This document shows positions 1-64,000 of a stretch of DNA of 64,000 bases, piece after piece (position 1 is the stretch's first letter; each line of letters opens with the position of its first letter). This DNA comes from Candidatus Nitrososphaera gargensis Ga9.2 (GTDB lineage Archaea > Thermoproteota > Nitrososphaeria > Nitrososphaerales > Nitrososphaeraceae). The notes below the pieces were generated by a model. That model ran no database searches. It had not been told where the DNA came from and worked only from the letters and a program-made list of their open reading frames with translations. The translations under genes were made by a program, and so were the position numbers. The stretch covers positions 2,604,001 to 2,668,000 of the forward strand of contig NC_018719.1 of NCBI RefSeq assembly GCF_000303155.1, read 5' to 3'.

Positions 1-1
1 G

Positions 2-322
2 TTTGAGAACTACCTTCGTGAATTGCTGCATGAAAGCGCAGAGGTGATCATTGCGAGAATAGAGAGTGCAATCGAAGATTCTAAAAGAAGAGCTTTAACA
101 ATGTCAACGACCACTCCTCCATCTAGCAAGAGATTATCAGATACTGTTCACTTTTTGTTCTGCGACCAATGTTATTGGAGTGCCTCTTTGCTGACGACAA
201 CGTTTGAACTGAAATGCATGTCATGCAATAGCGAGCTCAAATGCGCGCTTCCTATCTCTTCAAATGAAGCGTTCAGGTATGAAATAAATAGCAAAAGAGG
301 TCTTGCGCTGTTCTTCTCGTAA
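2..322 (+). CDS. small zinc-ribbon-like protein, 5' end at window edge
   Basis: The reading frame is open to the left edge, so the start may lie outside; an internal ATG at 101 would give a 73-residue protein. The C-terminal half has two Cys-x2-Cys pairs (FCDQCYWSAS and KCMSCNS) spaced like a zinc ribbon, followed by a short tail. The part upstream of 101 looks helical and charged, so it may be coding. It is a clear relative of the 64-residue protein at 58996-59190, which shares the HFL-C-x2-C-(Y/F)-W-x-AS pattern. Function is unknown; zinc binding is inferred from the cysteines only. Confidence 0.6.
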   Translation, partial: FENYLRELLHESAEVIIARIESAIEDSKRRALTMSTTTPPSSKRLSDTVHFLFCDQCYWSASLLTTTFELKCMSCNSELKCALPISSNEAFRYEINSKRGLALFFS

Positions 323-449
323 TGCCGAGGGCTAAACTAGGTGGCAGCATTCCCGCATAGCTAGATAGTATCCGTAACAGGGTTACCCTCATCATCTGCC
401 ACAATTTTTCAGATTCCTCTTATTTATCAAACGAGCCACAGCTATACAT

Positions 450-701
450 ATGCGCAGAGAGGACCGAAAAGTCACAACTCTGATGGTGGAGAAGCCAGAT
501 ATCGAGAAAATAAAGACTGCCATAGATCAAACGCTGGGAGAGGAAACATCAGAGCTAGTCTTCAGGACATTGAAGCTTGTTTACCACATAGACGAAGACA
601 CGATCGTTTCGAATCCCGAGCTATTTAGGAAGAAAATTAAAAGGATGTTTGGAGACCAAATTGTAGAAATGATTCTTAAGGCAATCTCTGACAACGAGTA
701 G
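450..701 (+). CDS. hypothetical 83-aa helical protein
   Basis: An ATG-started frame of 83 residues, with an alternative ATG at 483 (MVEKPDIEK) that would fit a compact domain better. The protein is helical and charged, with a central TLKLVYHIDEDTI stretch, and it has no signal peptide or membrane segment. It stands alone between a zinc-ribbon gene and a response regulator. A truncated relative seems to lie at 60727-60843 on the other strand (TLKLVYNIEGEAI), so this is a small family in this genome. I do not recognise a function. Confidence 0.6.
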   Translation: MRREDRKVTTLMVEKPDIEKIKTAIDQTLGEETSELVFRTLKLVYHIDEDTIVSNPELFRKKIKRMFGDQIVEMILKAISDNE

Positions 702-788
702 CCTTCAGACAGGCGGTCAACTATAGATTGATTTTTCAAAAAGGCTTGATTAAAATATAGTTATGTATCATGGCATACCTCGTAGTTT

Positions 789-1328
789 ATGCAATGTGAA
801 AAGTTAATGACATATGATCGCCTAGCCTCCGAGAGTCTGTTTGTTGAATTTAGTCCTCTCAGGCTATCGCTGCCCCAGGTAATTTCACAAATCGTTCGAT
901 CCTTGCCGTCTTCTTCTGTCGGTTCTTCCTTGTCCGATGATAAGGATAGATCTAAACCCCGAATTTTGTATGTAGATGATGAGTCCAGAATTACACGAGT
1001 AATCAAATATGGATTGGAGCGGTATGGATTTGTTGTCGATATTTTCAACCACCCGAAATTGGCGCTATCCTCATTTCAGCAGGGTGTTTATGACCTGCTG
1101 CTCATCGATATAAGGCTGCCAGAAATCAATGGACTTGATTTATGCAATGAACTTTTGAAGGTGGATCCGAACGTCAAGGTTTGTTTCATTACTGCATACG
1201 AATTGCGGCAAGAAGAGATAAAAAACAAGGTCTTGGGTTTAGAGACAGAGTGTATTATTAAAAAGCCGGTTTCTTTTGAAACCTTGGTCAGCAAGATAAA
1301 CGAGCAGCTTCACAGGGACAACAACTGA
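789..1328 (+). CDS. response regulator, receiver domain only
   Basis: 179 residues. A receiver (CheY-like) domain occupies about residues 56-176: acidic pair D63/D64 in LYVDDES, phospho-acceptor D107 in LLIDIRLP, switch threonine T135 in FITAY and lysine in IIKKP near 158. The first 55 residues are a serine-rich extension without a recognised domain, so a later start is possible. No output domain follows, as is usual for thaumarchaeal receivers. The gene is followed in the same direction by a broken sensor kinase (1422-3238), which may have been its partner. The domain call is firm; the signal sensed is unknown. Confidence 0.85.
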   Translation: MQCEKLMTYDRLASESLFVEFSPLRLSLPQVISQIVRSLPSSSVGSSLSDDKDRSKPRILYVDDESRITRVIKYGLERYGFVVDIFNHPKLALSSFQQGVYDLLLIDIRLPEINGLDLCNELLKVDPNVKVCFITAYELRQEEIKNKVLGLETECIIKKPVSFETLVSKINEQLHRDNN

Positions 1329-1421
1329 TTGATATTTACAGAGAGTATATGTGTATATGCAAGCAAAATTTACCACGAATTATATCACAATATTTGAGTA
1401 AAAGAAGCATGGTAAAATGAT

Positions 1422-3238
1422 ATGAAGATCAGGGCAAAGCTGACTCTTGTTATCATTTCATTAATCATAGCTTCGCTAGTGATTCCATCGACTATGGCCT
1501 TGGAGTCTTTTTCACAAGGGCTTGAATCACAAATTACTCAGAACCTAGAGCAGAAAGGCATTGCAACTACAGACAAAATATCAAGGTTTATGTTTGAAAG
1601 GTATGGTATGGTGATATTAAGTTACTTACAGATCCTAGAAACAGCATAATGGCAGGTTCACGTTTTACAATCTCAGAAAATAGAATATTTGCAAACTGTT
1701 GAAGAAGCATATGGTGTCTATTCAGGGTTTTCAATTTACTACAAGAACGGAATAAAGATTGGCGATACGCATAATCTATCGCTCGGTGCCGACTACTCAA
1801 AAGAACCAGCTTTTGTAAATGCCATGAAAGGACATACCTACTACGATATAATTCCCGTTTTTCAAATGACTTTGGTCAATGTGTAATCCATTTTTCGAGT
1901 CCCCTAGTTGACAATAGTGGAAAGATAAACAGCGCATTGGTAGGGGTAATACCTATCAGCAGAATAAATGACATCATTGACGAAGCTTCACAGAACATAG
2001 AAGGCTACTATCAAGCAGATCTAGTTTCATCCGATGGGCTGGTTATTTACTCTAATCATGATAAAAAAGCGATTATGCAAAACACATTGGCTGATTTGCC
2101 AGTATTTGACAAGATTGCTTCTTCGGCCAATCCTTCAGAATCTCTGATTGACAGCTTGACAGCAGATAATAATAATGGCGGTAGTATTGCTGCTAGTAAT
2201 AACAACGCCATCTATGTTGCAGCAAGGGAGCGAGGCTTTCTGGATTACAGAGGAAACGGCTGGATTTTAATCATAGCAGTTCCTTCCGAGATTGCATTTA
2301 GCGAAGTGGTGCAGCTGCGAACTAATTTTATTATTGTGGCCACTGCGATCTTGTCCTCTTCCATAATTACAGTTATCATATTCTCCAAGGTCTTTACACA
2401 GTCGCTCATAAAGTTCAAAAATGCAGCTGCACAGATTGCTAAAGGAAACTTTGACACAAGCATCAAAATTAACAGTAATGACAAGATAGGCGAATTATCG
2501 TAGCAATTTGATAAAATGAGAAGCGATCTGAAGGATAGAGATCGATTAAAAGATGAATTTATCAATATTGCTGTCCATGAACTGAGGTCTCCGCTATAGC
2601 CAATTATCAGTTATAACGAACCGGCCCTCAAAGGGCTGATGGACAAAGACGAGGCCCTAAAGATTATTGATACAGAGTCTCAGAGATTCATCCAACTAGC
2701 AAATGATATCCTTGATGTTACCAGAATTGAAGGCGGAGCGCTAACTTATCAGATGAAAAAGTCAAAGTTGTTGACACAATCAACAGGATTGTAACATCTA
2801 CAAAAACTTCTAGTAGCCTTAGCAAAGAGGTATCCTAGAGCTGGTCAAAGACGAAAGGAGCGATGGTCTTGAAATTTATGGAGACAAGAATCGCCTAAGC
2901 CAAGTATTTATGAACATTATTGGCTATGCGGTCAAATTTACGAGAAAAGGCAGGATTAGAATTGAGATGCAAGTTCTTGGTGAACAACTCGAAATAAAAG
3001 TAAATGATACAGGAGGAGGCATCCGGATGATATAATGCCGCGGCTCTTTGGCAAGTTTGTCACAAAAAGCGTCCAGGGTGGAACAGAGCACGGCACTGGG
3101 CTAGGTTTGTTCATTAGTAAAGCGATAGTCAAAGCGCATGGGGGTGAAATTTATGCTCATAATAATAGAGAAGGCGGAGCTACCTTTACTATCCTTCTCC
3201 CTATTAGAAACGGTCAGGACGGCACAGGATTCAACTAG
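1422..3238 (+). pseudogene. decayed Cache-HAMP sensor histidine kinase
   Basis: Pieces of one membrane sensor kinase lie in order but in different frames: an N-terminal membrane segment (MKIRAKLTLVIISLIIASL), an extracellular Cache-like region, a second membrane segment and HAMP (to 2503), the H-box (NIAVHELRSPL), and the ATPase end with GTGLGLFISKAIV. Lesions seen: a 5-bp tandem duplication (ggtat at 1600-1609), base indels near 1675 and in the T run near 1860, in-frame TAG at 2501 and 2597, and more frame changes between 2770 and 3040. The TAG at 2597 sits where the related kinases here have Gln (TPVQP, TPIQP). No functional product is expected. It lies downstream of the receiver gene at 789 and converges with a broken receiver at 3250. 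Confidence 0.85.
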
Positions 3239-3249
3239 CAACTGTGACA

Positions 3250-3764
3250 TTAAAATGTCCTATTTTTCTGCAATCTTCTTATTGCTTCTAAAAGTTTTGT
3301 TATTTGGTCGTGAGTGGCGTTGACGGCCTTGAAGGCATCTGCATCAACATTTAGTTTCTTTAGCTCTTCATAGATTTCCTTGTCTTCCAGCGTATCTATC
3401 AAAGCTTCTATCTTGAATGGTTTTTGCATAAGTTCGACAGCTCGCCTCAGTTGCTTGACAGAATCAACGAGAGTGTCTTTTACATAAGCAGAAGCAAAGA
3501 TAATCCTCTGATCTGCATTGAGGTTGAGAATTTCCTTGGCAACCTCTATTCCATCCTTTTTTGGCATCCTGTAGTCTAGCAATACAGCGTCAAATGGGGA
3601 TGATGGGTTGTCAGCGGATGGAGGATACCGCGTTAGCTCTTTTTTGTATATTTCAAGACAATCCTCACCATTGTCAGTTGCAAAGACTTGGTGGCCTTAG
3701 CTTCCAACGCAACTTTGTAGGGTTTGAGGGTCTTTGGATCATCTTCTGCAATAAGGACCTTCAT
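3250..3764 (-). pseudogene. response regulator broken by one frameshift
   Basis: From the ATG at 3764 (MKVLIAEDD) the frame reads the start of a receiver domain, then needs one frame change near 3690 (after VALEA) to continue through AVLLDYRMP (phospho-acceptor Asp), FASAY and QKPF to the stop at 3250. The length, 515 nt, is not a multiple of three, in line with a single indel. A helical C-terminal tail follows the receiver domain. Its 3' end is 11 bp from that of the decayed kinase. The phospho-site is intact, so the lesion may be recent or a sequence error. Confidence 0.75.
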
Positions 3765-4088
3765 TCTTGAGGCAGATTAGTTAATTAGGTGAATATAAAT
3801 CAGACCGCAAATAGACAAGGCGCTATAGAGCTAAGAAACTATTGGCTTCAGTGTAATCAATGGGGCAAAAATATTACTGCCGAATAGTTACAACATGTCC
3901 CCTATTTGCACATTGGTAACTTTGGTGGATTCCCTGTTTGTTTCTTGTCCTCTAATTTTGGGCGATGGCCAGAATGGTAACGCTCACTTCTTGCACAAGA
4001 ACTCTTGCTGCACAGATGCAGAATCTTTCTTCTGTACCAATCTTATGCTTTCATCTTGCATACGAAAATAATAGCAGGCAATTGCATT
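3765..4088. other. intergenic stretch, no gene seen
   Basis: About 320 bases between two broken two-component genes. No coding frame of note was found. It holds a 26-base segment (3905-3930) that is closely similar to one at 61263-61290 in another intergenic region. Confidence 0.5.
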
Positions 4089-4623
4089 ATGTCTAGTTTC
4101 ATTGAAAGGATAAAAGGTGGGAGAGCGTAGCCGAGGCTGTGACCGGGTCAGCCTCGTACTATTACTCCATCTACAACAAAGAGCTGATCGCCAAAAACGC
4201 GATCGACATCGAGCTGACGGCCCAGAGAAGCTAAAGATCCTGTACTATCCTGACGACATTTTCGTATATGCTGACAGGGAAAAGATGATCGAAGTGATCG
4301 CTAACCTGATCACAAACGCGATAAAGTTCACAAAGGAAGGGACGATCACGGTGGCTAGCAAAGTAGGCAGGGAGGACAATATGGTCCAAGTCACGGTAAG
4401 CGACACTGGAACCAGGATCGACCCCGAAGTAATGCCCAAGATCTTTGACAAGTTTGTGACAAAGTTGGACAGCGGCACGGGGATCGGCCTGTACATTTCA
4501 AAAAAGATAGTCGAGGTGCACGGCAGGGTCATGCAGGCTGCCAACAGGCAGGACTGCAGGGGAGCAATAGTTTCATTCAAGCTCCCGCTGACCAAGACGA
4601 GCGAATTGCCAGAGAGCAAATGA
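4089..4623 (+). pseudogene. truncated sensor histidine kinase remnant
   Basis: The 3' half encodes a HATPase domain: N-box VIANLITNAIKFT, F-box IFDKFVTK and G2 box GTGIGLYISKKIVEVHG. The G1 box reads DTGTRID, so the second glycine of DxGxG is replaced by Arg. Upstream, a short piece in another frame reads like a sensor domain (SVAEAVTGSASYYYSIYNKE) and starts from an ATG at 4089, but the membrane segment, HAMP and the whole phospho-acceptor His region are missing. The gene is therefore an internal deletion plus frameshift. No function is expected. It belongs to the same run of decayed two-component genes as 1422-3764. Confidence 0.8.
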
Positions 4624-4703
4624 ATGATAAGAAAAAAGAGAATCGCTTCCGAAAAAAGGGGGAAGCGTGTGGATGGTGATGGATGATTTATTATATTATT
4701 TTT

Positions 4704-5561
4704 TTACTGCCTGCCGTGTACATCAAACCAGCTGGCAAACGCCTGCAGATCGTCGGTGGTTGAATCAGAGAACCATATGCTTATCCCATCGACGTATGGC
4801 TTGACGTTGTTCCAGTTCTCCTTAAATGTCTCTTGCAGGGTAAGCCCCGGAGCTGCTCCCCTTGTGGTTGACAGCTGCACGGTGATTGACAGATCGGGGT
4901 TTGCACTTCGCAATTTGCTGGCTGTCTCCTTGACGTATGATAGGTAGGAAGACGGCCTGTCTTGCAGTGATTGTGCCTGTATGTGGTACATATCGACGTA
5001 TTTTGCAAATTCTGTCCCATGCTCAGTTGTCAGCGCCTTGGATGGCGACACGTTGAACAGCAGGCCGGCTGCATGCGCTGCCTCTGCAGCTTCCCTTACC
5101 GACTTTACCGGGTCGGCCAGGTCTTTGGCTGGAGAGTGCCCCTTGCCGGGCTCTAGGTCATAGTCCAGATATGTGAATCCTAGCGCTTTTGCCTTTGGCG
5201 CAAATTCCTTGATTTCTGCCAGTGAAAAGAACTCGGCACCCTTTTGCTCGGGCGGCAGCGAATGGATCATGTCGAGTTGCTCTGATGTGATAGACTTGTC
5301 AAGGCTGACGTGTATTCTCACTCTGTCTGGTGATGTACTCAGGTGCGGGTTAAAGATATCATATTGTTTCGATGTGTCTACAAATTGCAGGGCTGTTGCA
5401 ACTAACGCCTTTTCGGTTGTTGCGAAAGCTTCTTCTGTTGCTGCTCCTCCTTGGGAGATAGCAAATACTGACAACAACAGAAGCGCTGTTGTCAATGCAG
5501 AAGCTGATGCTGCTTTTGCCCTTGTTCTTGACCAATTTTCTCTATTTTTCTTCTGCAACAT
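4704..5561 (-). CDS. secreted TIM-barrel-like protein of unknown function
   Basis: 285 residues. Residues 1-45 form a Sec-type signal: basic start (KKNRENWSRTRAK), a hydrophobic core rich in Ala/Leu, and Ala-rich cleavage region. The mature part has alternating strand and helix segments, with RIHVSLD, LGFTYLDYDLEPG, LLFNVSPSKAL, DMYHIQAQSLQ, ITVQLSTTRG and DGISIWFS spaced as in a (beta/alpha)8 barrel. The acidic pair in DYDLEPG resembles the catalytic strand of several glycoside hydrolase folds, but this is only a resemblance. It stands alone. Function is not known; extracellular location is likely. Confidence 0.7.
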   Translation of the reverse strand: MLQKKNRENWSRTRAKAASASALTTALLLLSVFAISQGGAATEEAFATTEKALVATALQFVDTSKQYDIFNPHLSTSPDRVRIHVSLDKSITSEQLDMIHSLPPEQKGAEFFSLAEIKEFAPKAKALGFTYLDYDLEPGKGHSPAKDLADPVKSVREAAEAAHAAGLLFNVSPSKALTTEHGTEFAKYVDMYHIQAQSLQDRPSSYLSYVKETASKLRSANPDLSITVQLSTTRGAAPGLTLQETFKENWNNVKPYVDGISIWFSDSTTDDLQAFASWFDVHGRQ

Positions 5562-6064
5562 TCTTTCGGAGAAACTTCGAACTTGTATAATAAACTAATC
5601 AAGATATAGGCCGGAAAAAACATAATTGAAGTACATTTTTCCGCAGGAAAAAATCCATCGAATTTATGTTCTGCGGTAGTAATTTTTTCTAACGCTGGCA
5701 TCTCCTCTGCCAAGGCTATTACAAATAGAGCCTGCTGACAGCTAGCTTTTATCATGTATTTGCGCAGGCTCCCCTCTATGCGGCCCGATACCCTTTGACA
5801 CCATAATGCTCTATGTGGTCGCCATACTCACTCGGCATAGCCATGTGGACCAATTCCATTTTGGCCTATACTATCGTCAGAGGACCAACTCGGCGCAGCC
5901 AAAGCAAAACTGTCTGATACCAACCTCCACGGAATTCTGATATTGCAGGATTTATGCAATAATAGAATAATCTTTGTAATTTCTAATTGATTTACAAATA
6001 TATCATGACCTTTCATAGCATTGTGACTCATAAAGCGTAAATATTCGATTGAAGATATTAATGC
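5562..6064. other. intergenic stretch, no gene seen
   Basis: About 500 bases between a leftward secreted-protein gene and the rightward membrane-protein pair. Several short frames exist but none has protein-like composition. It should hold the promoters of both flanking genes; no clear operator was found. Confidence 0.5.
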
Positions 6065-6679
6065 ATGAGGTCTTTGCAGACTTCTTATGCAAGGCCGGCC
6101 CTTTGGGATTCTGTAAAATTAGGCGCCGCTCTTGGGGTTGGCTCTGCATGGGCGATTTTTGGACTGGTGCTGGCAGCCGGCGCCCAGCTCGGCCTGCCGC
6201 CTGGGACATTCTATGAGATGATTGGCGTGTCGCTTGGGCAAAGCGAAGAATGGCCTGCGATCTATCTAGGATTTGGGCTACACATGGTGACTGGCGCGAT
6301 AATTGGGATTGTCTACATGATGATCTCTGATAGAACAAGATACCTCAGAAGCTTTTCCACTCTGAAATGGTTCGGTACAGGACTTGCGACTGGTATAGCA
6401 GTCTGGGCTGTCCTGTTTGTTCCGCTCCACTTTATTGTGGTCCAGCCAACCCTGCAAAACATGCTCTTGATGTCGACAGATCCGGTTATGCAGCAAAGGG
6501 CGGAGAGGCTAGACCAGATGTCTGACTCTATCCTCTACGGAGCGCTTGCCATGCATTTGATTTTTGGAAGCATACTTGGCTTTCTTGCCAGAATAGCGAC
6601 ATCCTCGCGGGACGTGGTACAGGCCGAAAGGATAGGCACTGCTGCAGGAGGCGTTGCAAAATATGACGCCGCAGCTTGA
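6065..6679 (+). CDS. four-helix membrane protein, first of a tandem pair
   Basis: 204 residues with four hydrophobic helices, at about 18-40, 66-88, 105-125 and 155-175, and a charged C-terminus. Motifs shared with its downstream neighbour are LPPGTFYEMIGVSLGQSEEWP, an (F/G)LHM-x-TGAIIG helix and a WAVLFVPLHFIVVQP helix. The two proteins align over most of their length, so the pair arose by tandem duplication. A Met-rich loop (NMLLMSTDPVMQQ) lies between helices 3 and 4. No family is recognised. Both genes are probably one transcription unit. Confidence 0.75.
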   Translation: MRSLQTSYARPALWDSVKLGAALGVGSAWAIFGLVLAAGAQLGLPPGTFYEMIGVSLGQSEEWPAIYLGFGLHMVTGAIIGIVYMMISDRTRYLRSFSTLKWFGTGLATGIAVWAVLFVPLHFIVVQPTLQNMLLMSTDPVMQQRAERLDQMSDSILYGALAMHLIFGSILGFLARIATSSRDVVQAERIGTAAGGVAKYDAAA

Positions 6680-6717
6680 GGTTACTGAGTACATTTCTGG
6701 AGGCAGATTATATTAGA

Positions 6718-7326
6718 ATGAAGCATGCCCGGAAGAGCACATCGCAAAGGTTTAGGCCGCGGCTTGCCGTGACAGGCTCTGGGCTTGCGGCTGGCCTGAT
6801 ATCTTCACTTGCAATAAGCGCGCTGCTCCTGCTCGTAGAAAGGGTGTCAGAGCTTCCGGTGGGCACGTTCTATCTTGTGCTGGCTTTTGCGCTGCTGCAA
6901 ACCGAGGAGCACACGATCGGCATGGTCGCACTAGGGTTCCTAATGCACCTTGCCGCCGGCAGCGTCATTGGTCTTGCCATCTCGGTTCCATTCAGCGCGT
7001 CAAGAAGGTTGTTTGCGGCAGGCGGCAAGTACGCCCCGGCCTATGGGCTTGCAGCCGGGTTTGTCCTATGGTCTGCCCTGTTCCTCCCCATCACATATGG
7101 GATAATGCTCCCTCTCCTGAATGCCGCCGATAGCCAAGCCGTGATGATTAGGCAGAAGGTGCCGACAGGAGAGGCCTACACCGTTGCAATGGGCGAGCTG
7201 CTGGCCATGATGGATAGGGTGGTAGTCGGGGCGCTGGCCTTCAACATGTTCTACGGGCTCTTGGCAGTCACGCTATCAAGATCGCTATACGAAGCATACC
7301 TGCGCAGGAACCGAATAGTTTTGTAA
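6718..7326 (+). CDS. four-helix membrane protein, second of a tandem pair
   Basis: The ATG at 6718 is chosen because GGAGG lies about 14 bases before it; a longer frame with a TTG start would touch the upstream stop. 202 residues with four membrane helices. It shares with 6065-6679 the pattern LPVGTFYLVLAFALLQTEEH, the FLMHLAAGSVIGL helix and the WSALFLPITYGIMLP helix. The Met-rich loop is only partly kept. No catalytic or metal motif is evident. It may form a hetero-oligomer with its neighbour; that is an inference from tandem duplication. Confidence 0.75.
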   Translation: MKHARKSTSQRFRPRLAVTGSGLAAGLISSLAISALLLLVERVSELPVGTFYLVLAFALLQTEEHTIGMVALGFLMHLAAGSVIGLAISVPFSASRRLFAAGGKYAPAYGLAAGFVLWSALFLPITYGIMLPLLNAADSQAVMIRQKVPTGEAYTVAMGELLAMMDRVVVGALAFNMFYGLLAVTLSRSLYEAYLRRNRIVL

Positions 7327-7393
7327 ATCCAGTGGAGGTAACTTGGCGATAGCCATGCATGTAGTAGTAGGCAGACTTGAACGAGGAGGATGA

Positions 7394-8134
7394 TTATGTT
7401 GTGGCTGCTGCCCCAGCATCGGTAACGGTTATTTCTTCCCTGCCTTCTTCTTCCTTCTTCCTTTCTCTTCCTCCTTCTTCTTGTTCTGTGGTCGTAGCTG
7501 CTGTAGTAGCAACCTCGGCTATCCTTTTCTTCTTTCCTTCGCGCATCTGCTGTCTCATCAATCTCTTGGCAATTCTTGGGTTGTTCTTTTCAAGCCACTT
7601 TGCAAATGCTTCTTCTTCCTTCAGGTTCTTTTTCAATACATTCATCGTTTTTTTGTCTGCCTTCAGCAGTTCAAGCGCCTGCATGCCTGCTCGATACATT
7701 ATTGCTTCTGCACGCTCGATTATCAGGTCATTTACGGACTCCCACACTTCCCTTTCTCTCTCTGTCCCCACTTCATCCATTATGGTCTTTAAGAAAGGAG
7801 GTGGCTCCGGGATGGGCAGGCGGCCACTTTCGGCAGTCGGGACTGACAGGGCCGAAGAATAACCGCTGTCGGCGGTGTCAGAAGAGGAGGAAGAAGACGA
7901 CAGGATCCTGATTTGTTCTTTCAACCTCTCTTGCTGCTCTCTTGTCTGCTTCAGGTGTCGCGCAAGGCTTTTCTTTACCTCCGGGACAACACACTGAGAT
8001 ATCCTCTGCTCCAGCCTGTCAACAGCGGCATTTTCATACGATAGCGCCAAGTTGAGACCGTAAATTGCGGTAACGCTTCTGGCAAGATCAAGGCTCGAAT
8101 CGTGTTGTTCCTTCTTGCCTTCACTGCGGCTCAT
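7394..8134 (-). CDS. ferritin-like DUF892/YciE-type protein
   Basis: ATG at 8134 (MSRSEGKKEQH) is chosen over a TTG 24 bases upstream. The 246-residue product has two helical blocks. The first, AVDRLEQRISQCVVPEVKKS with HLKQTREQQERLKEQI, matches the E-x-L-x4, H-L-x-x-T-x-x-Q pattern of the DUF892 (YciE/YciF) ferritin-like family. The second, ALELLKADKKTMNVL with KEEEAFAKWLEKN, matches its second helix pair. A Ser-rich linker separates them. The tail is Arg/Lys/Glu-rich and low complexity. Family members are stress-associated; metal binding here is inferred. Leftward gene, alone. Confidence 0.65.
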   Translation of the reverse strand: MSRSEGKKEQHDSSLDLARSVTAIYGLNLALSYENAAVDRLEQRISQCVVPEVKKSLARHLKQTREQQERLKEQIRILSSSSSSSDTADSGYSSALSVPTAESGRLPIPEPPPFLKTIMDEVGTEREREVWESVNDLIIERAEAIMYRAGMQALELLKADKKTMNVLKKNLKEEEAFAKWLEKNNPRIAKRLMRQQMREGKKKRIAEVATTAATTTEQEEGGRERKKEEEGREEITVTDAGAAATT

Positions 8135-8316
8135 ATTGCTGCTTCTTTGCGCAAACAATGCTTATATGGAATTCCAGAAAGTGGAAGCCGGCAGCATAAA
8201 ACATATTGTTGTTCATGTCTCCCGCCAAATTGCCAAAATCAAAGTATGATCAACTGATAGAATATTGTATCATAATAATCATATGAATAGAGTTTTGAAA
8301 AAAGTAAGGAGGAGGA

Positions 8317-8619
8317 TCATGCGATCCTATATTGTTCAAGCTCGTTCGAGGCAAAGTCAAGATAGATTTGCGAACCGTCGAAGGCCTTGACATGCAACTT
8401 TGGTATATTGTATTCTCTGAATCGACTTGCCAGCACGATAATTGACTCTTCATCGTCTGCCGCTATGTATCCGATTGGCTGCCCATCATCTGTCCTAGCA
8501 CTTTTGTGCATTACCTTATCCCACCTCATGACTGCAGGTTCTTCCAACTTTTCTCCACCCGATAACAAATGATACGGTGGCGGCGTTCTTAACAATCGCT
8601 TAACTATGTCAATTAACAT
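8317..8619 (-). CDS. PRC-barrel/DUF2171-like small protein
   Basis: A 100-residue frame from ATG 8619, but that start codon lies inside a TTAACATGGTTAA palindrome that resembles an operator. A second ATG at 8529 (MRWDKVMHKSART) gives a 70-residue protein that begins exactly at the family's conserved segment and is therefore preferred by me. The domain reads WDKVMHK...DGQPIGYIAADD...YNIPKLHVKAFDGSQIYLD, an all-beta pattern like PRC-barrel/DUF2171 proteins. The same kind of domain occurs at 24068 and twice at 56554. Its role is unknown; the operator suggests co-regulation with the cupredoxin block. Confidence 0.65.
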   Translation of the reverse strand: MLIDIVKRLLRTPPPYHLLSGGEKLEEPAVMRWDKVMHKSARTDDGQPIGYIAADDEESIIVLASRFREYNIPKLHVKAFDGSQIYLDFASNELEQYRIA

Positions 8620-8625
8620 GGTTAA
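8600..8625 (-). promoter_or_regulatory. tandem palindromic operator candidate
   Basis: TTAACATGGTTAA at 8613-8625 (the reverse complement reads TTAACCATGTTAA) is directly joined to a weaker copy, TTAACTATGTCAA, at 8600-8612. Same element as at 8984, 9268 and 10641. It sits upstream of the conserved start (8529) of the leftward PRC-barrel-like gene. Confidence 0.6.
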
Positions 8626-8983
8626 ACCATCCTAAGTAACTCAGGCATAATTGAAGTTCCGTGTCCTCTAAAGTGCAATTCTTGATATGCAATTCGTGTT
8701 TTTGGTGTGCGTCAATTCTAGCCAACTATATTTTGTTAGCCTAAAAAATACCCATGCTGCGGTGGGAATGGTCTAGAGCGCATGCCTTTAGCCTCGGGCG
8801 AGACCTACAGGTTCAACTATTCTCCAATGAAGGGTGTGACGCTTGAATTTGCTTAGATTATTATTATCTTATGATTCTTTCAGCACACAGATTTTATGAA
8901 AATACTGGAAGCTATGGGAATTATTGACTTTGCTTATTATTATAATAATGTCGGCTGCAGCCGCCGGCGTAAAAAAGGCTGAC
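8626..8983. other. intergenic stretch between divergent genes, no gene seen
   Basis: About 360 bases between the leftward PRC-barrel-like gene and the operator at 8984. No coding frame with protein-like composition. It contains an A/T-rich TTATTATTATAATAATG run near 8935. Confidence 0.5.
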
Positions 8984-9012
8984 TTAACCAGGTTAATCAT
9001 TACGTAAATACC
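8984..9012 (+). promoter_or_regulatory. palindromic operator plus TATA-like box
   Basis: TTAACCAGGTTAA at 8984-8996 followed by TCATTACGTAAATACC. The block matches the one at 9268-9296 in 24 of 29 positions by eye. GTAAATA is a plausible TATA box, so the palindrome would sit at the BRE/TATA edge of the promoter of the small zinc protein at 9058. Confidence 0.6.
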
Positions 9013-9057
9013 ATGATCGAGTGTTTGGCTTAGCACCTGCTAAAGACAAAGTAAAAA

Positions 9058-9246
9058 ATGGTATGCCGAAATATCTGCGAAAAATATAGAGCTACCAAGA
9101 ATAAAGGAAGTAGCCCTTATGCTCAGGGCTACAAAAGATGCCAAGTATGCGATCTATTCATCAAATGGAGCGGAACCAGATGTCCATGCTGCCAGAGGAC
9201 ATTGCGAACAAAGCCGCATAATAAAGAGGCATGGTATGATGAATAA
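9058..9246 (+). CDS. small zinc-ribbon protein
   Basis: 62 residues from ATG 9058. Two Cys-x2-Cys pairs, RCQVCDLFIKW and RCPCCQRTL, are 13 residues apart, the layout of a compact zinc ribbon. The rest is basic and Lys/Tyr rich. The promoter block at 8984-9012 precedes it and an almost identical block follows it before the cupredoxin gene, so it is probably controlled together with 9315. A nucleic-acid-binding or regulatory role is possible but not shown. Confidence 0.65.
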   Translation: MVCRNICEKYRATKNKGSSPYAQGYKRCQVCDLFIKWSGTRCPCCQRTLRTKPHNKEAWYDE

Positions 9247-9267
9247 TTGATTGATTTTGGACAAGGA

Positions 9268-9296
9268 TTAACCATGTTAATCATGACCTAAATAGG
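9268..9296 (+). promoter_or_regulatory. palindromic operator plus TATA-like box
   Basis: TTAACCATGTTAA (9268-9280) followed by TCATGACCTAAATAGG. CCTAAATAGG is a TATA-like box about 25 bases upstream of a start site that would fall just before the cupredoxin ATG at 9315, so the mRNA would have little or no leader. It nearly repeats the block at 8984. Confidence 0.65.
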
Positions 9297-9314
9297 TCTA
9301 TTGATAAAGCTTGG

Positions 9315-9821
9315 ATGTATATGAAGAAGAAACGGTACGAGGAGAGGCAACGATCCAGCAGAATAACAAGGAAACGAATTATCACTTATGGGATTATTGC
9401 CACGGCTGTCAGTCTCATCAGTTATTTGGGCTATAATGCTATGATCCCGGTGAATGGCACCACCCCAGTTCTTGGAGCGCCTGCCAATCACTTTATCAAG
9501 GCAACGCACTCCTCAAGTTCTGGATATACTTGGGTTAGCATAGCCTCTGCCAAAGTCAAGGGCATAAGAAACACAGGAGGCAATGTAATAAACCCTGATT
9601 ATGCCTTCAACAAGGGAGAATTAGAGACCTTCCACGTGATAAACGAAGATTACACCACCAAGTCAAATCATAATTTCAATATAGATGAGTTCAATGTCCA
9701 TACAAAAGATTTAGCGTACTATGAAAGTCAAACTATCACATTCGTTGCTGACAAAACCGGCACTTTTGAGTATTATTGCACCATTCACCCTGAGATGAAG
9801 GGGGAAATCGTAATAGACTAG
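9315..9821 (+). CDS. membrane-anchored cupredoxin (plastocyanin-like)
   Basis: 168 residues. A single N-terminal membrane anchor spans about 22-42 after a basic start (KKKRYEERQR), so the domain faces outward. The blue-copper site is complete: His119 in SNHNFNIDE, then Cys155, His158 and Met161 in YYCTIHPEMKG. The fold region with VINPDYAFNKGE and TFVADKTGTFEYYC is typical of plastocyanin/nitrosocyanin-type domains that are abundant in ammonia-oxidising archaea, where they are thought to carry electrons. It is followed at 33 bp by a two-helix membrane protein in the same direction. Confidence 0.85.
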   Translation: MYMKKKRYEERQRSSRITRKRIITYGIIATAVSLISYLGYNAMIPVNGTTPVLGAPANHFIKATHSSSSGYTWVSIASAKVKGIRNTGGNVINPDYAFNKGELETFHVINEDYTTKSNHNFNIDEFNVHTKDLAYYESQTITFVADKTGTFEYYCTIHPEMKGEIVID

Positions 9822-9854
9822 TGGAAGAAGAAAAGGTGGTGGATGTCATAGCAT

Positions 9855-10241
9855 ATGAGCGAAGACAAACAACAAGAACAATCCCGCCAAAATATCTTGA
9901 CGCTGCTTGATGGCTTTATTGAACAAATTCAGCAAATAAGAAGAATACTTTTAGGCATGTCGCTTTCAGCAATTATCCTAGCGCCGCTAGCCATCGCATT
10001 ATCTGTTTATCTAATTCTTCATCCATCGTTCTTTGAAATACTGCAAATAGAAAATGAGTTTGGCTTGATTCTGAGTATATTACTTGGAGCAGTAATCATC
10101 ATTTCAGCAATCTGGCTCTTGACAGGCATAAAGCAGTATTATTCTATGAATCACTGGAAGAACAGGTACATCGAATACCAGAATGAAAAGGAAGCAATTG
10201 ACAAAAAGATAGCATCGCAATTTGGTCTAGATCAAGAGTAA
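9855..10241 (+). CDS. two-helix membrane protein beside the cupredoxin
   Basis: 128 residues. A polar, Gln-rich N-terminus (residues 1-32) is followed by two membrane helices (about 33-56 and 70-92) and a charged C-terminal coil (HWKNRYIEYQNEKEAIDKK). It is probably co-transcribed with the cupredoxin. Its last 15 bases overlap the end of the convergent winged-helix gene at 10227. No family is recognised. Confidence 0.7.
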   Translation: MSEDKQQEQSRQNILTLLDGFIEQIQQIRRILLGMSLSAIILAPLAIALSVYLILHPSFFEILQIENEFGLILSILLGAVIIISAIWLLTGIKQYYSMNHWKNRYIEYQNEKEAIDKKIASQFGLDQE

Positions 10242-10580
10242 CAGCATCAAATCTTTGGCTGTTGTAGTAGTGGATTTTTTCTTTTCAACTTTTCTGCGTG
10301 GAAACACCTTTTCGTATGGTTCTAGGATGTCTCTGCAAAATGCCATACCTTTTTGTGTAGGCCGATAAAAAGTCACAGTCCGTTTTCCGACAATCTGCTC
10401 TCTGCGTTCTATCATTTCATTTTCCTCCAAGTCATCAAGGATGGCCTTATGTTTTTTCAGATTCAGACCGCAAAAGCTGATCAAGGCAGTCTGGTTCAGC
10501 TCACCATATTCAACGAGCTTCAGAATAACATCCTTGATGATGTAAATCCTATCCCTGTACGAGCTTGGCGAACCAGACAT
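10227..10580 (-). CDS. winged-helix DNA-binding protein, candidate regulator of the TTAAC palindromes
   Basis: 117 residues. Residues about 10-85 form a winged helix: YIIKDVILKLVEYGE, a recognition helix around QTALISFCGLNLKKHKAILDDLEENEMIER, and a wing GKRTVTFYRPTQKG. The C-terminal tail is basic (PRRKVEKKK). It resembles archaeal MarR-like single-domain regulators. The palindrome at 10641-10653 lies directly upstream of its TATA-like box (AAAATATAG), which suggests autoregulation, and the same palindrome occurs before its neighbours. That the protein binds the palindrome is inference. Confidence 0.75.
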   Translation of the reverse strand: MSGSPSSYRDRIYIIKDVILKLVEYGELNQTALISFCGLNLKKHKAILDDLEENEMIERREQIVGKRTVTFYRPTQKGMAFCRDILEPYEKVFPRRKVEKKKSTTTTAKDLMLLLLI

Positions 10581-10640
10581 GCCTATTGCAGACTTGGTTG
10601 GCGGTAACAGACACCCGAATATAACCTCTATATTTTCAAG

Positions 10641-10653
10641 TTAACATAGTTAA
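10641..10653 (-). promoter_or_regulatory. palindromic operator of the winged-helix gene
   Basis: TTAACATAGTTAA; the reverse complement TTAACTATGTTAA lies just upstream of an AAAATATAG box on the minus strand. Fourth copy of the palindrome found in 2.1 kb. Confidence 0.6.
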
Positions 10654-10711
10654 GCGACGCTTTAATAACTTTGGGACATAGCACGCTCTACCCCAAAGTA
10701 CTTCACACAAA

Positions 10712-10779
10712 ATGGCTCTGTCCCCAAAACTCCTCTTATGCCAATCCTAGATGTGAGCCATTATGTGGGACAGAGCCAT
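10712..10779. repeat. perfect 13-bp inverted repeat
   Basis: ATGGCTCTGTCCC (10712-10724) and GGGACAGAGCCAT (10767-10779) are perfect inverted copies around a 42-base spacer. The end sequence GGCTCTGTCCC recalls the start of IS6-like terminal repeats. There is no transposase between or near them, so this could be a small MITE-like remnant or a hairpin. Confidence 0.5.
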
Positions 10780-10912
10780 AACAAAAGTGCCTGCTTGAAG
10801 CATTGCTAACATTATTATTATCATAACATGCGTTTTTTCAGCTGAAGTTTCACCAAGTGTTCCTACTGAAATCAAGAACTATAATAGAAACTTGGTTGTA
10901 CATTATAACGGC

Positions 10913-11050
10913 ATGGGCTATCGCGTAGTCTGTGAGCGACATAGTCTGAAGCAGTTCTGCAGTACAATGAGCGAGGCCAAATCAATTCAAGTTCAGCATC
11001 GCCGCGAAGGCTGCCTAGAAGCTGAAATAAAAAAGCCCAGGCAGAGATAA
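10913..11050 (+). CDS. possible 45-aa small Cys/His protein
   Basis: ATG 10913 to TAA 11050. The product begins MGYRVVCERHS, has Cys7, His10, Cys16 and Cys34, and ends basic (EIKKPRQR). The Cys/His content and the segment EAKSIQVQHRREGCLEAEIKKP recall small thaumarchaeal zinc proteins. There is no clear Shine-Dalgarno sequence. Moderate support only. Confidence 0.4.
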   Translation: MGYRVVCERHSLKQFCSTMSEAKSIQVQHRREGCLEAEIKKPRQR

Positions 11051-11183
11051 CAGTCTGCTTTGGAGAGGCACTTTGCTGCCTTGGCTGTTATGCGCTTGCT
11101 GCGCAGCTGGTGTGAGGGAAAGTTACAGTAAATTCTTACTTGTGACTTTATATCCAAAGAACATCGTTTTAGCATTTGTAATC

Positions 11184-12890
11184 TTGGAAAGTGCAAAGAG
11201 GTGGATCGATTCCGAGGACGCAGAGAGGACAGAAGTCCTTCACAACTTTGAGGATATCCTCGCATGCGCTCTTGGCATATTGCAAAAGATTGTCAAATCC
11301 CATGACCTGTGCTTGGATCCATGGGGGCCATCGGCGGTCTTGGGCACTGAGGATGTTAAGAATGTGTTTGTCGCCGTCCATGACAGAGGCGCCAAGATCA
11401 GGCTGATAACGGAAATTACGGTTGCCAACATTCAATACTGCAAGGAATTTATGAAATTTGCCGATGTCCGCCATCTGGACAAGGTAAAGGGCAACTTCTC
11501 CATTAGTGATACAAAATGGTATACCGCTTCGGCCGTCGCTGAAAGAGACAAGCCGCCTCCCTACTTGATCTATAGCACAGTAAAGGAAATCGCAGAGCAG
11601 CACCAGTACCTCTTTGAAACCCTATGGAACAAGGCGCTTCCCGCAGAGCAGAGAATAAGGGAGATCGAAGAAGGAATCGAGTCTACAAATCTGGAGTTCA
11701 TTTCAAACCCAAGTGAATCAATCAAGCGTGCCTGGGGTTTGATAAGAGCAGCAAAGCATGAGGTCATGGTAATGTTTTCCAGCCCCAATGCGTTTCGCCG
11801 GCAACTTGCAATGGGAGGAATGGAGGTGTTGCAGGAAGCGGCCAAAAACGGCGTGAGGATCGAATTGCTTGTACCTTCTGACAGGGACGTCGCACAGACT
11901 TTGGGTCATGTCAGGTCCGCCCTCCCCCAAGCTGAATTTCAAGCGATGGATGCAAGCCTTACAACAAGCATTACAATCGTCCTTGTTGATCATGAAAAAT
12001 GCATGATCTTTGAGCTAAAAGATGACAGCGCGACGAATTCGCGGCAGGCGGTTGGTCTTGCCCTGTATTCTGATAGCAGGTCAATAGTCACCTTCTACGC
12101 TGCAATCTTAGAAGCAATCTGGAAGCAGAGCGAGCTTAACGAGCAGATCCGTCAAGCCAATGAAAAGCTTGAAGACGCCTACAAGAGGCTCGAAGCTCAT
12201 GAAAATGCGCAAAAGGAGTTCATCAATGTAGCAGCGCATGAGCTCAGGACGCCCGTCCAGCCGCTCCTTGGCATCACCGAGCTTATTCAGAACGCCATGG
12301 ACGGCAAGGAAAAGGGAGAGATAACAAAGGAAGAGCTGGAAATGCTAGTGCGCAATGCAAAGAGGCTTGAGCGGCTGTCATCGGACATTCTAGAAGTGTC
12401 CAGAATCGAAAGCCAGTCGCTAAAACTGAACAAGGAAAGGATGGACATGAACCAGAAAATACAGAATGTGATAAAGGATGTAAAACTACTCATCCCAAGT
12501 CACAAGCATATAGAGATCATCTTTGAACCAAAGGCAGAGCCAATAGTGGTTGAGGCTGATAAGCCCAGAATCTTTGAAGTGTTATCAAACATCCTCAGAA
12601 ATGCGATAAAATTTACTGAAGAGGGGACAATCCGAGTTACGCTAGAAGAGAGCGATGGTCAGGCTGTTGTTCAGATCAGGGACACCGGCAGGGGGATCGA
12701 CCCGGAAATATTTCCAAGGCTGTTCACAAAGTTTGCCAGCAAGTCGGAACAGGGCACGGGCTTGGGACTCTATTTGTCAAAGAGGATCATTGAAGCTCAT
12801 GGCGGAAAGATATGGGCAGAAAACAACAAGGACGACAGAGGCGCAACATTCACTTTTACCCTTCCGCTTTCTACAAAGCGAGAGAAATAA
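11184..12890 (+). CDS. cytoplasmic sensor histidine kinase with PLD/TrmB-like sensor
   Basis: The frame is open from 11073, but the family-like sequence begins near LESAKRWIDSEDAE, so the TTG at 11184 is chosen (568 residues). Residues 1-320 form a sensor region with no membrane helix, including a part like the TrmB/PLD-type domain (SPNAFRRQLAMGG...NGVRIELLVPSDRD). A coiled linker leads to the HisKA domain with H-box NVAAHELRTPVQP near residue 352, N-box VLSNILRNAIKFT near 468, G1 DTGRGID, F-box LFTKF and G2 GTGLGLYLSKRIIEAHGG near 524. All catalytic boxes are intact. It converges with a receiver gene 11 bp away, its likely partner. Confidence 0.85.
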   Translation: MESAKRWIDSEDAERTEVLHNFEDILACALGILQKIVKSHDLCLDPWGPSAVLGTEDVKNVFVAVHDRGAKIRLITEITVANIQYCKEFMKFADVRHLDKVKGNFSISDTKWYTASAVAERDKPPPYLIYSTVKEIAEQHQYLFETLWNKALPAEQRIREIEEGIESTNLEFISNPSESIKRAWGLIRAAKHEVMVMFSSPNAFRRQLAMGGMEVLQEAAKNGVRIELLVPSDRDVAQTLGHVRSALPQAEFQAMDASLTTSITIVLVDHEKCMIFELKDDSATNSRQAVGLALYSDSRSIVTFYAAILEAIWKQSELNEQIRQANEKLEDAYKRLEAHENAQKEFINVAAHELRTPVQPLLGITELIQNAMDGKEKGEITKEELEMLVRNAKRLERLSSDILEVSRIESQSLKLNKERMDMNQKIQNVIKDVKLLIPSHKHIEIIFEPKAEPIVVEADKPRIFEVLSNILRNAIKFTEEGTIRVTLEESDGQAVVQIRDTGRGIDPEIFPRLFTKFASKSEQGTGLGLYLSKRIIEAHGGKIWAENNKDDRGATFTFTLPLSTKREK

Positions 12891-12901
12891 AAAAGAAGTT
12901 C

Positions 12902-13300
12902 TTACGAATCAAGCAGCTCTCTCAGTTTCTCTGCCAATAGCCTGACAGACATTGGTTTTGTTATAAAACAACACCCGTTCCATGTAGGAAACCTTCTTTG
13001 GTACTCCTCCTGATAACTGGTAAAGGCAGTGAAAAAGCACACTTTTGTCTTTGCTGCGTCATCAACCTTGCTCTTTATGGCGTCGTAGAATTGAAAGCCA
13101 TCCATCCTTGGCATCCTGATATCGATAACAATCATGTCATAGCTGCGCAGATCCATGGCCAGCGCCTGTTCTGCGCTAGTCGCCACATCCACCGAGAAGC
13201 CATGGTTTTTTGAGACCTTTACAACATTTAGTATGTCGACCTCGTCATCCACGTAAAGCAGGCGGGCCAGCTTTCTGCCAGTGGTTACAGCAGCGGACAT
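12902..13300 (-). CDS. response regulator, receiver domain only
   Basis: 132 residues from ATG 13300. The receiver signature is complete: D18/D19 in LLYVDDE, phospho-acceptor D60 in VIDIRMPRMDG, T91 in FFTAF and K115 in FITKP. There is no DNA-binding or enzymatic output domain. It lies tail to tail with the intact kinase at 11184, and is the most likely phosphorylation partner. The same class as 55494-55907 and 789-1328. Confidence 0.85.
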   Translation of the reverse strand: MSAAVTTGRKLARLLYVDDEVDILNVVKVSKNHGFSVDVATSAEQALAMDLRSYDMIVIDIRMPRMDGFQFYDAIKSKVDDAAKTKVCFFTAFTSYQEEYQRRFPTWNGCCFITKPMSVRLLAEKLRELLDS

Positions 13301-13446
13301 GAGGTTTGGTCACCGCTAACCGGTGCATGATGATTATTTATGTATTGTAGCTTGCCTGGCTGCTTTTTGCAGTAAAATCTTCTATGACTTTACTTCAGCT
13401 ATTTTAAATCCACGCTTGCTGAAAATGAGGCAAAAAGCTGATCTGG

Positions 13447-13758
13447 TTGTTATTAAGAGAGAATTCTGGTAAACAAATCGACGGCCGCACCGAAACAAAG
13501 ATCCTCGAAGACCTTTTTGATGACAAGGTCAACAAGGCCATAGACGCCAACAGGTATCAGGTAAGAGAAGCTCTGAAAGAGATAGAAAGGAATACCCGCG
13601 CATTCTATCTGACGAACACAGAATACCACAGGCGCATGATGGAAGAAGCCAAGACAAAAGGTGACATTGCCACGGCGATCCACCACCAAGTCTTGATGGA
13701 AACATATCAGGGCATACTGAAGAATTTCTCGTTGTCTGAGAGCTACGACAGAGCGTAG
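13447..13758 (+). CDS. hypothetical helical protein
   Basis: 103 residues. The start is TTG 13447 because no ATG precedes it in frame; a start inside the first 20 residues is possible. The product is strongly helical and charged, with coiled-coil-like segments (REALKEIERNTRAFY, RRMMEEAKTKGDI). No membrane segment, no metal motif. Not recognised. Alone between a receiver gene and a broken Cys-rich gene. Confidence 0.5.
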   Translation: MLLRENSGKQIDGRTETKILEDLFDDKVNKAIDANRYQVREALKEIERNTRAFYLTNTEYHRRMMEEAKTKGDIATAIHHQVLMETYQGILKNFSLSESYDRA

Positions 13759-13828
13759 TAGTGCAAAAAATCTCATGCTTTCGCACAGTTCGCCAAGGCA
13801 TTAATAAACAGTGCCGAGCCCGCACGAA

Positions 13829-14340
13829 TCAAACCTGTGCGCCATGCCCTATCTTTACAATATAGCCGCAGCTCATCCTTGGCTTGAATTTACCCTCCAT
13901 CAGCAGACAGTTGCCAGAATATACAAATAATATTTGCAGTCCTTGCACTGAAAGCCCTGTGCGCCTTCCTTGATGACGTAGCCTTCTTTGTATTTCAGTT
14001 TCCTGCCTGCACCCTTCACATACATCCAGATAATGTCGCCGGGCAGCATCCCGTCGCCTTTGGGCAAGAAAAATTTTGAAATTCCTTTTTCATTGTTGAT
14101 TTTTCCTCCCACGACGTGGCATCTGCCTTCATCACCTAGGTTGAATTTGCATTTGATGCATGAATGGTTGTGTTGTTGCCACGATCCTGTATGGTATAGT
14201 TTGCTTCGTCCTTTGGAATCTTTTTCTTTTGGTACATCATCTGAAGCAGGGCTGCATCTGGTGGGGAAATGTCGCGCTCGTCCTGCGGCCCCTTGGCCTT
14301 TGCAACAGCTGATTCTTTTGCCCCAAAAGGATATGATCAT
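13829..14340 (-). pseudogene. frameshifted Cys-rich (HiPIP-like) protein
   Basis: The central frame carries two similar Cys modules: CIKCKFNLGDEGRCHVVGGKI and CKDCKYYLY. After the second module the frame ends, but a change of frame near 13915 (an apparent extra 'at' in a tatat run) continues as SGNCLLMEGKFKPRMSCGYI to a stop at 13829. Upstream, a second frame (AKESAVAKAKGPQDERD, QMMYQKKKIPKDEANYT) reads better than the long frame, so another shift lies near 14165. The Cys-x2-Cys...Cys layout resembles high-potential iron-sulfur proteins, but that assignment is tentative. Confidence 0.55.
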
Positions 14341-14352
14341 CTTTTACTGCTG

Positions 14353-14790
14353 TTAGACTACGGGCAGCACTAGCCACATGATGCCCCACAGTATCTTCAT
14401 GTAGAGCAGCCCCGTCTTTGCTTCCTCTGCCAGCTTCTTCCTCAATGCAATTCGTATGTGCGACGGCAGCCTGTTTTTCCTGCGCACTTCGTGTCTATCC
14501 TTCCTTGTTGCCAGCTTGGCGCCCCTTCCAACGGTATTGGACCCTGGGGCGAGGAGTATCGCCCTCCCTTCGCCAAGCATCCTGTAGAATTTGTAATCCC
14601 TTGTGATGAGCACCTCGTCTGCGTGCATCATCTTGGCGATTTCGTGATCCTTCAGCGCGGAATTGATGTCTGCCACGTGCCTCACTACCAGTCCGCTGTT
14701 CCTCAAGTTGTTGGCTAGGTCTCTTGACACGCAGGCGTCTACGATCACCCGCCTGCTGTTGATTTTACTGACCAAGCTTGCGTCGATCAT
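14353..14790 (-). CDS. DUF5615/Mut7-C-type PIN-like protein with C-terminal helix
   Basis: 145 residues. The N-terminal domain reads RVIVDACVSRDLANNLRNSG, then VRHVADINSALKDHEIAKMM and ADEVLITRDYKFYRM, the pattern of PIN-like DUF5615/Mut7-C nucleases, with acidic residues at the ends of the strands (VDACV, ITRDY). A basic middle part (RKDRHEVRRKN) is followed by a C-terminal hydrophobic helix (LLYMKILWGIMWLVLPVV), so it may be membrane-associated, which is unusual. No antitoxin partner was found next to it. Confidence 0.65.
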   Translation of the reverse strand: MIDASLVSKINSRRVIVDACVSRDLANNLRNSGLVVRHVADINSALKDHEIAKMMHADEVLITRDYKFYRMLGEGRAILLAPGSNTVGRGAKLATRKDRHEVRRKNRLPSHIRIALRKKLAEEAKTGLLYMKILWGIMWLVLPVV

Positions 14791-14867
14791 TGCCTATTAC
14801 TATAATGCATGAACATCCTTATGAGGACTATTGTGAGAGAGTGAGAGAGAGAAATAATATGGAGTAG

Positions 14868-14892
14868 GGGGCTCTGCCGGATTTGAACCGGC
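14868..14892 (-). other. tRNA 3'-end-like fragment (T arm and acceptor)
   Basis: On the minus strand the sequence reads GCCGG-TTCAAAT-CCGGC, a perfect 5-bp T stem with a consensus T loop, then AGAGCCC as a 3' acceptor strand. No 5' acceptor (GGGCTCT), D arm or anticodon arm can be paired with it upstream, so it is only a 3' fragment. Such fragments can mark attachment sites of integrated elements. Confidence 0.45.
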
Positions 14893-14897
14893 ATCAG

Positions 14898-15592
14898 CTA
14901 TGCGCTAGCGCATTGAGTGTTGTTGGTGGTTGTTATCATCATATCCTTCCATATGTTGTATATGTGAACCTGTTCTGCGGTCAAAACCTGCATTGTGTCC
15001 AAGTGGGCAGATAAATGAACAAACCTAAGTTGCCCATAGAGGTGTGCGCTCTTGTCAAGCATGAGCTTTAGATTTTCTGCAGTCATTGTCTTGTTGGCAA
15101 ATGCTCTGTCCATATCATGCTCGATGGCGATAATTGCAGCCCCCTATGCTCTTTGCCTTGGCTGACATGTCTTGATATATGAACTCGATTTCTGTTCTTT
15201 GGCTATCGGTCAATTGGAGTTCTGACGCCATGTCCAAAACATGCTGGGGGCCGGGATAGCCGTTTAGTTCTGCGAGCTTTGCCATCACACCGAAGGCTTC
15301 GCCAGTGCCATTTTGAAGCGATTGAATATCCTTGTCAGAAAATGATTTGATATCTCGATTCCTGCCCTGCATATGGAGAAATTTTTTCCACGTCTGAGGA
15401 AGAGGAGGGCGTGCCGTCAGCAGCATGATGATTATTGTCATCTGCTACTGCATGCGGCTCGGCAGTTGCATCTGCCGTTGTTGTCGTCCCGCCAGTCAGT
15501 GAACTGGAAGCAGCAAAAAATACTCCAGAGACAAGAGCCGCGGCCATGACGACCATGACTAATCCAATTTGAAGGCTGGTAATAGTAGCCAT
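14898..15592 (-). pseudogene. frameshifted LTxxQ-type periplasmic metal/stress protein
   Basis: Three frames join into one protein: a signal anchor (MATITSLQIGLVMVVMAAAL), a polar linker, then ELQLTDSQRTEIEFIYQDM and, after a second frame change, VLTAEQVHIYNIWKDM. The two LTxxQ motifs with helices between them are the hallmark of CpxP/Spy/ZraP-like proteins. The frame changes fall in an A run near 15385 and a G run near 15140; in both cases removal of one base restores the frame. Both lesions are in homopolymers, so a sequencing error is a real alternative. Divergent from the HxlR-like gene at 15705. Confidence 0.65.
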
Positions 15593-15641
15593 TACGAACT
15601 TACTATAACAAGGTAAGTATAATAATTAGAAAGTTTAACCA

Positions 15642-15669
15642 GCGTTAGTAACTGAAAGTGGCGTTAGTA
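15642..15669. repeat. direct repeat GCGTTAGTA, operator candidate
   Basis: GCGTTAGTA occurs at 15642-15650 and 15661-15669, 19 bases apart, in the divergent promoter region between the LTxxQ gene and the HxlR-like gene. A TTTAACCAGC segment lies just before the first copy. Confidence 0.4.
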
Positions 15670-15704
15670 GGTAGGAAAAAAGTGACAGGAGGTATTATTA
15701 TTAC

Positions 15705-16070
15705 ATGTCTGCACACATGCTAGGGCAGCAACATGACTTTGAGTGGGTCAAGCAGAACATCAAGCGCTGCCCGATCAGCAACTCGATCTTTTAGGCAAAA
15801 ACTTTACAGTCTTCGCAACATGATAGTCTATGAGCAGACGCGGTTTAGCCAATTCATAAACACCATTGATGGAATAAATCCAAAGACACTGACGGCTAGG
15901 TTGCGCGAGCTTGAGCGAAACGGCATGATTGGGAGAAGGTGTATCCAGAAGTGCAGCGGCGAGTTGAATATTTCCTCAACGAAAAGGGAATGGCACTAAA
16001 GTCAGTGCTGGAACAGCTGGCAGCGTTTTCCATACAAAATTACCCTGATCAGATATTTCATAAAAAATAG
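15705..16070 (+). pseudogene. frameshifted HxlR-family regulator
   Basis: A GGAGG sequence precedes ATG 15705. The frame starts MSAHMLGQQHDFEWVKQNIKRCPISNSIF, shown here only in outline: the HxlR N-terminal Cys-Pro motif is present. Frame changes near 15792 and 15815 lead to IVYEQTRFSQFI, then GINPKTLTARLRELERNGMI, the typical HxlR recognition region, and a last change near 15950 leads to VEYFLNEKGMALKSVLEQLA and the stop at 16070. At least three indels; no intact regulator is made as the sequence stands. Confidence 0.75.
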
Positions 16071-16099
16071 TATATGCATGTTCGGTTCAATCCCTCTAA

Positions 16100-16265
16100 T
16101 TAGACCATCAGCTCATCAAGATGCTCTTTTGTAACAATCTTGCTCTGCAACAAACTCTTGGTGTGACAAAAGAGCAAACATGTCTTCCAAGTCGCAGCAG
16201 TAGCAGTGGCCATTGATGCATAACTCTCTTGATTCATGATCGCATAGACCGCATTTGCAGCGCAT
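16100..16265 (-). pseudogene. small Cys-rich protein, probable C-terminal frameshift
   Basis: ATG 16265 opens MRCKCGLCDHESRELCINGH, followed by CYCCDLEDMFALLS, with eight Cys in 24 residues. The same frame ends at 16116 after an atypical tail, while the next frame continues from the same point as TKSLLQSKIVTKEHLDELMV to a stop at 16100, which looks more protein-like. A single indel near 16170 would join them. The product would bind metal through its cysteines. The intact 49-residue version cannot be excluded. Confidence 0.5.
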
Positions 16266-16466
16266 AAGTTCTTTGCTCGGCGTCAAGATTAGCTTATTGT
16301 CTAAGCTACCGGCCGTTATTATTTAACAGGTGTCTATGATTATTCGATTTGTACGACGATAAAATATTAGCAGTCGATTTTTTGGTATTATAAAATCGAA
16401 TTAGTAGCATGGGTTTTCGCCAAAAAGGCTGCAGCTCTATATCATATGATGCGCAAATAGCATCAT

Positions 16467-16577
16467 ATGTTCGACGAAGAGCAAGAAGGAGGCGTTGAAC
16501 CTCCGCACATATGCCCAAAATGCGGCAGGACAACCAAGTTCGGCGGACACTGCGACTGCGAGCAGATATTCTGGTGA
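16467..16577 (+). CDS. 36-aa zinc-ribbon microprotein
   Basis: ATG 16467 to TGA 16577. MFDEEQEGGVEPPHICPKCG is followed by RTTKFGGHCDCEQIFW. CPKCG and CDC with an intervening His form a plausible zinc site. The acidic N-terminus and the compact size fit the set of tiny zinc proteins in this genome. Role unknown. Confidence 0.55.
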   Translation: MFDEEQEGGVEPPHICPKCGRTTKFGGHCDCEQIFW

Positions 16578-16745
16578 GAGCGGAGAGACAGTAAGATATC
16601 ATCATGCATATATAGCTAGCAATGCCAAATCAGCGAGGCGACTGACTCGCTCTCTGAGAGAAGAATTAGAACGGCATTTGCTTTCCTTATTCTGGAGGCG
16701 TCCTACCTAACTGATAAAAGTTACAAGCCCACCTGTCATCATGGC

Positions 16746-17024
16746 ATGCAAACAGCAAGACGGGGTTCTACAATTCCGGCGACCACCACTTTTACATGTG
16801 AAAGATGCCTGATGACATTCAGCACAAGAGAAGAGCTGAAAAATCACAGCGTCAGCGTGCATTCGGCTGCCGAAGCTAGGGCAAGGGGGATAATAATACG
16901 GATGCCGGAGCGCAGGACAGTGATTGTTGCCGTGGCGATCACTGGGGTATTTGCCGCCGGACTGGTATTGCAGTATTACTTGCGCAACAGAAGAGGAAGG
17001 GAAAGAAGAAGGATGATGCAATAA
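16746..17024 (+). CDS. C2H2 zinc finger with a membrane anchor
   Basis: 92 residues. A classical C2H2 finger (C-x2-C-x12-H-x4-H: CERCLMTF...KNHSVSVH) at about 17-40 is followed by a membrane helix (VIVAVAITGVFAAGLVLQYYL, about 58-78) and a basic tail (RNRRGRERRR). The positive tail suggests the C-terminus and, by inference, perhaps the finger orientation relative to the membrane. A membrane-bound C2H2 finger is unusual. Function unknown; fingers of this type recur at 19238, 24068 and 24770. Confidence 0.65.
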   Translation: MQTARRGSTIPATTTFTCERCLMTFSTREELKNHSVSVHSAAEARARGIIIRMPERRTVIVAVAITGVFAAGLVLQYYLRNRRGRERRRMMQ

Positions 17025-17114
17025 GAAAAAACGAAAAATGGGCAAGAAAAGAAAAGGTTGGCAGAGGCCTTTGCCGTTCTCTCTTCTATTTTTCTCAATG
17101 TCTTCTGCCTTGCT

Positions 17115-18040
17115 TTATGGCGTTGATGTGCCTGTCGTCGAATCATCATTTCCTCCTCCTCTTACGACGACTTCGCAAGTCATCCACGGATGGATGCTAT
17201 AGAAATACGGGTATGTGCCCGGTTCTTCAAATATCGCGGTGAACGAATCTACTAGCGGGAATGGCGGGCATCCAGCTGGCGGTGCTCCTCCCCCCCCCGC
17301 TACCACCTTGTTGCTCACCGGCGGTAGTAGCGGCCGCAGATGTATTATTATCATCATCATTTGTAGCCGCATCTTCGCCAGACGATGATGATAGTGGTGA
17401 CATTTCTTCTGCAGCCCCTCCTCCTGTTGTTGATGATAACCGTTTCTACCATCTCCTTGCTCTGCAGCAATCGTTGATTGGAATGGCGATGAGACTACTC
17501 CAGAGTTGACTACTTTGTTCCATCTATTGTGCATTATATGTCGGTTCCCTCGAGAAAAGTTGGCTCATCGTCGGCACCAATCTCTGTAGGGTAGAATACG
17601 ACCTTGTTTGCCGCGACTATAGCCTCTCTTCCGTCAGGAGCCTGTGCTATGAGCGGCTCGCCCACGTTATATGGGGGCAGCAGTTCAAAATCCGCGCCAG
17701 TCACCTGTTCTGGAATACCAAATGGCAGTAGTACATCGGACGTTAGGTTCTCGTCGAGCACAAAGGTTACTATGTGTATGTCTGCAAATTTAGCTTGGGT
17801 ACTAGACCAAGTCACGCTCTCTCCTGCATTGATTTCAACCCTATACGGCGTGAATGTATAATATCGAACCGTGACATTGCTTCCTGCCGCGACCTCGACT
17901 GTTGTTACGCCGCTGTTGTCACCTGCAGTAGTCCCTGCTGTTCCGGTACCATCCGTTGCTGCGCCATCATTATTGCCCGCGGTACCTTCATGGAACGCCA
18001 GATAGAGCTTGGGATTTAAGGAGTTGTTCTGCAGATTTTA
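17115..18040 (-). pseudogene. decayed two-domain cupredoxin
   Basis: The 5' part reads as a cupredoxin strand pattern: VEVAAGSNVTVRYYTFTP, INAGESVTW, and ADIHIVTFVLDE, but the frame has no start codon downstream of the stop near 18035. The frame ends at 17534, and a second frame gives NKVVNSGVVSSPF and DSFTAIFEEPGTYPYFYSIHPWM at the C-terminus. The expected copper Cys before SIHPWM is Tyr (tat). At least two frameshifts, a missing start and a lost ligand make this a dead blue-copper gene. G- and C-rich simple runs (near 17290) mark the break. Confidence 0.7.
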
Positions 18041-18154
18041 CCTATCTTAATTCAGAATAATATTTTCCCTAACACCCATAGAAAAAGATTCGGCTGCAAG
18101 CGATCAGAATCGCGTAGATGGAGGGGGACAGGCAATAAAAAACATTCAAAAGGC

Positions 18155-18826
18155 ATGGCAATTCAAATCACCTCGAGATCATTATCATTGTCGTCTGGCG
18201 AGATCCTTCAGGAGCTGCTGCAAGACCACCCCTATCTCTGGGTCTTGCTGATAATATTTGGCGTGAGCGCCGCGCCGATCCTTACGCCGCCAACTTGGAT
18301 GGTGATAGTGTCGGCAAACGCGCTGAGTGATTATTCGCTTAACCCGCTGCTACTCTCGTCAGTAGGAGCCACCGCTGCCACTTCAGGGCGGATGCTCCTC
18401 CTGAAATACAGCTCGATCGGGCGGAGGAGGTTGAACGAGAAGAGAAAGTCCAGCCTTGAAAGGCTTCGCGATTACCTGCAGAAAACCCGGTATGGCTATT
18501 TTGCAAGCACCTTCATTTTTGCATTGACCCCGCTTCCAAGCAACATGCTGTTCATATCATACGGCCTGATGAATGCGCGCTCGTTCCTAGGGATAGTCGC
18601 TGGCTTTTGGATAGGCAGGTTTGCAGTCTACTTGCTAATGATATACGTATCCGGCTTTGTGTACCAGCCAATATCCCAAATTCTGGGGGACAATCTGACG
18701 GCTGTGATAATTACAGATATCGCCGGCATGGGCATGACGGTTGCCATACTGATGGTTGACTGGGACAGGGCCATATCTGAGCGCAAGATTGCCCTCATAC
18801 GGCCAAGATTTCTCCAGCGCGCATGA
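18155..18826 (+). CDS. DedA/VTT-like membrane protein
   Basis: 223 residues with about five membrane segments (30-48, 66-84, 112-130, 150-172, 185-202). The segment FASTFIFALTPLPSNMLFISYG and a conserved Arg/Gly (GRMLLLKYSSIGRR) resemble the VTT (DedA/TMEM41) domain, whose family members move lipids or maintain membrane potential. No neighbours in an obvious operon; an AsnC-like gene follows after 28 bp in the same direction. Family call moderate. Confidence 0.6.
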   Translation: MAIQITSRSLSLSSGEILQELLQDHPYLWVLLIIFGVSAAPILTPPTWMVIVSANALSDYSLNPLLLSSVGATAATSGRMLLLKYSSIGRRRLNEKRKSSLERLRDYLQKTRYGYFASTFIFALTPLPSNMLFISYGLMNARSFLGIVAGFWIGRFAVYLLMIYVSGFVYQPISQILGDNLTAVIITDIAGMGMTVAILMVDWDRAISERKIALIRPRFLQRA

Positions 18827-18854
18827 ATTCCAGATATACGATAATTGACAGAGG

Positions 18855-19160
18855 ATGATTAATAATAGCAGGCTCGATTCCACCATGCCAAAGTCTCTGA
18901 TGCTGATAGGTGTAGATCTTGGTGCAGACAAAGAAGTGTTGGAAGAGGTAAGAGACCATGCCGCGATCTCTGAAGCCTACCGCATAATTGAAGATGAAAG
19001 CGAAATGTATAGCATAATCGCAAAAGTTGAATCAGACACTAGGGACGATCTTGACGCCATAGAGACAAAGATAAGGAGGATCGAGCAGGTCAGGTCTACG
19101 CTCACTCTTGAAATCATAGAGGGCAAGAGAGACAACGAGAGCAGGCCGCTGCAGCTTTAG
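18855..19160 (+). CDS. stand-alone AsnC/Lrp-type ligand-binding (RAM) domain
   Basis: 101 residues with no DNA-binding part. The fold pattern LMLIGVDLGADKEVLEEVRD, AYRIIEDESEMYSIIAKVE, DAIETKIRRIEQVRSTLTLEII is the beta-alpha-beta-beta-alpha-beta pattern of the AsnC C-terminal domain, ending with the typical V-x-S-T-x-T-L. Stand-alone RAM proteins are known to bind amino acids and regulate partners. Start ATG 18855; a second ATG at 18885 (MPKSLML) fits the domain start better. Confidence 0.7.
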   Translation: MINNSRLDSTMPKSLMLIGVDLGADKEVLEEVRDHAAISEAYRIIEDESEMYSIIAKVESDTRDDLDAIETKIRRIEQVRSTLTLEIIEGKRDNESRPLQL

Positions 19161-19237
19161 TCGCTATCTTTTTGATATCTGGTTCTAGAGGCCGACTGCA
19201 AAAGAGCTTAATGTGATGAAACCCTACTTTGCACGAT

Positions 19238-19357
19238 ATGTCAGTTTCTGTGTGGTCGCGAAATTCCGCCAGATGCGAAACATGCGGCCGGATATTCCAC
19301 TCCGACCATGAGCTGAAGGATCACGAATCAGAACAACACCACAATGGCGATTTGTAG
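19238..19357 (+). CDS. 39-aa C2H2 zinc-finger microprotein
   Basis: MSVSVWSRNSARCETCGRI leads into a C2H2 finger (C-x2-C, then FHSDHELKDHE with two His) and a His-rich tail (SEQHHNGDL). The stop is 8 bases from the end of the next, convergent gene. One of several tiny C2H2 proteins in this window. Start coordinate may be off by one base. Confidence 0.55.
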   Translation: MSVSVWSRNSARCETCGRIFHSDHELKDHESEQHHNGDL

Positions 19358-19365
19358 CTCTCAGC

Positions 19366-19716
19366 TCAACTGTCAAAGGCCGCCCTCTTCATCCTAGAGC
19401 CGCATTTGGGGCATTCGGCCTGGTTGTGCTTGGTCCCGCAGCTGATGCAATAATAGCTCAGCCCTCCCTTTGATCCAAACATACCGCCGCCACCGCCACC
19501 TCTTATCCCACCAAAGAAAGAACCTGTTCCTTGCTGGCCCCCCATCCTTTTCATTATCTGCCTTCTTCTATAGAGCGACAGAGGGATGATGATTGCGATT
19601 ATGACGATCAGAGATATTGGAAAGTCTAGGAAGATGCCGACTACAATAGCGATCCCGAAATAAATGCCAATCCAGAGGAGCTGGTTGGCCAAGAACCGTT
19701 TGCTGTTGTCATCCAA
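19366..19716 (-). CDS. two-helix membrane protein with C-terminal zinc ribbon
   Basis: 116 residues. Two membrane helices (about 10-28 and 31-48), a basic loop (YRRRQIMKRM), a Gly-rich linker (GGIRGGGGGGMFG), then a zinc ribbon YYCISCGTKHNQAECPKCG near 89-107. The arrangement, membrane anchor plus cytoplasmic zinc ribbon, is common among archaeal small proteins of unknown function. Intact, ATG start. Confidence 0.7.
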   Translation of the reverse strand: MDDNSKRFLANQLLWIGIYFGIAIVVGIFLDFPISLIVIIAIIIPLSLYRRRQIMKRMGGQQGTGSFFGGIRGGGGGGMFGSKGGLSYYCISCGTKHNQAECPKCGSRMKRAAFDS

Positions 19717-19845
19717 CCTTTAATTATATTGGCCACGCTCTCTTTTATAGTTCTTGATTCAACCTTTCTATGTAGTCGTTCTACTGTATGATCATCTGTA
19801 TTGGTTAAATCCTCGTGACGGCAATGTCTTTCAACCAAGCCTGAA

Positions 19846-20256
19846 ATGATCACAGAATCTCCTGAAGGTACGGACGAGCTGCCACCGTGTCAAGCGGTGA
19901 GAAATAATAATAAAAATAATGGCGAAAGCAACAAGAAGTACCAGGACCCGGCTTATGACGACAAGACGATCGAAGGGCTGATGAACTATTTCAAGTTTGG
20001 AACATACGGAGAGCTGCGCTGGTTTCTGCAATGCGTCAAAAGGCACTTAGAGTTCGGCCAAGGCGTCATGCAATATCCTGTTTTTCTTTATGTAATTCAG
20101 CAATGTGTCGTGGCTGTCTTCAACTTTAAAGTACTGCTTCATTGTCTCGATAGTTTCATCGTCATACAAGTGATGATGGTAGTTTCTGCTGCGCAGCCCT
20201 TGCTTTTTTTCAAAAATTTCAGAGTTGTCAGTAGACATGCCATTTTTTGGTTTTGA
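19846..20256 (+). CDS. hypothetical protein; 5' half related to the opposite-strand neighbour
   Basis: The first ~65 residues (to about 20045) contain YDDKTIEGLMNYFKFGTYGELRWFLQ, which resembles YDDETIETMKQYFKVEDSHDTLLNY in the convergent gene at 20047. After that the frame runs antisense through that neighbour and loses protein-like character. A truncation or an inverted duplication of a small gene is therefore likely. The true end is uncertain and the product is not recognised. Confidence 0.4.
   Translation: MITESPEGTDELPPCQAVRNNNKNNGESNKKYQDPAYDDKTIEGLMNYFKFGTYGELRWFLQCVKRHLEFGQGVMQYPVFLYVIQQCVVAVFNFKVLLHCLDSFIVIQVMMVVSAAQPLLFFKNFRVVSRHAIFWF
20047..20238 (-). CDS. small hypothetical protein, paralogue of the convergent gene
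   Basis: 63 residues from ATG 20238. Polar and helical, His-rich (NYHHHLYDDETIET), with no metal ribbon or membrane helix. The core shares its pattern with the 5' half of 19846-20256. Function unknown. Confidence 0.5.
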   Translation of the reverse strand: MSTDNSEIFEKKQGLRSRNYHHHLYDDETIETMKQYFKVEDSHDTLLNYIKKNRILHDALAEL

Positions 20257-20417
20257 TAATAAATAAAGCTGGCCGCTGGGGCCCTCTTTGCAAATATAAT
20301 AATATCATGATTGGGCTGCTGTGTGGAGAAAAAAGGCGCGCAGCCGAGGGATTTGACAGAATCTGCAACGGTAACCCTTTAAAATAATCATTGCGAGTAC
20401 GCCGGGACAAAAGAGAT

Positions 20418-20660
20418 ATGATGAGAAGGAGAACTGCAGTCGATATCGCTACCACCACTCCAACTTTTAGAAATTGCGCATTTTGCGGAAGGTCAATACC
20501 CGGTGGCACGGGCACAATGCACGTCAGAAACGACGGCAGGATATTGTGGACATGCTCAACCAAATGCAGCAAGAACATGTTTGTAATCCGCCGGGACCCA
20601 AGGAAGTTAAAGTGGACTGAAAAGTACGTAAAAGGTGGAGCACAGGTAAAGAAAAGATAA
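20418..20660 (+). CDS. rpl24e: ribosomal protein L24e
   Basis: The ATG at 20418 (MMRRRTAVDIATTT) or 20421 is chosen; a longer frame from a TTG at 20391 has an unusual basic lead. The zinc motif C-x2-C...C-x3-C is complete (NCAFCGRSIPGGTGTM, WTCSTKCSKN), and the ending RRDPRKLKWTEKY matches the archaeal/eukaryotic L24e family. It is a large-subunit ribosomal protein. It is intact although it sits between broken genes, which argues that decay is limited to dispensable genes. Confidence 0.9.
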   Translation: MMRRRTAVDIATTTPTFRNCAFCGRSIPGGTGTMHVRNDGRILWTCSTKCSKNMFVIRRDPRKLKWTEKYVKGGAQVKKR

Positions 20661-20758
20661 GTAAAATAGTTAATAATAGTGGCGGCAGCACAGATTTTAA
20701 AACTTGAGGATCAAAAGTCGCAATCTTGCAGCTAGAAAAGAAAATCATCGTCATAGCG

Positions 20759-22545
20759 TTATATCATCATCGGCTGCGAGCTTGGCTTTTTTACCAGTGG
20801 CAATGTGAATGAAAAAGTGGCCCCGCGCCCATCTAGGTTGTTCTCTCCCCATATCTTACCTCCGTGCGCCTCGACAATGCTCTTTGCGATGAACAGCCCA
20901 AGCCCTGCCCCTTTTCTGACTTGCAAATTTTGTGAACAGCCTTGGCATTATCTCCGGAACTATGCCTGCGCCGGTGTCCTTGACCTTGACTACGACCGTG
21001 CCATCTTTTTCGGTACGCGCCGAAACGGTTATCGTGCCGCCGTTCTCTGTAAACTTGACGGCGTTGTTCAGTAAGTTCGAGATCATTTCGTAAATCTTGG
21101 GCTTGTCAGCATACACCATTATGGCCGGCTCTGGAAGCTCTACATTGAACGCCAACAAACCTTTTTTTGCATCCGCCGACGACCCGAGGGTGTTCCTGAT
21201 GTCGTCTACCACGTTTCTCACTTTCTCGTTCAGGTCAAACTGCTCTTTGGCGAGTTTGAGCCTGCGGCCCTCGATTCTGGTGACCTGCAGTATGTCAGAC
21301 GAGAGCCTCTCAAGGCGCCGGGCGTTCCTGACAAGCAGGTCCATCTCTTCTTTAGAGATAGTTATCTCGTCCTTGCTGTTGAATTCGTTTTCCTTTATCT
21401 CTGCTATCCTGAGGATCGGCTGTATCGGCGTGCGGAGCTCGTGCGCGGCGATGTTGATAAACTCGTGTTGCAGCCTATCATGCTCCTTTAACTGGTCGTT
21501 GACCTGTGCGAGCGAGTCCACCACCTGCCGGAGCTCCGATGTTTCTGCTTGACTATCAGCTCTAAACGCCTGTTGTGCATGAGCACCAGACAGGCGATCA
21601 TCATGGCGGCGACTCCAATTGCCTCTATGACCACGATACTAAAGTTCCTTTGCTGCTCGAGCAGGAAGACGGCATCTGTTGTGTGTGCGTGAGGGTAAAT
21701 GATGTATGCCGTCCACAGGTGCTTGCCGTTTACTGTTACAGGCCGGTACGCTATCGTAGTTAGACCCAAGGTAACGGACATCTTCAATTCCTGATTCCCC
21801 GGCTACTGCCATGTCCAGCAGGGCGTTGAACTGGGATCTTACCGGCCCGGGCAGGATTGACTGGAACTTGTCGTCATGATAATAACTCCCGATCAGGGAC
21901 TGGTTGCTTGCGTAAAGAATAAGGCCGCTATTGTCTGTCAGCCCTGCGCTGCTCCTATATTCTTGCAAAAGCTGGCTCTGCATGAATGTGCCTGCATTTT
22001 TCGTGCTGATTGAGGCTACCACGACTCCTGCAAACTCGCCGCTTTGCGCGTTTATTATCGGCTGCGACAGGTACATCCTTGGCACGGTGTCCGCCGAGTC
22101 AAGCGTGGTGCTGGCATAGGGGCATGTGTCTCCTTTGGGACCGAGAAATATTGCCTGTAGCTCAGATCGTCTCCCCGATAATCAGGGAACTTGCCGGTGT
22201 TGATCTCGCTCTATGTTATGATGATGCCGTTTGCGTCCAGCCAGTAATAGCCATCGGTCAGGTCCACAGTATTGTCCTGCGCGGCATCAAACAGCTGCTG
22301 CGCTCCCGTGTCCCCCGCTGTACCAGGGGCGCGCTGGCCAAGAGCGCAAGGTTGTGGTCAACGTCTGCTATCCTGCTTGTCAGTGCGTTAGAGATGGCGT
22401 GAGCCTCGATCTGTGCGTTGCTGTGAATATCCTGCTCTGAAATTTCAATGATCTTTTCTGTTGTAAAGTTGTAGGATGCAATTGCCAGAATTGCAGCACC
22501 GGGGGCAATGGCGATCATAAAAAGCAGGCTCTTTCTCTGGAGCAT
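20759..22545 (-). pseudogene. decayed Cache-type sensor histidine kinase
   Basis: Segments in at least four frames rebuild one kinase: membrane start (RKSLLFMIAIAPGAAILAIA), a double-Cache-like sensor (GYYWLDANGIIIT, MYLSQPIINAQSGEFAGVVV), second membrane helix (VVIEAIGVAAMMIACLVLM), H-box NIAAHELRTPIQPIL, N-box MISNLLNNAVKFT, DTGAGIVP and, in a last frame, [16 protein letters not shown] to the stop at 20759. A TAG (22211-22213) interrupts the sensor, and frame changes lie near 22135, 21740, 21540 and 20915. It has the same architecture as 1422-3238. No working kinase. Confidence 0.85.
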
Positions 22546-22762
22546 GATAGATATGCTGCTAGGATGATTGCCAAACCCGCAATTAAATTCACATGAAATG
22601 ATGTACTATAAGATAAATCGATGATCTATTGACATCGCTTTGCAGAAGTCTAAATGATTTTAATCCATTTATCCCTTGTTAGCCACATTGATCGCTGTAT
22701 ATACATATGATTATTATTAGTGACAGCAGCCGCCAGGCCGCAGCCGGTCTCCGTGCCGGTAG

Positions 22763-24054
22763 AAAATTGATTGGCCGCCGGTTCGGCACCCAGCTATCAA
22801 AAAATTAAAGCAAAAGGCGTCAAAGCTGATGCCCGCCGGCGTTACCGATTCAATTTTCATTAGCAATGCCAGAGGCTCGCACGTATTGGACGTTGACGGA
22901 AACGAGTACATTGATTACAAGCTCGGTCACGGCCCGGTTATCTTGGGCCACGGCCACCCAGCCGTTCTGGATAAAGTGCACCAGTATGACAAAAGAGGCG
23001 CGATATACGGGTCTGATACGCCGCTTGAAGTCACGCTGGCAGAAAAGATAAGATCCATAGTTCCCAGCGCCGAAATGATCAGGTATCATATTTCCGGCAC
23101 AGAGGCAACGATGCACGCCATCAAGATAGCCAGAGCATGCACAGGAAAGGAAAAGATCCTAAAGTTTGAGGGGCAGTACCATGGGATCCATGATTACGTG
23201 TCATTTTCCACCGAACCGGGCACAGAGAGCCGCCGCGGCACAGCCCAGCCTGACTCTATCGGGATTCCAAAGGCCATAGGCAAGCTGACCTTGGTAAGCG
23301 AGTGGAACGACTTTGACGTAGTGGAAAAGACGGTCAAGAAACATTCAGACAACATCGCGGCCATAATCACAGAGCCCATCATAGCAAATGCCGCCGTCAT
23401 TCCTCCCCGCGATAGCTACCTAAAGTTCCTCAGGGAATTGTGCGACAAAAACGGCATAGTCCTGATATTTGATGAGGTAAAGACCGGATTTAGGGTAGCA
23501 AAGGGAGGGGCTCAGGAACTGCTTGGAGTCAAGCCGCACCTGACCACCCCTGCAAAATCACTTGGAAACAGTATCCCATTTCGGCGGTGGTCGGGTCAGA
23601 GGAAATAATGAAAGAGAACGCTACAAAAAAGATATTGCGCAATGGCACGTACGCTAGGAATCCCGTGTCAATTGCAGCGGCAGACGCAACCGTCGATGAA
23701 ATAATAATGAAGAAAGGGTATGTGCACCGGAACATTGAAAAGTTTGGCACGGCCCTAATGAACGGCATCAGAGATATCCTGTATTATAGGAAGGTAGACG
23801 GCATAGTCCAAGGGTACCCGTCAATGTTCCATGTGTTGTTTACAAAACAGGACGGCGTTCACAACTACAGAGAATACCTCAAATGTGACAACAAGTTTTC
23901 AAGCAAGCTTCAGGAGCGGGTTTTGGAAAGAGGCGTCATGCTAAGCGAGCTTTTCTTTACATGTACGGCGCACAACGGCGAAGACCTGCAGCAAACCTTG
24001 GAAGCATTTGATGCCAGTCTACTACAACAACAGGTTTCTTCAAAAAGATTATGA
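22763..24054 (+). pseudogene. hemL: frameshifted glutamate-1-semialdehyde aminotransferase-like (class III) enzyme
   Basis: The first frame (ATG 22829, with PAIKKLKQKASKLM open upstream but without a start codon) carries the class III aminotransferase core: ISGTEATMHAIKIARA, EGQYHGIHDY, IFDEVKTGFR and the PLP lysine in TTPAKSLGN. It then loses the frame near 23575. The next frame continues VVGSEEIMKENATKKIL, NGTYARNP and FFTCTAHNGED to 24054. Insertion of one base (agtatccc to agttatccc) would restore LGNSYPISAVVG. It is either a recent pseudogene or a one-base error. The family also contains other aminomutases, so the substrate is not certain. Confidence 0.75.
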
Positions 24055-24067
24055 TGACGGCTGCTGG

Positions 24068-24547
24068 TTAGTGACTGGCAGGCACGTGCCTGCTTAGCTC
24101 TTCCTCGGTTCTAAATTGGCTGTCGCAAAGGTCGCACTTGTATATGACGCGCTCTTCTTCTTTTTCTGTCTGCGCAGTGGTAGTATCTGTATACGCTATC
24201 TTTTCGCCTTTTGGAGAAATTATCATCAGCTCGGGATACGTTGCTCCGCTGTACGCAGGATAATCCTTCAGTGAGTATCTCAGCGGGTTGGGATTCCTGT
24301 CTCTTTCATAGTTCCTCTTCACTTCGTCCTCGGTTATCTTGAGCCACAGCACATTCCCATCCCAGCCTTCTACCTTGTTGATTGGGATGTAATAGTAATG
24401 GATCTTGTGGATTATCCCTCTTTTTACAACTACAAAATCCCGGCTGAGCGCATAGATATCGCCTATGTCGACGTCATCGCTAGTGTGCACTGACTCATTG
24501 AGGATGTCGGGCCACTCTATTTTTGAAGGGACTGTTGTTGAAGGCAT
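24068..24547 (-). CDS. PRC-barrel-like protein with C-terminal C2H2 finger
   Basis: The ATG at 24547 (MPSTTVPSKIEWPD) is chosen; an upstream in-frame ATG adds 13 residues. Residues about 8-75 form a PRC-barrel/DUF2171-like unit (WPDILNESVHTSDDVDIGDIYAL...VVVKRGIIHKIHYYYIPINKV). The C-terminus is a C2H2 finger (YKCDLCDSQFRTEEELSRH...H). The combination of a barrel and a finger links two families found elsewhere in the window. Function unknown; a nucleic-acid or protein adaptor is possible. Confidence 0.65.
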   Translation of the reverse strand: MPSTTVPSKIEWPDILNESVHTSDDVDIGDIYALSRDFVVVKRGIIHKIHYYYIPINKVEGWDGNVLWLKITEDEVKRNYERDRNPNPLRYSLKDYPAYSGATYPELMIISPKGEKIAYTDTTTAQTEKEEERVIYKCDLCDSQFRTEEELSRHVPASH

Positions 24548-24769
24548 TATATGTGATTGAAGCAGCTCAAGCAAGATATTTAGCAATTGCAGATTTACAA
24601 TAATATGTTGTATTGCATTTTAGCGCACAGACTCGGCTTTGTGTAAAAAGTAATAACTCATAAAAACAAAGTCATGCAATCAAACAGCTATCGAAGCATG
24701 GATTGGTGACTTTTTAAACAAGCTCACAGACTCGAAATTCTTTTATGAGATATTTTCCATGATTCGATG

Positions 24770-24904
24770 ATGTCGCACATTTCAGAAGAGCGCGACGACA
24801 CAGGCATACCTGTGGCATGCAGCAAGTGCAACGAGACGTTCCAGTCTGATTCAGAGTATGTGGAACATTATAACGCGGCGCACGCCGGCATTGGTCCGGA
24901 TTAG
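24770..24904 (+). CDS. 44-aa C2H2 zinc-finger microprotein
   Basis: ATG 24770 (another ATG directly before it, 24767) to TAG 24904. After a polar start (SEERDDTGIPV) it holds a C2H2 finger: ACSKCNETFQSDSEYVEHYN, then AAHAG. Ends GPD. One of the set of single-finger proteins in this genome. Confidence 0.6.
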   Translation: MSHISEERDDTGIPVACSKCNETFQSDSEYVEHYNAAHAGIGPD

Positions 24905-25174
24905 CTAGCTTTGCCTACAGCACTTAGTAACTGCAAACAATGTAAAGGCAGCACATTTTCTGAAGGGCGAAACAGAAAAAATCTTAACCAAATTGCATTA
25001 TCAATAGTACATAAAAAAGCAAAGAGCAAAGCGCTTGATAGCGCTTGTATTGCTGGAGTTGCTGCAACAGTAGTACCCATATCGAAAATAATTATGTTGT
25101 TCCAAAGTCGATTCCAATCGATTGTAGTCGCCAGCAAAAAGTCGGATTCCGGTAACTTGAAGATACATAAAAAT
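24905..25174. other. intergenic stretch downstream of amoC, no gene seen
   Basis: AT-rich. Frames on both strands cross it but have no recognisable or protein-like features. TTTAGC and poly-A tracts near 24980-25020 are noted only. Confidence 0.4.
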
Positions 25175-25221
25175 GCGTGGAGGTCAACGCGCATAAGAAA
25201 AAATCTCGCGACCTTCCACGC
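25175..25221 (-). terminator. inverted repeat 3' of amoC, candidate terminator
   Basis: GCGTGGAGGTC (25175-25185) and GACCTTCCACGC (25210-25221) pair with one bulged base. On the minus strand the hairpin lies about 25 bases after the amoC stop and its loop contains a T-rich run (ATTTTTTC). A transcription or mRNA end of amoC here is inferred. Confidence 0.45.
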
Positions 25222-25247
25222 ACGAGTTGCTCAGATGCTGATACCTC

Positions 25248-25811
25248 TTACGGTATTGACCTGCTGTACAGCTTGCCTTCCAGTGCTAGCTTGTACATCT
25301 CGGCCACGTACGGATTTCTTGCAGGTGTTTCTGCACCCAGCTCCACCAGTCTGGCATACACTCTGACTACGTATGCCAGAGCACCCATGAATGCCACGAC
25401 GACACCCATGTTGAACATCCAGTGGTTAGGAACTGCGAATACTTCTTCGACGAACCAGAAGTGCCACAGCTCATTTACGCCAATAGTAAACATCGTGGCT
25501 AGGTAGCCAATGATGGTCAGCTTCAGACCGGTGTTCATTGAGTTTCCAGGTCCGCGCAGTATTGGTATTCTTCTGTCGTACATTGCTACAAAGCCCCATC
25601 CAAGCGGGAGTGCTACAAAGTGGCTGTACAGCCACCAGTGGGCTGGCGTGAATGCAGAGTCACGTATGGTTGTCTGGTGCAGTGAGCCGTCAACAAAGTT
25701 GTCGACCTCTACTGAGGCTGCAATTGAACCCAGCATGATGACCATTATGTAGATCTTTTTCAGCCTCTGGATTTCGACTTCCTTTGGTATCAGTGCTGGC
25801 ATTTGAGCCAT
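25248..25811 (-). CDS. amoC: ammonia monooxygenase subunit C
   Basis: 187 residues, full length for archaeal AmoC, with about six membrane helices. Recognised from the N-terminus MAQMPALIPKEVEIQRLKKI, SLHQTTIRDSAFTPAHWW, NELWHFWF, FAVPNHWMFNMG and EMYKLALEGKLYSRSIP. AmoC is one of the subunits of the copper membrane oxygenase that converts ammonia to hydroxylamine. The gene is alone: no amoA, amoB or amoX is in the window. Extra stand-alone amoC copies are known in Nitrososphaera genomes. GGAGG (25823-25827) precedes the ATG by 11 bases. The regulators flanking amt are close by. Confidence 0.95.
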   Translation of the reverse strand: MAQMPALIPKEVEIQRLKKIYIMVIMLGSIAASVEVDNFVDGSLHQTTIRDSAFTPAHWWLYSHFVALPLGWGFVAMYDRRIPILRGPGNSMNTGLKLTIIGYLATMFTIGVNELWHFWFVEEVFAVPNHWMFNMGVVVAFMGALAYVVRVYARLVELGAETPARNPYVAEMYKLALEGKLYSRSIP

Positions 25812-25822
25812 TTTTTCATTCG

Positions 25823-25880
25823 CCTCCTATGGATTACTCGATAATTGTCGATATAAATTTATTCGATTGAAAATGCAATA
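25823..25880 (-). promoter_or_regulatory. amoC promoter and ribosome-binding site
   Basis: On the minus strand GGAGG (25823-25827) is followed by 11 bases and ATG. Upstream, AT-rich boxes ATTTATAT and GCATATTTATATTGC (about 25850-25885) are TATA-like and would place transcription start close to the Shine-Dalgarno sequence. Inferred from sequence only. Confidence 0.45.
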
Positions 25881-26116
25881 TAAATATGCAATTTATGCTA
25901 CAATCACGGCTATGGCAAATAATATTTGTATCTATTTTCACAAAAACACAATTATTCTATAACCCGACGCGGATAATCATCCCCGCTCGTCAGCGCCGAT
26001 AATCAGCGCAACTTCTAGGTGATTTTGAGCTAGTAGTGATTTCATAACGTTCCTTAGCATGTTGCATTGAGAACTGAGGAAGTGCCTGCTTGCGATCGCG
26101 CACCAATAACCTAGCA
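25881..26116. other. upstream region of amoC, no gene seen
   Basis: AT-rich between about 25880 and 25960, then mixed. No coding frame of note. It would carry amoC regulatory sites. Confidence 0.4.
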
Positions 26117-26716
26117 TTATTTGATATTTGATTTTGGAATTATGTCTAGTGGATGGTGGATCTTTCCCTCTAGGAATTTGATCACCCCAGATTTAATGAG
26201 TTCTAAAGTAAATTGCGGATAGCTTTGCAAATGTGCCACAAGTTCTTCTCTTTGCCTTGCATCAATAAAGCTGCGGCCGCCAACCTTTGTGCGTTGTCTA
26301 TTATTATTCAGCAGTTGTTGAAGGAGACTCTTTCTTACTTCTATGTCCAATTCCTCAAGCGAGCAAGCCACCAGTATTCCGATATCCGATAAGCTATAGC
26401 ACGGTATTCCCGTCATTTGATATATTCTAGGCCCTCTGATAGAGGGTATGTTTCCATTTTCGATCACAATTCCGCTTGGAATCAGACAACTATTTAGCTC
26501 GTTCATTATATGGTTGTAGGCATTTTTCCAAGTTATTCCTAATTTCTTGGCGATAACTTTTGCGAGAGCACTTCTTGTCATGCTTGATACATGCAGCGCC
26601 AATGATGCAATTATGAGGCGTTGGTATATCCCGCGGTTCGGCACCGAAGTACTCTGCGTTGCTCTTGGAAAAAGACAGATCTTTTTCTTGGCAAGATCAG
26701 TGTCATCAACAAGCAT
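26117..26716 (-). CDS. wHTH-like protein between amoC and amt; paralogue of 28800-29396
   Basis: 199 residues from ATG 26716. The middle (about 45-85) looks like a winged or tri-helical DNA-binding region: TRSALAKVIAKKLGITWKNA followed by YNHIMNELNSCLIPSGIV. A conserved block GIPCYSLSDIGILVACSLEE and a C-terminal block YPQFTLELIKSGVIKFLEGK also appear, in order, in the protein at 28800. The two genes flank amt, on opposite strands. I do not recognise the family; a role as a transcription factor for ammonia genes is inference from fold and position. Confidence 0.65.
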   Translation of the reverse strand: MLVDDTDLAKKKICLFPRATQSTSVPNRGIYQRLIIASLALHVSSMTRSALAKVIAKKLGITWKNAYNHIMNELNSCLIPSGIVIENGNIPSIRGPRIYQMTGIPCYSLSDIGILVACSLEELDIEVRKSLLQQLLNNNRQRTKVGGRSFIDARQREELVAHLQSYPQFTLELIKSGVIKFLEGKIHHPLDIIPKSNIK

Positions 26717-26942
26717 TAGCTAATCCATCTCGACAATAAACATAAGACGATTCATGTATTTTTGTATTTGTCACTATCAAGGTGGTAGTAGTAGCACGCT
26801 CATTGCCATTCCCCATTATTATTGTTGCAACAATAAGACATGCATATAATGTATGCATGCATCTGTATTTTGTTATTGCTTTTATTATCATTATCATCAT
26901 AGAAAATAAAATATAAAAAAAGAAGAAAAAGGTAAGTTTTCC

Positions 26943-28502
26943 TTACCCTGTCACGTACGCCCTTTCTCCGTGCTGCGCCAAGTCAAGGCCTATCTCTTCT
27001 TCCTTTGGAGTGACCCTTATGCCTCCTGGCCACACTACATCCATTACCTTGATAATGATTGCAGTGATGCCCATTGCCCATGCTAGAGCTGCAAACGCGC
27101 CAACAGCGTTTTCATACAGCTGGGCAGGGTTGCCGAATGCTAGGCCATTGTCGCCCCAAGGCGTAAACCTCTGTTCTGCAAATGTCCCGGTAAGAAGCGC
27201 GCCTATCAAGCCTCCAATGCCATGTATTGCCCAAGTGTCCAGTGCGTCATCCCACTTTCTTCTGTTCTTGAATGTAACTGCGTAGTAACAGCCTATCCCT
27301 GCCGCAATTCCAATAACAATTGCCGACATTGGCGATACAAAGCCAGAAGCTGGCGTGATTGCCACAAGCCCTGCTACTGCACCAGATGCTGCACCAACCG
27401 TCGAGGGCCTTCCAGTGTGTCCCCACGAGACCAAAGCCCATGTTACTGCTGCCATGCCTGTTGCAATCTGGGTTGCAACGAATGCACTCGTGGCGTTCGT
27501 AGCTGCCGCAGCTGCCGAACCAGCGTTGAAGCCGAACCAGCCAAACCACAGTAGAGCTGCACCGAGCACTACCAGAGATACATTGTGCGGCTCCATTGGC
27601 ATCTTGCCATATCCCAGCCTGCGTCCAAGCATGAGGGCAATTACAAGTCCAGACCAGCCAGACGTGATGTGTATGACCGTTCCGCCTGCAAAGTCTAGAG
27701 CGCCAAGGCATCCTCCCCATCCAAAGCCACAGTATCCAGGGGTTCTTCCATAGTTGTCAGTTGCAGTGATTTGCCAAGTCCAGTGTGCTGCAAAGTCATA
27801 GACAAACGTTGCCCAGATTACGATAAAGATAATGAACGCGCTGAACTTCATCCTCTCTGCAAGTGATGCTACAATCAGTGCTGGAGTGATGATGGCGAAC
27901 ATCATCTGGAACACCATGTATGTCTGGTGTGGGATAGCATTCCGACCGCCGTCGCTGTTGATGCCATAGTACGCATTGGACGGAACGTCATGGAGCACGT
28001 TCTGCAGGCCAACCCAAGAAAAGTCGCCAATAAAGCCCTGTCCTGTTGCGTCTGGGCCAAAAGCCAGACTATATCCCCACAGAACCCATTGTACAGCAAT
28101 TACACCAGTTGTGATAAAGACCATGTGGATTGTATTTACGGCGTTTTTCTGTCTGGCCAAGCCCCCATAGAACATTGCAAGGCCGGCTGGGGTCATTACG
28201 AGCACCAGCGCTGCCGCTGTCATCATCCATGCGTTGTCTCCAGGGCTTACCTCGCAAGGCACAAGGGCCATATTTCCTTCCTCATCTTCCACTTCATCTG
28301 CTGCTGTTATCGCTCCGTCCCCATTTTGATCTATGAAGCAGTGATATGGCACTGCCGGGTCGTTGGCCGTATAAGCAAACGCATCTTGAGGCAGAGCTGA
28401 GCCAGTAGAGAACAACAATAACGACGCTACTGCTACAACCATTATTTCCAGTGTTCCCAATTTTGTCCTCTTTTTTGTAATTCCTAATGCGTCAAAATGC
28501 AT
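26943..28502 (-). CDS. amt: ammonium transporter (Amt family)
   Basis: 519 residues. A signal-like N-terminal helix (about 18-45) and an extracellular stretch with an EF-hand-like loop (DQNGDGAITAAD, about residues 58-69) precede the 11-helix Amt core. Typical core segments are AGLAMFYGGLARQKN, the conserved DFAGGTVIHITSGWSGLV, and NAGSAAAAATNATSAF with the His-containing WAIHGIGGLIGALLTG. It takes up ammonium across the membrane. A promoter-like TATAAAAAATAA lies just upstream (about 28525). Nearby is amoC, so its product feeds the same metabolism. The EF-hand loop is discussed separately. Confidence 0.93.
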   Translation of the reverse strand: MHFDALGITKKRTKLGTLEIMVVAVASLLLFSTGSALPQDAFAYTANDPAVPYHCFIDQNGDGAITAADEVEDEEGNMALVPCEVSPGDNAWMMTAAALVLVMTPAGLAMFYGGLARQKNAVNTIHMVFITTGVIAVQWVLWGYSLAFGPDATGQGFIGDFSWVGLQNVLHDVPSNAYYGINSDGGRNAIPHQTYMVFQMMFAIITPALIVASLAERMKFSAFIIFIVIWATFVYDFAAHWTWQITATDNYGRTPGYCGFGWGGCLGALDFAGGTVIHITSGWSGLVIALMLGRRLGYGKMPMEPHNVSLVVLGAALLWFGWFGFNAGSAAAAATNATSAFVATQIATGMAAVTWALVSWGHTGRPSTVGAASGAVAGLVAITPASGFVSPMSAIVIGIAAGIGCYYAVTFKNRRKWDDALDTWAIHGIGGLIGALLTGTFAEQRFTPWGDNGLAFGNPAQLYENAVGAFAALAWAMGITAIIIKVMDVVWPGGIRVTPKEEEIGLDLAQHGERAYVTG

Positions 28503-28606
28503 ATGGTCGTATGTTCGAGCAGGCGTATAAAAAATAATAGAATATCTCTATTGCCATAAATGAAATTATAAGCTAAACCCGCTAGACATAAAAATAACTT
28601 TCATCC

Positions 28607-28720
28607 TCATGTCCAAGTTATTCCACTATTTCTATGGCATACTGGACAATTTATTTTTGGACCGATCTCTTGTAAAGAAATTTCATGAAAATGTTGAAAC
28701 CATCTAATATAATACAGCAA
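28607..28720 (-). CDS. possible 37-aa zinc-knuckle protein (TTG start)
   Basis: TTG 28720 to TGA 28607: LLYYIRWFQHFHEISL, then GPKINCPVCHRNSGITWT. One CPVC plus His residues. It lies in the region between the amt start and the 28800 gene. No ATG or Shine-Dalgarno sequence. Weak support. Confidence 0.3.
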   Translation of the reverse strand: MLYYIRWFQHFHEISLQEIGPKINCPVCHRNSGITWT

Positions 28721-28799
28721 TTGTGCTAGGCACTTTGTTATTACAGTAAAAAAGGATTAAGAGGCTTATAATCATAAAAAATTATTAGGGAATATAGAC

Positions 28800-29396
28800 A
28801 TGGTCGGTGAGCGAGGTGCCAAGCCTCTCCTTATCCATACCTTTTACAAAAGCAAGAGGGCGATCTGCTCAAAGGGAGTCAAGCAAAGGCTGATAATCAA
28901 GCTGCTAGCGTCGCAAAAAAGCTACTATTATCCTTCTTCCAAGCCAGATATCACAAGGGGTGTACTTGCAAAATATCTGTCGGATAAACTTGGCATCTCT
29001 GCTGTGAATGCATATCATTATGTCTTCAAAGAGCTAGACGAATGCCTTGTGCCTAATGGATTCGTAGAGGAGCACGGCGCTGTTGCTACTGGAAAAGGGC
29101 CTGGTTTGCTACAGAAAACCGGGATACCCTGCTATCGTCTTACTCTGTTGGGCATGCTTGTTGCCTCGACTTTAGAAGACGAGTTTGATTTGCAAAAGAG
29201 AATAGAACTTGTTAGACATTACCTAAAGTCGAAAAAAGTTTTGGATACTAATGAATTTTCCTCTATCGAAGAACTTTTGTTACGTCTACAAAGATACCCG
29301 CAAAAAACTCTTGAACTGATCAGGTATTCGGTAATGGAATACATTAATGGGAAAACAAGAAATCCTTTGGACTCCATAAAAAGACAATGGCAGTAA
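28800..29396 (+). CDS. wHTH-like protein beside amt; paralogue of 26117-26716
   Basis: 198 residues from ATG 28800. The middle region TRGVLAKYLSDKLGISAVNA, YHYVFKELDECLVPNGFV resembles that of 26117-26716 with matching spacing, as do GIPCYRLTLLGMLVASTLED and YPQKTLELIRYSVMEYINGK. The N-terminal 40 residues differ. Divergent from amt (start codons 298 bp apart), so it could sense the same promoter region. The regulator role is inferred. Confidence 0.65.
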   Translation: MVGERGAKPLLIHTFYKSKRAICSKGVKQRLIIKLLASQKSYYYPSSKPDITRGVLAKYLSDKLGISAVNAYHYVFKELDECLVPNGFVEEHGAVATGKGPGLLQKTGIPCYRLTLLGMLVASTLEDEFDLQKRIELVRHYLKSKKVLDTNEFSSIEELLLRLQRYPQKTLELIRYSVMEYINGKTRNPLDSIKRQWQ

Positions 29397-29629
29397 AACA
29401 GCCACATACCAAAGTTGCCATAAAAACAACAATAATAGCGTCAATGGCGCGCTTCACTGGTATACGTTGTTATCATCTTATTTTGTTTCGCGCCAGCAAT
29501 TCTCTGCTAGTGAGGGTGTGGCGTCGTTGTTGTCATCATCCTGTCCGCCTGAAATATTTTGGCTGTGTCCTTCAGAGGTGCAGGAACCCTATCCGTTATA
29601 GCCTATGACTGCACTATTACGATTTGCTA

Positions 29630-30490
29630 ATGAAAGAAGAACATCATCATCCCACGGGCAGAGGCAACAGCATGTTAAATGATCCTCCTGCCGGAAAAGA
29701 GAGCCATGCTCCGTCATCATCCCGTCTGCATCCTACTACTGCTACCACTACCACTGTCGCTCTAAGGCTGGAAAATGTAAAGAAAGTGTTTGATTCGCGC
29801 TCGGCTTCAGCCAAAAAAGTGGTGGCCCTTGACGGCATCAGCTTTGAAATAAAGAAGGGCGAGTTTGTCTCTATAGTCGGCCCCTCGGGCAGCGGCAAGT
29901 CCACCCTCCTGAACATCATAGGAGCCCTTGATAGGCCCACTGCCGGAAAGGTGTTCATAAACGGGCAAGACATCTTTCTGCTAGATGACACAAGGCTTTC
30001 TGATATCAGAAACCGCTTGATCGGATTCATCTTCCAATCATACAACCTTGTCAATAGAATGTCTGTCCAAGAAAATGTCGAGTTTCCGGCAGTCTTTTCC
30101 CCAGCGAGACCATCATCATTCTCTTTTGACAAAAGTGCCCGGGCACTGGAGCTGCTTGAAATCCTTGGGATAAAGGACAAGGCAAAGCAAAAGCCGGTGG
30201 ACCTGAGCGGAGGGGAGCAGCAAAGGGTGGCGATTGCAAGAGCCCTGATAAACGACCCGGCTCTAGTCTTGGCAGACGAGCCTACTGGAAACCTTGACAC
30301 CAAGACTGGAAGAGAGGTATTTGATCTTCTCAGGATGCTGTCTGATAGGTTTGGCACCACGGTTGTAATGGTCACGCATAATCTGGAGCTGGCAGGCATG
30401 ACTGACAAGTCGATCTATATCCGGGACGGGAGGGTGGAGAAGGAAGAAAAATGTCGCGCACCGCCGCGACAGGAGCCAGCTAAGGCATGA
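29630..30490 (+). CDS. ABC transporter ATP-binding protein (MacB/LolD type)
   Basis: The ATG at 29630 (MKEEHHHPTGRGN) is preferred to a TTG two codons upstream. 286 residues. A polar His/Ser-rich N-terminus of about 45 residues is followed by a complete ABC domain: Walker A GPSGSGKST, Q-loop FIFQSYNLVNRMS, signature LSGGEQQRVAIARAL, Walker B ALVLADEPTGNLD and H-loop VTHN. It is the ATPase of an export-type MacB-like system. It overlaps the next gene by ATGA, so both form an operon. Confidence 0.9.
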   Translation: MKEEHHHPTGRGNSMLNDPPAGKESHAPSSSRLHPTTATTTTVALRLENVKKVFDSRSASAKKVVALDGISFEIKKGEFVSIVGPSGSGKSTLLNIIGALDRPTAGKVFINGQDIFLLDDTRLSDIRNRLIGFIFQSYNLVNRMSVQENVEFPAVFSPARPSSFSFDKSARALELLEILGIKDKAKQKPVDLSGGEQQRVAIARALINDPALVLADEPTGNLDTKTGREVFDLLRMLSDRFGTTVVMVTHNLELAGMTDKSIYIRDGRVEKEEKCRAPPRQEPAKA

Positions 30491-31821
30491 AGGTCACTGA
30501 AACGTTCAGGATTTCTTTCAAGGCGCTTGGAGACAGAAAAGTCAGGACTTCGCTGACGATCCTGATGGTGATCGTGGGCAGCAGTCTCATGGTGACGCTC
30601 AACGGCATAGTGGCAGGGCTTGGCCAGTTTGCTATGGATGTTTTCAGCAAGCTCGCTCCAAACATACTGTTTATCACGAGCATCCCTCTAGGTGGTTCGG
30701 AGACAGAAGGGGGCGATGCTGGTGGCGACGATGGCGGCCCGCCTTCGTTCCTTGGCCAAGGGCTCGTGTCAGTCCCTGCAATAACCCTTGACCAAGCTGT
30801 CGTAGAGAAGCTAGAGTCGCTGCCCCATGTCAGCAGCGTCATCCCTTCGTATCAGGGAAGAATCACGGTCTCTGTGGAGAACGAATCCCAGAGCGCAAGC
30901 GTGCTGTCCATGCAACCCGAGAACCTCGAGATCATTGCGCCCGCTCTGGAATTTGTAGAAGGATCAAATGTGAGCCCGGAAGACAGGTCGGCGATCTATC
31001 TTCCGCTGTCTATTGCTAACAAGCTGTGGGGCCTATCGGAAGCGGATGATGGCGACGACAACATATCAGCAGCCGCCGCTGCTGCGGCAAAAATAGGCCG
31101 GCAAGTAGAAGTTACCTACACGTACATCGATCTGGCGACTGCGTCGCGGCAGTCACGATCAGAAACGTTCACCGTGGCTGGCATAATGGAGCCAGTAGGA
31201 AACCCGACGATCGACAGGGCAGTCGTATTCAACCTAGACGCGGGCAACGAACTCCTTGGAAAATCCGGCAGGTATGATTCGCTGTTTGTGGCGGCAGACA
31301 GCACGGACAATGTCGAGCAGGTCGAGAAAGAGATAAGGAACCTCTATGGCCCCGATATTGGCATAACGACTTCAGAGGCGATACTTCAGACAATCCAAGA
31401 GTTTGCCGCAGGATTTGGCAGTGTCATTTCAAGCATTGCGCTGGTAGCCCTTCTGGTCGGCTCGGTGGGAATAGTCACCACCATGTATACGTCTGTCACG
31501 GAAAGGACGCGGGAGATAGGCGTTATGAAAGCCATTGGCGCAAGGGATCGGAACGTGCTTGCCCTCTTTCTTGCAGAGGCGGCCATAATTGGGATTATTG
31601 GCGCAAGCGTAGGGCTCGTGGTAGGGGTGCTGGAAGGCTATGGTGTTTTGTCCCTCTTTGCTTCAAACCTATTTTCCTCGGCTGAAGTGACGCCACGCTA
31701 TCCTTTGAGCGATCTTGCCAAAGTCTGGTGGATATCGCTGGGGTTGAGCGTTGCAGCAGGCCTGTACCCGGCTTGGAAAGCATCGAGGCTATCGCCGATA
31801 GTCGCGCTGAGAAGGGACTGA
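30487..31821 (+). CDS. MacB-like ABC permease (FtsX family)
   Basis: 444 residues. One N-terminal helix (about 20-42), a large extracytoplasmic domain (about 43-310, with a Gly/Asp-rich loop GGDAGGDDGGPP), and three C-terminal helices with the FtsX motif SVTERTREIGVMKAIGARD and the last segment ASRLSPIVALRRD. Start codon overlaps the stop of the ATPase (ATGA). Together they form a type VII-like exporter; the cargo is unknown. No periplasmic adaptor gene is adjacent. Confidence 0.88.
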   Translation: MKVTETFRISFKALGDRKVRTSLTILMVIVGSSLMVTLNGIVAGLGQFAMDVFSKLAPNILFITSIPLGGSETEGGDAGGDDGGPPSFLGQGLVSVPAITLDQAVVEKLESLPHVSSVIPSYQGRITVSVENESQSASVLSMQPENLEIIAPALEFVEGSNVSPEDRSAIYLPLSIANKLWGLSEADDGDDNISAAAAAAAKIGRQVEVTYTYIDLATASRQSRSETFTVAGIMEPVGNPTIDRAVVFNLDAGNELLGKSGRYDSLFVAADSTDNVEQVEKEIRNLYGPDIGITTSEAILQTIQEFAAGFGSVISSIALVALLVGSVGIVTTMYTSVTERTREIGVMKAIGARDRNVLALFLAEAAIIGIIGASVGLVVGVLEGYGVLSLFASNLFSSAEVTPRYPLSDLAKVWWISLGLSVAAGLYPAWKASRLSPIVALRRD

Positions 31822-31911
31822 CGTGCGACGAGAATCAGGACACACTCTGGACGCCGATACTACAATTGCTTTCGAGTACATAAATGAAACAGATGCGCTG
31901 CGTTATTACTA

Positions 31912-32130
31912 CTACTTGTTCATCCGCAGCACGTCAACCTGCCCGCTGTGCAGCCAGTCCTTCAGCTCTTCATGGGTCGGCTTTAGGTCGTGCTTGCCAG
32001 CCAAGTGAAGATGCAAAAGGACATAGTTTATCTGGTTGAGCAACGGTTTGTTTGCTTCGTCGCCCTTGCGAGCCTTTGTCTTCAAGTCAGCTGGAACAGT
32101 TCTCCACCAGTCATCAAACTTGCGTACCAT
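31912..32130 (-). CDS. conserved-looking 72-aa protein
   Basis: ATG 32130 (MVRKFDDWWRTVPAD) is preferred to TTG 32136. Aromatic and charged, with FDDWW, YVLLHLHLAGKHDL and HEELKDWLHSG. No metal site or membrane helix. The composition is that of a real protein. Function unknown. Confidence 0.55.
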   Translation of the reverse strand: MVRKFDDWWRTVPADLKTKARKGDEANKPLLNQINYVLLHLHLAGKHDLKPTHEELKDWLHSGQVDVLRMNK

Positions 32131-32245
32131 AGCCAATAAAGCTGCTGCAAGTACTTTAACGTTTCAAAATGGCGCAATTCTTTGGAAGAATGTTGTTGGA
32201 CGTATGAACATCTACCTACTTATTCTAGGTGCGCGCCTGTATTGT

Positions 32246-32638
32246 ATGGCAGGCGCGACAGAAACGATCACGATCCGCTACAAGAACAATCTGCCGCTGG
32301 TCAGCATGGGGATCATTGATGCGGGCAGCAACAAAAAAATAGTGATCGACGCCCACCTTGACTTTGCCTCCTCAAAGACAATAATACCCACGTACATTGC
32401 AAACGAGATGAACCTTTCGTACGCAGGGAGCGACGAGACGGTGACTGGCGCGGGGATAATCCACATCCCCTACTATGAAGTATCCATAGAGATATTCGGC
32501 AGGCTGTACGACGGCGTGCACGTGGGCTGCCTTGACCTGCCGGAGAGGACGCCGACAACCGCGCTCTTGGGCAGAGACCTGCTTGATAACTTTCGCATTT
32601 GCCTTGACGGTAGAAAAAAGGAAATTACAGTGTGCTGA
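32246..32638 (+). CDS. retropepsin-like protein, atypical active site
   Basis: The ATG at 32246 (MAGATETITIRY) is chosen among several in frame; an upstream ATG at 32204 adds a hydrophobic piece. The body resembles aspartyl-protease-like (retropepsin/gag-type) proteins: IDAHLDFASSKTIIPTYIANEM, ...GAGIIHIPYYEVSIEIFG and TALLGRDLLDNFRICLDG. The catalytic triplet, usually DTG or DSG, reads DFA here, so activity is doubtful. Alone. Confidence 0.6.
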   Translation: MAGATETITIRYKNNLPLVSMGIIDAGSNKKIVIDAHLDFASSKTIIPTYIANEMNLSYAGSDETVTGAGIIHIPYYEVSIEIFGRLYDGVHVGCLDLPERTPTTALLGRDLLDNFRICLDGRKKEITVC

Positions 32639-32702
32639 TACAATACTCATGGCTGAAAGGCGGCTTGTGCTTCCCTGACCTTGCAGGACTCTTCAACCTG
32701 TT

Positions 32703-33090
32703 TCACACCTTCATATGCGCTATTGCGCCATGCCACGCGTCCCATCTGGCTACATCATCCCGTTTAAGGGAGCAGACATAGTAAGGAGGCGGTGTCAGGG
32801 CAAGCTCTCTAGGGATAACCTGCATCTCTATCCTGCAGTGCCCGTTGTCCTGCCAGCCTGTAACGTTTTTGCCTGCAATGAATTGGACAGAGCTCCATAA
32901 CCAAGCAGGATGCTGCTTGGCTGACAGTTTCTGATTATCATTTCTCGGCGCAGCTAAAGTTAGTGCATGGATCGTCTGCGGGGAACGTTGTTGTAATTGT
33001 GTTTATTGATTGGATGAATAGCAACGGGAAGGCCACGGCAGCTGCCACGCCAAGGTCAATTATCATTATCATGTATACAACCCAGCTCAT
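32703..33090 (-). pseudogene. membrane-anchored protein broken by one frameshift
   Basis: ATG 33090 opens a 50-residue frame: a membrane helix (MIMIIDLGVAAAVAFPLLFI) and DDPCTNFSCAEK, then TGA at 32938. Removing one base in the AAATGAT there joins it to NQKLSAKQHPAWLWSSVQF, GKNVTGWQDNGHCRIEMQV and HGAIAHMKV ending at 32703. The joined length is 388 nt, one base more than a multiple of three, and the second part has no start codon, which supports a single indel. Function unknown. Confidence 0.55.
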
Positions 33091-33199
33091 CGCCCGTTGT
33101 TAGAAAGTGCTACGGCATTGTAATTAAAACTAGTTTGATAGGCAGTAGCAGCGACAGCAAAGCAGAAAAGCCGGCTACTGCTAAAAATAATGGCACATA

Positions 33200-33535
33200 A
33201 TGTCGCTTGGTGAAATGAAGTGCGAGCCCTGCCGTGGAGGCATGCCTCCACTCACCGACGAAGAGATCGAGCAGTACCACCGGCAGACTCGGAGCTGGTC
33301 AGTTATAGAAAAGGATGGGATAAAGCGGCTTGAAAAGTCCTTCAAGTTCAAGGATTTTGCGCAGGCGCTTGCCTTTACAAACAAGGTAGGCGAGCTTGCA
33401 GAGAAAGAGGGTCACCACCCGGACATACTGACAGAGTGGGGAAGGGTCACGGTCACTTGGTGGACCCACAAGATAAAAGGGCTCCACAGGAACGACTTTA
33501 TCATGGCCGCCAAGACAGATGCTCTTGCAGCCTAA
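33200..33535 (+). CDS. phhB: pterin-4a-carbinolamine dehydratase (DCoH-like)
   Basis: 111 residues, normal size. Hallmarks are EGHHPDIL, VTVTWWTHKI and GLHRNDFIMAAKTD, with the His-His motif of the active site. The enzyme dehydrates 4a-carbinolamine tetrahydrobiopterin and related pterins. A short Cys-containing N-terminal region (MKCEPCRGG) precedes the domain. In archaea without phenylalanine hydroxylase its pterin partner is unclear. Single gene, followed by a ferredoxin after about 95 bp. Confidence 0.85.
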   Translation: MSLGEMKCEPCRGGMPPLTDEEIEQYHRQTRSWSVIEKDGIKRLEKSFKFKDFAQALAFTNKVGELAEKEGHHPDILTEWGRVTVTWWTHKIKGLHRNDFIMAAKTDALAA

Positions 33536-33630
33536 GTATATGCCTTGTCAGCGCTGTGTCTCTAGAATACACATCTAATAGAACTTGGTTGTGTAAGCCA
33601 TAAAAACAATACATTTCAGAGTGGAATAAT

Positions 33631-34167
33631 ATGCCAATCGATGCGGATTTTCCAAGGAATCACCAAGTGATAGGCAAACATCAGCACTCAGATGGAGAAC
33701 ATTTTCATTTCGTCTGGGGTCCTGGGGCCGCTAAAGAAGCTGCAGAAAATGAGGAGGTCAAGGCAGCGTATCAGGCCCGGGGGGAGGAATTAGCTCCAAT
33801 AGGTGTTCATGGCACGATGGTCGCCATTGACTGGGATTCCTGTATAGCCGACGGCGCGTGCATCGAAGCCTGTCCAGTTCAGGTGTTTCAATGGTATAGG
33901 ACAGAAAATGATGTCCCTGCCACACAGATGGCAAATGCTACAAGCGCAGGCACTGGCAGCTCTGTCAAAGAAGAGCGCAAGGACTACACAGACAAGGCAG
34001 ACCCAATAAGGGAACATGATTGCATATGGTGCATGGCATGCGTCTCTGTCTGCCCGCCACAGGCTGTCAAGGTAGACCAGTCGAATCTAGAGTTCCATGA
34101 AAAGGCTTCAGGAACGTTCAACGAAGCTTTGGCAAAGGGAAGCGCACCACCACCTCATGCGCACTAG
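33631..34167 (+). CDS. zinc-containing 7Fe-type ferredoxin
   Basis: 178 residues. N-terminal region with His residues for zinc (IGKHQHSDGEHFHFVW). The core carries CIADGACIEACPVQVF (three cysteines plus Asp in place of the second, a 3Fe-4S type) and, after a long insertion, DCIWCMACVSVCPPQA (4Fe-4S). This is the layout of archaeal Zn-ferredoxins that serve as electron carriers in oxo-acid oxidoreductases. A trailing AKGSAPPPHAH tail is flexible. Confidence 0.88.
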   Translation: MPIDADFPRNHQVIGKHQHSDGEHFHFVWGPGAAKEAAENEEVKAAYQARGEELAPIGVHGTMVAIDWDSCIADGACIEACPVQVFQWYRTENDVPATQMANATSAGTGSSVKEERKDYTDKADPIREHDCIWCMACVSVCPPQAVKVDQSNLEFHEKASGTFNEALAKGSAPPPHAH

Positions 34168-34405
34168 GATCATTTTATTACATATTTTTGTTTTAACAGC
34201 CCTATTTCAGAAACGAGAGATCAAAGCCTTATTTTGCATAATGCATACTAGTAGTAGTGATCCGAAAGTCGGGTCTCTATTAGCGGTTCTGATCTGGTTT
34301 GGATAATAATACAGCAAAAGCCTGCCAGATCGGAACCATCTAAGCTGCAAGAAGTGTTTATTACAGCCTCCTTCTTTCGATAAGGCAGTAGTAGTGGTTA
34401 GTGAT

Positions 34406-35341
34406 ATGCCCAACCCCTTCTTTGACAAGGACATTGTTTCGATCAAGGATTTCACAAAGGATGACTTGGAGTACGTCTTTGAGTCTACCGACACGATAAG
34501 CCGGCTAAAGCATTCAGAGAGGGGCGAGCTTGGCAAGGGCAGGACGCTTGGCTACATTTTCTACGAGCCATCGACCCGGACGAGGATGAGCTTTGAGGCT
34601 GCGATGGCGTCGCTTGGCGGGAGCTCCATCGGCATTGCAGATTTAAAGTCGTCGTCGGTGGAAAAAGGCGAGAGCCTTGCAGACACTATCAGGATCATCG
34701 ACCTTTATTCAGACGTCATTGTTCTCCGGCACCCGATGGACGGCTCTAGCAGGTTTGCTGCAGAATTGTCGCAGAACCCCATCATAAATGCCGGAAGTGG
34801 GAGCGAGGAGCACCCCACCCAGGCGCTCTTGGACATGTACACGATGCTGAAGGAGAAGGGAAGGATAGGCGGGCTGTCGATTGCCATAGTGGGCGACCTG
34901 AAGTACGGGAGGACCGTGTACTCGCTGCTGTACGGCCTTGCCAACTATGACGTTGATGTGCACCTTGTGTCGCCCCCGACATTGCAGGTAAGGAAAGAGT
35001 CGATCTATGAGCTGCAAGGAAGGATGAAGATAAAGGAGCACAGCGAGCTTGATGAGGTGCTTGCCGAGGCCGACGTGATCTATGTCACCAGAATCCAGCG
35101 TGAGCGGTTCCCCGATCCGCAAGAGTACGAAAAGGTCAAAGGCACATACACCATTGACGAAAAGATGCTGGCAAAGGCAAAGCCGGACGTAGCGGTGATG
35201 CACCCACTGCCGCGCCTTGACGAGATTTCGCACGCTATCGACCACACGAAGAACGCGATATATTTCAAGCAGGCTTCCTATGGCAAAGAGCTGAGGGCCG
35301 CGCTGCTGGCGCTCATGCTGAACGAAAGCCTGCCGGGCTAA
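34406..35341 (+). CDS. pyrB: aspartate carbamoyltransferase catalytic subunit
   Basis: 311 residues from ATG 34406. Conserved motifs: carbamoyl-phosphate loop PSTRTRMSFEAAM, EHPTQALLDMYT, VGDLKYGRTVYSL and MHPLPRLDEI. It catalyses the first committed step of pyrimidine synthesis. The regulatory subunit gene pyrI, often next to it in archaea, is not downstream; that space holds an IS element and a disrupted yjbQ. Confidence 0.93.
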   Translation: MPNPFFDKDIVSIKDFTKDDLEYVFESTDTISRLKHSERGELGKGRTLGYIFYEPSTRTRMSFEAAMASLGGSSIGIADLKSSSVEKGESLADTIRIIDLYSDVIVLRHPMDGSSRFAAELSQNPIINAGSGSEEHPTQALLDMYTMLKEKGRIGGLSIAIVGDLKYGRTVYSLLYGLANYDVDVHLVSPPTLQVRKESIYELQGRMKIKEHSELDEVLAEADVIYVTRIQRERFPDPQEYEKVKGTYTIDEKMLAKAKPDVAVMHPLPRLDEISHAIDHTKNAIYFKQASYGKELRAALLALMLNESLPG

Positions 35342-35458
35342 TCCGGCACTTTTCTCAAGAGTACACATATCATTAAAGAAAGAGATATGTCCCTCCAACA
35401 TGATGGTGTAGAATGTCATGCCGGTCAGCACGAGCACCGTCGCCTTGAAGTCAAAAGG

Positions 35459-36580
35459 TCAACTACCCACCGCTAAAGCAGGTGGGCTTGTAACTGCCGA
35501 AAAAAGAGGCGCTACAATGGGCTGGTTGACAGCAGCCCTAGCTGCTATATTGCAAGCAGCAACATGATCAGCCATTGCCTCATATCCGCATTCTGTACAC
35601 TTGAAGTGGTTTCGTGTATGTCTGTTTCTTGCGTCAATGTTGTGGCATTTTGGACATTCACGAGAAGTGTTCTTTGGGTCAACGAACTTGACAGGAACAC
35701 CATCCCGCTTTGCCTTGTACTCCACAAACGCTCGTAGTTGTCTGAAAGACCACTTGCTGTGTCTGTCTCGTTGTTGTTTGCGCCCAATAACCGTTGCCCT
35801 AGAGCGTATTCCACTCAAATCTTCTAGTGCAATCGCTCTGAGGGTGCCTTTGGCTTTGGAGACAATGGCTTTTGAGATAACATGGTTAATGTCACGCTTG
35901 AAGCGTTTCTCCCTGCCAGACATCTTTTTCAAATGTCGCTTTGCAGAGCGAGTACCTTTCTTTTGCAGCCTAGCTCGCAATCCATTGTATCTTTTCCTTA
36001 CTTTTTCTACCTTCTCACCACTGAAAACTTGACCATCACTGTCGGTGGCAAGGTTTTCAATTCCAAGGTCAATGCCGATAGCTCCTATTGGATCAAACTC
36101 TGATTCCTCAGGAGCATCGACAACTGCGATGAGGTAGAATTCGCCTTTTCTGTATATCAAATCAGCCTGTCCCCTTATCCTGTCAGACCTTGCCTTTTGG
36201 TACTCTCCGATTCTTGTACGTAGTTTGATCCTGCCTTTCAGCGTTATCAAAGAAACCTTGTCCAAGCCTTTCCACGAAATGTTGCGCTGATCATATTGTA
36301 TTGCTCCAAGTTCTCGGAACACTGGCTTAATGCTCTTGTCTCTTTTGTATGCTTCAACCACTTTGCTTATCACACGGACGGCAAACTGTGCAGATAAGTT
36401 GAACTGTTCTCGCAGTTGATAATAGAACCTCTTTTGCAACTCTACTTTGTTTGCTATCTTCAACCGAAATGCCTGTTCAGCAAGAAAATTTGCTGCTTCA
36501 TTATACTTTCTCATGGTAGCAAGCAATAGGGCCTTTTCATCATCTGAGGTTTCTAGCTTGACTGGCAGGGCTTGAAGCAT
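35459..36580 (-). CDS. tnpB: TnpB-like RNA-guided nuclease/transposon protein
   Basis: 373 residues, ATG 36580. Ruv-C parts: GIDLGIENLATDSDG (Asp), RAIALEDLSG (Glu) and ADHVAACNIAARAA (Asp), with a zinc finger ECPKCHN...KCTECGYEA between. The length is normal for TnpB. These are RNA-guided nucleases whose guide RNA comes from the right end. The stop codon TGA lies at the very end of the element, and the last codons read through the right-end hairpin, so a guide RNA would overlap the 3' coding sequence. All catalytic residues present. Confidence 0.92.
   Translation of the reverse strand: MLQALPVKLETSDDEKALLLATMRKYNEAANFLAEQAFRLKIANKVELQKRFYYQLREQFNLSAQFAVRVISKVVEAYKRDKSIKPVFRELGAIQYDQRNISWKGLDKVSLITLKGRIKLRTRIGEYQKARSDRIRGQADLIYRKGEFYLIAVVDAPEESEFDPIGAIGIDLGIENLATDSDGQVFSGEKVEKVRKRYNGLRARLQKKGTRSAKRHLKKMSGREKRFKRDINHVISKAIVSKAKGTLRAIALEDLSGIRSRATVIGRKQQRDRHSKWSFRQLRAFVEYKAKRDGVPVKFVDPKNTSRECPKCHNIDARNRHTRNHFKCTECGYEAMADHVAACNIAARAAVNQPIVAPLFSAVTSPPALAVGS
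35466..35486 (-). repeat. right-end hairpin of the tnpB element
   Basis: CCCACC and GGTGGG (6-bp stem) around a short loop. On the minus strand it is followed by AGTTGAC at the terminus, the pattern of IS605 right ends. Confidence 0.75.
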
Positions 36581-36622
36581 TTATTGGTATTGATAATATT
36601 GCTCAATACATTTAAGCTTTAT

Positions 36623-36667
36623 AGCGCAATTCCTCCCACGTCTAAAGAACGTGGGCTTCCTTGCGCT
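36623..36667 (-). repeat. left-end hairpin of the tnpB element
   Basis: An inner stem CCCACG/CGTGGG (36635-36655) and an outer stem AGCGCAA/TTGCGCT (36623-36629 and 36661-36667), separated by internal loops. It lies at the 5' side of tnpB. Confidence 0.75.
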
Positions 36668-37156
36668 ATTCGGTGAAAATGACATGATTGACATTACAGA
36701 CAGGGTTGCAGACGCCATCAAGGATGGCGGCATCAAAGACGGAATCGTCACCATATTTGTTTCTGGATCAACCGCGGCCGTGGCAACCATAGAATATGAG
36801 CCGGGACTGAGGAAGGACTTTCCTGCAATGCTTGACAGGGTTGCGCCCAAAGCTATTGAATATGAGCATGACAACACTTGGCATGATGGAAATGGACACT
36901 CCCATGTCCGCGCGTCGTTGATTGGACCCAGCCTGACAGTGCCGTTCAAGGATAAGCGCTTGATGCTTGGAACATGGCAGCAGATAGTGCTGATGGAAAT
37001 GGACACCCGGGCGAGAGCGCGAAATTATTTTGCAAATAATGGGAGAATAATAAGGACTCCGACTCAGACAATCAGCCGGCATATTATTTACCATTCTTGC
37101 GGGAGAGAGGCCAATGGTGACCCGCCTACGCATCAATACATGCTTTTTCCCATTGT

Positions 37157-38009
37157 TTAGCGCTTTGCCGATACCAATATGACGTCATTTGTGAAACTGA
37201 CGGTGCCTATTCTGGGGTCGGCGTGCTTTCTTACAGCATCTGCCACTTTATTACATATCTCATCCTGTCTTGCAGCAGGCAGACCTGCCATCATGGCGCC
37301 AAGCGATCCGGCTGTGCTCCTGACAAAATCTACGAATTCCTTGGGTGAGGGGAGCTTGAAATCACTTAAGATGGCCTCTATGTTGATGTCGTGAAAGCCG
37401 GCCTGCTCAAATTTCTGCCTGAGAAGCTTGGTGTCTGCCAAGCTAAAGGGTCCCGGCGACTCGGGAGGCGGAGGAGGGGTTGCCATCTCTTTCATAACTA
37501 TTTGAAGGGGCACGACAAATGATGGGACTTTATCGGGCGCGGACCAGACAGCCGCAGCTATCCGGCCGCCGGGGCAAGGGCAGCTTTCATTGCTTTCAAA
37601 GTACCAAGAAGATGGCATGAACATCAGCCCAAACCTGCAGACGATGGCATCGATGCTTGAAGGAGGCAGGTGGAGCGATTCTGCATCGGCTTCGTGGAAC
37701 TCGATGATATTTGCCAGACCATTCTCCTTTGCCCTTTCCCTTGCGATGGCAAGCATCGCCGGCGAGAGGTCAATTGCGATGACCTTTCCGGCCGGACCAA
37801 CTTTTCTTGCACAGTTATGGCCGGCTCGCCGATGCCCGTTACTACGTCCAGCACGCGGCTTCCCTGCCGAACTCCAAGCTCTACCAGCCTGTCAGACACT
37901 GGCTGGACGCTTTCTTCAATGACCTTCCACCACTTTTTCCACCCTTCTGCAACGCTGTCTCAGGTCTGGCGTTGCATGACTTGAATTTTTGTGAGTCGAC
38001 GCCGCTCAT
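37157..38009 (-). pseudogene. class I SAM-dependent methyltransferase, several lesions
   Basis: From an ATG near 38009 the frame must be changed to read DSVAEGWKKWWKVIEESV, interrupted by TGA (37960-37962) at a position where the family has Trp. It then gives VLDVVTGIGEPAITV (SAM motif I). Further frame changes near 37800 and 37590 lead to LAIARERAKENGLANIIEF and finally RIAAAVWSAPDKVPSF with the C-terminus to 37157. UbiE-like (Methyltransf_11) family. At least three indels plus one nonsense codon; not functional as read. Confidence 0.75.
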
Positions 38010-38113
38010 GGAGGCAAGAACGAGTCAATTGTATAAAAGAATCTCCCTCCTTCTGCTGGCCCTTAATCACACATATTGACTGTAAGGCGCGTAGATGTGC
38101 AGGCAGAAAAAAC

Positions 38114-38539
38114 TCAAAGCAGTGCCTTTGCAGTCCGGTATGTTGCCTTGCCAAGCACAAAGAGGATCTTTAAGGCAGGCGAAGATGCCGCGACATTCTC
38201 TAGGGCTTCAAGCGCCCTCTCGCGGATCAGTTCAATGATGTTTTGCAGTGGGCTTTTTGCCTTTTCAAGAGCTGCAAGCCCCTCCGGAGTGATAGAGACG
38301 TACTCCCTTGAAAAGAAGAGGAGCCTGCGCCTCCTAAAAGTTTCAACATAGCCCATCAGCATCAATTCTGTGACAAGCGGCGAAAGAGTCAGAATGTCAA
38401 TGCCTGTCTTTTTGGCAAGCTGCTTTTCTGTTTGAGCATTTGCCTTGATGCAGCTCAGCACTTGGATGTCCAGAGCGCCAAGCTTTTCTGCGCGCTGATT
38501 CTCAAACAATAGCCACTTAACGCCGATCTGCCTTATCAT
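38114..38539 (-). CDS. winged-helix DNA-binding protein
   Basis: 141 residues from ATG 38539. The region LDIQVLSCIKANAQTEKQLAKKTGIDILTLSPLV, given here in outline, is a helix-turn-helix of the MarR/ArsR kind, and RRRLLFFSREYVSITPEGLAALE forms the wing. A helical C-terminal tail follows. It is divergent from the small gene at 38602. Regulator of unknown genes. Confidence 0.65.
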   Translation of the reverse strand: MIRQIGVKWLLFENQRAEKLGALDIQVLSCIKANAQTEKQLAKKTGIDILTLSPLVTELMLMGYVETFRRRRLLFFSREYVSITPEGLAALEKAKSPLQNIIELIRERALEALENVAASSPALKILFVLGKATYRTAKALL

Positions 38540-38601
38540 TATTTCCGTGCACTATAGCTCCACTGCCATTGTTAATTGCCTTAAAGGCCATACTATACTT
38601 G

Positions 38602-38769
38602 ATGAAGTCCGAACCGGGCATGAGCCGGAAGGAAGCTGACGATCTGCTATCATTGATGGGGGACGACGAGGAGATGAGAAGCAGGCTGGCAGAAGTATTG
38701 AAATCCGAGCTTGCTGGCTCAAGTCGGCGAGCACGGGCCGTGCGAGATGTCGGCAGGCTGAGGCGCTAA
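38602..38769 (+). CDS. small hypothetical helical protein
   Basis: 55 residues from ATG 38602 (MKSEPGMSRKEAD); an upstream TTG would add 11 hydrophobic residues. Charged and helical, basic at the C-terminus (RRARAVRDVGRLRR). Not recognised. Confidence 0.45.
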   Translation: MKSEPGMSRKEADDLLSLMGDDEEMRSRLAEVLKSELAGSSRRARAVRDVGRLRR

Positions 38770-38785
38770 TTTAGCGCTGTCATCA

Positions 38786-39154
38786 TCAGCTTGGCGCAAG
38801 CTCTACAATCATCCCCGAGTCCCACCTGTACTTGCTCTTCATCAGCCTTTTTATTTCTGCGACTAGAGGCTCCTCCTTGCCATCATCGTCAACCACCACT
38901 ACCCTTCCGGTGCCTGCAAAATTTTTGCCGCCAACGCTGAACGAAACTGCGGGATCGTGTATTATGTTCTGGACCCAGTGAGCGCGCTCCCTGCCCTCTG
39001 ACATTATATAGTACTTTTTCTTGTGTTCCACGAACCAGGTTTCTATCTCGTGTTTCCTGCCAGTCTTCCATCCCGTTGTGGTAAGGTAAAGGAACTGGTC
39101 CTGCGACAATTGTTGTGAGTAGTAACGCAATATGCCTAATAAGCAGCAAGCCAT
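38786..39154 (-). CDS. F420/deazaflavin-dependent nitroreductase-family (DDN) protein
   Basis: 122 residues. Conserved segments FLYLTTTGWKTGRKHEIETWF, YYIMSEGRERAHWVQNI and DPAVSFSVGG belong to the DDN/pyridoxamine-oxidase-like family, which uses F420H2. Thaumarchaea make F420, so the cofactor is plausible. Ends VELAPS. Intact; alone. Confidence 0.8.
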   Translation of the reverse strand: MACCLLGILRYYSQQLSQDQFLYLTTTGWKTGRKHEIETWFVEHKKKYYIMSEGRERAHWVQNIIHDPAVSFSVGGKNFAGTGRVVVVDDDGKEEPLVAEIKRLMKSKYRWDSGMIVELAPS

Positions 39155-39183
39155 TTAGAGAAGGCCGTACTATCGATGCCCAA

Positions 39184-39306
39184 ATGATGCTCGTTCGCTG
39201 CTACACCTGCAAGATGGTTTTTGATGTCGATAAGCCTGAGCAGCGTAAGGAGGCGATCAAGCACAGCCAGGCGTGCCATGAAATGACGCAAGGGTTCAGG
39301 GCATAG
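39184..39306 (+). CDS. 40-aa C2H2-like zinc microprotein
   Basis: ATG 39184 or 39187; sequence MMLVRCYTCKMVFDVDK, then KEAIKHSQACHEMTQG. Cys-x2-Cys followed by His-x4-His gives a C2H2-like site. The ATG choice avoids the overlap with the convergent DDN gene. Confidence 0.55.
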   Translation: MMLVRCYTCKMVFDVDKPEQRKEAIKHSQACHEMTQGFRA

Positions 39307-39313
39307 GTGTGTG

Positions 39314-41392
39314 CTACCTGCGCAGCGAGCTGAAGAATATATACAGCACGGATATTATCTCGAACCTGCCAAGGATCATGTTTGCGATGAGCATCAGCTT
39401 TGAGGATGAGTCAAGTGCAAGCGAGGTTATGCCGGTGCTCATGCCTGTGGTGCTCAGAGCCGAGACCGCCTCGAACATGCCGTCATCAAGGCTCCTGCCC
39501 ATCGTGTAGCTTAGGGCAGACCTGGTGAGGGTCGAAATGCCGATATAGAGCCCTATCACTATCAGGATCTCCCTTACCAGCTTGATCCCCAGTACTTCCC
39601 TTATCACCTGCAACAGCTCGCCCTGCTTTTGCAGTATCTCCCGGAAATCGCGGGTGCGGTACTCTTCGCGGATCCTCTCTAGTATGCCGCTGTTCTCTTC
39701 GCTCCGTGCGGATTGGCAGTGGATGAGATCGAGCTATAGTCTTTATGTGCTGATATATAGGACTTGCATTTCGCTCTTTTTCGTCCCTATCCTTTTTGCG
39801 AACTCTTGGTACAGTATGACGAACCAGCCCACCTTCATTCCGCCGGCGGTGGAAAACGCCGTCCCGCCTACCAGCATGAGGATTATCATGAATACTTTAC
39901 TTTGGTCGCTGGCGTGATGGAGGCGATGTTGAGGTACTGGAAGCCCGCGTTGGTCGACGCGCTTATGGTACGCCGCTGCCCCCATATCAAGCCCCGCGGT
40001 GCCTATCGCAAGCAGGTAAAATATCGGCACAGAAGCCGCCACCATAATAAGGTACACTGTGACCTCTGGCCCAAGCGTCTTTTTGGTAAACAGCCCCTTC
40101 CTGCTAAAGATGTAGTAGTGGAAGGCGAAGGGGAGCGCGGAGAGTATCATGCCGGCGCTGGTGACTGCGAGGAAACCAATGTTGCCCGGCAAAATAAAAT
40201 CGGAGGTAGGCAAAAAAGCCTCCGCCCGTGATCGTGGCAAACACCGCAGATACAGCGTAAATGTCAGCGATCTGGCCGGTGAGCAGCAGAAGGAACACAA
40301 GCACAACAGTGTAGACAGAGAATATGCATACCAGAGTCACGAGGAACTCTTTGAACTGGAGCATTCCGCCGCCAAGCACGCTCTTCCACGCGCTCAGCTT
40401 TTCCTCCGGGAAGAATATCATCACAAGATAGATGAACGACAGTCCGTCGACCCACTGCGTGTACGCGCGGTAAAAGTTAAAGCTCTGGGGTAGGTTCTCC
40501 GGCTGGGTTATCATGGATAGGCCGGTCGTTGTGAACCCTGACGCGCTTTCAAACAGGCTGTTGACAGAGCAAATTGCCATCAATGTCCGGCCCAAACGGG
40601 TGAGGTAGATGTAGGGCAGCGACCCAAAGAGCGACATCACTACAAAGCTGGTCACGATAAAGATCGATGCTTGCCTTAGGTTCATCTGGCCCTTTTCGCC
40701 GTAGGCCATCAGGAAAAACCCGGTAAACGAGAGCCCCGCCACTTCAAGTAGACGCCAGTTATGCTGCCGGCCTCGCCAAGCGCGGTGCCCACAAGCGCCG
40801 GCACCACGAGGAGCACAGCAGAGAACTGGAGGAGAATGCCCAGGTTCCCAAGCACTGGCTTGTACCGCATCCTGAACGTGCTTCTGGCCCGCTCTAGCGT
40901 CCTCTCAAGCACAGATTTGTTGACCGCGTCTGCCAGCGAGCGCTGGGTCATCACGCCTATTATGCCGGTGCTGCTGTCAGTCATGGGGACGCGTTTTATC
41001 CTGTTGAGCCGCATCAGCTGCAGCGCCTGCTTGACCGTCCCGGTGGAAGATATCGTAACCAGCAGAAAGGACATGATCGATCTCGGCACGCGACCTGAAT
41101 CCTCACCCTTGAGCACCACCTTTTCGACCACGTCGCCGCTTGTGACCATGCCCACTGCCAGCCCGTTCCTTGTCACAATGACAGAGTCTAGCTTTTGCTA
41201 CTGCATCTGCTCTATTGCGGAGGCCACGCTTGCATTTTCCTGTAGGGTGACGAAGTGTCTCTGCATGTATGAAGTCGCTGGACGCTCCAGCACGTCTTGA
41301 TGGCGATGTTGCATAATCTCCGCAGGGCGAAGACTAGCAGCAAATGCCATTTTTAATAACCTTTCTGCTAGTATCAAAAATGACAACAACAT
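39314..41392 (-). pseudogene. CBS-TrkH potassium-uptake protein, multiple lesions
   Basis: Pieces in order: an N-terminal CBS pair (RPAEIMQHRHQDVLERPAT..., SDVVEKVV...IKRVPMTDSSTGIIGV), then TrkH/KtrB-like membrane segments: TGFFLMAYGEKGQMNL, ESASGFTTTGLSM (selectivity-filter-like), GGMLQFKEFL, GGTAFSTAGGMKVGWF and SALSTTGMSTGITSLA. A TAG at 41198-41200 lies between two Gln codons, and frame changes occur near 40740, 40190, 39930 and 39700. The CBS-TrkH fusion would have been a cation uptake protein; it cannot work as it stands. Confidence 0.8.
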
Positions 41393-41474
41393 TGGGAGGT
41401 GGAGGCTTGACGTGCCAGCTGCCTGTCTGCAATAGGTTCATATCCAATATTTCATAACGTTTGTTGTACAATTT

Positions 41475-42140
41475 ATGGCGATATACCGCTATACCTTCTA
41501 CAAGAGCCCGAACATCGGCATCTTTGTCAAGGCAAACGACAGTGTCGTGCTTGTGCCCCACGGGTTTGCGGAGACAAAGGGCGAAAAGCTGGCCGAGTAC
41601 CTGCAGGTGAGAGAGGCGCACGCCTCGATCGCTGGCACCCGGCTCCTTGGGCCAATGTCGGTTATGAACAACAACGGCATACTGCTCCCATCCATCGCGT
41701 CTGATGAGGAGATGGAGTCGATAAGGCAGGCGACCCAGCTAAAAGTCGAGCGGGCAAACAGCAAGTTCACCGCCATCGGCAACCTAGTTGCAGCCAATGA
41801 TAACGGCGCAGTCGCATCGCCGCTGCTCAAGGGCGAGCTTGACCACCAGCTGCGCGACGTGCTTGGTGTGCCTGCCCACACTATGGCGATCGGCGGCTTT
41901 GTGCAGACCGGCTCTATGATCACGGCGACAAACGTTGGCGCCGGCGTGACCCCGAGGGCGACAGAGGAGGAGGTCAGGATGGTTTCTGAAGTCCTGCAGG
42001 TGCCGGCAGAGCCAGTGACAGTGAACGGCGGCATGCCATTCCCGTCGTCCGGCATAGTGGCAAACAGCAAGTCTGTCATAGTCGGCACCCTTACAAGCGG
42101 CCCCGAGCTTATCATGATGAGCAGGGTCTTTCAGGCATGA
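41475..42140 (+). CDS. translation initiation factor aIF6
   Basis: 221 residues, the usual length. The fivefold repeat pattern is clear, with PNIGIFVKANDSVVLVPHG, GTRLLGPMSVMNNNGILLP and IGGFVQTGSMITATNVGAG. aIF6 binds the large ribosomal subunit and prevents premature subunit joining. The stop overlaps the next gene by ATGA, so aIF6, the CinA-like gene and a small membrane protein form an operon. Confidence 0.93.
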   Translation: MAIYRYTFYKSPNIGIFVKANDSVVLVPHGFAETKGEKLAEYLQVREAHASIAGTRLLGPMSVMNNNGILLPSIASDEEMESIRQATQLKVERANSKFTAIGNLVAANDNGAVASPLLKGELDHQLRDVLGVPAHTMAIGGFVQTGSMITATNVGAGVTPRATEEEVRMVSEVLQVPAEPVTVNGGMPFPSSGIVANSKSVIVGTLTSGPELIMMSRVFQA

Positions 42141-42955
42141 CGATGATCGCAGTAGAGATACTGTGCATAGGCAACGAGCTCCTCTCTGGCATAACGCTCA
42201 ACTCTAACGCGCACTGGCTCGCCGGCCAGATCGCAGGCGCAGGCGGCATAGTGAAAAGGGTGACAGTGGTCCGCGACGACCTTGGCGAAATATCTGCCGC
42301 TGTCCAAGAATCGCTTGCAAGAAAGCCGGACATTCTGATAACGACTGGCGGCCTTGGCGCTACCTACGACGACCTGACGCTTGAAGGCGTCGCCCTTGCG
42401 CTTGGCAGAAAGACAGTGCTAGATAATCGCGCGGTGGAAATGCTGAAAAAGAGCTACGCGGTGCGCAAGCTCGACTACGAGCTGACAGAAGCGCGATTAA
42501 AGATGGCAAAGATCCCGGAGGGCTCTACCCCGATACAGAACCTGCTTGGGAGCGCACCCGGCGTCTTTTTGCAGGCGGGGGAGAAGAAGACCAAGATCTT
42601 TTGCCTGCAGGGCGTCCCTTCAGAGATGAAGGCGATCTTTGAGAAGCATGTCATGCCTATTGTAAAGCAGGGCGTGGGCAGGTTCGTCGCGCTGGAGGTC
42701 AACTATAACGTGAGGGGCGTGACTGAGGCAATGATTGCGCCTACGCTGACCAGCATAGTCGGATCGCATCCGAAGGATGCCATCTACCTCAAGACGCACC
42801 CGCAGGGCTATTACAGGAAAAAGACGCCGCAGATAAAGATACAGCTGATATCGCGGGGGAACAACAAAAAGGAGGTGAAGAAGCGGCTTGATGCCATAGC
42901 AGTAACGATTGAAAAAGAAGTTGCAAGGCTGGGCGGCAGGATATTATTATGCTGA
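42137..42955 (+). CDS. CinA/MoeA-type molybdopterin-binding-domain protein
   Basis: 272 residues from ATG 42137, overlapping aIF6 by 4 bases. GNELLSGITLNSNAHWLAGQ, DILITTGGLGATYDDLT (GGLG), and GVPSEMKAIFEKHV place it in the CinA N-terminal (COG1058) family, whose members include nucleotide- and pterin-handling enzymes. The C-terminal deamidase domain of bacterial CinA is absent. Exact substrate uncertain. Confidence 0.85.
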   Translation: MTMIAVEILCIGNELLSGITLNSNAHWLAGQIAGAGGIVKRVTVVRDDLGEISAAVQESLARKPDILITTGGLGATYDDLTLEGVALALGRKTVLDNRAVEMLKKSYAVRKLDYELTEARLKMAKIPEGSTPIQNLLGSAPGVFLQAGEKKTKIFCLQGVPSEMKAIFEKHVMPIVKQGVGRFVALEVNYNVRGVTEAMIAPTLTSIVGSHPKDAIYLKTHPQGYYRKKTPQIKIQLISRGNNKKEVKKRLDAIAVTIEKEVARLGGRILLC

Positions 42956-43197
42956 TCATCTTCTACCCGCTTATCGGGCTTGCGGCCGGCGTTGCAAGTG
43001 CGCTCTACCTTGCCTACAATTACCATCCGCTGCTGCTCAACGGCGCAATACACGCCGGGATTTTTGCATCAGGGCTGGTCGCGATGCATTTTGCAAAGAA
43101 ATTGACTGCGAGGACAACCAGCTGGTACCTGGCCGGCGCGCTGCCCGTGCACCTTGCAATCCATTTTACGGTTATAGGCGATCTGAGGCTGCATTGA
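42949..43197 (+). CDS. small two-helix membrane protein in the aIF6 operon
   Basis: 82 residues; start ATG 42949 overlaps the CinA-like gene by 7 bases. Helices at about 4-24 and 30-50, plus a third hydrophobic stretch (WYLAGALPVHLAIHFTVIG). No motif. Co-transcribed with its two upstream genes; unknown role. Confidence 0.65.
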   Translation: MLIIFYPLIGLAAGVASALYLAYNYHPLLLNGAIHAGIFASGLVAMHFAKKLTARTTSWYLAGALPVHLAIHFTVIGDLRLH

Positions 43198-43211
43198 AGC
43201 AGTGGGCGCTG

Positions 43212-43888
43212 CTAATAGTTCTCGCAGTCGCCTAACTTTGTGTCGCCTTCTGCAGCATTAAAGTCGGTAACCGTGTCAATTCTAGAGCCGCAATAGAATT
43301 TGTCTGCGCCTCCTCCGCCGGTAAGGATGTCGTTGTCATAATGTCCCCTCAGAATATCATTTCCATCGCCGCCATCAATCCCATTGTCACCATATCCGCC
43401 ACCAATAACATCATTGCCAAGCATCCCGTATAGTTTGTCATTTCCATTTCCGCCGGAGATAGTATCGACGCCACCCCTTCCGCCCATGATAATATCGTTT
43501 CCGGTACCACCATACATCTGACTGTCTCCAAATATTTTGTGCATATTGTCATCGCCGCTGCCACCATACAGCACATCAAAGCCAAATCCTGCTAGCAATT
43601 CGTCATTTCCAGAATGACCGTGCAGGTGGTCGTTTCCATTTGTCCCGTCGTTGATGTAGTCGTTGCCTCCATTGCCATAGAGAATGTCGTTTCCGTCATT
43701 TCCCCAAGGCTCGTCATCGCCGCCATAACCGTAAATTGTGTCGTCTTCTTGTGTTCCTTCAAGGGTATCGTTTCTGCCTGTCCCGCTGACAGTCGCAGCC
43801 AGTACCACTGCTGTTGCTGATGGGACAGCAAGCAGAGCTAGATGGCCATCATGAAAAACTTGGATCGTATGTTGTTGTAAGTCAGCAT
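43212..43888 (-). pseudogene. RTX-like calcium-repeat secreted protein, signal peptide out of frame
   Basis: From ATG 43888 one frame gives a signal peptide (MLTYNNIRSKFFMMAI) that runs into TAG. One base later another frame continues LALLAVPSATAVVLAATV, and then a long mature part of Gly/Asp nonapeptides (GGDGNDILRGHYDND, GNGGNDYIND, GGNGNDKLYG) with a conserved tail, FYCGSRIDTVTDFNAAEGD and DCENY. 677 nt, not a multiple of three. It parallels the intact 54375 protein. The indel near 43842 would stop secretion, unless it is a sequence error. Confidence 0.7.
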
Positions 43889-44106
43889 TACGACCTAGAC
43901 GTTGCATATTGGGTATTTACAGAGTTTAGAGCGGGCACCAGTTATAAAATTTACAGAAAATTCCTTAATTTGACTCTATTGTATGGTCGCATTTATTGGA
44001 AAAGAGGATATGCAAGATTGCCGGTTTAACCGGCAATCTTGCATGTTCGCGTAATTTAAGAAAATAAAAGAAGCTGCTGGTGTTTTGTATGGCAGCCGCT
44101 GCTTTT

Positions 44107-45252
44107 CTATCCCCACCAGCGTCGTTTTGGCTTTTGCTCTGGCGCCTCGGCTACTTGCTGTTCCTGCTGTTTTGAGGCTCCGATAAAGTTGGTGTCGACG
44201 CCTGTCAATACCACCATGACTCTTGCCTTGCCTCTGAGCGATGGGTCTATCCTGGCACCCCAGATTATCCTTACCTCGTGCGGCAATGACCTCGTGACCA
44301 GCTCTCCTGCCCTTGTAACCTCTTCGAGAGTGATGTCGTCGCCACCGCACACGTGGACCAGCACGCCACTGGCCATCGACATGTCTTTTATGTCCAGAAG
44401 CTGGGTCTCAAGTGCCATCCTTGTTGCCTGCTCTATCCTTTCCATTCCTTCGCTCAGTCCTACTCCTATGGCGGCCAATCCCCTGCCTTCCATGATTGCG
44501 GTGAGGTCTGCAAAGTCGATATTGATGAGAGATGCCGTGGTTATGGTTTCTGTGATCCCCTTTATGAATTGCCCTACGAGCTCGTTGGCAACGCCTAGCG
44601 CCTGCTGCAGCGGAAGGTTTCCGGCGAGCCGGGTCAGCTTGTTGTTGTCAATTGTGACTAGGGTATCGCACGATCTCTGGAGATTGTCAAGCGCTTCCTT
44701 TGCCAAGTCGTACCTGTACCTCTCGACAGCAAACGGAAGTGTCACGACTCCGATAATAAGTGCCTGAGTCTCCTGCTTTAATTCGTCTGCGAGAATCTGG
44801 ATTGCGCCTGTACCTGTTCCGCCTCCAAGGCCTGCGCACAGAAAAATGATATTCGACCCCTGCACTTCCCTCACGATTTCAGACATGCTCTCACGCGCTG
44901 CCTGCATGCCCTTCTCCGGGTAACCGCCGCAGCCCCTGCCCTGAGTTATCTTGGGTCCTATCAGGATCCTCCTGTCTGCTCGTGTTATTCCCAGATGCGC
45001 TGCATCGGTATTGACAGCAATTAGCTTGCCGCCTGAAAGGCCTCTTTCCTTTATCCACGAGACAATGTTGCTGCCTGCGCCTCCTGCTCCGATTACGCAA
45101 ACCGTTGGTTTTGCCATTTCCATTGCTGCGCGAATACTTTCCTCTTCCATAATAGATGCCGGTGCCACGCCGATGTTGCTGCTATAATTAAAACCGCGTT
45201 CCATGCTTGACGCCATGATACCTGCATCTATCAGTTCTATTGCATATACCAT
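44107..45252 (-). CDS. ftsZ: FtsZ/tubulin-family GTPase
   Basis: 381 residues from ATG 45252; internal ATGs at MASSMERG or MAKPTVCV are alternatives. The domain starts VCVIGAGGAGSNIVSWI and has the tubulin signature CAGLGGGTGTGAIQ, NTDAAHLG and the synergy-loop region NIDFADLTAIM. The C-terminal tail is short and basic (KPKRRWWG). Thaumarchaea mostly divide with ESCRT-like Cdv proteins, so FtsZ here has another or additional role. Single gene. Confidence 0.85.
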   Translation of the reverse strand: MVYAIELIDAGIMASSMERGFNYSSNIGVAPASIMEEESIRAAMEMAKPTVCVIGAGGAGSNIVSWIKERGLSGGKLIAVNTDAAHLGITRADRRILIGPKITQGRGCGGYPEKGMQAARESMSEIVREVQGSNIIFLCAGLGGGTGTGAIQILADELKQETQALIIGVVTLPFAVERYRYDLAKEALDNLQRSCDTLVTIDNNKLTRLAGNLPLQQALGVANELVGQFIKGITETITTASLINIDFADLTAIMEGRGLAAIGVGLSEGMERIEQATRMALETQLLDIKDMSMASGVLVHVCGGDDITLEEVTRAGELVTRSLPHEVRIIWGARIDPSLRGKARVMVVLTGVDTNFIGASKQQEQQVAEAPEQKPKRRWWG

Positions 45253-45427
45253 GTTCTATGTAGTAAAAAATAACGACAGTCAGGCACGTACGTTGAGAAC
45301 AACACACGTCAAAGCCGTGAGATGAATTTTTGCGATGATGTTTTTGCATCTCAAATCATTGCAGCAGTACGTAACCATGCACTAATTACAAGGCCTTAAA
45401 TCGAAAATAATCGCTCATCTCCTTATT

Positions 45428-45586
45428 ATGGCAGCAGCCGAATGCATCTCCTGCGGCTCGTGGACGCAGTATGGAGAGCTTTGCATACACTGCAGGAAGC
45501 AGCGCGTAGCGATAGTAGTCGAGTATATGGTGGTGGCAGGAACAGCAGCCAATCGCAGGGCAGGACCGGTCAGAGTTATCCAGTAA
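45428..45586 (+). CDS. 52-aa zinc-ribbon microprotein
   Basis: ATG 45428 to TAA 45586. MAAAECISCGSWTQYGELC then IHCRKQR: two Cys-x2-Cys pairs nine residues apart. The C-terminal half (VAIVVEYMVVAGTAA) is weakly hydrophobic. Downstream of FtsZ and convergent with 45600. Confidence 0.55.
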   Translation: MAAAECISCGSWTQYGELCIHCRKQRVAIVVEYMVVAGTAANRRAGPVRVIQ

Positions 45587-45599
45587 AAGCTATGTACTA

Positions 45600-46106
45600 C
45601 TAGTAAGGCTCGACTGATTCGCGCGGCATATACTTTTCTTTGTACTGTCGGGCCTCATATGCCAGATGTTCAAAATTTGCCATGTAGTGCTGGTTCTGCC
45701 TCAATTCCCTCTCCTTTGCGATGTTGTCCTTTAGCGCGTCCCAGCATATGAGCGTGGTGTCCCAGTACGCGTCAAGAAAAACTTCTTTTGAAATAAGCTC
45801 GTTGCGGATGAACGTCCCTATCATGTCAAAGTCGGATCTCACCATGGCTATCTCTTGGCCGACCTCCTCTTCGTCTGGGTTCTTGCCGTCAAGCCTGCTC
45901 CGGTGGTACCGGTAGACTGCCTGCCTTGCCTTCCGGTGTGTCTCGTTGTTGAGCAGCTGGAACACCTCCAGCAGCGCGTTTAGGTTGTACTGCTTGGCCA
46001 TTATTTCATACTGTTTTTTGCGATAATAGATTGTAAAGGCAGAGATGACGGCTGTCGCAGTACCGACTATGACTGCTATGGCAGTTAGTGGCACTTCTTC
46101 TACCAT
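45600..46106 (-). CDS. membrane-anchored DUF4760-like protein
   Basis: The ATG at 46106 (MVEEVPLTAIAVIVG) avoids overlap with ilvE. 168 residues: one N-terminal helix (about 6-25) and a soluble helical domain with EVFQLLNNETHRKARQAVYR, SDFDMIGTFIRNELIS and DAYWDTTLICWDAL, the pattern of the DUF4760 family. Begins 8 bp after the ilvE stop, so it probably belongs to the aspartokinase-ilvE operon. Function unknown. Confidence 0.65.
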   Translation of the reverse strand: MVEEVPLTAIAVIVGTATAVISAFTIYYRKKQYEIMAKQYNLNALLEVFQLLNNETHRKARQAVYRYHRSRLDGKNPDEEEVGQEIAMVRSDFDMIGTFIRNELISKEVFLDAYWDTTLICWDALKDNIAKERELRQNQHYMANFEHLAYEARQYKEKYMPRESVEPY

Positions 46107-46113
46107 AAAGATC

Positions 46114-47052
46114 TCAGTTGACCGGCGTGAGCCACGCCTTGCTGAATTTTTTGTCCTTGCCGTGAACCGCTGCTTCAAACAGCGACTTTAGCTGCTTTGT
46201 CATCTTGCCTGCCCTGCCATCGCCAATCATACGGTTATCTATTTCGCCCACCGGCTTTACCTCTGCCGCGGTGCCTGTAAGGAACACTTCGCTGGCAGTG
46301 TAGAGCTCGTCGCGGGAGATGTCGCGCACCTTGCACTCGATGCCGTTTTCTTTTGCAATGGCCATTATGCTGTCCCTTGTGATGCCTGCAAGCGCGCCCG
46401 ATGTCGTCGGCGGCGTCGCAAGCGCCCCATCCTTTACTATGAATATGTTTTCAGCGCTTGCCTCTACCACCATGCCGGCCGAGTTCAGCATCACCGCCTC
46501 GTCAAAACCTGCTTTTATCGCCTCCACCCTTGCAAGCGCCGAGTTGGCATAGTTGGCAGTGGCCTTGGCTCCCATCGGGAGCGACTTTGGGTCAATTCTG
46601 GTCCATGACGACACCATGAGGCGCGCGCCCTTGCCATCCGACCCGCCGCCTCCGCCTTCTCCTCCCTTCAGGTACTCATCCCATTTCCACACTGCGATCG
46701 CAACCGACACCTTGTTTGGCATCGGGTTGACGCCCATCTTGCCGTAGCCGTAGTACGCTATCGGCCGGATGTAGCATTCTTCCATCCTGTTTGCCTTGAC
46801 GGTGTCGATAGCTGCTTTTTCCAGCTGCTGCCTGGTGTAGCCCAGATCCATAAAGTAGATCCGGCCGCTATCCAGCAACCGCTGCATATGGTCTTGCAGC
46901 CGGAACATCGCGCTGTTGCCGTTCACGGTCTTGTAGCAGCGGATGCCTTCAAAGACGCCAGTCGCATAATGCAGCGCATGCGTCAGGATATGAATTTTCG
47001 CGTTGTCATAGTCGACAAGCGAGCCGTTGAGCCAGATCTTGCCCTCTGTCAT
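46114..47052 (-). CDS. ilvE: branched-chain amino acid aminotransferase
   Basis: 312 residues. Conserved: LTHALHYATGVFEGIRCY, GAKATANYANSALARVEA (PLP lysine region), EASAENIFIVKDG, GITRDSIMAIA and FLTGTAAEVKPV. It transfers the amino group in Ile/Leu/Val biosynthesis. Its start overlaps the aspartokinase stop (ATGA), so the two are translationally coupled. Confidence 0.93.
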   Translation of the reverse strand: MTEGKIWLNGSLVDYDNAKIHILTHALHYATGVFEGIRCYKTVNGNSAMFRLQDHMQRLLDSGRIYFMDLGYTRQQLEKAAIDTVKANRMEECYIRPIAYYGYGKMGVNPMPNKVSVAIAVWKWDEYLKGGEGGGGGSDGKGARLMVSSWTRIDPKSLPMGAKATANYANSALARVEAIKAGFDEAVMLNSAGMVVEASAENIFIVKDGALATPPTTSGALAGITRDSIMAIAKENGIECKVRDISRDELYTASEVFLTGTAAEVKPVGEIDNRMIGDGRAGKMTKQLKSLFEAAVHGKDKKFSKAWLTPVN

Positions 47053-48482
47053 TTCATTCCCCGGATCTTGGTCCGCGTAGAGTGTATCGCCTTTACCGCG
47101 TCTGCCACGCTTGAGCCCTTGTCCTCCACCACTATCAGGATCCTTGACGTCTCTTCCTGCGCATCAAGGTTCAGGATGTTGATGTCGTGCTCGCTTACCG
47201 TGCTGCTGGCAGTCGACGCTATCTTTGGGACCTTCCACATCTCGTCCCCGATGAGCGTGACCACGCCCCTGCCGTATACGATCTCGGCCTTTGGGTAGTA
47301 GGCGCGGAAGTGCCTCTCATAGCGCCTGACATAATCGGCGTCGAGGAACAGCAGGCGCGTCATCTCGGTGTCGTCCACCTTGTATGGCGACAGCTTTACA
47401 AAGTCGTGGTACTGCCGGTCAAGCTCCAGCGACGCAACCAGGTGGGACGCTGCGTTGCTCTCCATCCTCACCATCGCGCAGTTCTTTTTGCCAGTGACTA
47501 TTTTTATCGGATTGTCGTTGCCGCTGCTGTCGACAGGCGGCTTTCTCTGAATCATTGTCATGCCGCCTGGCTTGGCCATGTCTGTGATTACAATAGGGAT
47601 GTCAAGGTTGTTGTCGTCGATCTCTTTGATCGCTATCGGGTCGAGGATCTTCATGCCAAACATGCCTGCCAGCTTGGCCTCGTTGTACGACAGGTACTGT
47701 ATGAACTCGAGATCGTCCTTTACTATCCGCGGGTCGGCGCTCAGGACGGCGCTGTCCTTTTCAAAGTCGATCTTGACGTCGTAGCTGTCGTTGAGCAGTA
47801 TAGCAATGTCTGCGGCGGTCCTATCGGAGCCTCCACGCTCGTATGTCGTTTCAAGGCCGTCGACTGTCCTGCCGATAAAGCCCCCCATCGACACCACGTC
47901 GTTGTGCTCTACCAAGTCTATCAGATGGCCAGAGTGCTCCTTTGACTCTTGTACCATAAAGTTGGCCGCTTCAAAGTTGTCGTCGGTGATTATCGGCCAT
48001 TTTTCAATCGACACGTGCGTCGACTTCAGGCCGGCGCTCTGCATGACATAGTCCATTAGGTACGACATCGTCACCTCGCCGCTGTATGCAAGCGTGCGCG
48101 ACCTTATCACGTCGACAAAGCGCCTGTTCTCCGCGGCCTGCTTGAGCGAAATTATCACCTGCCGGTAGAACTTGTCAAGGCTGTCAATGAACTCCTGTCG
48201 GCCTCCTTCTTCCTTCACGTACTTGCTGGCTATCCTTTCATAGACCTCTCTTAGCACTTCTATCTCGACTGGGGTTGAGGCAGCGTAGCTCCTGCCCACC
48301 TTGAGCGCGACATCAGTCATGGAGCTGACCTTGCCGTCATACTCGATCAGCGGCGCCGAAAAGACCGCCACCACCTTGGATTCCTGCTGCAGCTGCCTTA
48401 TCCGGTCGATGATCTTGGGGATCATGTTCCCCTCTATTCCGAGGGCGCTGCCGCCAAACTTAGCGACCGTGATAGAAGTCAT
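47049..48482 (-). CDS. lysC: aspartokinase
   Basis: The ATG at 48482 (MTSITVAKFGGSALG) gives 477 residues; an in-frame extension upstream is not protein-like. Kinase motifs KFGGSALG, SMGGFIGRTVDGLETTYERGGSD and SYNEAKLAGMFGMKILDP. The C-terminal part with ACT-like segments (EHDINILNLDAQEETSRILIVV) suggests feedback control. It makes aspartyl-phosphate for threonine, lysine and methionine. Followed by ilvE in the operon. Confidence 0.92.
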   Translation of the reverse strand: MTSITVAKFGGSALGIEGNMIPKIIDRIRQLQQESKVVAVFSAPLIEYDGKVSSMTDVALKVGRSYAASTPVEIEVLREVYERIASKYVKEEGGRQEFIDSLDKFYRQVIISLKQAAENRRFVDVIRSRTLAYSGEVTMSYLMDYVMQSAGLKSTHVSIEKWPIITDDNFEAANFMVQESKEHSGHLIDLVEHNDVVSMGGFIGRTVDGLETTYERGGSDRTAADIAILLNDSYDVKIDFEKDSAVLSADPRIVKDDLEFIQYLSYNEAKLAGMFGMKILDPIAIKEIDDNNLDIPIVITDMAKPGGMTMIQRKPPVDSSGNDNPIKIVTGKKNCAMVRMESNAASHLVASLELDRQYHDFVKLSPYKVDDTEMTRLLFLDADYVRRYERHFRAYYPKAEIVYGRGVVTLIGDEMWKVPKIASTASSTVSEHDINILNLDAQEETSRILIVVEDKGSSVADAVKAIHSTRTKIRGMK

Positions 48483-48591
48483 TTTGTGGTATCTGAAGGC
48501 TAGTTGCATGGAATTCCCTATATTAAAGATGGGGCAATCGCAAAAGGGCATCTCATAAATACATGCAGCATATGATCGATAGTATGGGAAA

Positions 48592-48708
48592 TTGAGCGAC
48601 GATGATGACATTTGCATCCGGTGCGGAGGCACGATGGTGCACATTGGATTCAAGATTTACCGATGCCAGCAATGCGGGCACGAAGAAAAGCCAGAAGACC
48701 TGATGTAG
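48592..48708 (+). CDS. 38-aa zinc-ribbon microprotein (TTG start)
   Basis: TTG 48592 to TAG 48708: acidic start (SDDDD), then ICIRCGGTMVHIGFKIYRCQ, QCGHEEKPEDLM. Two Cys-x2-Cys pairs make a zinc ribbon like those of small archaeal proteins. The TTG follows GGGAAA. Divergent from lysC. Confidence 0.6.
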   Translation: MSDDDDICIRCGGTMVHIGFKIYRCQQCGHEEKPEDLM

Positions 48709-48786
48709 CTGCTGTTTTGCAGCATGGGAACACGCCCATCAACCAACGTTAAAATCCTTTGCGATGCATTATATTTGTTGAGATCC

Positions 48787-49716
48787 ATGTCGCTGCTACT
48801 TCAGCTGGCATTTGGAGAGCTGGTGGGAGCCGGCATTGCGATAATCATTATGGTAGTAATTCTTGTTTCGGCGATTCGGATAGTAAGAGAGTATGAAAGA
48901 GCGATCGTCTTCCGTCTTGGGAGGCTGATAGGCGCAAAGGGCCCCGGCCTAGTATTCCTTGTTCCGATTGTGGACAAGGCAGTCAAGGTGGACCTGCGCG
49001 TAGTCACTCTGAATGTCCCCAAGCAAAAGATCATCACCCTTGACAACGTGACAGTTGATGTCGATGCAGTGGTTTACCTGCGCGTGAACGAGCCCAACAA
49101 CGCCATCATCAGAGTGAACGATTACCTACTTGCATCCAGCTTGCTTGCCCAGACGACACTTCGGGATTTGATAGGCCAGGTGACGTTTGACGACATCCTG
49201 TCGAAGAGGGAAGAGCTGAACAAGAGAATGCAGGAAGTGCTAGACGCAGCAACAGACCCATGGGGAGTGAAAGTGACCTCGGTAGCAATACGGGACGTTT
49301 CGCTGCCGGAAAACATGCATAGGGCAATAGCAAAGCAGGCAGAGGCCGAAAGGGAAAAGAGGGGCAGAATAATCATCGCCGAGGGCGAGCTCAAGGCAGC
49401 CGAGAAAATGTCCCAGGCCGCAAACTTTTACACTCAGAACATGGCAGCCATGCGCCTGAGAGAGCTGCAAACATGGACGGAAATAGCAAGGGAAAGGAAC
49501 ATGGTCGTCGTAACAGGCGCCAGAGACTCTGAAGATCTGAGCACGCTTTTTGGTATATTGAAGCAGCGGCTGCCGGGCCAGCAGCCTACTACAGAGCAGT
49601 GGTCTTCTGAAGAAGATGTAAGGCGAATGATAAGGCAGGAGCTGGCGCGCCTTGCACGTGGCGAAGCTGGCACTGAGGACAAAGGCGGGAGACGTGAAGA
49701 GATTGCAGGAGCCTGA
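48787..49716 (+). CDS. slipin/stomatin-like SPFH protein
   Basis: ATG 48787 (MSLLLQLAFGELVG), 309 residues. N-terminal membrane helix (about 9-32), then the SPFH band: EYERAIVFRLGRLIGAKGPG, NVPKQKIITLDNVTVDVDAV, SLLAQTTLRDLIGQVTFDDI and the coiled stretch AIAKQAEAEREKRGRIIIAEGE, in outline. C-terminal tail is polar. It is followed after 21 bp by an NfeD-like protease, the classic stomatin-STOPP pair. Confidence 0.9.
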   Translation: MSLLLQLAFGELVGAGIAIIIMVVILVSAIRIVREYERAIVFRLGRLIGAKGPGLVFLVPIVDKAVKVDLRVVTLNVPKQKIITLDNVTVDVDAVVYLRVNEPNNAIIRVNDYLLASSLLAQTTLRDLIGQVTFDDILSKREELNKRMQEVLDAATDPWGVKVTSVAIRDVSLPENMHRAIAKQAEAEREKRGRIIIAEGELKAAEKMSQAANFYTQNMAAMRLRELQTWTEIARERNMVVVTGARDSEDLSTLFGILKQRLPGQQPTTEQWSSEEDVRRMIRQELARLARGEAGTEDKGGRREEIAGA

Positions 49717-49737
49717 CGTGACTCTTCCCAGCGTTAA

Positions 49738-51105
49738 ATGCAGCAGCTGCCAGCACCGCTGCTGCCATGCTCCATGATAAAGGCCGGCCTCCTCCTGCTA
49801 CTAATGTTTGGCCTGCTGGCAGTGTCGGCCTATGCGCAGGATCCACCAGGCAGCAGCCAGGACAAGAAGAAAGTCTTGTGGGTTGAGGTCAAGGATTTCA
49901 TTTCGTCTGCAACATCAGAAGATATTTCCAGCGCGATCTCTACCGCTTCTGCAGACAAAAGTTTCACTGCGGTAATTCTAGCGCTTGACACTCCTGGCGG
50001 ATCTCTCGATGCAACGCTGGAAATCATTGAAAGCCTGCAGCGATCTGAAGTGCCCGTCATAGGATATGTATATCCTCAAGGCAAAAGCGCGTGGTCTGCA
50101 GGCACCATGATACTTGTCGCAACTGGCTATGCGGCAATGGCCCCTGTTACGACGATCGGATCGGCCCAGCCAGTTTCTGGCGACCAGCAGCCCATCAACG
50201 ACACCAAGGTGATAAACGCGCTTGTTGAAAAGGTGGTATCGCTGGCGGAAGCGCACGGGAGGAACGAGACCCAAGCTGCCCGCTTTATCACTCATAACGA
50301 TAACCTCACTCCGGGAAGAGCGTTGGAGCGCAACGTGATAGAGGCGATCGCATCCAGCCCTTCAGAACTGCTTGAAAAAGCTCACAACGCAACAGTCGTG
50401 GTCACCGGTGAGGAAGAGCGCCTTGACACGTCAGGCGCGCAGATAGTCACCCACCAACCCAGCCCGCGAGTGCTTTTCGTAAATTTCCTGGCAAACCCAT
50501 TGATCTTTACAACTTTTCTGGCGATAGGGTTTTTGGCCCTGATATACGGCCTCGTTTCGCCAGGCTTTGGAGCCGAAATTGCAGGAGCCGTGCTCATAAT
50601 CCTGAGCCTAATGGGCCAGGGATTTGACGTAAACTGGGGAGCCTTTGCCATGCTTGCAATTGGCATCGGCCTTCTTGGATATGAGCTGTACAGCCCCGGC
50701 TTTGGCGCAATAGGCATCGGAGGCATAGCCGTTCTTGCAATAGGCTCGATACTCATGATAACGCAGCCAGTCGAGCCGCTGCTTGTCACAGAAGAGCACT
50801 TGGGGAATCTGGCCCTGCTTTCCGTGATCATTGTCGCTCCCTTTGGCGCGCTCATGGGCATCATCACCTATAAGGTGTGGCAGGCAAAGAACAGGCAAAA
50901 AATCGAGTTTGTCCTGATGGACAAGGAAGGCGTGTTGCTAGAACCTGTCTCTGTCGATAAAACCGGATTCGTTTTGGTTGGAGGAGAATACTGGCAGGCT
51001 AGGACAACGGGAGCAAGTCTTAGCAAGGGCCAGAAGGTGCGCATAGTGAAAAAGCAAGACAGTTTCTTGATAGTTGAGGCTCTTTCTGATTCAATTTCTC
51101 AATAG
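49738..51105 (+). CDS. NfeD-type membrane-bound serine protease
   Basis: 455 residues. Signal helix (about 12-33), a ClpP-like Ser-Lys protease domain: LALDTPGGSLDATLEI and KSAWSAGTMILVATGYAA with the catalytic Ser near residue 122 and Lys in NDTKVINALVEKVV, then four helices and an NfeD C-terminal barrel (EGVLLEPVSVDKTGFVLVGGEYW). In Pyrococcus the homologous pair cuts the C-terminus of its stomatin. Gene order and direct spacing with the slipin support that here. Confidence 0.9.
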   Translation: MQQLPAPLLPCSMIKAGLLLLLMFGLLAVSAYAQDPPGSSQDKKKVLWVEVKDFISSATSEDISSAISTASADKSFTAVILALDTPGGSLDATLEIIESLQRSEVPVIGYVYPQGKSAWSAGTMILVATGYAAMAPVTTIGSAQPVSGDQQPINDTKVINALVEKVVSLAEAHGRNETQAARFITHNDNLTPGRALERNVIEAIASSPSELLEKAHNATVVVTGEEERLDTSGAQIVTHQPSPRVLFVNFLANPLIFTTFLAIGFLALIYGLVSPGFGAEIAGAVLIILSLMGQGFDVNWGAFAMLAIGIGLLGYELYSPGFGAIGIGGIAVLAIGSILMITQPVEPLLVTEEHLGNLALLSVIIVAPFGALMGIITYKVWQAKNRQKIEFVLMDKEGVLLEPVSVDKTGFVLVGGEYWQARTTGASLSKGQKVRIVKKQDSFLIVEALSDSISQ

Positions 51106-51135
51106 AAGTAGTGAATATAAATAAAGAATTGTACA

Positions 51136-51477
51136 TCAATTGTTGGCTATGAAGCTTATTGTAGGAAACTCGTGTTCCTGTATTGGGACATCATTAGAGG
51201 TTCTTGGATAGATTTCCATCGTAATACTCGGATTATCTTCATGTATGTCTGCCTTGTCTTTAATCTGATAGAGGTGTCCTCTCTTCTCCAAGTATTTGCC
51301 AACTTGCTCCATTGTCGGCCTGATGGTCTCAACCTTTATTCGTTCAAATCTTGCCAAGAATTCTTGAATTTGTTCCTCATCGACATTATCTTGTTTAACT
51401 TCATTATTTTTATCGTAGGAATCTAAAATTGCGTCCAGTTCTTGGGCCAAATCATCTTCTTTTTCTTTTTCAGACAT
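51136..51477 (-). CDS. acidic hypothetical protein
   Basis: ATG 51477 (MSEKEKEDDLAQELD) gives 113 residues; a longer frame with an ATG 15 bases upstream is less likely. Very acidic N-terminal part followed by a helical part with NVDEEQIQEFLARFERIKVE and ENPSITMEIYPRT. No recognised domain; C-terminus ends FPTISFIANN. Confidence 0.5.
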   Translation of the reverse strand: MSEKEKEDDLAQELDAILDSYDKNNEVKQDNVDEEQIQEFLARFERIKVETIRPTMEQVGKYLEKRGHLYQIKDKADIHEDNPSITMEIYPRTSNDVPIQEHEFPTISFIANN

Positions 51478-52247
51478 CAAGTTGACAAACACACAACCAT
51501 CTTTTATAACTCTTGACTTGCAGTTGCGGCACTATCACATCCAGTAACGATATATATAAAAAATAAAAGAATAGAAAACGCATATTGATGATATCTCTCA
51601 CGCACTCACTCACACATACATACACAAACACAAGGATGTGACTAGATAGATGTGAGAACAATACACAAGGTTTTTGTTGCAGCTGACGTTTTTTCTCTCT
51701 CCCCCCTTACATTACTTGGAAAATCATTAGTTTTTCATCCTAGCTGAGAGAATCGATTTGCCGGAGCTGTGGAAATAAAACACCAGAGTCTGGCTCGTTC
51801 TGAGGAACGATTATTATTATTATTGTTATTGTTATTATTACCATCTCTCTCTTGCAGCTTGTTATGGTATATAGGAGCTGCAGGCATGTGGTGGTAGTAG
51901 TTGTGGTGATGGGTTTTTTGGATTGGCTGTCATTAGTGTTGCGGGAATGGCTACTGAAGAATCGTCCTCAGCCGAGGATGGAGATGTGATTCATAACGAA
52001 AGAACCGGGAGCAACTATAGCTCCCAGCGCGTGCGTGTCAAGTGAAGCTGCTGCTGGTAGTTCCTGATTCCGGCTAGAATTACTGTTCTCCGCCTATTTT
52101 ATTGCTCCAGCTGCCAGCAAAGCAGCAGCAAAAAACAAGTAAAAACTCTGGCGCATTTGCACACTTGGTGCTCTCTATCGGCGTGGGACCCCTAGATATA
52201 TTTAAGATAATTGTTATATACTAAACTATTAGTCATGTTTGCCATTA
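51478..52247. other. long intergenic region with simple repeats
   Basis: About 770 bases. A triplet microsatellite of ATT and GTT units lies at about 51811-51840, and a CA-rich tract (ACTCACACATACATACAC) near 51610. A 32-residue frame at 51947-52045 (MATEESSSAEDGD start) is possible but weak. No other gene found. The promoter of the DUF389 gene is expected at the right end, where ATATATTTAAGATAA (52195-52210) is TATA-like. Confidence 0.5.
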
Positions 52248-53330
52248 ATGGAACGAATCGAGATCACTCTCTATCCAAATCAGGCCGAAGAGATAGAGAA
52301 GATTCTAGAAGAGTTCCAAGTGCCATACATCAAAACCTCTGCCGAATCTTACAAGATTCAATGTCTGCACTATGTCATTATCAGTCCAAACGAGATTGCA
52401 GGCGCGCTTGTAGATATCATTGCCCACAAGTTTGACACCAACCAGCGGATCAACGTTATTACACATTACAAACCAGAAGCAACGATCTCTGATTACCTGC
52501 GCAAGTTCGAGGCTTTCTTGAAAGAAGAAGTAACTCCTGCCTCGATAACAAGCACGGATATCGATATCGTCTCAGGGTTCAAGTCCGTTAAAGACAAGAT
52601 ACCAATCAAGCGTACTGGCCCAATTGAAGGTCTTGTATCAAGGACAGACGCTTTTCTGTCGCGCAAGATGGATGTCTATTCAATGATTCTGGTTGCTACC
52701 GTTATCGCTTTGGTGGGTTTGGTATCAAACAACGTTGCCGTGATAATAGGTGCGATGCTGATATCGCCATTGATGGGCCCAATAGCATCCATTGCGCTGA
52801 ACTCTGTCTTGGGAAGGCAGAAGCAAATAGAGAAATCAATAGTTTTTGGTTCTCAGATGATTTTGTCATCAATAGGACTTGCTGCTGCGCTGACAGCAGC
52901 CTTGGCATTATTCTATCCGGTTGAAACTACTCCGGAAATTCTATCAAGAACAGAAGTAAGCCCAATCCTGATTGTGGTCGCAGTTATGCTTGGAATAGCA
53001 GGCGGTTTGGCCATGCTCACATCCATTCCAGAGATAATAGTAGGGGTGGCAATTGCAGTAGCTCTGGTACCGCCTGCAACTACTATAGGGATAGGCATCG
53101 GGTTGGGCTCGATAGATATTGCTGCGAGTGCCTCACTTGTGCTTCTGTCAAACATCATAGGTATGGTGATAGGATTTATGATAATATTCTTGCTCAAGGG
53201 GGTATCTCCCAGGAAATACTATGAAAAGAAGAAGGCAAGAGAGGTGTTGCGGCTAAATGTCATGGTGCTTGTTGCCCTTGCTGTAGCCTTAGGTGCAATC
53301 GAAGTCCTTTTTGGTTATAGATCGAACTAG
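52248..53330 (+). CDS. DUF389 membrane protein
   Basis: The ATG at 52248 (MERIEITLYPNQAEEIE) is preferred to an upstream TTG. 360 residues. N-terminal ferredoxin-like alpha/beta domain (about 1-130), then the DUF389 membrane part: ALVGLVSNNVAVIIGAMLISPLMGPI, in outline, and GGLAMLTSIPEIIVGVAIAVALVPP. Eight or so helices. Family members occur widely in archaea and bacteria; function unknown. Confidence 0.85.
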   Translation: MERIEITLYPNQAEEIEKILEEFQVPYIKTSAESYKIQCLHYVIISPNEIAGALVDIIAHKFDTNQRINVITHYKPEATISDYLRKFEAFLKEEVTPASITSTDIDIVSGFKSVKDKIPIKRTGPIEGLVSRTDAFLSRKMDVYSMILVATVIALVGLVSNNVAVIIGAMLISPLMGPIASIALNSVLGRQKQIEKSIVFGSQMILSSIGLAAALTAALALFYPVETTPEILSRTEVSPILIVVAVMLGIAGGLAMLTSIPEIIVGVAIAVALVPPATTIGIGIGLGSIDIAASASLVLLSNIIGMVIGFMIIFLLKGVSPRKYYEKKKAREVLRLNVMVLVALAVALGAIEVLFGYRSN

Positions 53331-53666
53331 CACCCATTAGTGCCTTACAAAACTTTTGATGTATTTTGTAGTAGTCTCTCTCTGGGCCTGTTCCTAAAAC
53401 CGTAATCCTTCAGGTTCATATTGCATATCTGTCCACTTTTAGAACCGCTAGCGACGTGGAAACCTCCGGGATGTGTATGTGTGTGTTTTTTCTGGTATAT
53501 AACCAAGGGCTCAAAAGCGATTACAACATTTCTAACAGATTTTGTAGGAGAACCTGTTATGATTGGCATTATATAGCCACACACACGCGCGCATACAATA
53601 TTCGGCTATTTTCTCATAAATATTATTGCAGTACGTCTGTCTAGTTAGACTATTCTCGTGTTGCAT
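53331..53666. other. intergenic stretch after the DUF389 gene, no gene seen
   Basis: About 335 bases with GTGTGTATGTGTGTG-type tracts near 53470. No protein-like frame. It ends at a duplicated rad50 fragment. Confidence 0.4.
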
Positions 53667-53737
53667 GCGACCCGTCCGCAGTCATGGTAAACCTTAACAC
53701 CTGGTCAACCTCCGAGTCCTGGAAAATGTCCAAATCA
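53667..53737 (-). pseudogene. orphan fragment of the rad50 3' end
   Basis: About 70 bases on the minus strand read DIFQDSEVDQVLRFTMTADG, versus DIFEDSEVDQVFRFTMTADG at the end of rad50 (61369-61445). The DNA of the two segments is nearly the same (GTCCGCAGTCATGGTAAACC etc.). The fragment is 7.7 kb from the intact gene, in the same orientation, with no gene around it. Confidence 0.75.
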
Positions 53738-53804
53738 GGCAGGTGTATGCTATACTATTTTTGAGAATTATTGATAATAATAACAATATGGTCATAAAAA
53801 CTGT

Positions 53805-54197
53805 TTACCAACTTTCTACAACCAAACCCGGCACCCTCTCAAAGTGCTTGACATTTCTTGTCAGCAGTATTTGTTTATTGGCAAGTGCGATGCTGGCGAT
53901 AAAGAGATCGAGCTCTCCAATTGAATTAGACTTTGTCTGTTCAGCAAGCTCTGCCCATGTCCTTGCAGATTCATAATCAAGATTTAGGATAGAAAATTTT
54001 GACAGGTCGTTCTTGGTATCAGCAAGCGCTCTTGCTCTATCTTTTGCCCTGTAGGCTCCATAATAAAGCTCGGCCACGGTTATGGCAGTAGTGAAGAATG
54101 TGTTTTCACCCCTATCTTCCAGTTCTTGCAGTTTGTCAAACGCTTTCTGACTGCCTCTGCCAAGATCAATGATAAAGTCCGTATCTACACAGACCAT
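53805..54197 (-). CDS. vapC: PIN-domain toxin, VapC type
   Basis: 130 residues from ATG 54197. The acidic catalytic residues of PIN domains are visible: VDTDFIID near residues 4-11, TVAELYYG and SIGELDLFIASIAL with a last TRNVKHF. VapC toxins are RNases. Only a short antitoxin-like fragment precedes it (54200-54280), so the toxin may be orphaned or harmless. Intact. Confidence 0.82.
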   Translation of the reverse strand: MVCVDTDFIIDLGRGSQKAFDKLQELEDRGENTFFTTAITVAELYYGAYRAKDRARALADTKNDLSKFSILNLDYESARTWAELAEQTKSNSIGELDLFIASIALANKQILLTRNVKHFERVPGLVVESW

Positions 54198-54199
54198 AT

Positions 54200-54280
54200 T
54201 TAGAGGTCAACAACCTTTCTGGTTTTGAAATTCTTACGTAGCTTTCTGCTTGCTTCTTCGATCAGGAAGCGAGGTAGAAA
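54200..54280 (-). pseudogene. antitoxin remnant upstream of vapC
   Basis: RFLIEEASRKLRKNFKTRKV is open from a stop near 54283 to TAA 54200-54202, 2 bases before the vapC ATG. It has no start codon. An upstream piece in another frame (VISTSLPD) resembles the strand of a VapB N-terminus, so one indel may have split the gene. Confidence 0.45.
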
Positions 54281-54330
54281 TTACGTAATTTCCAGCTTAC
54301 TCTCTTTATTGGCTTGACACATCCTTTTAT

Positions 54331-54371
54331 CCCGCGATAGCGGGACGAGATAGGAATGTTGCCCTATCTCG
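54331..54371 (-). terminator. two hairpins 3' of the RTX-like gene
   Basis: CCCGC-GATA-GCGGG (54331-54344) and CGAGATAGG...CCTATCTCG (54346-54371), both perfect stems, immediately after the stop of the leftward gene at 54375. A transcription end or mRNA-protecting structure is likely. Confidence 0.55.
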
Positions 54372-54374
54372 ATA

Positions 54375-55067
54375 CTAGTAGTTCTCACAGTCGCTTGACT
54401 TCCAGTCACCTTCAGCCGGGTTATAGTCAGTAATTGTGTCTATGCCGTCGCCGCAATAGAACCTGTCTGCTCCAGTGTTAGAGTCAGGCCCATCGCCAGT
54501 CAGTATGTCATTGCCGCCGCTGCCACGCAATATGTCGTTGCCATCCCACCCGATGATTTCGTCATTGCCAGCGCCACCATTGAGTCTGTCATCGCCCAGT
54601 CTGCCATTGATCCAATCGTCGTCAGAGCCGCCGTATATGGTGTCGGCGTATTTCGAGCCATCGAGGTTGTCATTGCCAGCGCCACCATATATCAGGGCAC
54701 TGCCAATGTCGTGAATCTTGTCGTTGCCAGAGTTACCATAGACAACATCGTACCCATAGCCCGTAACGATCTCGTCATCGCCCGACCCGCCATATATCCG
54801 GCTATCTCCGCCGGGACCTTCTGTTATCTGGTCATTGCCGCTGCCCCCGTAGACGATATCATTTCCCTGATTTGCATATATGGTATCGTCACCGCCGTAG
54901 CCGTAAATTGTATCGCCTTCTGCCGTGTCGTATAGCGTATCGCTTGCCGATGTCCCATAGACAGTTGTTGCGGCCAACACCATCGCCGTCGTCGATGGAA
55001 CGGCAAGAAGCAGTGCCATAATTCCCATCACGAAAACTTTGGACTTTATGTCAAAATTTGGTGTCAT
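54375..55067 (-). CDS. RTX-like calcium-repeat secreted protein
   Basis: The ATG at 55067 (MTPNFDIKSKVFVMGIM) is preferred over a GTG upstream. 230 residues: Sec signal (about 10-32), then a chain of GG-x-G-x-D-x nonapeptide-like repeats (GYGGDDTIYANQGND, YGGSGDDEIVTG, NGGAGNDEIIGWDGND) that form a calcium-binding beta-roll, and a conserved tail FYCGDGIDTITDYNPAEGD with terminal DCENY. Such repeats occur in bacterial RTX proteins. Here it is intact, unlike its relative at 43212. Extracellular role unknown. Confidence 0.8.
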   Translation of the reverse strand: MTPNFDIKSKVFVMGIMALLLAVPSTTAMVLAATTVYGTSASDTLYDTAEGDTIYGYGGDDTIYANQGNDIVYGGSGNDQITEGPGGDSRIYGGSGDDEIVTGYGYDVVYGNSGNDKIHDIGSALIYGGAGNDNLDGSKYADTIYGGSDDDWINGRLGDDRLNGGAGNDEIIGWDGNDILRGSGGNDILTGDGPDSNTGADRFYCGDGIDTITDYNPAEGDWKSSDCENY

Positions 55068-55229
55068 GTTCCAGAGATTCACGCGGAATATTTACGTTGA
55101 TTGGAGCACTAACCAGTGTCAAAATGGATAGAAGATTTTACAATATTATTATGACAATCCTTGTACTTGATACTTTAGACTACTGTGTATATATAGATAA
55201 TTTATGCTCAAATTGCTCATCAATGAGTG

Positions 55230-55463
55230 CTTGACGTATTATTGATGCTAGCCATTTATGGATGGGTTTCAATTAGCCAAAGAGATGTGGCAGATTGACA
55301 ATGAAGCAAAAGTTGCTTCTTGACAGCCTATGCAAAATATGGAAACGAGGCTACTAGCATGTTTCCAAGACTTCGTGACTATTGCTCGCTTTGCTTTATC
55401 CAAAAGTCTAATGGCATAAGTGATTTGGTCAGATTTATCAGGCAGAGATTGTCAACAACATAA
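55230..55463 (+). pseudogene. response regulator remnant
   Basis: PFMDGFQLAKEMWQIDNEAK, then, after one frame change near 55322, FLTAYAKYGNEATSMFPRL and ISDLVRFIRQRLSTT. These match the middle and end of the receiver proteins here (CFFTAF, FPT-x-x-x-C-CFI). The N-terminal half, with the phospho-acceptor Asp, is not readable. It lies 31 bp from the intact receiver gene at 55494, tail to tail. Confidence 0.65.
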
Positions 55464-55493
55464 TAGACAATTTCAATTTCCAAGCCTAAAAGA

Positions 55494-55907
55494 CTAGATC
55501 AAGTTTTGTTTTCTTATCTTTTTTCCCTCTGAAGAATAGTAGATTTCTTTGATCATTTCGGCAACGATAGATGGTCTAAAGGGCTTCTTTACTATCGTGT
55601 CTACGGGCAACGAAGGAAAAACTATTTCAAATTCCTTCTTGTCCACCTCAAACGCAGTCATCATTATCACCTTCATTTCTGGCCGCAATTCCTTCAATGT
55701 TCTGACAAGCTGAAAGCCATTCATTTTTGGCATCCTGATATCTGACAGGAGTAGTCTGCAATCCTTGCAGCCTTCTTCTCGTATATGATTAATAGCTTCA
55801 ATAGGATCGGTGAATGAATGTACGGTAAAGCCTGCGCGCCGCAAGGCCGAGAAGGTTGATGTAATGATATCAGATTCATCATCAACCAGAAGAACACTAG
55901 GGGACAT
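55494..55907 (-). CDS. response regulator, receiver domain only
   Basis: 137 residues from ATG 55907. D9/D10 in LLVDDES, phospho-acceptor D56 in LLSDIRMPKMNG, T84 in MMTAF and K107 in IVKKPF: all receiver residues present. No output domain. No kinase gene is adjacent, so its partner is elsewhere. Confidence 0.88.
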   Translation of the reverse strand: MSPSVLLVDDESDIITSTFSALRRAGFTVHSFTDPIEAINHIREEGCKDCRLLLSDIRMPKMNGFQLVRTLKELRPEMKVIMMTAFEVDKKEFEIVFPSLPVDTIVKKPFRPSIVAEMIKEIYYSSEGKKIRKQNLI

Positions 55908-56048
55908 GCATCTTTAATGTTACCGTGATATAAAAGCCTATAGATTGGCCCTCTAGACTTGGGCCAATCTAGCTAGATATGATATATTTAGTTTTTCAGC
56001 ACACAGGCTTTGTGTAATAAATGACTTCTGTATAGAAAGGCGCTCAGT

Positions 56049-56138
56049 TGTTTAAGAAGTATGGGCTGTTTAATTACTCTCATTTTGTTTAAAAAGTCAG
56101 TTTGTTTAAAAAGCAACATTTGTTTAGAAAATGTCAAC
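56049..56138 (+). repeat. array of ~18-nt TGTTTAAAAAGTC-like repeats, array 1
   Basis: Five units begin with TGTTTA (56049, 56067, 56086, 56103, 56121), at 18, 19, 17 and 18 bases. The third and fourth read TGTTTAAAAAG. The array lies in intergenic DNA upstream of the operon at 56408. It matches the array at 60259. Confidence 0.7.
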
Positions 56139-56151
56139 TGCTTCGGCCATT

Positions 56152-56309
56152 CTATTCGCCGTCTTCAGCCTCCTCTTCATGTTCATCGGTCTCCAGTTCA
56201 AGCTCCTTGATGGAGAACCCTAATTCTTTGGCTTTGCCAAGTCCAACATCTTCTGCATCACCAGAATCTCATCGATCTCTTTTGTCGCAAGTTCCAATTC
56301 TATTTCCAT
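56152..56309 (-). pseudogene. small acidic protein with one frameshift
   Basis: ATG 56309 reads MEIELELATKEIDEILVM and LDLAK, then TAG after AKPKN. One base out, KELGFSIKELELETDEHEEE continues to a stop at 56152. 158 nt (not a multiple of three). The acidic C-terminus and matching helix pattern support a single short protein. Confidence 0.5.
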
Positions 56310-56407
56310 GCAATAATGAGCGGTATCTTGAGAGTATAAGCAATAGGTTTGCAAGGTATGGCAAGGCAAATGTCTTGGTTATCTTGTGCAGCTCATAATC
56401 TCCAAAC

Positions 56408-56557
56408 ATGGTATCGGAAATAGAAGCAATCGGATGGACGGCGCTTGGATTTGGAGCGACTTTTCTTGCTCTGAACGTAGCTCACAAGGAGAAGCGCATG
56501 CGCAGGCTGTTTGCAGGCATAAATGAAAGGAAGCAGGAGGATGTCCTGACAGCATGA
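56408..56557 (+). CDS. 49-aa single-helix membrane protein
   Basis: ATG 56408 to TGA 56557. MVSEIEAIGWTALGFGATF continues with LALNVAHKEKRMRRLF: one hydrophobic helix followed by a positive face. It overlaps the next gene by ATGA, so both are co-translated. Confidence 0.6.
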   Translation: MVSEIEAIGWTALGFGATFLALNVAHKEKRMRRLFAGINERKQEDVLTA

Positions 56558-57111
56558 CCTCTGGCAAGTTTTTCAACAAAGGGGTCATGGCTCTGGACGC
56601 TCCCCATATAGGATACGTAGTGCGAGAAACCAAGGACAAGATCGTAATCTTTGGCGACGGCGACGAGAGATACGACGTATTAAAGTCAGAAATACAGATG
56701 GTCAGCAGAAATGTGTTGATCGGGCTCCCATTTCATGAAATCGTAAGGCGCTACAAGAAGAGCAGAAGCCATCCGCTTCCGATTAGCAAGCCAGCAGCGA
56801 AATGGGTCTTTACGCACGATGTTGACTTGGCGACATACGAAAAGAAGTACCCGAAATCGCTCTTTAACAAGGGTGTCAGAACAAAAGACGAAGAGCATGT
56901 TGGCCATGTGATGAAGGAAACCGACAAGAAAATAGTGGTATGGGGACACTATGACTGGCGATTTGACGTGCCTAAGAGCAAGATAGTTGCAGTGGGACGC
57001 AATGTCATACTAGACATGGAATACTCGGAGATATTCAAGTACAAGGTAGACAGAAATTCGCCTTTGCCAACAGGAGAGCCAGTAGCTTCACTAGCGGCGG
57101 AACAAGGCTAA
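56554..57111 (+). CDS. two-domain PRC-barrel-like protein
   Basis: 185 residues with an internal repeat: residues about 3-75 (KFFNKGVMALDAPHIGYVVRE, FGDGDERYDVLKSEI, NVLIGLPFHEIVRRYK) and about 100-175 (SLFNKGVRTKDEEHVGHVMKE, WGHYDWRFDVPKSKI, NVILDMEYSEIFKYK). The two copies match in order and spacing. The domain resembles the PRC-barrel/DUF2171-type proteins at 8317 and 24068. Co-transcribed with the tiny membrane protein before it. Function unknown. Confidence 0.7.
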   Translation: MTSGKFFNKGVMALDAPHIGYVVRETKDKIVIFGDGDERYDVLKSEIQMVSRNVLIGLPFHEIVRRYKKSRSHPLPISKPAAKWVFTHDVDLATYEKKYPKSLFNKGVRTKDEEHVGHVMKETDKKIVVWGHYDWRFDVPKSKIVAVGRNVILDMEYSEIFKYKVDRNSPLPTGEPVASLAAEQG

Positions 57112-57127
57112 TTTTTGTTGATGCAAA

Positions 57128-57335
57128 ATGGCAATCCAACACACTATTCAGAGTCGGCACCTTCTTGCGGTGATCGCAGGAATCATCGGCATAGTGCTTT
57201 TCTGGCGTGGAATATGGGAGCTTTCAGAAAAGATTTTTTTCTCCAGAGTGGAGCCTTGTCCTTGGATTGGGTCTATTGGCAATAGTCGCATTGATTGAAA
57301 GAAAAATGCTGTACAAATTTCTGGGTGCAGTATAG
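57128..57335 (+). pseudogene. two-helix membrane protein with a frameshift in a T run
   Basis: ATG 57128 gives MAIQHTIQSRHLLAVIAGII, IVLFWRGIWELSEKIF, then loses the frame in a run of seven T near 57225. One base fewer continues SPEWSLVLGLGLLAIVALIE and KMLYKFLGAV to a stop at 57335. 208 nt, one more than a multiple of three. A homopolymer error is a strong alternative. Confidence 0.55.
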
Positions 57336-57352
57336 CATCCCTAAAAGCAGCG

Positions 57353-57835
57353 CTAATTTTTATTCACAAGCATCACAGGACACGACGATTTTTCCGATAC
57401 TACCCGAGACACGCTTCCCATCGCCTTTACGATTCTTCCTATGCCAGTAGCTCCCGCCCGACCCATTACGATCAGATCGACAGTTTCCTCTTTTGCAACC
57501 TCTAGAATTTTTTCAGCGGGAGAGCCTGTGACTATCTTTGTTGCGATTGGGTGCTGCAATCGGTATTTCTTTACTAAATCTTGGAGTCTCTTTGCCATTT
57601 CGATTTTCATCTCTTGATGTACCTCCTTCAAGAATGCGGCCATCGTAGTGGTTTCACCCGTCTTTGTTGACCTCGCAGTGCCAAGGTACATTGCGGGCAC
57701 TGGAAGCACGGGAACCACATGGAGAACGATTATCTGGGTGTTCTTGACCTCATCCGCATACTGTGCTGCAATCTCAAGCGCTCTTTTTGAATAGGCAGAT
57801 TCGTCATACGGTACCAGGATTTTCTTGAAAACCAA
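57353..57835 (-). CDS. universal stress protein
   Basis: 160 residues, TTG start at 57835 (family start LVFKKILVPYDES). USP nucleotide site GRAGATGIGRIVKAMGSVSR, typical G-x2-G-x9-G-(S/T), and the C-terminal strand SSCPVMLV. An internal helix insertion (TGETTTMAAFLKEVHQEM) is somewhat long. Binds ATP in many family members; role is general stress. Divergent from TerC by 117 bp. Confidence 0.88.
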   Translation of the reverse strand: MVFKKILVPYDESAYSKRALEIAAQYADEVKNTQIIVLHVVPVLPVPAMYLGTARSTKTGETTTMAAFLKEVHQEMKIEMAKRLQDLVKKYRLQHPIATKIVTGSPAEKILEVAKEETVDLIVMGRAGATGIGRIVKAMGSVSRVVSEKSSCPVMLVNKN

Positions 57836-57952
57836 TTTTCCTCTGTATCTGGTAAACTCAGTTTCTCATTTAACGTTCTAGTTTGCCCTGCCATACGTTG
57901 CAAACTGCCGGCTGATATACTCTCCAGGATAGAGGAAAAGACGAAAAGTGAG

Positions 57953-58999
57953 ATGGAATCATTACCAGCACTGTACGGCAACGGCATAACACTATGGATA
58001 GTTTTCGCAGTTTCAGTCGGACTTGCCATTGCAATAGACTTGGGACTTACCGGGAAGGTTAGAAAGCTCCTCTCAAAACAGAAGGATGAGAAAAGCGACT
58101 CATCGCCAAGTGAAGAAAAGCAGCCATTCAAGCAAGCCCTGATGTGGACTATTGTCTGGATCGGAATGGCTGGAGCGTTTGCAGTTCTTGTCTATGTAAG
58201 CTTGGGCTATGACAAGATGCTAGAGTTTGTCACAGGCTACACGCTTGAAAAGTCGCTGAGTGTAGACAACATGTTTGTCTTTCTCCTGATATTCACAACC
58301 CTTGCGATACCACACGCTTTCCAGCATAAGGTTTTGACTGTAGGTATTTTGAGTGCCATAGCAATGAGAATACCTCTAATACTAGTCGGCGTTTCGCTTC
58401 TTGAAAGCTTCCACTGGATGGTCTATGTGTTTGGAGGGTTGCTTGTGCTCACTGCGGTAAAGATGCTTCTTCAAAAGAAGGACAAGAAGATTGAGGTAGA
58501 GAAGAACATTGCCGTCAGGATGCTGCGCAAGGTCGTGCCTGTTACCACGGAGCTGAACGGCGACAAGTTCTTTACGAAAAAGAACGGTATACTGTTTGCA
58601 ACGCCACTATTGGTAGCTCTGGTAATGGTAGAGATGACTGACTTGGTATTTGCAATAGACTCTATACCAGCAATCTTGGCGATAACTTCAGATCCGTTTA
58701 TAGTAATAACATCAAACATATTTGCAATACTAGGCCTGAGGAGCCTGTACTTCTTACTGGCTGGCATGATGGAAAAGTTCCACTACCTGAAGCCCGCTCT
58801 TGTGGCACTACTGCTCTTCGTGGGCTTTAAAATGATAGCAGTGGACTATGTAAAAGTGCCAATCGCAATATCGCTTGCAGTGATTGGCGGAATACTTGGT
58901 ATTGCGATTGGGCTATCTTACCTAAAAGCAAAGAGGCAATACAATCATCAGGAGAAAAGTGCAATTGAAAGGGCGACAAGAGAGGATGCAAAGCAATGA
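57953..58999 (+). CDS. TerC-family membrane protein
   Basis: 348 residues with about eight helices and a charged loop (QKDEKSDSSPSEEKQPF). Recognised by YTLEKSLSVDNMFVFLLIF, VEMTDLVFAIDSIPAILAI (acidic residues in a helix) and ALVALLLFVGFKMIAVDYV. TerC/Alx proteins handle metal ions, chiefly manganese, in other prokaryotes. It overlaps the next small gene by ATGA. Confidence 0.88.
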   Translation: MESLPALYGNGITLWIVFAVSVGLAIAIDLGLTGKVRKLLSKQKDEKSDSSPSEEKQPFKQALMWTIVWIGMAGAFAVLVYVSLGYDKMLEFVTGYTLEKSLSVDNMFVFLLIFTTLAIPHAFQHKVLTVGILSAIAMRIPLILVGVSLLESFHWMVYVFGGLLVLTAVKMLLQKKDKKIEVEKNIAVRMLRKVVPVTTELNGDKFFTKKNGILFATPLLVALVMVEMTDLVFAIDSIPAILAITSDPFIVITSNIFAILGLRSLYFLLAGMMEKFHYLKPALVALLLFVGFKMIAVDYVKVPIAISLAVIGGILGIAIGLSYLKAKRQYNHQEKSAIERATREDAKQ

Positions 59000-59190
59000 A
59001 CCAAGTGTATCAAGAAGTAAATAGAACGAATGAACGGAAGGTCAAACAGCAAACTGCACATTTCCTTTTGTGTAGGAAGTGTTTTTGGTGCGCCTCATTG
59101 ATCGCACCCGATCACAAAAGGTATGAATGTCCGTGCTGCAACTGCGAAGCAGGAATTATCCCCCTTTTTTCTTCCGATACGGCGATGTAA
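58996..59190 (+). CDS. 64-aa zinc-ribbon protein coupled to TerC
   Basis: ATG 58996 overlaps the TerC stop, so it is co-translated. HFLLCRKCFWCASLIAPDH and ECPCCNCEAGI carry two Cys-x2-Cys pairs, like the protein at 2-322 (HFLFCDQCYWSAS). A zinc ribbon next to a metal-transport gene may sense or bind metal; inferred from position. Confidence 0.7.
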   Translation: MNQVYQEVNRTNERKVKQQTAHFLLCRKCFWCASLIAPDHKRYECPCCNCEAGIIPLFSSDTAM

Positions 59191-59198
59191 GACAAAGA

Positions 59199-59588
59199 CT
59201 AGGCGAGATGTTCGGTATCCACCATAAATGACAATGTTGTGTCAGTGACGGTAAAGTCCACCCTTTTTAGACCAAAATCCTCAAACAGTGATTCATACTG
59301 TTCCTTTAGATACACCGACCACTTTCTACCCATCTCATGTTGAATCGTATATGCTTGCTTTGAAAAGTTAACCTCGTGCCTGTACGGATAACCTGCTATT
59401 CTGATCCAAGTTTCTATTACATCAAGCGCAGATGTGATATTGTATTCGTTACGCAGCATCAAGACGAAATCACGGGTTTCTTTCTTTGCAATGTACTCTG
59501 CAATTTTTGCTAGCATTGAAGCGAAATCTGAGGGAAGAGCAAACGGATTGGGGAATATTGGTATCAAAGGTCTTTCCAAGCAACGCAC
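59199..59588 (-). CDS. hypothetical protein, GTG start
   Basis: 129 residues from GTG 59588; an ATG at 59516 would give a shorter, better-spaced product because the divergent gene starts at 59600. Helix/strand mix: KKETRDFVLMLRNEYNITSAL, WIRIAGYPYRHEVNFSKQAY, TVTDTTLSFMVDTEH. No metal or membrane segment. Not recognised; it pairs with the divergent 59600 gene. Confidence 0.55.
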   Translation of the reverse strand: MRCLERPLIPIFPNPFALPSDFASMLAKIAEYIAKKETRDFVLMLRNEYNITSALDVIETWIRIAGYPYRHEVNFSKQAYTIQHEMGRKWSVYLKEQYESLFEDFGLKRVDFTVTDTTLSFMVDTEHLA

Positions 59589-59599
59589 TTAATGACAAG

Positions 59600-59983
59600 A
59601 TGTACATTGATACAAGCGGAATATTGGTTGTCAAGACAGATTATGCGTCTGCGGCATACTTGGGGCTGAGACATGCTGTGATACATCAGTTCCAAGTTCA
59701 ATCTCGGCTGAATACTCAGCAGGAAAGAGAAGGCGCACATGATCAGATTCTTGGTGTATTGAAGGATTGGATGCAAGGGAACAAGCTAAAGGATGTGTTT
59801 GCCAAAATAGACGAGGCGAGAAAGGCGACTATAGAAACAGAAGACCTGCTGCAAAAGCTCCAGACGTATAATGAGAGGACAGTAAAGAGTTCGAGAGAGT
59901 TTCAGATTAAGATTAGGGGCTGGCTTCAGGAATCAACTCAGATTCTTGGTGAGTTACAAGAAAAACTCCCCCTTGACTCGTAG
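59600..59983 (+). CDS. hypothetical helical protein
   Basis: The ATG at 59600 (MYIDTSGILVVKTDYASAA) gives 127 residues; longer frames overlap the opposite gene. After a short strand part it is helical: LRHAVIHQFQVQSRLNTQQE, GVLKDWMQGNKLKDVFAKID and a coiled end. Not recognised. Confidence 0.5.
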   Translation: MYIDTSGILVVKTDYASAAYLGLRHAVIHQFQVQSRLNTQQEREGAHDQILGVLKDWMQGNKLKDVFAKIDEARKATIETEDLLQKLQTYNERTVKSSREFQIKIRGWLQESTQILGELQEKLPLDS

Positions 59984-60076
59984 GCTTGCAACTACTATTC
60001 TTTTGTTCAAGCCATTTTGATCTGGTAGATATTGGTACAGTTAAAATGAAGTGTATGGATATAGTTTCCCGAGGGT

Positions 60077-60234
60077 AGGGTTCCAAGCCCTGCACTTGAT
60101 CGCCAATAATAGACAAGTGTGAGAATCGCACCTCCAAGCATCATTAGATGCTGGCAAGCACTCGACAGCATCATGGCAGTGATGCAGTTGCCCCGTAACC
60201 AGTCGGGTAGTTCTCCCCTCTTATGATATAAGAG
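60077..60234 (+). ncRNA. hairpin-rich intergenic region, candidate structured RNA
   Basis: Five perfect or near-perfect hairpins follow one another: AGGG-7-CCCT (60077-60091), CACTTG-15-CAAGTG (60093-60119), GCATC-ATTA-GATGC (60138-60151), GCATCA-6-TGATGC (60168-60185) and CTCTTAT-GAT-ATAAGAG (60218-60234). No coding frame is present. It begins about 95 bp after the 59600 gene and ends 25 bp before the second TGTTTA repeat array. No known RNA family is recognised; it is only a candidate. Confidence 0.4.
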
Positions 60235-60258
60235 AAGTTACTTTGAAACCTGAGAGTT

Positions 60259-60369
60259 TGTTTAGAAAGTCGCTTCTGTTTAGAATGTGCTAGTGTTTAC
60301 CAAGTCAGCGTCTGTTTAAAAAGTCGATTTTGTTTAAAAAGTCAGCGTCTTGTTAGATTAGTATCGACA
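60259..60369 (+). repeat. array of ~18-nt TGTTTAAAAAGTC-like repeats, array 2
   Basis: Units begin TGTTTA at 60259, 60277, 60294, 60313 and 60331, followed by TGTTAG at 60351, so spacings are 18, 17, 19, 18 and 20 bases. The last two units (TGTTTAAAAAGTC) are the best preserved. A reverse-orientation copy (TTTTAAACAAA) lies at about 60379-60389. Confidence 0.7.
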
Positions 60370-60656
60370 CCTACCGAGTTTTTAAACAAAGCCCAGCACA
60401 CACTTATGATGGTAGTAGTAAAAACCGTCCTTCCTGAACGCTTGTTTACCATCTTATCGCTATCAAGTATTTGTTGCATACAATGGTAACGCAATCCGCC
60501 TTGCCTTATCTTGACGTTGCGCATTACATGCTTCCAAACATGATCTCGTCTACCGTGTAGATCTCTAATGTCATAAAAACAAGAATCTATATATACATAT
60601 ATACTGCCGACGACTTTTAAGGCAGTCTTACCAAAGTTCCTGCACAGAAGCGGCAA
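60342..60656 (-). CDS. uncertain 104-aa frame in the repeat region
   Basis: RDLHGRRDHVWKHVMRNVKI, RQGGLRYHCMQQILDSDKMV has protein-like composition, but the C-terminal end (FKNSV) reads through a repeat unit and there is no neighbour or good ribosome site. It may be a chance frame. Reported with low confidence only. Confidence 0.25.
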   Translation of the reverse strand: MPLLCRNFGKTALKVVGSIYVYIDSCFYDIRDLHGRRDHVWKHVMRNVKIRQGGLRYHCMQQILDSDKMVNKRSGRTVFTTTIISVCWALFKNSVGVDTNLTRR

Positions 60657-60726
60657 AACATCATTTGATTCTAGGAAGCAATGGCAATTCTTCCTTCAAT
60701 CTTTCCGACGAGTCACTTGCTACGTA

Positions 60727-60843
60727 CTATTTCATCAATGCGTTCAAGATTGTGGCGAGTATCGCTTCCCCTTCAATATTGTATACCAGCTTTAAAGTAT
60801 TGAGCAGTAGCGAAGTGCTTTCTGATCCGATGCTGTCTTGCAA
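60727..60843 (-). CDS. truncated relative of the 450-701 protein
   Basis: TTG 60843 to TAG 60727, 38 residues, LQDSIGSESTSLLLNTLKLV continuing YNIEGEAILATILNA. It resembles the core of the 83-residue protein (ETSELVFRTLKLVYHIDEDTI) but stops early. No ATG. Either a fragment or a chance match. Confidence 0.3.
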   Translation of the reverse strand: MQDSIGSESTSLLLNTLKLVYNIEGEAILATILNALMK

Positions 60844-60849
60844 AGCCTT

Positions 60850-61368
60850 TTAAAATGCATATATGATGCTCGTTGTGGCTCCAGCCCTTCTGCCGCTTCT
60901 GCAAGGTCTTGCAACTGGTCTTTTTAGACACACTTTAAGTTCGACTTGGCGTTATTTCAATAATTATGAAAACAGAAAATAACTAACACACATCTAAGTA
61001 AGAATAATCAAAAACTCTAATTCTGCTGAGCGTTGCATGCATACTCTTGATGAGTTCAATGATCCTTGTTTCTTTTGATGTTCTTGACGGTCAAATTACA
61101 AAAAGGCTTCAAGTTTGGTAATGATGACAGTAATAGATATGCACATTTTTTATATATATATATGCAATAACAGGGCGCAATTGTGACTCCTGTATATATA
61201 TATATTCTCCTTATCATCCTGGGGTAGGAAATTGAACTTTCAATTTTGGAATTTCATTAATCTTTGCACACTGGTAACTCTTCGGTGGATCGCTAGCCAT
61301 ACGATGAAGGTAAAACTGGCAAATCACTCACAAAGTCAACAGTGTGTGTGTTTTCCCACAGATTATTA
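60850..61368. other. AT-rich intergenic stretch, no gene seen
   Basis: About 520 bases, AT-rich, with TATATATATATA runs at about 61150 and 61200. No gene found. A segment at 61263-61290 is nearly repeated at 3905-3930. Confidence 0.45.
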
Positions 61369-63465
61369 TTATTCCTGAGTGACCTGCGAACCGTCCGCAG
61401 TCATGGTAAACCTGAACACCTGGTCAACCTCCGAGTCTTCAAAGATATCCGAGTCGTGCGTTATTATCACCAGCTGGGCCAGTGGGCCGGCGCCCTCCCT
61501 GAACGCCTCGGATATTATCCGGACAAGGGCCTTCCTCCTTTCTTCGTCAAGGTGCGTGGTCGGCTCGTCCAGTATTACAAAATCGAGCTTGTTAGAGCCC
61601 ATCATGTAGGCGATGCCGAGCCGGAGCGCAAGGGCCACCGCCACCTTTTCGCCCCCGCTCAGCGAATCCATGTCTATTTCGCCCTGCCGGCCGTAGCACG
61701 TTATCGATATCTCGCGTGCGCCCTCTGCTAGCTCGATCCTTGAAATGCCAATGTTAAAGAGCGACGCGTACTCTGACGCCTTTTGCGATATCACGCCAAG
61801 GGCCCACGTGCGCAGGCTGGTACCCACCATTCCATCTCTGCTAAATATTACAGAGCGGATCTTGTCAAGCGTCTTGACAAACTCGGCTGCCTTTTGCAGC
61901 TGCTCGATCACTTTTCTGCCAGAGTCTATGGCGCTTTTGGCGTCATCGATCGCCTTCTGATGCATCCCCATCTTCCTGTTGACATCGAGCAGCCGCTGCG
62001 ACAGGCTGCTCTTTTCCAGCTTGGCGTTTGTATACTGATAGTGGCTGAAGCCCCTGACGCGCTCCCTTAACGAGATGATCTCCCGGGCAAGTGACCGGGA
62101 GGTGTCGTCTATTGCAATCTGCATCGGGTCGTCGCCGGCCTTCAGAATCTCCTTTGGCAGCCTTGCCAGGTCTTGCTGCTTGCCCTTCAGGTCGGCTTCA
62201 AGTTTTGCAACGTCATCGGCAGAGCCGATGGAATTGTTTAAAAGGAACTTTTCTGCGGCCGCTATCTTTTTGTCCTGCTCTGCCAGCTGCTGCTCCTCTT
62301 TTTTCAGCTCGACCTTTGATTTTTGCAGCCCTGACTTTTCCTCTGCCCTATCCTTGATCTCGTCCTGTATGTGCGCAGTGTCAAACATTTCATTTACTTT
62401 TGTAACTGGTGAGTTGCACACTGGGCACTTGCCGTCCACCACCTGCAGCCGGCTAGAGCACTCTAGAAAGCCGCGCAGCACGCCAGATGCACGCTCATTC
62501 TCCTCTATTTTTGATTGGACCTCGTCGATCTCTGCCCTTACCATCTGCAGCCGCATGTCAACCTCGGCCTTGTTTTTCAGCACCTTTAGCGAGCTTGCGG
62601 CTTCTCGGACTATGCGCTCCAGCCGCGACACTTCGCTTGCTATGGCGGCGCGCTTTTCGTTTACATGTCTTACCAGCAGCTCCTCTCTTGTGTGTAGCTC
62701 CTTGACCTGAAGGATCATTGGCTCCATCCTCTCGATCTCGCGCTCTGCCTGCCGGATCTTGTCTTCCAGCATCTTCCTTTCATCTTCAAACTCTGCCAGC
62801 ACGGACTCGGACTGCCTGAGCTCGATCTCTTTTTTGCCGACCAGCTCTTCTACCTTGAGGATGTCCTGATCGGTGTAGCCGCCGGTTTCGTCGCGCAGCC
62901 TGTCGCGAAATCCTACTATTACGTCGCGCATCGTTTCATAGGCAAGGTCGAGCCTGTCGATCCCAATCAGCCCATTTAGCAGCTCCTTGAACTCCTTTGG
63001 CTGCGCTTCAACTATTCTTGCAAGCTCGCCCTGTTGCACTACCGCTGCAACACGCAGTTTTTCATAGTCAAGACCGAGCACCTTGGCTATCTCGCTGCTC
63101 ATTGACTCACCAAACTGCTTGCGCTCGCCGCCCACCACTGGCCTGTTTACGACCTTGCCACCATCTGAAACAATCGCAAACTGAGAAAATGATTGCTGGC
63201 CCGAGCCGCTGAGCGCCCTTGTCGCTTGGAACTCGCGGGAGTTGAGCGCAAAGCGCATCTGCACCATCGCCGAAGTTGCCCCCCTTCTCACGAGGTTCTT
63301 GTTTGACTTTCTTGTGTGCTTGCCAAAGAGCGCAAACGTAACAGCGTCAATAACTGATGATTTGCCAGAGCCGTTGTGGCCTACAAAGATCGTTATGCCT
63401 TTTCCAAACTCTATCTTGGTGTCCCTGTGCGCGATGAAATCCTTCAGCTGCATGTCCTTTATCAT
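61369..63465 (-). CDS. rad50: Rad50-type SMC-like ATPase
   Basis: The ATG at 63465 (MIKDMQLKDFIAHRDTKI) overlaps the mre11 stop (ATGA). 698 residues: Walker A GHNGSGKSSVIDA near residue 30, long coiled-coil arms with the zinc hook KCPVCNSPVTK in the middle, then signature LSGGEKVAVALALRLG and Walker B FVILDEPTTHLDEERR, D-loop TTHLD. The C-terminus is VFRFTMTADGSQVTQE. Shorter than many archaeal Rad50s but all motifs are present. It works with Mre11 to process DNA double-strand breaks. A copy of its last codons lies at 53667. Confidence 0.93.
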   Translation of the reverse strand: MIKDMQLKDFIAHRDTKIEFGKGITIFVGHNGSGKSSVIDAVTFALFGKHTRKSNKNLVRRGATSAMVQMRFALNSREFQATRALSGSGQQSFSQFAIVSDGGKVVNRPVVGGERKQFGESMSSEIAKVLGLDYEKLRVAAVVQQGELARIVEAQPKEFKELLNGLIGIDRLDLAYETMRDVIVGFRDRLRDETGGYTDQDILKVEELVGKKEIELRQSESVLAEFEDERKMLEDKIRQAEREIERMEPMILQVKELHTREELLVRHVNEKRAAIASEVSRLERIVREAASSLKVLKNKAEVDMRLQMVRAEIDEVQSKIEENERASGVLRGFLECSSRLQVVDGKCPVCNSPVTKVNEMFDTAHIQDEIKDRAEEKSGLQKSKVELKKEEQQLAEQDKKIAAAEKFLLNNSIGSADDVAKLEADLKGKQQDLARLPKEILKAGDDPMQIAIDDTSRSLAREIISLRERVRGFSHYQYTNAKLEKSSLSQRLLDVNRKMGMHQKAIDDAKSAIDSGRKVIEQLQKAAEFVKTLDKIRSVIFSRDGMVGTSLRTWALGVISQKASEYASLFNIGISRIELAEGAREISITCYGRQGEIDMDSLSGGEKVAVALALRLGIAYMMGSNKLDFVILDEPTTHLDEERRKALVRIISEAFREGAGPLAQLVIITHDSDIFEDSEVDQVFRFTMTADGSQVTQE

Positions 63466-64000
63466 GTCGTTGTGCTGCCGCCTCCTCCTCCTTCTCCTCT
63501 TCCGACAAACTTGCCTGCCTTGTACGCCTGCCACACTATTTCCAGAACCGATCTGGCGGCGGCGTCCCTGCCTGCCGCAAGCGGCAGTATCTCGCCTACT
63601 GCGAATTTTGCCAGCTCGTCGGATCCAAGCGCCTGAGCGGACAGCCTGTACAGCTCGCTGTCAATGTCTGCCGGCCTTGAATCGTACACGGTCGCTGCCA
63701 GGCGGCCTTCTTCAAGCGGCTGCCAGACATAGTGCAGGCAATAATCATTCAGCCGCTTCAGGTTTTCAGCTATTACCTTGGAGTCGATGTCCCTTCCAGC
63801 CACCTCTATCCTTGCAACCGGCTTCTTGTTGCCAAAGCACTTTGCTCTTTCGATTATCCTTCCCACCTCATCTGCAATGTCACCGTAGTTTATCCTGACT
63901 GAGAACTGCTGGCGGCGACTGTTGAGAGGGATCCAGTGGGTCGAGGGCTCCTCGCCGGACATGTCTGCCATGATAAAGCCCTTCTCGACTTCCTTGATCC
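63462..64000 (-). CDS. mre11: Mre11 C-terminal part, truncated by the window edge
   Basis: The frame runs off the right edge, so the nuclease domain with its metal ligands is outside. What is visible is the C-terminal part: STHWIPLNSRRQQFSVRINY, ARIEVAGRDIDSKVIAENL and a Gly/Ser/Thr-rich end. It is assigned by its position directly upstream of rad50, with a 4-base ATGA overlap, and by the usual mre11-rad50 gene order. Confidence 0.75.
   Translation of the reverse strand, partial: IKEVEKGFIMADMSGEEPSTHWIPLNSRRQQFSVRINYGDIADEVGRIIERAKCFGNKKPVARIEVAGRDIDSKVIAENLKRLNDYCLHYVWQPLEEGRLAATVYDSRPADIDSELYRLSAQALGSDELAKFAVGEILPLAAGRDAAARSVLEIVWQAYKAGKFVGRGEGGGGGSTTT

What the first reader, a model, noticed from the sequence alone, without database searches (positions are those of the whole stretch)
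35418..37050. IS605-type tnpB element inserted in yjbQ with a rejoinable reading frame
Left flank MPVSTSTVALKSKG and right flank ENDMIDITDRV rejoin in frame across GGT, which fixes both ends to 3 bp. The element has tnpB only, both end hairpins, and the tnpB stop at the right tip, so any guide RNA would overlap coding sequence. The insertion also fixes the target-adjacent sequence: TTTTCA(CC) on the tnpB strand just outside the left end.
Basis: seen in the sequence. Interest (0 to 1): 0.6.

Follow-up and report, generated by a model that had tools for sequence, protein, structure and literature searches.

The report
TnpB-only jumping element inside yjbQ
A small jumping DNA element that carries only a CRISPR-like nuclease gene has landed in and broken the yjbQ gene of an archaeon; it is an ordinary member of a known kind, but its relatives suggest that the last few bases of such elements must match one partner in DNA and another in RNA.

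Summary
A 1,215-bp tnpB-only element (window 35458-36672, tnpB on the minus strand) splits yjbQ; relatives have yjbQ contiguous at this point. It is an IS200/IS605-family element of the tnpB-only (IS1341-type) sort. The tnpB stop lies inside the tip, so the predicted guide-RNA scaffold lies in codons, as known for other TnpBs. The genome's only two tnpA loci are broken, so the element is probably stranded. Each pairing is known separately from ISDra2 or IS608; their joint natural covariation was not found described in the searches named in the report.

The parts
35458..36672 (-). Whole element, 1,215 bp, tnpB-only IS200/IS605 type
   Evidence: Flank comparison with a second copy and end-only copies in the same genome
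36673..36677 (-). Left cleavage site / target TTCAC (constant part TCAC at 36673-36676), left in the flank; probable TAM
   Evidence: TCAC present at the same place in the other copies and relatives
36656..36659 (-). Left DNA guide GL (GAAG), complementary to the target in the IS608 register
36635..36655 (-). Left-end hairpin CCCACGT..ACGTGGG
   Evidence: (left end folded as DNA, z -4.46)
35459..36580 (-). tnpB, 373 aa, intact; D171, E253, D338 and the four zinc-finger Cys are in columns invariant over 10 relatives
   Evidence: Pfam Cas12f1-like_TNB 2e-21, OrfB_IS605 1e-11; alignment A2; PDB profile search
35519..35538 (-). Predicted guide-RNA stem 1 (GGGCTG/CAGCCC); its loop carries the pseudoknot strand
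   Evidence: (fold z -3.81)
35525..35530 (-). Pseudoknot strand GTCAAC (codons V351-N352), complementary to the right tip GTTGAC
   Evidence: covariation over 62 relatives
35488..35517 (-). Predicted guide-RNA stem 2: TTGTAGC 35511-35517 with GTTACAA 35488-35494
   Evidence: single-sequence prediction
35487..35490 (-). Right DNA guide GR (CAAG)
35466..35486 (-). Right-end hairpin CCCACC..GGTGGG
35458..35462 (-). Right tip / right cleavage site TTGAC; contains the tnpB stop TGA (35459-35461)
   Evidence: Flank diverges immediately after ..AC in the right ends compared
35438..35457 (-). Presumed guide segment (flank read through past the tip): CTTTTGACTTCAAGGCGACG
   Evidence: Inference from TnpB biology; TCAC plus this target occurs nowhere else in the genome within 3 mismatches, except this junction itself with 1 mismatch
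35418..35457 (+). yjbQ 5' part (MPVSTSTVALKSK; the codon GGT is completed at 36673-36674)
36673..37025 (+). yjbQ 3' part (UPF0047); matches relatives to MDTRARARN and then leaves the conserved frame before the usual ..IGE stop
   Evidence: Pfam UPF0047 2.8e-35; comparison with 5 relatives

Best explanation
A non-autonomous, tnpB-only IS200/IS605-family (IS1341-type) insertion. Shown by sequence: precise insertion 3' of TCAC on the tnpB strand without target duplication, subterminal hairpins, 4-nt guides beside each hairpin complementary to the cleavage sites, intact TnpB, empty site in relatives. Inferred: a TnpA acting in trans peeled a single-strand circle and pasted it 3' of TTCAC in yjbQ; TnpB binds an RNA cut from the 3' end of its own mRNA, whose scaffold ends at the tip TTGAC and whose guide is the yjbQ flank, and cuts the restored empty site (TCAC + yjbQ flank), so that repair from a sister copy restores the element. 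The element's own right junction is spared because the tip reads TGAC, not TCAC. With both tnpA loci of the genome broken, it is now probably immobile, though TnpB could still defend the locus.
For: Empty site. Ends and TAM: second copy (90% DNA, 94% aa) and end-only copies. Protein. Right tips in the genome: 23 hits against 4 for the reversed pattern; of the 23, 16 end in TTCAC and all 16 have guide GAAG, 6 end in TTGAC of which 3 have CAAG (the other three lack a recognisable 5' arm), 1 ends in TCCAC with GAAG. Tip/pseudoknot pairing: all six positions pair (WC or GU) in 52 of 62 elements against a mean of 13.2 and a maximum of 23 in 5000 shuffles; 9 independent tree contrasts at tip position -3, 8.8 on average matched, none opposite on average. 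Left guide base 4 against target base 5: 26 of 33 against 13.2 shuffled, 0 of 5000 as good. A TnpB with TAM TCAC (AmaTnpB) is known biochemically (PMC10278001, passages). Broken tnpA only.
Against: No RNA or activity data. The TAM of the nuclease is inferred from the insertion site. No Rfam TnpB-RNA family matched this strand, so the RNA scaffold is a prediction. No tnpA of this subfamily was found in the genome; who moved the element is unknown. The two tnpA-bearing elements read by eye have another left site (TTTAG) and guide (AAAC), so even intact they may not have served this element.
Confidence: 0.93

Rival explanations
1. An insertion sequence with a 3-bp target duplication (GGT on both sides), moved by a different kind of transposase.
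For: GGT does occur on both sides of the element here, and ACC (same strand sense as tnpB) on both sides of the second copy.
Against: End-only copies and relatives lack the repeat: L004 ATCACC / GACA, L003 GTCACA / GACT, L059 GTCACA / GACT, L060 GTCACA / GACT. Both cleavage sites end in AC, which accounts for two of the three bases.
Confidence: 0.03
2. A domesticated TnpB (kept for a host function such as RNA-guided regulation) rather than a mobile element.
For: No working tnpA in the genome; tnpB intact.
Against: Catalytic residues and both ends intact, two copies plus end-only remnants, insertion in a gene that is otherwise conserved.
Confidence: 0.03
3. The tip/pseudoknot/guide covariation is an artefact of shared ancestry or of the extraction rule.
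For: Shuffles ignore relatedness; positions -4 and -2 were fixed by the rule; some automatic hairpins are wrong or mis-phased (L117, L134, L145, L147, L150, L161; L133, L151, L164).
Against: The pseudoknot strand was taken by codon position and the tip by distance from the hairpin, neither by complementarity; wrong rows were kept in; tree contrasts at -3 are matched 8.8 of 9, while the control contrast (-3 against -6) is 2.1 same, 1.5 opposite of 9.
Confidence: 0.04

Closest known systems
IS608 (Helicobacter pylori), IS605 group
   Same: Cleavage sites read by 4-nt guides 5' of each hairpin; insertion 3' of a short motif kept in the left flank (PMC5934647, passages)
   Different: IS608 carries tnpA; its sites are TTAC/TCAA with guides AAAG/GAAT, here TCAC/TTGAC with GAAG/CAAG
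ISDra2 (Deinococcus radiodurans) TnpB and its guide RNA
   Same: Guide RNA overlaps the 3' end of tnpB; its last scaffold bases pair with a far upstream strand (pseudoknot) rather than with the predicted strand near the right end (PMC10097598, passages and one section)
   Different: ISDra2 carries tnpA and has TAM TTGAT (PMC8612924, passages); pseudoknot strand at -105 to -103, here at -73 to -68; here six canonical pairs
AmaTnpB
   Same: TAM TCAC; TnpB cuts its guide RNA out of its own mRNA (PMC10278001, passages)
   Different: Sequence relationship to this protein not tested here
Haloarchaeal IS200/IS605 tnpB elements with sense overlapping RNAs (sotRNA)
   Same: Archaeal tnpB elements with RNA overlapping the gene and a pseudoknot between a hairpin loop and the end motif (PMC12558985, passages)
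   Different: The Rfam families named in that paper did not match here

Membership tests
IS200/IS605 family (tnpB-only, IS1341-type) | TnpB with Cas12f1-like/OrfB_IS605 domains | tested here: met
IS200/IS605 family (tnpB-only, IS1341-type) | Subterminal hairpins at both ends and no target duplication | tested here: met
IS200/IS605 family (tnpB-only, IS1341-type) | No terminal inverted repeats | not tested
   looked only at inverted repeats up to 60 nt apart; the ends printed show none by eye
IS200/IS605 family (tnpB-only, IS1341-type) | Insertion 3' of a fixed short motif retained in the left flank | tested here: met
   TCAC in the four own-genome copies that keep a left end of this subfamily
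IS200/IS605 family (tnpB-only, IS1341-type) | Guides pair with cleavage sites | tested here: met
   GL4-N5 26 of 33; GR1-N3 54 of 62, GR4-N5 55 of 62; tree contrasts GR4 6.8 of 8, GR1 only 4 of 9
IS200/IS605 family (tnpB-only, IS1341-type) | Moved as a single-strand circle by Y1 TnpA | not testable with these tools
   Only broken Y1 genes in the genome
TnpB RNA-guided nuclease | RuvC D/E/D and zinc finger intact | tested here: met
   D171, E253, D338, C309, C312, C328, C331 invariant over 10 sequences
TnpB RNA-guided nuclease | Guide RNA with pseudoknot ending at the right tip | tested here: inconclusive
   Pairing supported by covariation; existence of the RNA not testable here
TnpB RNA-guided nuclease | Guided cleavage next to a TAM | not testable with these tools
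   needs biochemistry

The most novel reading that the evidence does not exclude
In this TnpB family the right tip is read three ways at once and evolves under all three: base-paired in single-stranded DNA with the transposase guide (positions N3 and N5), base-paired in the guide RNA with a loop encoded in the tnpB C-terminal codons (positions -6, N1, N3 and perhaps N5), and, in the archaeal clade, serving as the tnpB stop codon. N3 of the tip is G or T in all 67 extracted tips and never the C found at N3 of the TAM, which would keep TnpB from cutting its own element. Natural elements therefore record sets of compensated changes from which TAM and scaffold could be predicted by sequence alone.
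Probability: 0.6. Interest if true: 0.6.

Novelty: new member of a known kind. Interest (0 to 1): 0.42.

Why it matters
The element itself is ordinary. It matters as a well-bounded example: the empty site fixes both ends, and its relatives give a natural data set in which target motif, transposase guides and guide-RNA pseudoknot covary. That makes two points testable: that the TAM of an uncharacterised TnpB can be read from the 4-nt left guide (TCAC/GAAG, TCAT/GAAA), and that a change of the right tip needs two compensations, one in DNA and one in RNA.

Tried and rejected
Target duplication of 3 bp: rejected from other copies. TTTTCA as the motif: rejected, TCAC. Rfam: no TnpB-RNA family on the minus strand; a weak HEARO match lies on the wrong strand, 25.1 bits against a gathering score of 83, and was discounted. 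A first pattern for right ends was mis-spaced and found nothing; the corrected one is. The first automatic extraction of tips picked several wrong hairpins and mis-phased guides; it was replaced, whose remaining errors were kept in the counts. The plasmid search gave six distant relatives at 44-55% identity, not used in the counts. Possibility that tip N1 is read by the DNA guide: no covariation (GR3-N1 46 of 62, the same as shuffled; 0 of 7 contrasts). N5 against the pseudoknot is weak on the tree (3.2 of 8 contrasts). L085 has a left guide GGCG that fits its site poorly.

Rows dropped before counts: 5 of 67 automatic right-end rows for a poor codon anchor (L100, L129, L138, L160, L184); of the loci given to others yielded no right end by the rule, were too short or were duplicates, as listed there; L088 had no C-terminal match. 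In one search, 41 distinct left ends were found, 33 had TCA in the allowed place, and 37 loci gave no left hairpin with the signature. The T, C and A of the left sites are fixed by the rule and are no evidence; only base 5 is.

Full report
What was checked. The window is 64 kb of a 2,833,868-bp single-contig genome (the size fits Candidatus Nitrososphaera gargensis Ga9.2, which is recalled, not tested; a published survey reports 83 IS in that organism, IS200/IS605 the commonest, PMC6563490, passages). On the plus strand yjbQ begins at 35418 and breaks at 35457; its frame resumes at 36673. Between them lies a 1,215-bp element with one gene, tnpB, on the minus strand. In relatives the gene is whole: 29 relative loci were read, 21 gave a contiguous N-terminus automatically, the closest (same genus, 78% identical) reading SNGENDMIDIT where the window gene is split.

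Ends and target. The GGT repeated at both sides leaves several readings of the ends. The second copy (90% identical DNA) and end-only copies in the same genome settle it: the four copies that keep a left end read TTTTCAC, ACTTCAC, AAGTCAC and ATATCAC there, and right ends read ..TAGTTGAC followed by unrelated bases. The element is therefore 35458-36672, the constant target is TCAC, and there is no target duplication; the shared bases come from both cleavage sites ending in AC plus one chance C. Five near-identical relatives in viral contigs (L091-L095) also share TCAC and differ upstream of it.

What it is. TnpB has the Cas12f1-like and OrfB_IS605 domains, intact catalytic and zinc-binding residues and matches solved Cas12f and TnpB chains. 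The genome holds 18 TnpB matches at E 0.001 or better but only two Y1 transposase loci, both broken. Close relatives are patchy: 3 of 70 genomes of the family at E 1e-60, 7 of 400 of the class at 1e-45, 8 of 400 of the order at 1e-35, the window's own genome counted in each.

Anatomy and working. Beside each hairpin lies a 4-nt guide: GAAG on the left, complementary to the target, CAAG on the right, complementary to the tip, in the register described for IS608 (the base-by-base register is my reading of it). About 70 bases upstream of the tip a stem-loop (35519-35538) carries GTCAAC, complementary to the tip GTTGAC. In ISDra2 the tip pairs with such a strand in the RNA instead of with a nearer strand that had been predicted. 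The RNA 35458-35545 folds better than all 200 shuffles (z -3.81; the single-sequence fold pairs the tip with a third strand and cannot show pseudoknots). The stop codon TGA sits in the tip, so every base of the scaffold is also coding; in other families of the same genome the stop TAG sits five bases before the end. Guide RNA overlapping tnpB is known.

Covariation. Relatives were collected from genomes and viral contigs. The pseudoknot strand was taken by its codon position and the tip by its distance from the hairpin, with only T at -4 and A at -2 fixed. Of 67 rows 62 had a sufficient codon anchor. Pairing at the free positions: -6 53, -5 51, -3 60, -1 54 of 62 Watson-Crick, against 22.3, 34.3, 36.4 and 45.8 on shuffling; all six positions pair in 52 of 62 against 13.2. 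Over 33 distinct combinations the result is the same except at -1, where it is weak (25 against 22.4; 406 of 5000 shuffles as good). The DNA guide follows N3 (54 of 62, shuffled 36.0) and N5 (55 of 62, shuffled 41.2), not N1. On a protein tree built without these codons, contrasts that differ at N3 have a matching pseudoknot change in 8.8 of 9 (sign test about 0.004); a matching GR1 change in 4 of 9, none opposite (not significant); N5 with GR4 6.8 of 8, 0.2 opposite (about 0.016); tip -6 with the pseudoknot 5.9 of 8 (about 0.03); the control pair of positions is 2.1 same, 1.5 opposite of 9. At the left end, guide base 4 matches target base 5 in 26 of 33 distinct ends against 13.2, for example TCAC with GAAG and TCAT with GAAA. 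Tip N3 is G in 48 and T in 19 of 67 and never C, whereas the target has C there. I read this as the means by which TnpB, whose guide matches the element's own right flank, is kept from cutting it; that is inference.

In print. Searches in the open-access library led to the two pairings separately, a remark that the pseudoknot imposes sequence constraints (PMC10711439, passages and one section), and no description of the joint covariation; most subscription papers are not in that library, and the papers named were read in passages or single sections only. No paper holding both Nitrososphaera and TnpB was found.

Verdict. An ordinary member of the IS200/IS605 family with unusually clear boundaries, and a comparative result that generalises two known structures.

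Noticed in passing
window 37000-37160: The 3' part of yjbQ leaves the reading frame that 5 relatives share shortly before their common ..IGE ending and stop, so the gene is damaged a second time; a distant paralogue (32%) exists at G000:C1:2718237-2718575.
   Followed up: partly
window 36651-37160: A GTG in the element's left end opens a frame that runs through the junction into the rest of yjbQ (169 aa), so a truncated YjbQ might be made.
   Followed up: no
L025/L026 (G000:C1 near 693.4 kb and 2147.0 kb): The genome's two tnpA-bearing elements are 86% identical over 1,731 bp, have different upstream flanks, and share the same in-frame stop and, as far as read by eye, the same frameshift in tnpA, as if the element moved after its tnpA had died.
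   Followed up: partly
L067 (G000:C1:418814-418833): A remnant whose tnpB end belongs to another TnpB family has a right end like the window element's (TTGAC, CAAG), and its upstream loop reads TTCAAC where that family otherwise has TGGAAC: an apparent right-end swap with a matching pseudoknot change.
   Followed up: partly
L004 and L003 (G000:C1:63.87 kb and 1177.13 kb): Two end-only derivatives of this element: one reduced to about one hairpin with two right tips in tandem, one a few hundred bases long with both ends.
   Followed up: partly
L008 (G000:C1 near 49.5 kb): The second copy sits five bases after the right tip of an element of another family, AGTTCAC-TTCAC-C; the right tips of those families (TTCAC) contain this element's target TCAC.
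   Followed up: no
L009 (G000:C1 near 763 kb): Another tnpB element in the genome looks IS608-like: left TTTAC with guide AAAG, right end near TCAA with GAAT before the hairpin (by eye).
   Followed up: no

Follow-up and report, generated by a model that had tools for sequence, protein, structure and literature searches.

The window, as we call the whole 64,000-nucleotide stretch analysed here, covers positions 2,604,001-2,668,000 of the closed 2,833,868-bp genome of Candidatus Nitrososphaera gargensis Ga9.2 and contains two arrays of a short direct repeat with a run of genes and gene fragments between them. From left to right, this run starts with a decayed, frameshifted short ORF (56145-56400, minus strand), which sequence comparison and direct reading show to be homologous to a 120-aa ORF in another genome (G040, locus L062). 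It continues with an intact 185-aa two-repeat protein (56554-57111, plus strand), which has no Pfam match and has paralogues in its own genome at about 70% nucleotide identity, a universal stress protein (Usp, PF00582; 57353-57835, minus strand), a TerC/Alx-family membrane protein (PF03741, and TIGR03718 above cut-off; 57953-58999, plus strand) and a 64-aa ORF (58996-59190, plus strand). The last two items are a truncated 129-aa gene (59199-59588, minus strand), homologous to a 182-aa protein up to about 59514, and a DUF2130 fragment (59486-59983, plus strand) that corresponds to the middle of its family (PF09903 positions 103-230 of 255); a 75% match elsewhere in the same genome belongs to the 129-aa gene, not to the neighbouring DUF2130 fragment. 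To the left, just outside the transposon described below, lies a gene for an RTX calcium-binding nonapeptide-repeat protein (PF00353; 54375-55082, minus strand), and beyond it a 130-aa ORF (53805-54197, minus strand) that reads like a putative VapC/PIN-domain toxin.

Array 1 (56049-56133, plus strand) has five units, starting at 56049, 56067, 56086, 56103 and 56121, and array 2 (60259-60343, plus strand) has another five, at 60259, 60277, 60294, 60313 and 60331, followed by a degenerate unit at about 60351. All the units that a sequence-only reading of the window had listed were found again at these positions, with a unit spacing of 17-19 nt in both arrays, and so was the reverse copy that it had noticed after array 2, at 60376-60388. 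Two more units, absent from that reading, extend the left array to 56029 and 56011. The regularity of the arrays is far above chance: TGTTTA words chained at 17-19 nt number five, against a maximum of two in 200 dinucleotide-preserving shuffles.

The arrays are not free-standing: each forms the inner portion of one end of a single element and lies just inside its terminal inverted repeats (TIRs). This element occupies 4,388 bp (window 56006-60393) and has 18-bp TIRs and a perfect 9-bp target-site duplication (TSD). The left TSD, CAGCACACA (55997-56005), is matched at nine of nine positions by the right one (60394-60402). The left TIR, GGCTTTGTGTAATAAATG (56006-56023, plus strand), which we call end A, includes the first site (56011-56023), while the right TIR, GGCTTTGTTTAAAAACTC (60376-60393, minus strand; end B), is inverted relative to array 2 and is itself the reverse copy mentioned above. 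The window holds a single case of a 9-bp duplication combined with a 14-nt TIR match; 50 shuffles had none. The repeated 13-bp unit, TGTTTAAAAAGTC, corresponds to TIR positions 6-18, where the information content of the arrays peaks; it is low at positions 1-3, and the outer GGC of the TIR is missing from the array units.

The genes between the arrays had been described as a set of stress and membrane genes bracketed by them. They do lie there, but they are not merely bracketed: they are the cargo of the transposon. Much of this cargo lines up collinearly with a gene cluster on the chromosome of G040 (L062; 70-77% nucleotide identity) that is without such TIR ends and that includes a 34% identical counterpart of the 64-aa ORF. 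The homology runs from 56150, just inside array 1, to about 59514, where the DUF2130 fragment starts. It looks like a host gene cluster was captured and a second fragment was joined to it, donor and sequence of events both being presumed. As relatives do not share the flanks of the element, a DNA search with these flanks returned no spanning match and no empty insertion site. An Rfam search of the element gave no match.

In its own genome the 4.4-kb element is single-copy, and its ends are not. An exact search for the 13-mer gave 18 occurrences, against none for the reversed control, and outside the arrays these are, for most copies, the ends of a dispersed repeat of about 91 bp. The same TIR is found on about 17 MITE copies with ends GGCTTTGTGTAAAAAGTA and GGCTTTGTTTAAAAAGTC, and a 9-bp TSD with at most one mismatch flanks 10 of the 12 copies examined. 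One MITE of this family lies in the window (24635-24725), with an 8-bp TSD, ACAGACTC. A 379-bp relative with the same end design carries a gene (a 111-aa ORF) and has the TSD GGTCAGGCA. The transposase remains in this genome only as a decayed fragment of about 119 aa. This IS5-like fragment (1774781-1775137) abuts a TSD-less MITE (L165 1501-2038, G000:C1:~1774781-1775318), and the junction between the two looks as if they had been joined by deletion.

Elements with the same ends and unit layout are also present in further Nitrososphaera, in families of this order beyond that of the genus, and in DPANN archaea. We searched 400 genomes of the order for the TIR (the related genomes include G042, 2,527,938 bp, and G026, 2,954,373 bp) and found it in 11, and we scanned GTDB with the exact 18-mer. 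Two identical 8,936-bp elements (0 differences) are present in G026, one with the TSD GTCGTCAAC and the other with none, and an 11,783-bp element with the TSD CAAAAACCC is present in G030. Smaller elements were found in G034 (629 bp, imperfect TSD), G098 (1,495 bp, TSD GCTTTGATT) and G088, where an 86-bp element with the TSD GCACATTGA has no gene and consists of little beyond a TIR, two units and a TIR. The GTDB scan added a 911-bp element with a methyltransferase in Pacearchaeota (TSD GTTGGATGT), a 598-bp element in Diapherotrites (TSD TAATCAAAG) and a 99-bp MITE in Aenigmatarchaeota (TSD TGCTCATTT), as well as one end with three tandem units in Hadesarchaea, for which no partner end was found. 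The bacterial matches to the exact TIR in the scan of genome contigs were mostly lone, and these are taken as chance. Viral contigs yielded one unpaired TIR match and nothing that matched the array, and relatives of the transposase in IMG/VR (48% identity) had no such ends. Two further loci are recorded here as observations: a 48-bp TIR pair, GGCTTTGTTTAATAAGTC.../GGCTTTGTTTAAAAAGTG, which forms a very small element without TSD (L160 2203-2250, G088:C44), and four TGTTTA(A/G)AAA-like units spaced 18, 24 and 20 behind a response-regulator gene (L073 1501-1575, G032:C45). No TIR was found in the 11 kb read around the latter, which is either a decayed end or a stray array.

Comparison of these elements reveals a fixed, asymmetric layout of their ends. 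Taking end A as the end with direct inner units, its sites are all direct and start at 0, +18 and +38, counted from the unit of the TIR; end B has two sites, roughly 62 and 42 bp from the element end, and the inverted TIR. In eight other elements these offsets stand out with z values of 5.4 and 2.8 (+18 and +38) and of 4.4 and 2.8 (the two end-B offsets). Site direction is also biased (39 vs 10 unit-like sites, p = 4e-5, against an interior background of 0.83 and 0.59 per element), with a p value that overstates the case since the label was chosen per element; what is informative is the agreement between the two ends of an element, together with the fixed offsets. Sites match the TIR of their own element better than other TIRs (permutation p = 0.005), and where the TIRs have diverged (TGTTAAA... 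in G030, TGTGTC... in G151) the units have diverged likewise. The fit of the Diapherotrites element to this layout is partial, with one site, at +39. The window element keeps +18, in the form of its second site TGTATAGAAAGGC (56029-56041, plus strand), an offset canonical in most other elements, as well as +38 (the unit at 56049) and 62 (the unit at 60331, the canonical B site, 62 bp from the element end); near 42 its site is degenerate. Four units are added at each end, and units beyond the canonical three are found only in this element, where they could have another role.

Candidate transposases are found in the large elements. The 8.9-kb (G026) and 11.8-kb (G030) elements encode DDE transposases of 345-354 aa that are 60% identical to each other and match PF01609 above cut-off. 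Their best NCBIfam match is the IS5-family model NF033579 (6e-33), with 114.6 bits vs a cut-off of 140, and in a profile search they showed PF01609 alone, with no PF13737 domain. In the 8.9-kb element the transposase is not surrounded by nested ends. A 4,270-bp contig of G151 starts and finishes at such ends and holds a 40%-identical transposase (L221 2925-4256), in which an N-terminal SWIM zinc finger (PF04434) is fused to DDE_Tnp_1 and which adjoins a restriction-methylase-like gene. The Diapherotrites element has a C-terminal piece of the same enzyme adjoining end B, beside a MutH-like fragment. Both large elements also encode, by end A, a protein of 186-187 aa (L152 1152-1709 and L204 14162-14725; 60% identical) with no clear family; a very weak RNase_H_2 match (E 0.046) and an FDIETVP motif lead us to guess that it may be a DEDD-type nuclease. 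PDB searches with the transposase and with the 186-aa protein returned no convincing relative. The remaining cargo comprises a MAD2/type I-like methyltransferase, a ParE-like toxin and a PLD (DrmC-like) protein in the 8.9-kb element, and a protein kinase-HD protein and a DUF3800 protein in the 11.8-kb element. By comparison, tblastn of the window with both large-element transposases and a domain search of the ORFs found no transposase gene in the 4,388-bp element, which is non-autonomous because it is without a transposase of its own.

Taken together, we hold it highly probable that a non-autonomous DNA transposon with cargo genes and with iterated putative transposase-binding sites at its ends occupies window 56006-60393, and the 13-bp unit is very probably a landing site for the transposase. 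The suggestion that the arrays are iterated protein-binding sites rather than CRISPR thus stands in so far as it can be deduced from the identity of the unit with the inner part of the TIR, from the fixed offsets and from the co-variation with the TIR. One protomer of transposase would bind each unit, the outer GGC would be the part used in cleavage and joining, and several sites per end would help to assemble an asymmetric synaptic complex like that of Mu/Tn7-type elements, in which end A, where every site is direct, differs from end B, where the terminal one is inverted. The enzyme would be the 345-354-aa IS4/IS5-like DDE transposase of the G026 and G030 large elements, acting in trans, and the long arrays (about seven sites per end) may be local duplications of a basic three-site end. 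The window element is probably immobile now, because only a decayed fragment of the transposase is left in the genome.

Direct, evenly spaced sites near genes would also be expected if the arrays were sites for a transcription factor, host or element-encoded, controlling the cargo genes from the two ends, and the restriction of the units past the canonical three to the window element fits such a role. We nevertheless judge this improbable: the unit is positions 6-18 of the TIR and co-varies with it, its offsets to the ends are fixed across elements with unrelated cargo, and units are present even in the gene-less 86-bp element. Short AT-rich direct repeats with regular spacing would also suit replication iterons or an origin element, the line taken in the sequence-only reading. 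The same motif, however, ends MITEs of 86-99 bp and transposons with defence genes, which, along with the TIR and TSD that bound the arrays and the absence of any replication or initiator gene from a domain search of the ORFs in 56006-60393, leaves hardly any room for this explanation.

As to the enzyme, mobilization by an IS1595-family transposase instead of the IS4/IS5-like one was suggested by a decayed IS1595-type IS that lies between GGCTTTG ends (G000:C1:446865-447953; L019 1366-2454) with a 9-bp TSD, GTGCCGGTG. That IS, however, has inner ends of its own, GGTAATACC, as in L080, where the TSD is 8 bp, and IS4/IS5-like transposases lie inside four independent elements with the ends described here. 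It looks like the IS inserted into a MITE of this transposon family; we consider mobilization by IS1595 very unlikely, and with its own inner ends and its 8-bp type of TSD it was rejected as the parent family. Mutator/IS256, a candidate for TSDs of 8-9 bp, was discarded as well, with a PF00872 transposase in 0 of 18 genomes of the genus. The PF13737-positive (IS903-type) ISs of this archaeal family have TGCTTTGTTGC... ends and 8-9-bp TSDs, a similar style in which the ends are not the same.

With the IS4/IS5-like enzyme as the presumed mobilizer, we lean, if only slightly, towards a wider proposal. These elements would form an undescribed archaeal group of IS4/IS5-like DDE transposons, whose fixed asymmetric three-site ends evolved independently of Mu/Tn7, with large, much defence-like cargo and a conserved 186-aa companion near end A; the group would have moved among Nitrososphaerales, DPANN and possibly Hadesarchaea, and the window element would be a derivative that captured cargo and expanded its site arrays. 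The usual view of simple IS-type transposases is that they move about 1-2 kb, using a single site at each end. Here, in ammonia oxidisers as well as in DPANN archaea, an IS903-like TIR and a 9-bp TSD are coupled to asymmetric multi-site ends, and the cargo, in elements of up to 11.8 kb, includes methylase genes and others that are defence-like. The group would be a concrete vehicle for gene traffic between these archaea, and it makes it practicable to test whether additional subterminal sites are what lets a small transposase move long cargo.

A 2019 survey of thaumarchaeal IS-like transposons includes N. gargensis and N. evergladensis as hosts and lists the IS5 family (PMC6563490). It describes these transposons as typically having one or two genes, and the words MITE and cargo are absent from its main text (PMC6563490); the hosts are shared with our elements, while a cargo group with multi-site ends is not described in that main text. 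Outside the subscription literature and ISfinder, the archaeal cargo-transposon group is apparently undescribed, being IS903-like in TIR and TSD and Mu/Tn7-like in the architecture of its ends. A review of prokaryotic MITEs mentions neither cargo nor subterminal sites (PMC10969869). Like the present element, with its captured host genes or gene fragments, prokaryotic MITEs, mobile insertion cassettes and eukaryotic Pack-type elements are non-autonomous and have TIRs and TSDs; a difference from the Pack-type elements (Pack-MULE) is that this genus has no Mutator/IS256 transposase in the 18 genomes searched.

IS903 is about 1 kb long, with single sites and no cargo, and positions 6-18 of its IR are the part bound by the transposase. 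We take the array unit to coincide exactly with this part. The left TIR of the window element is identical at 15 of 18 positions to the IR of IS903B, GGCTTTGTTGAATAAATC, which is reported with a 9-bp repeat (PMC10569121); the TIRs of the family reach 15-16 of 18, and the 9-bp target duplication is common to both. Unlike IS903, the ends described here have up to three or more sites and the elements reach 11.8 kb. Membership in IS903 proper is not claimed, because PF13737 was not found and the NF033579 match is below cut-off.

At one end of Mu, the terminal site is inverted relative to the inner sites. The present elements differ from Tn7 and Mu in that genes of the TnsABC or MuA/MuB type were not seen among their ORFs, a single DDE_Tnp_1 transposase being present, and in the length of the TSD, 9 bp instead of 5 bp. 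VchCAST has three TnsB sites per end (PMC10201428), and the cargo of Tn7-like transposons is rich in defence genes (PMC8649781). Several transposase-binding sites per end (putative here), asymmetry of the ends and defence-rich cargo are what the archaeal elements have in common with Tn7-like transposons and Mu.
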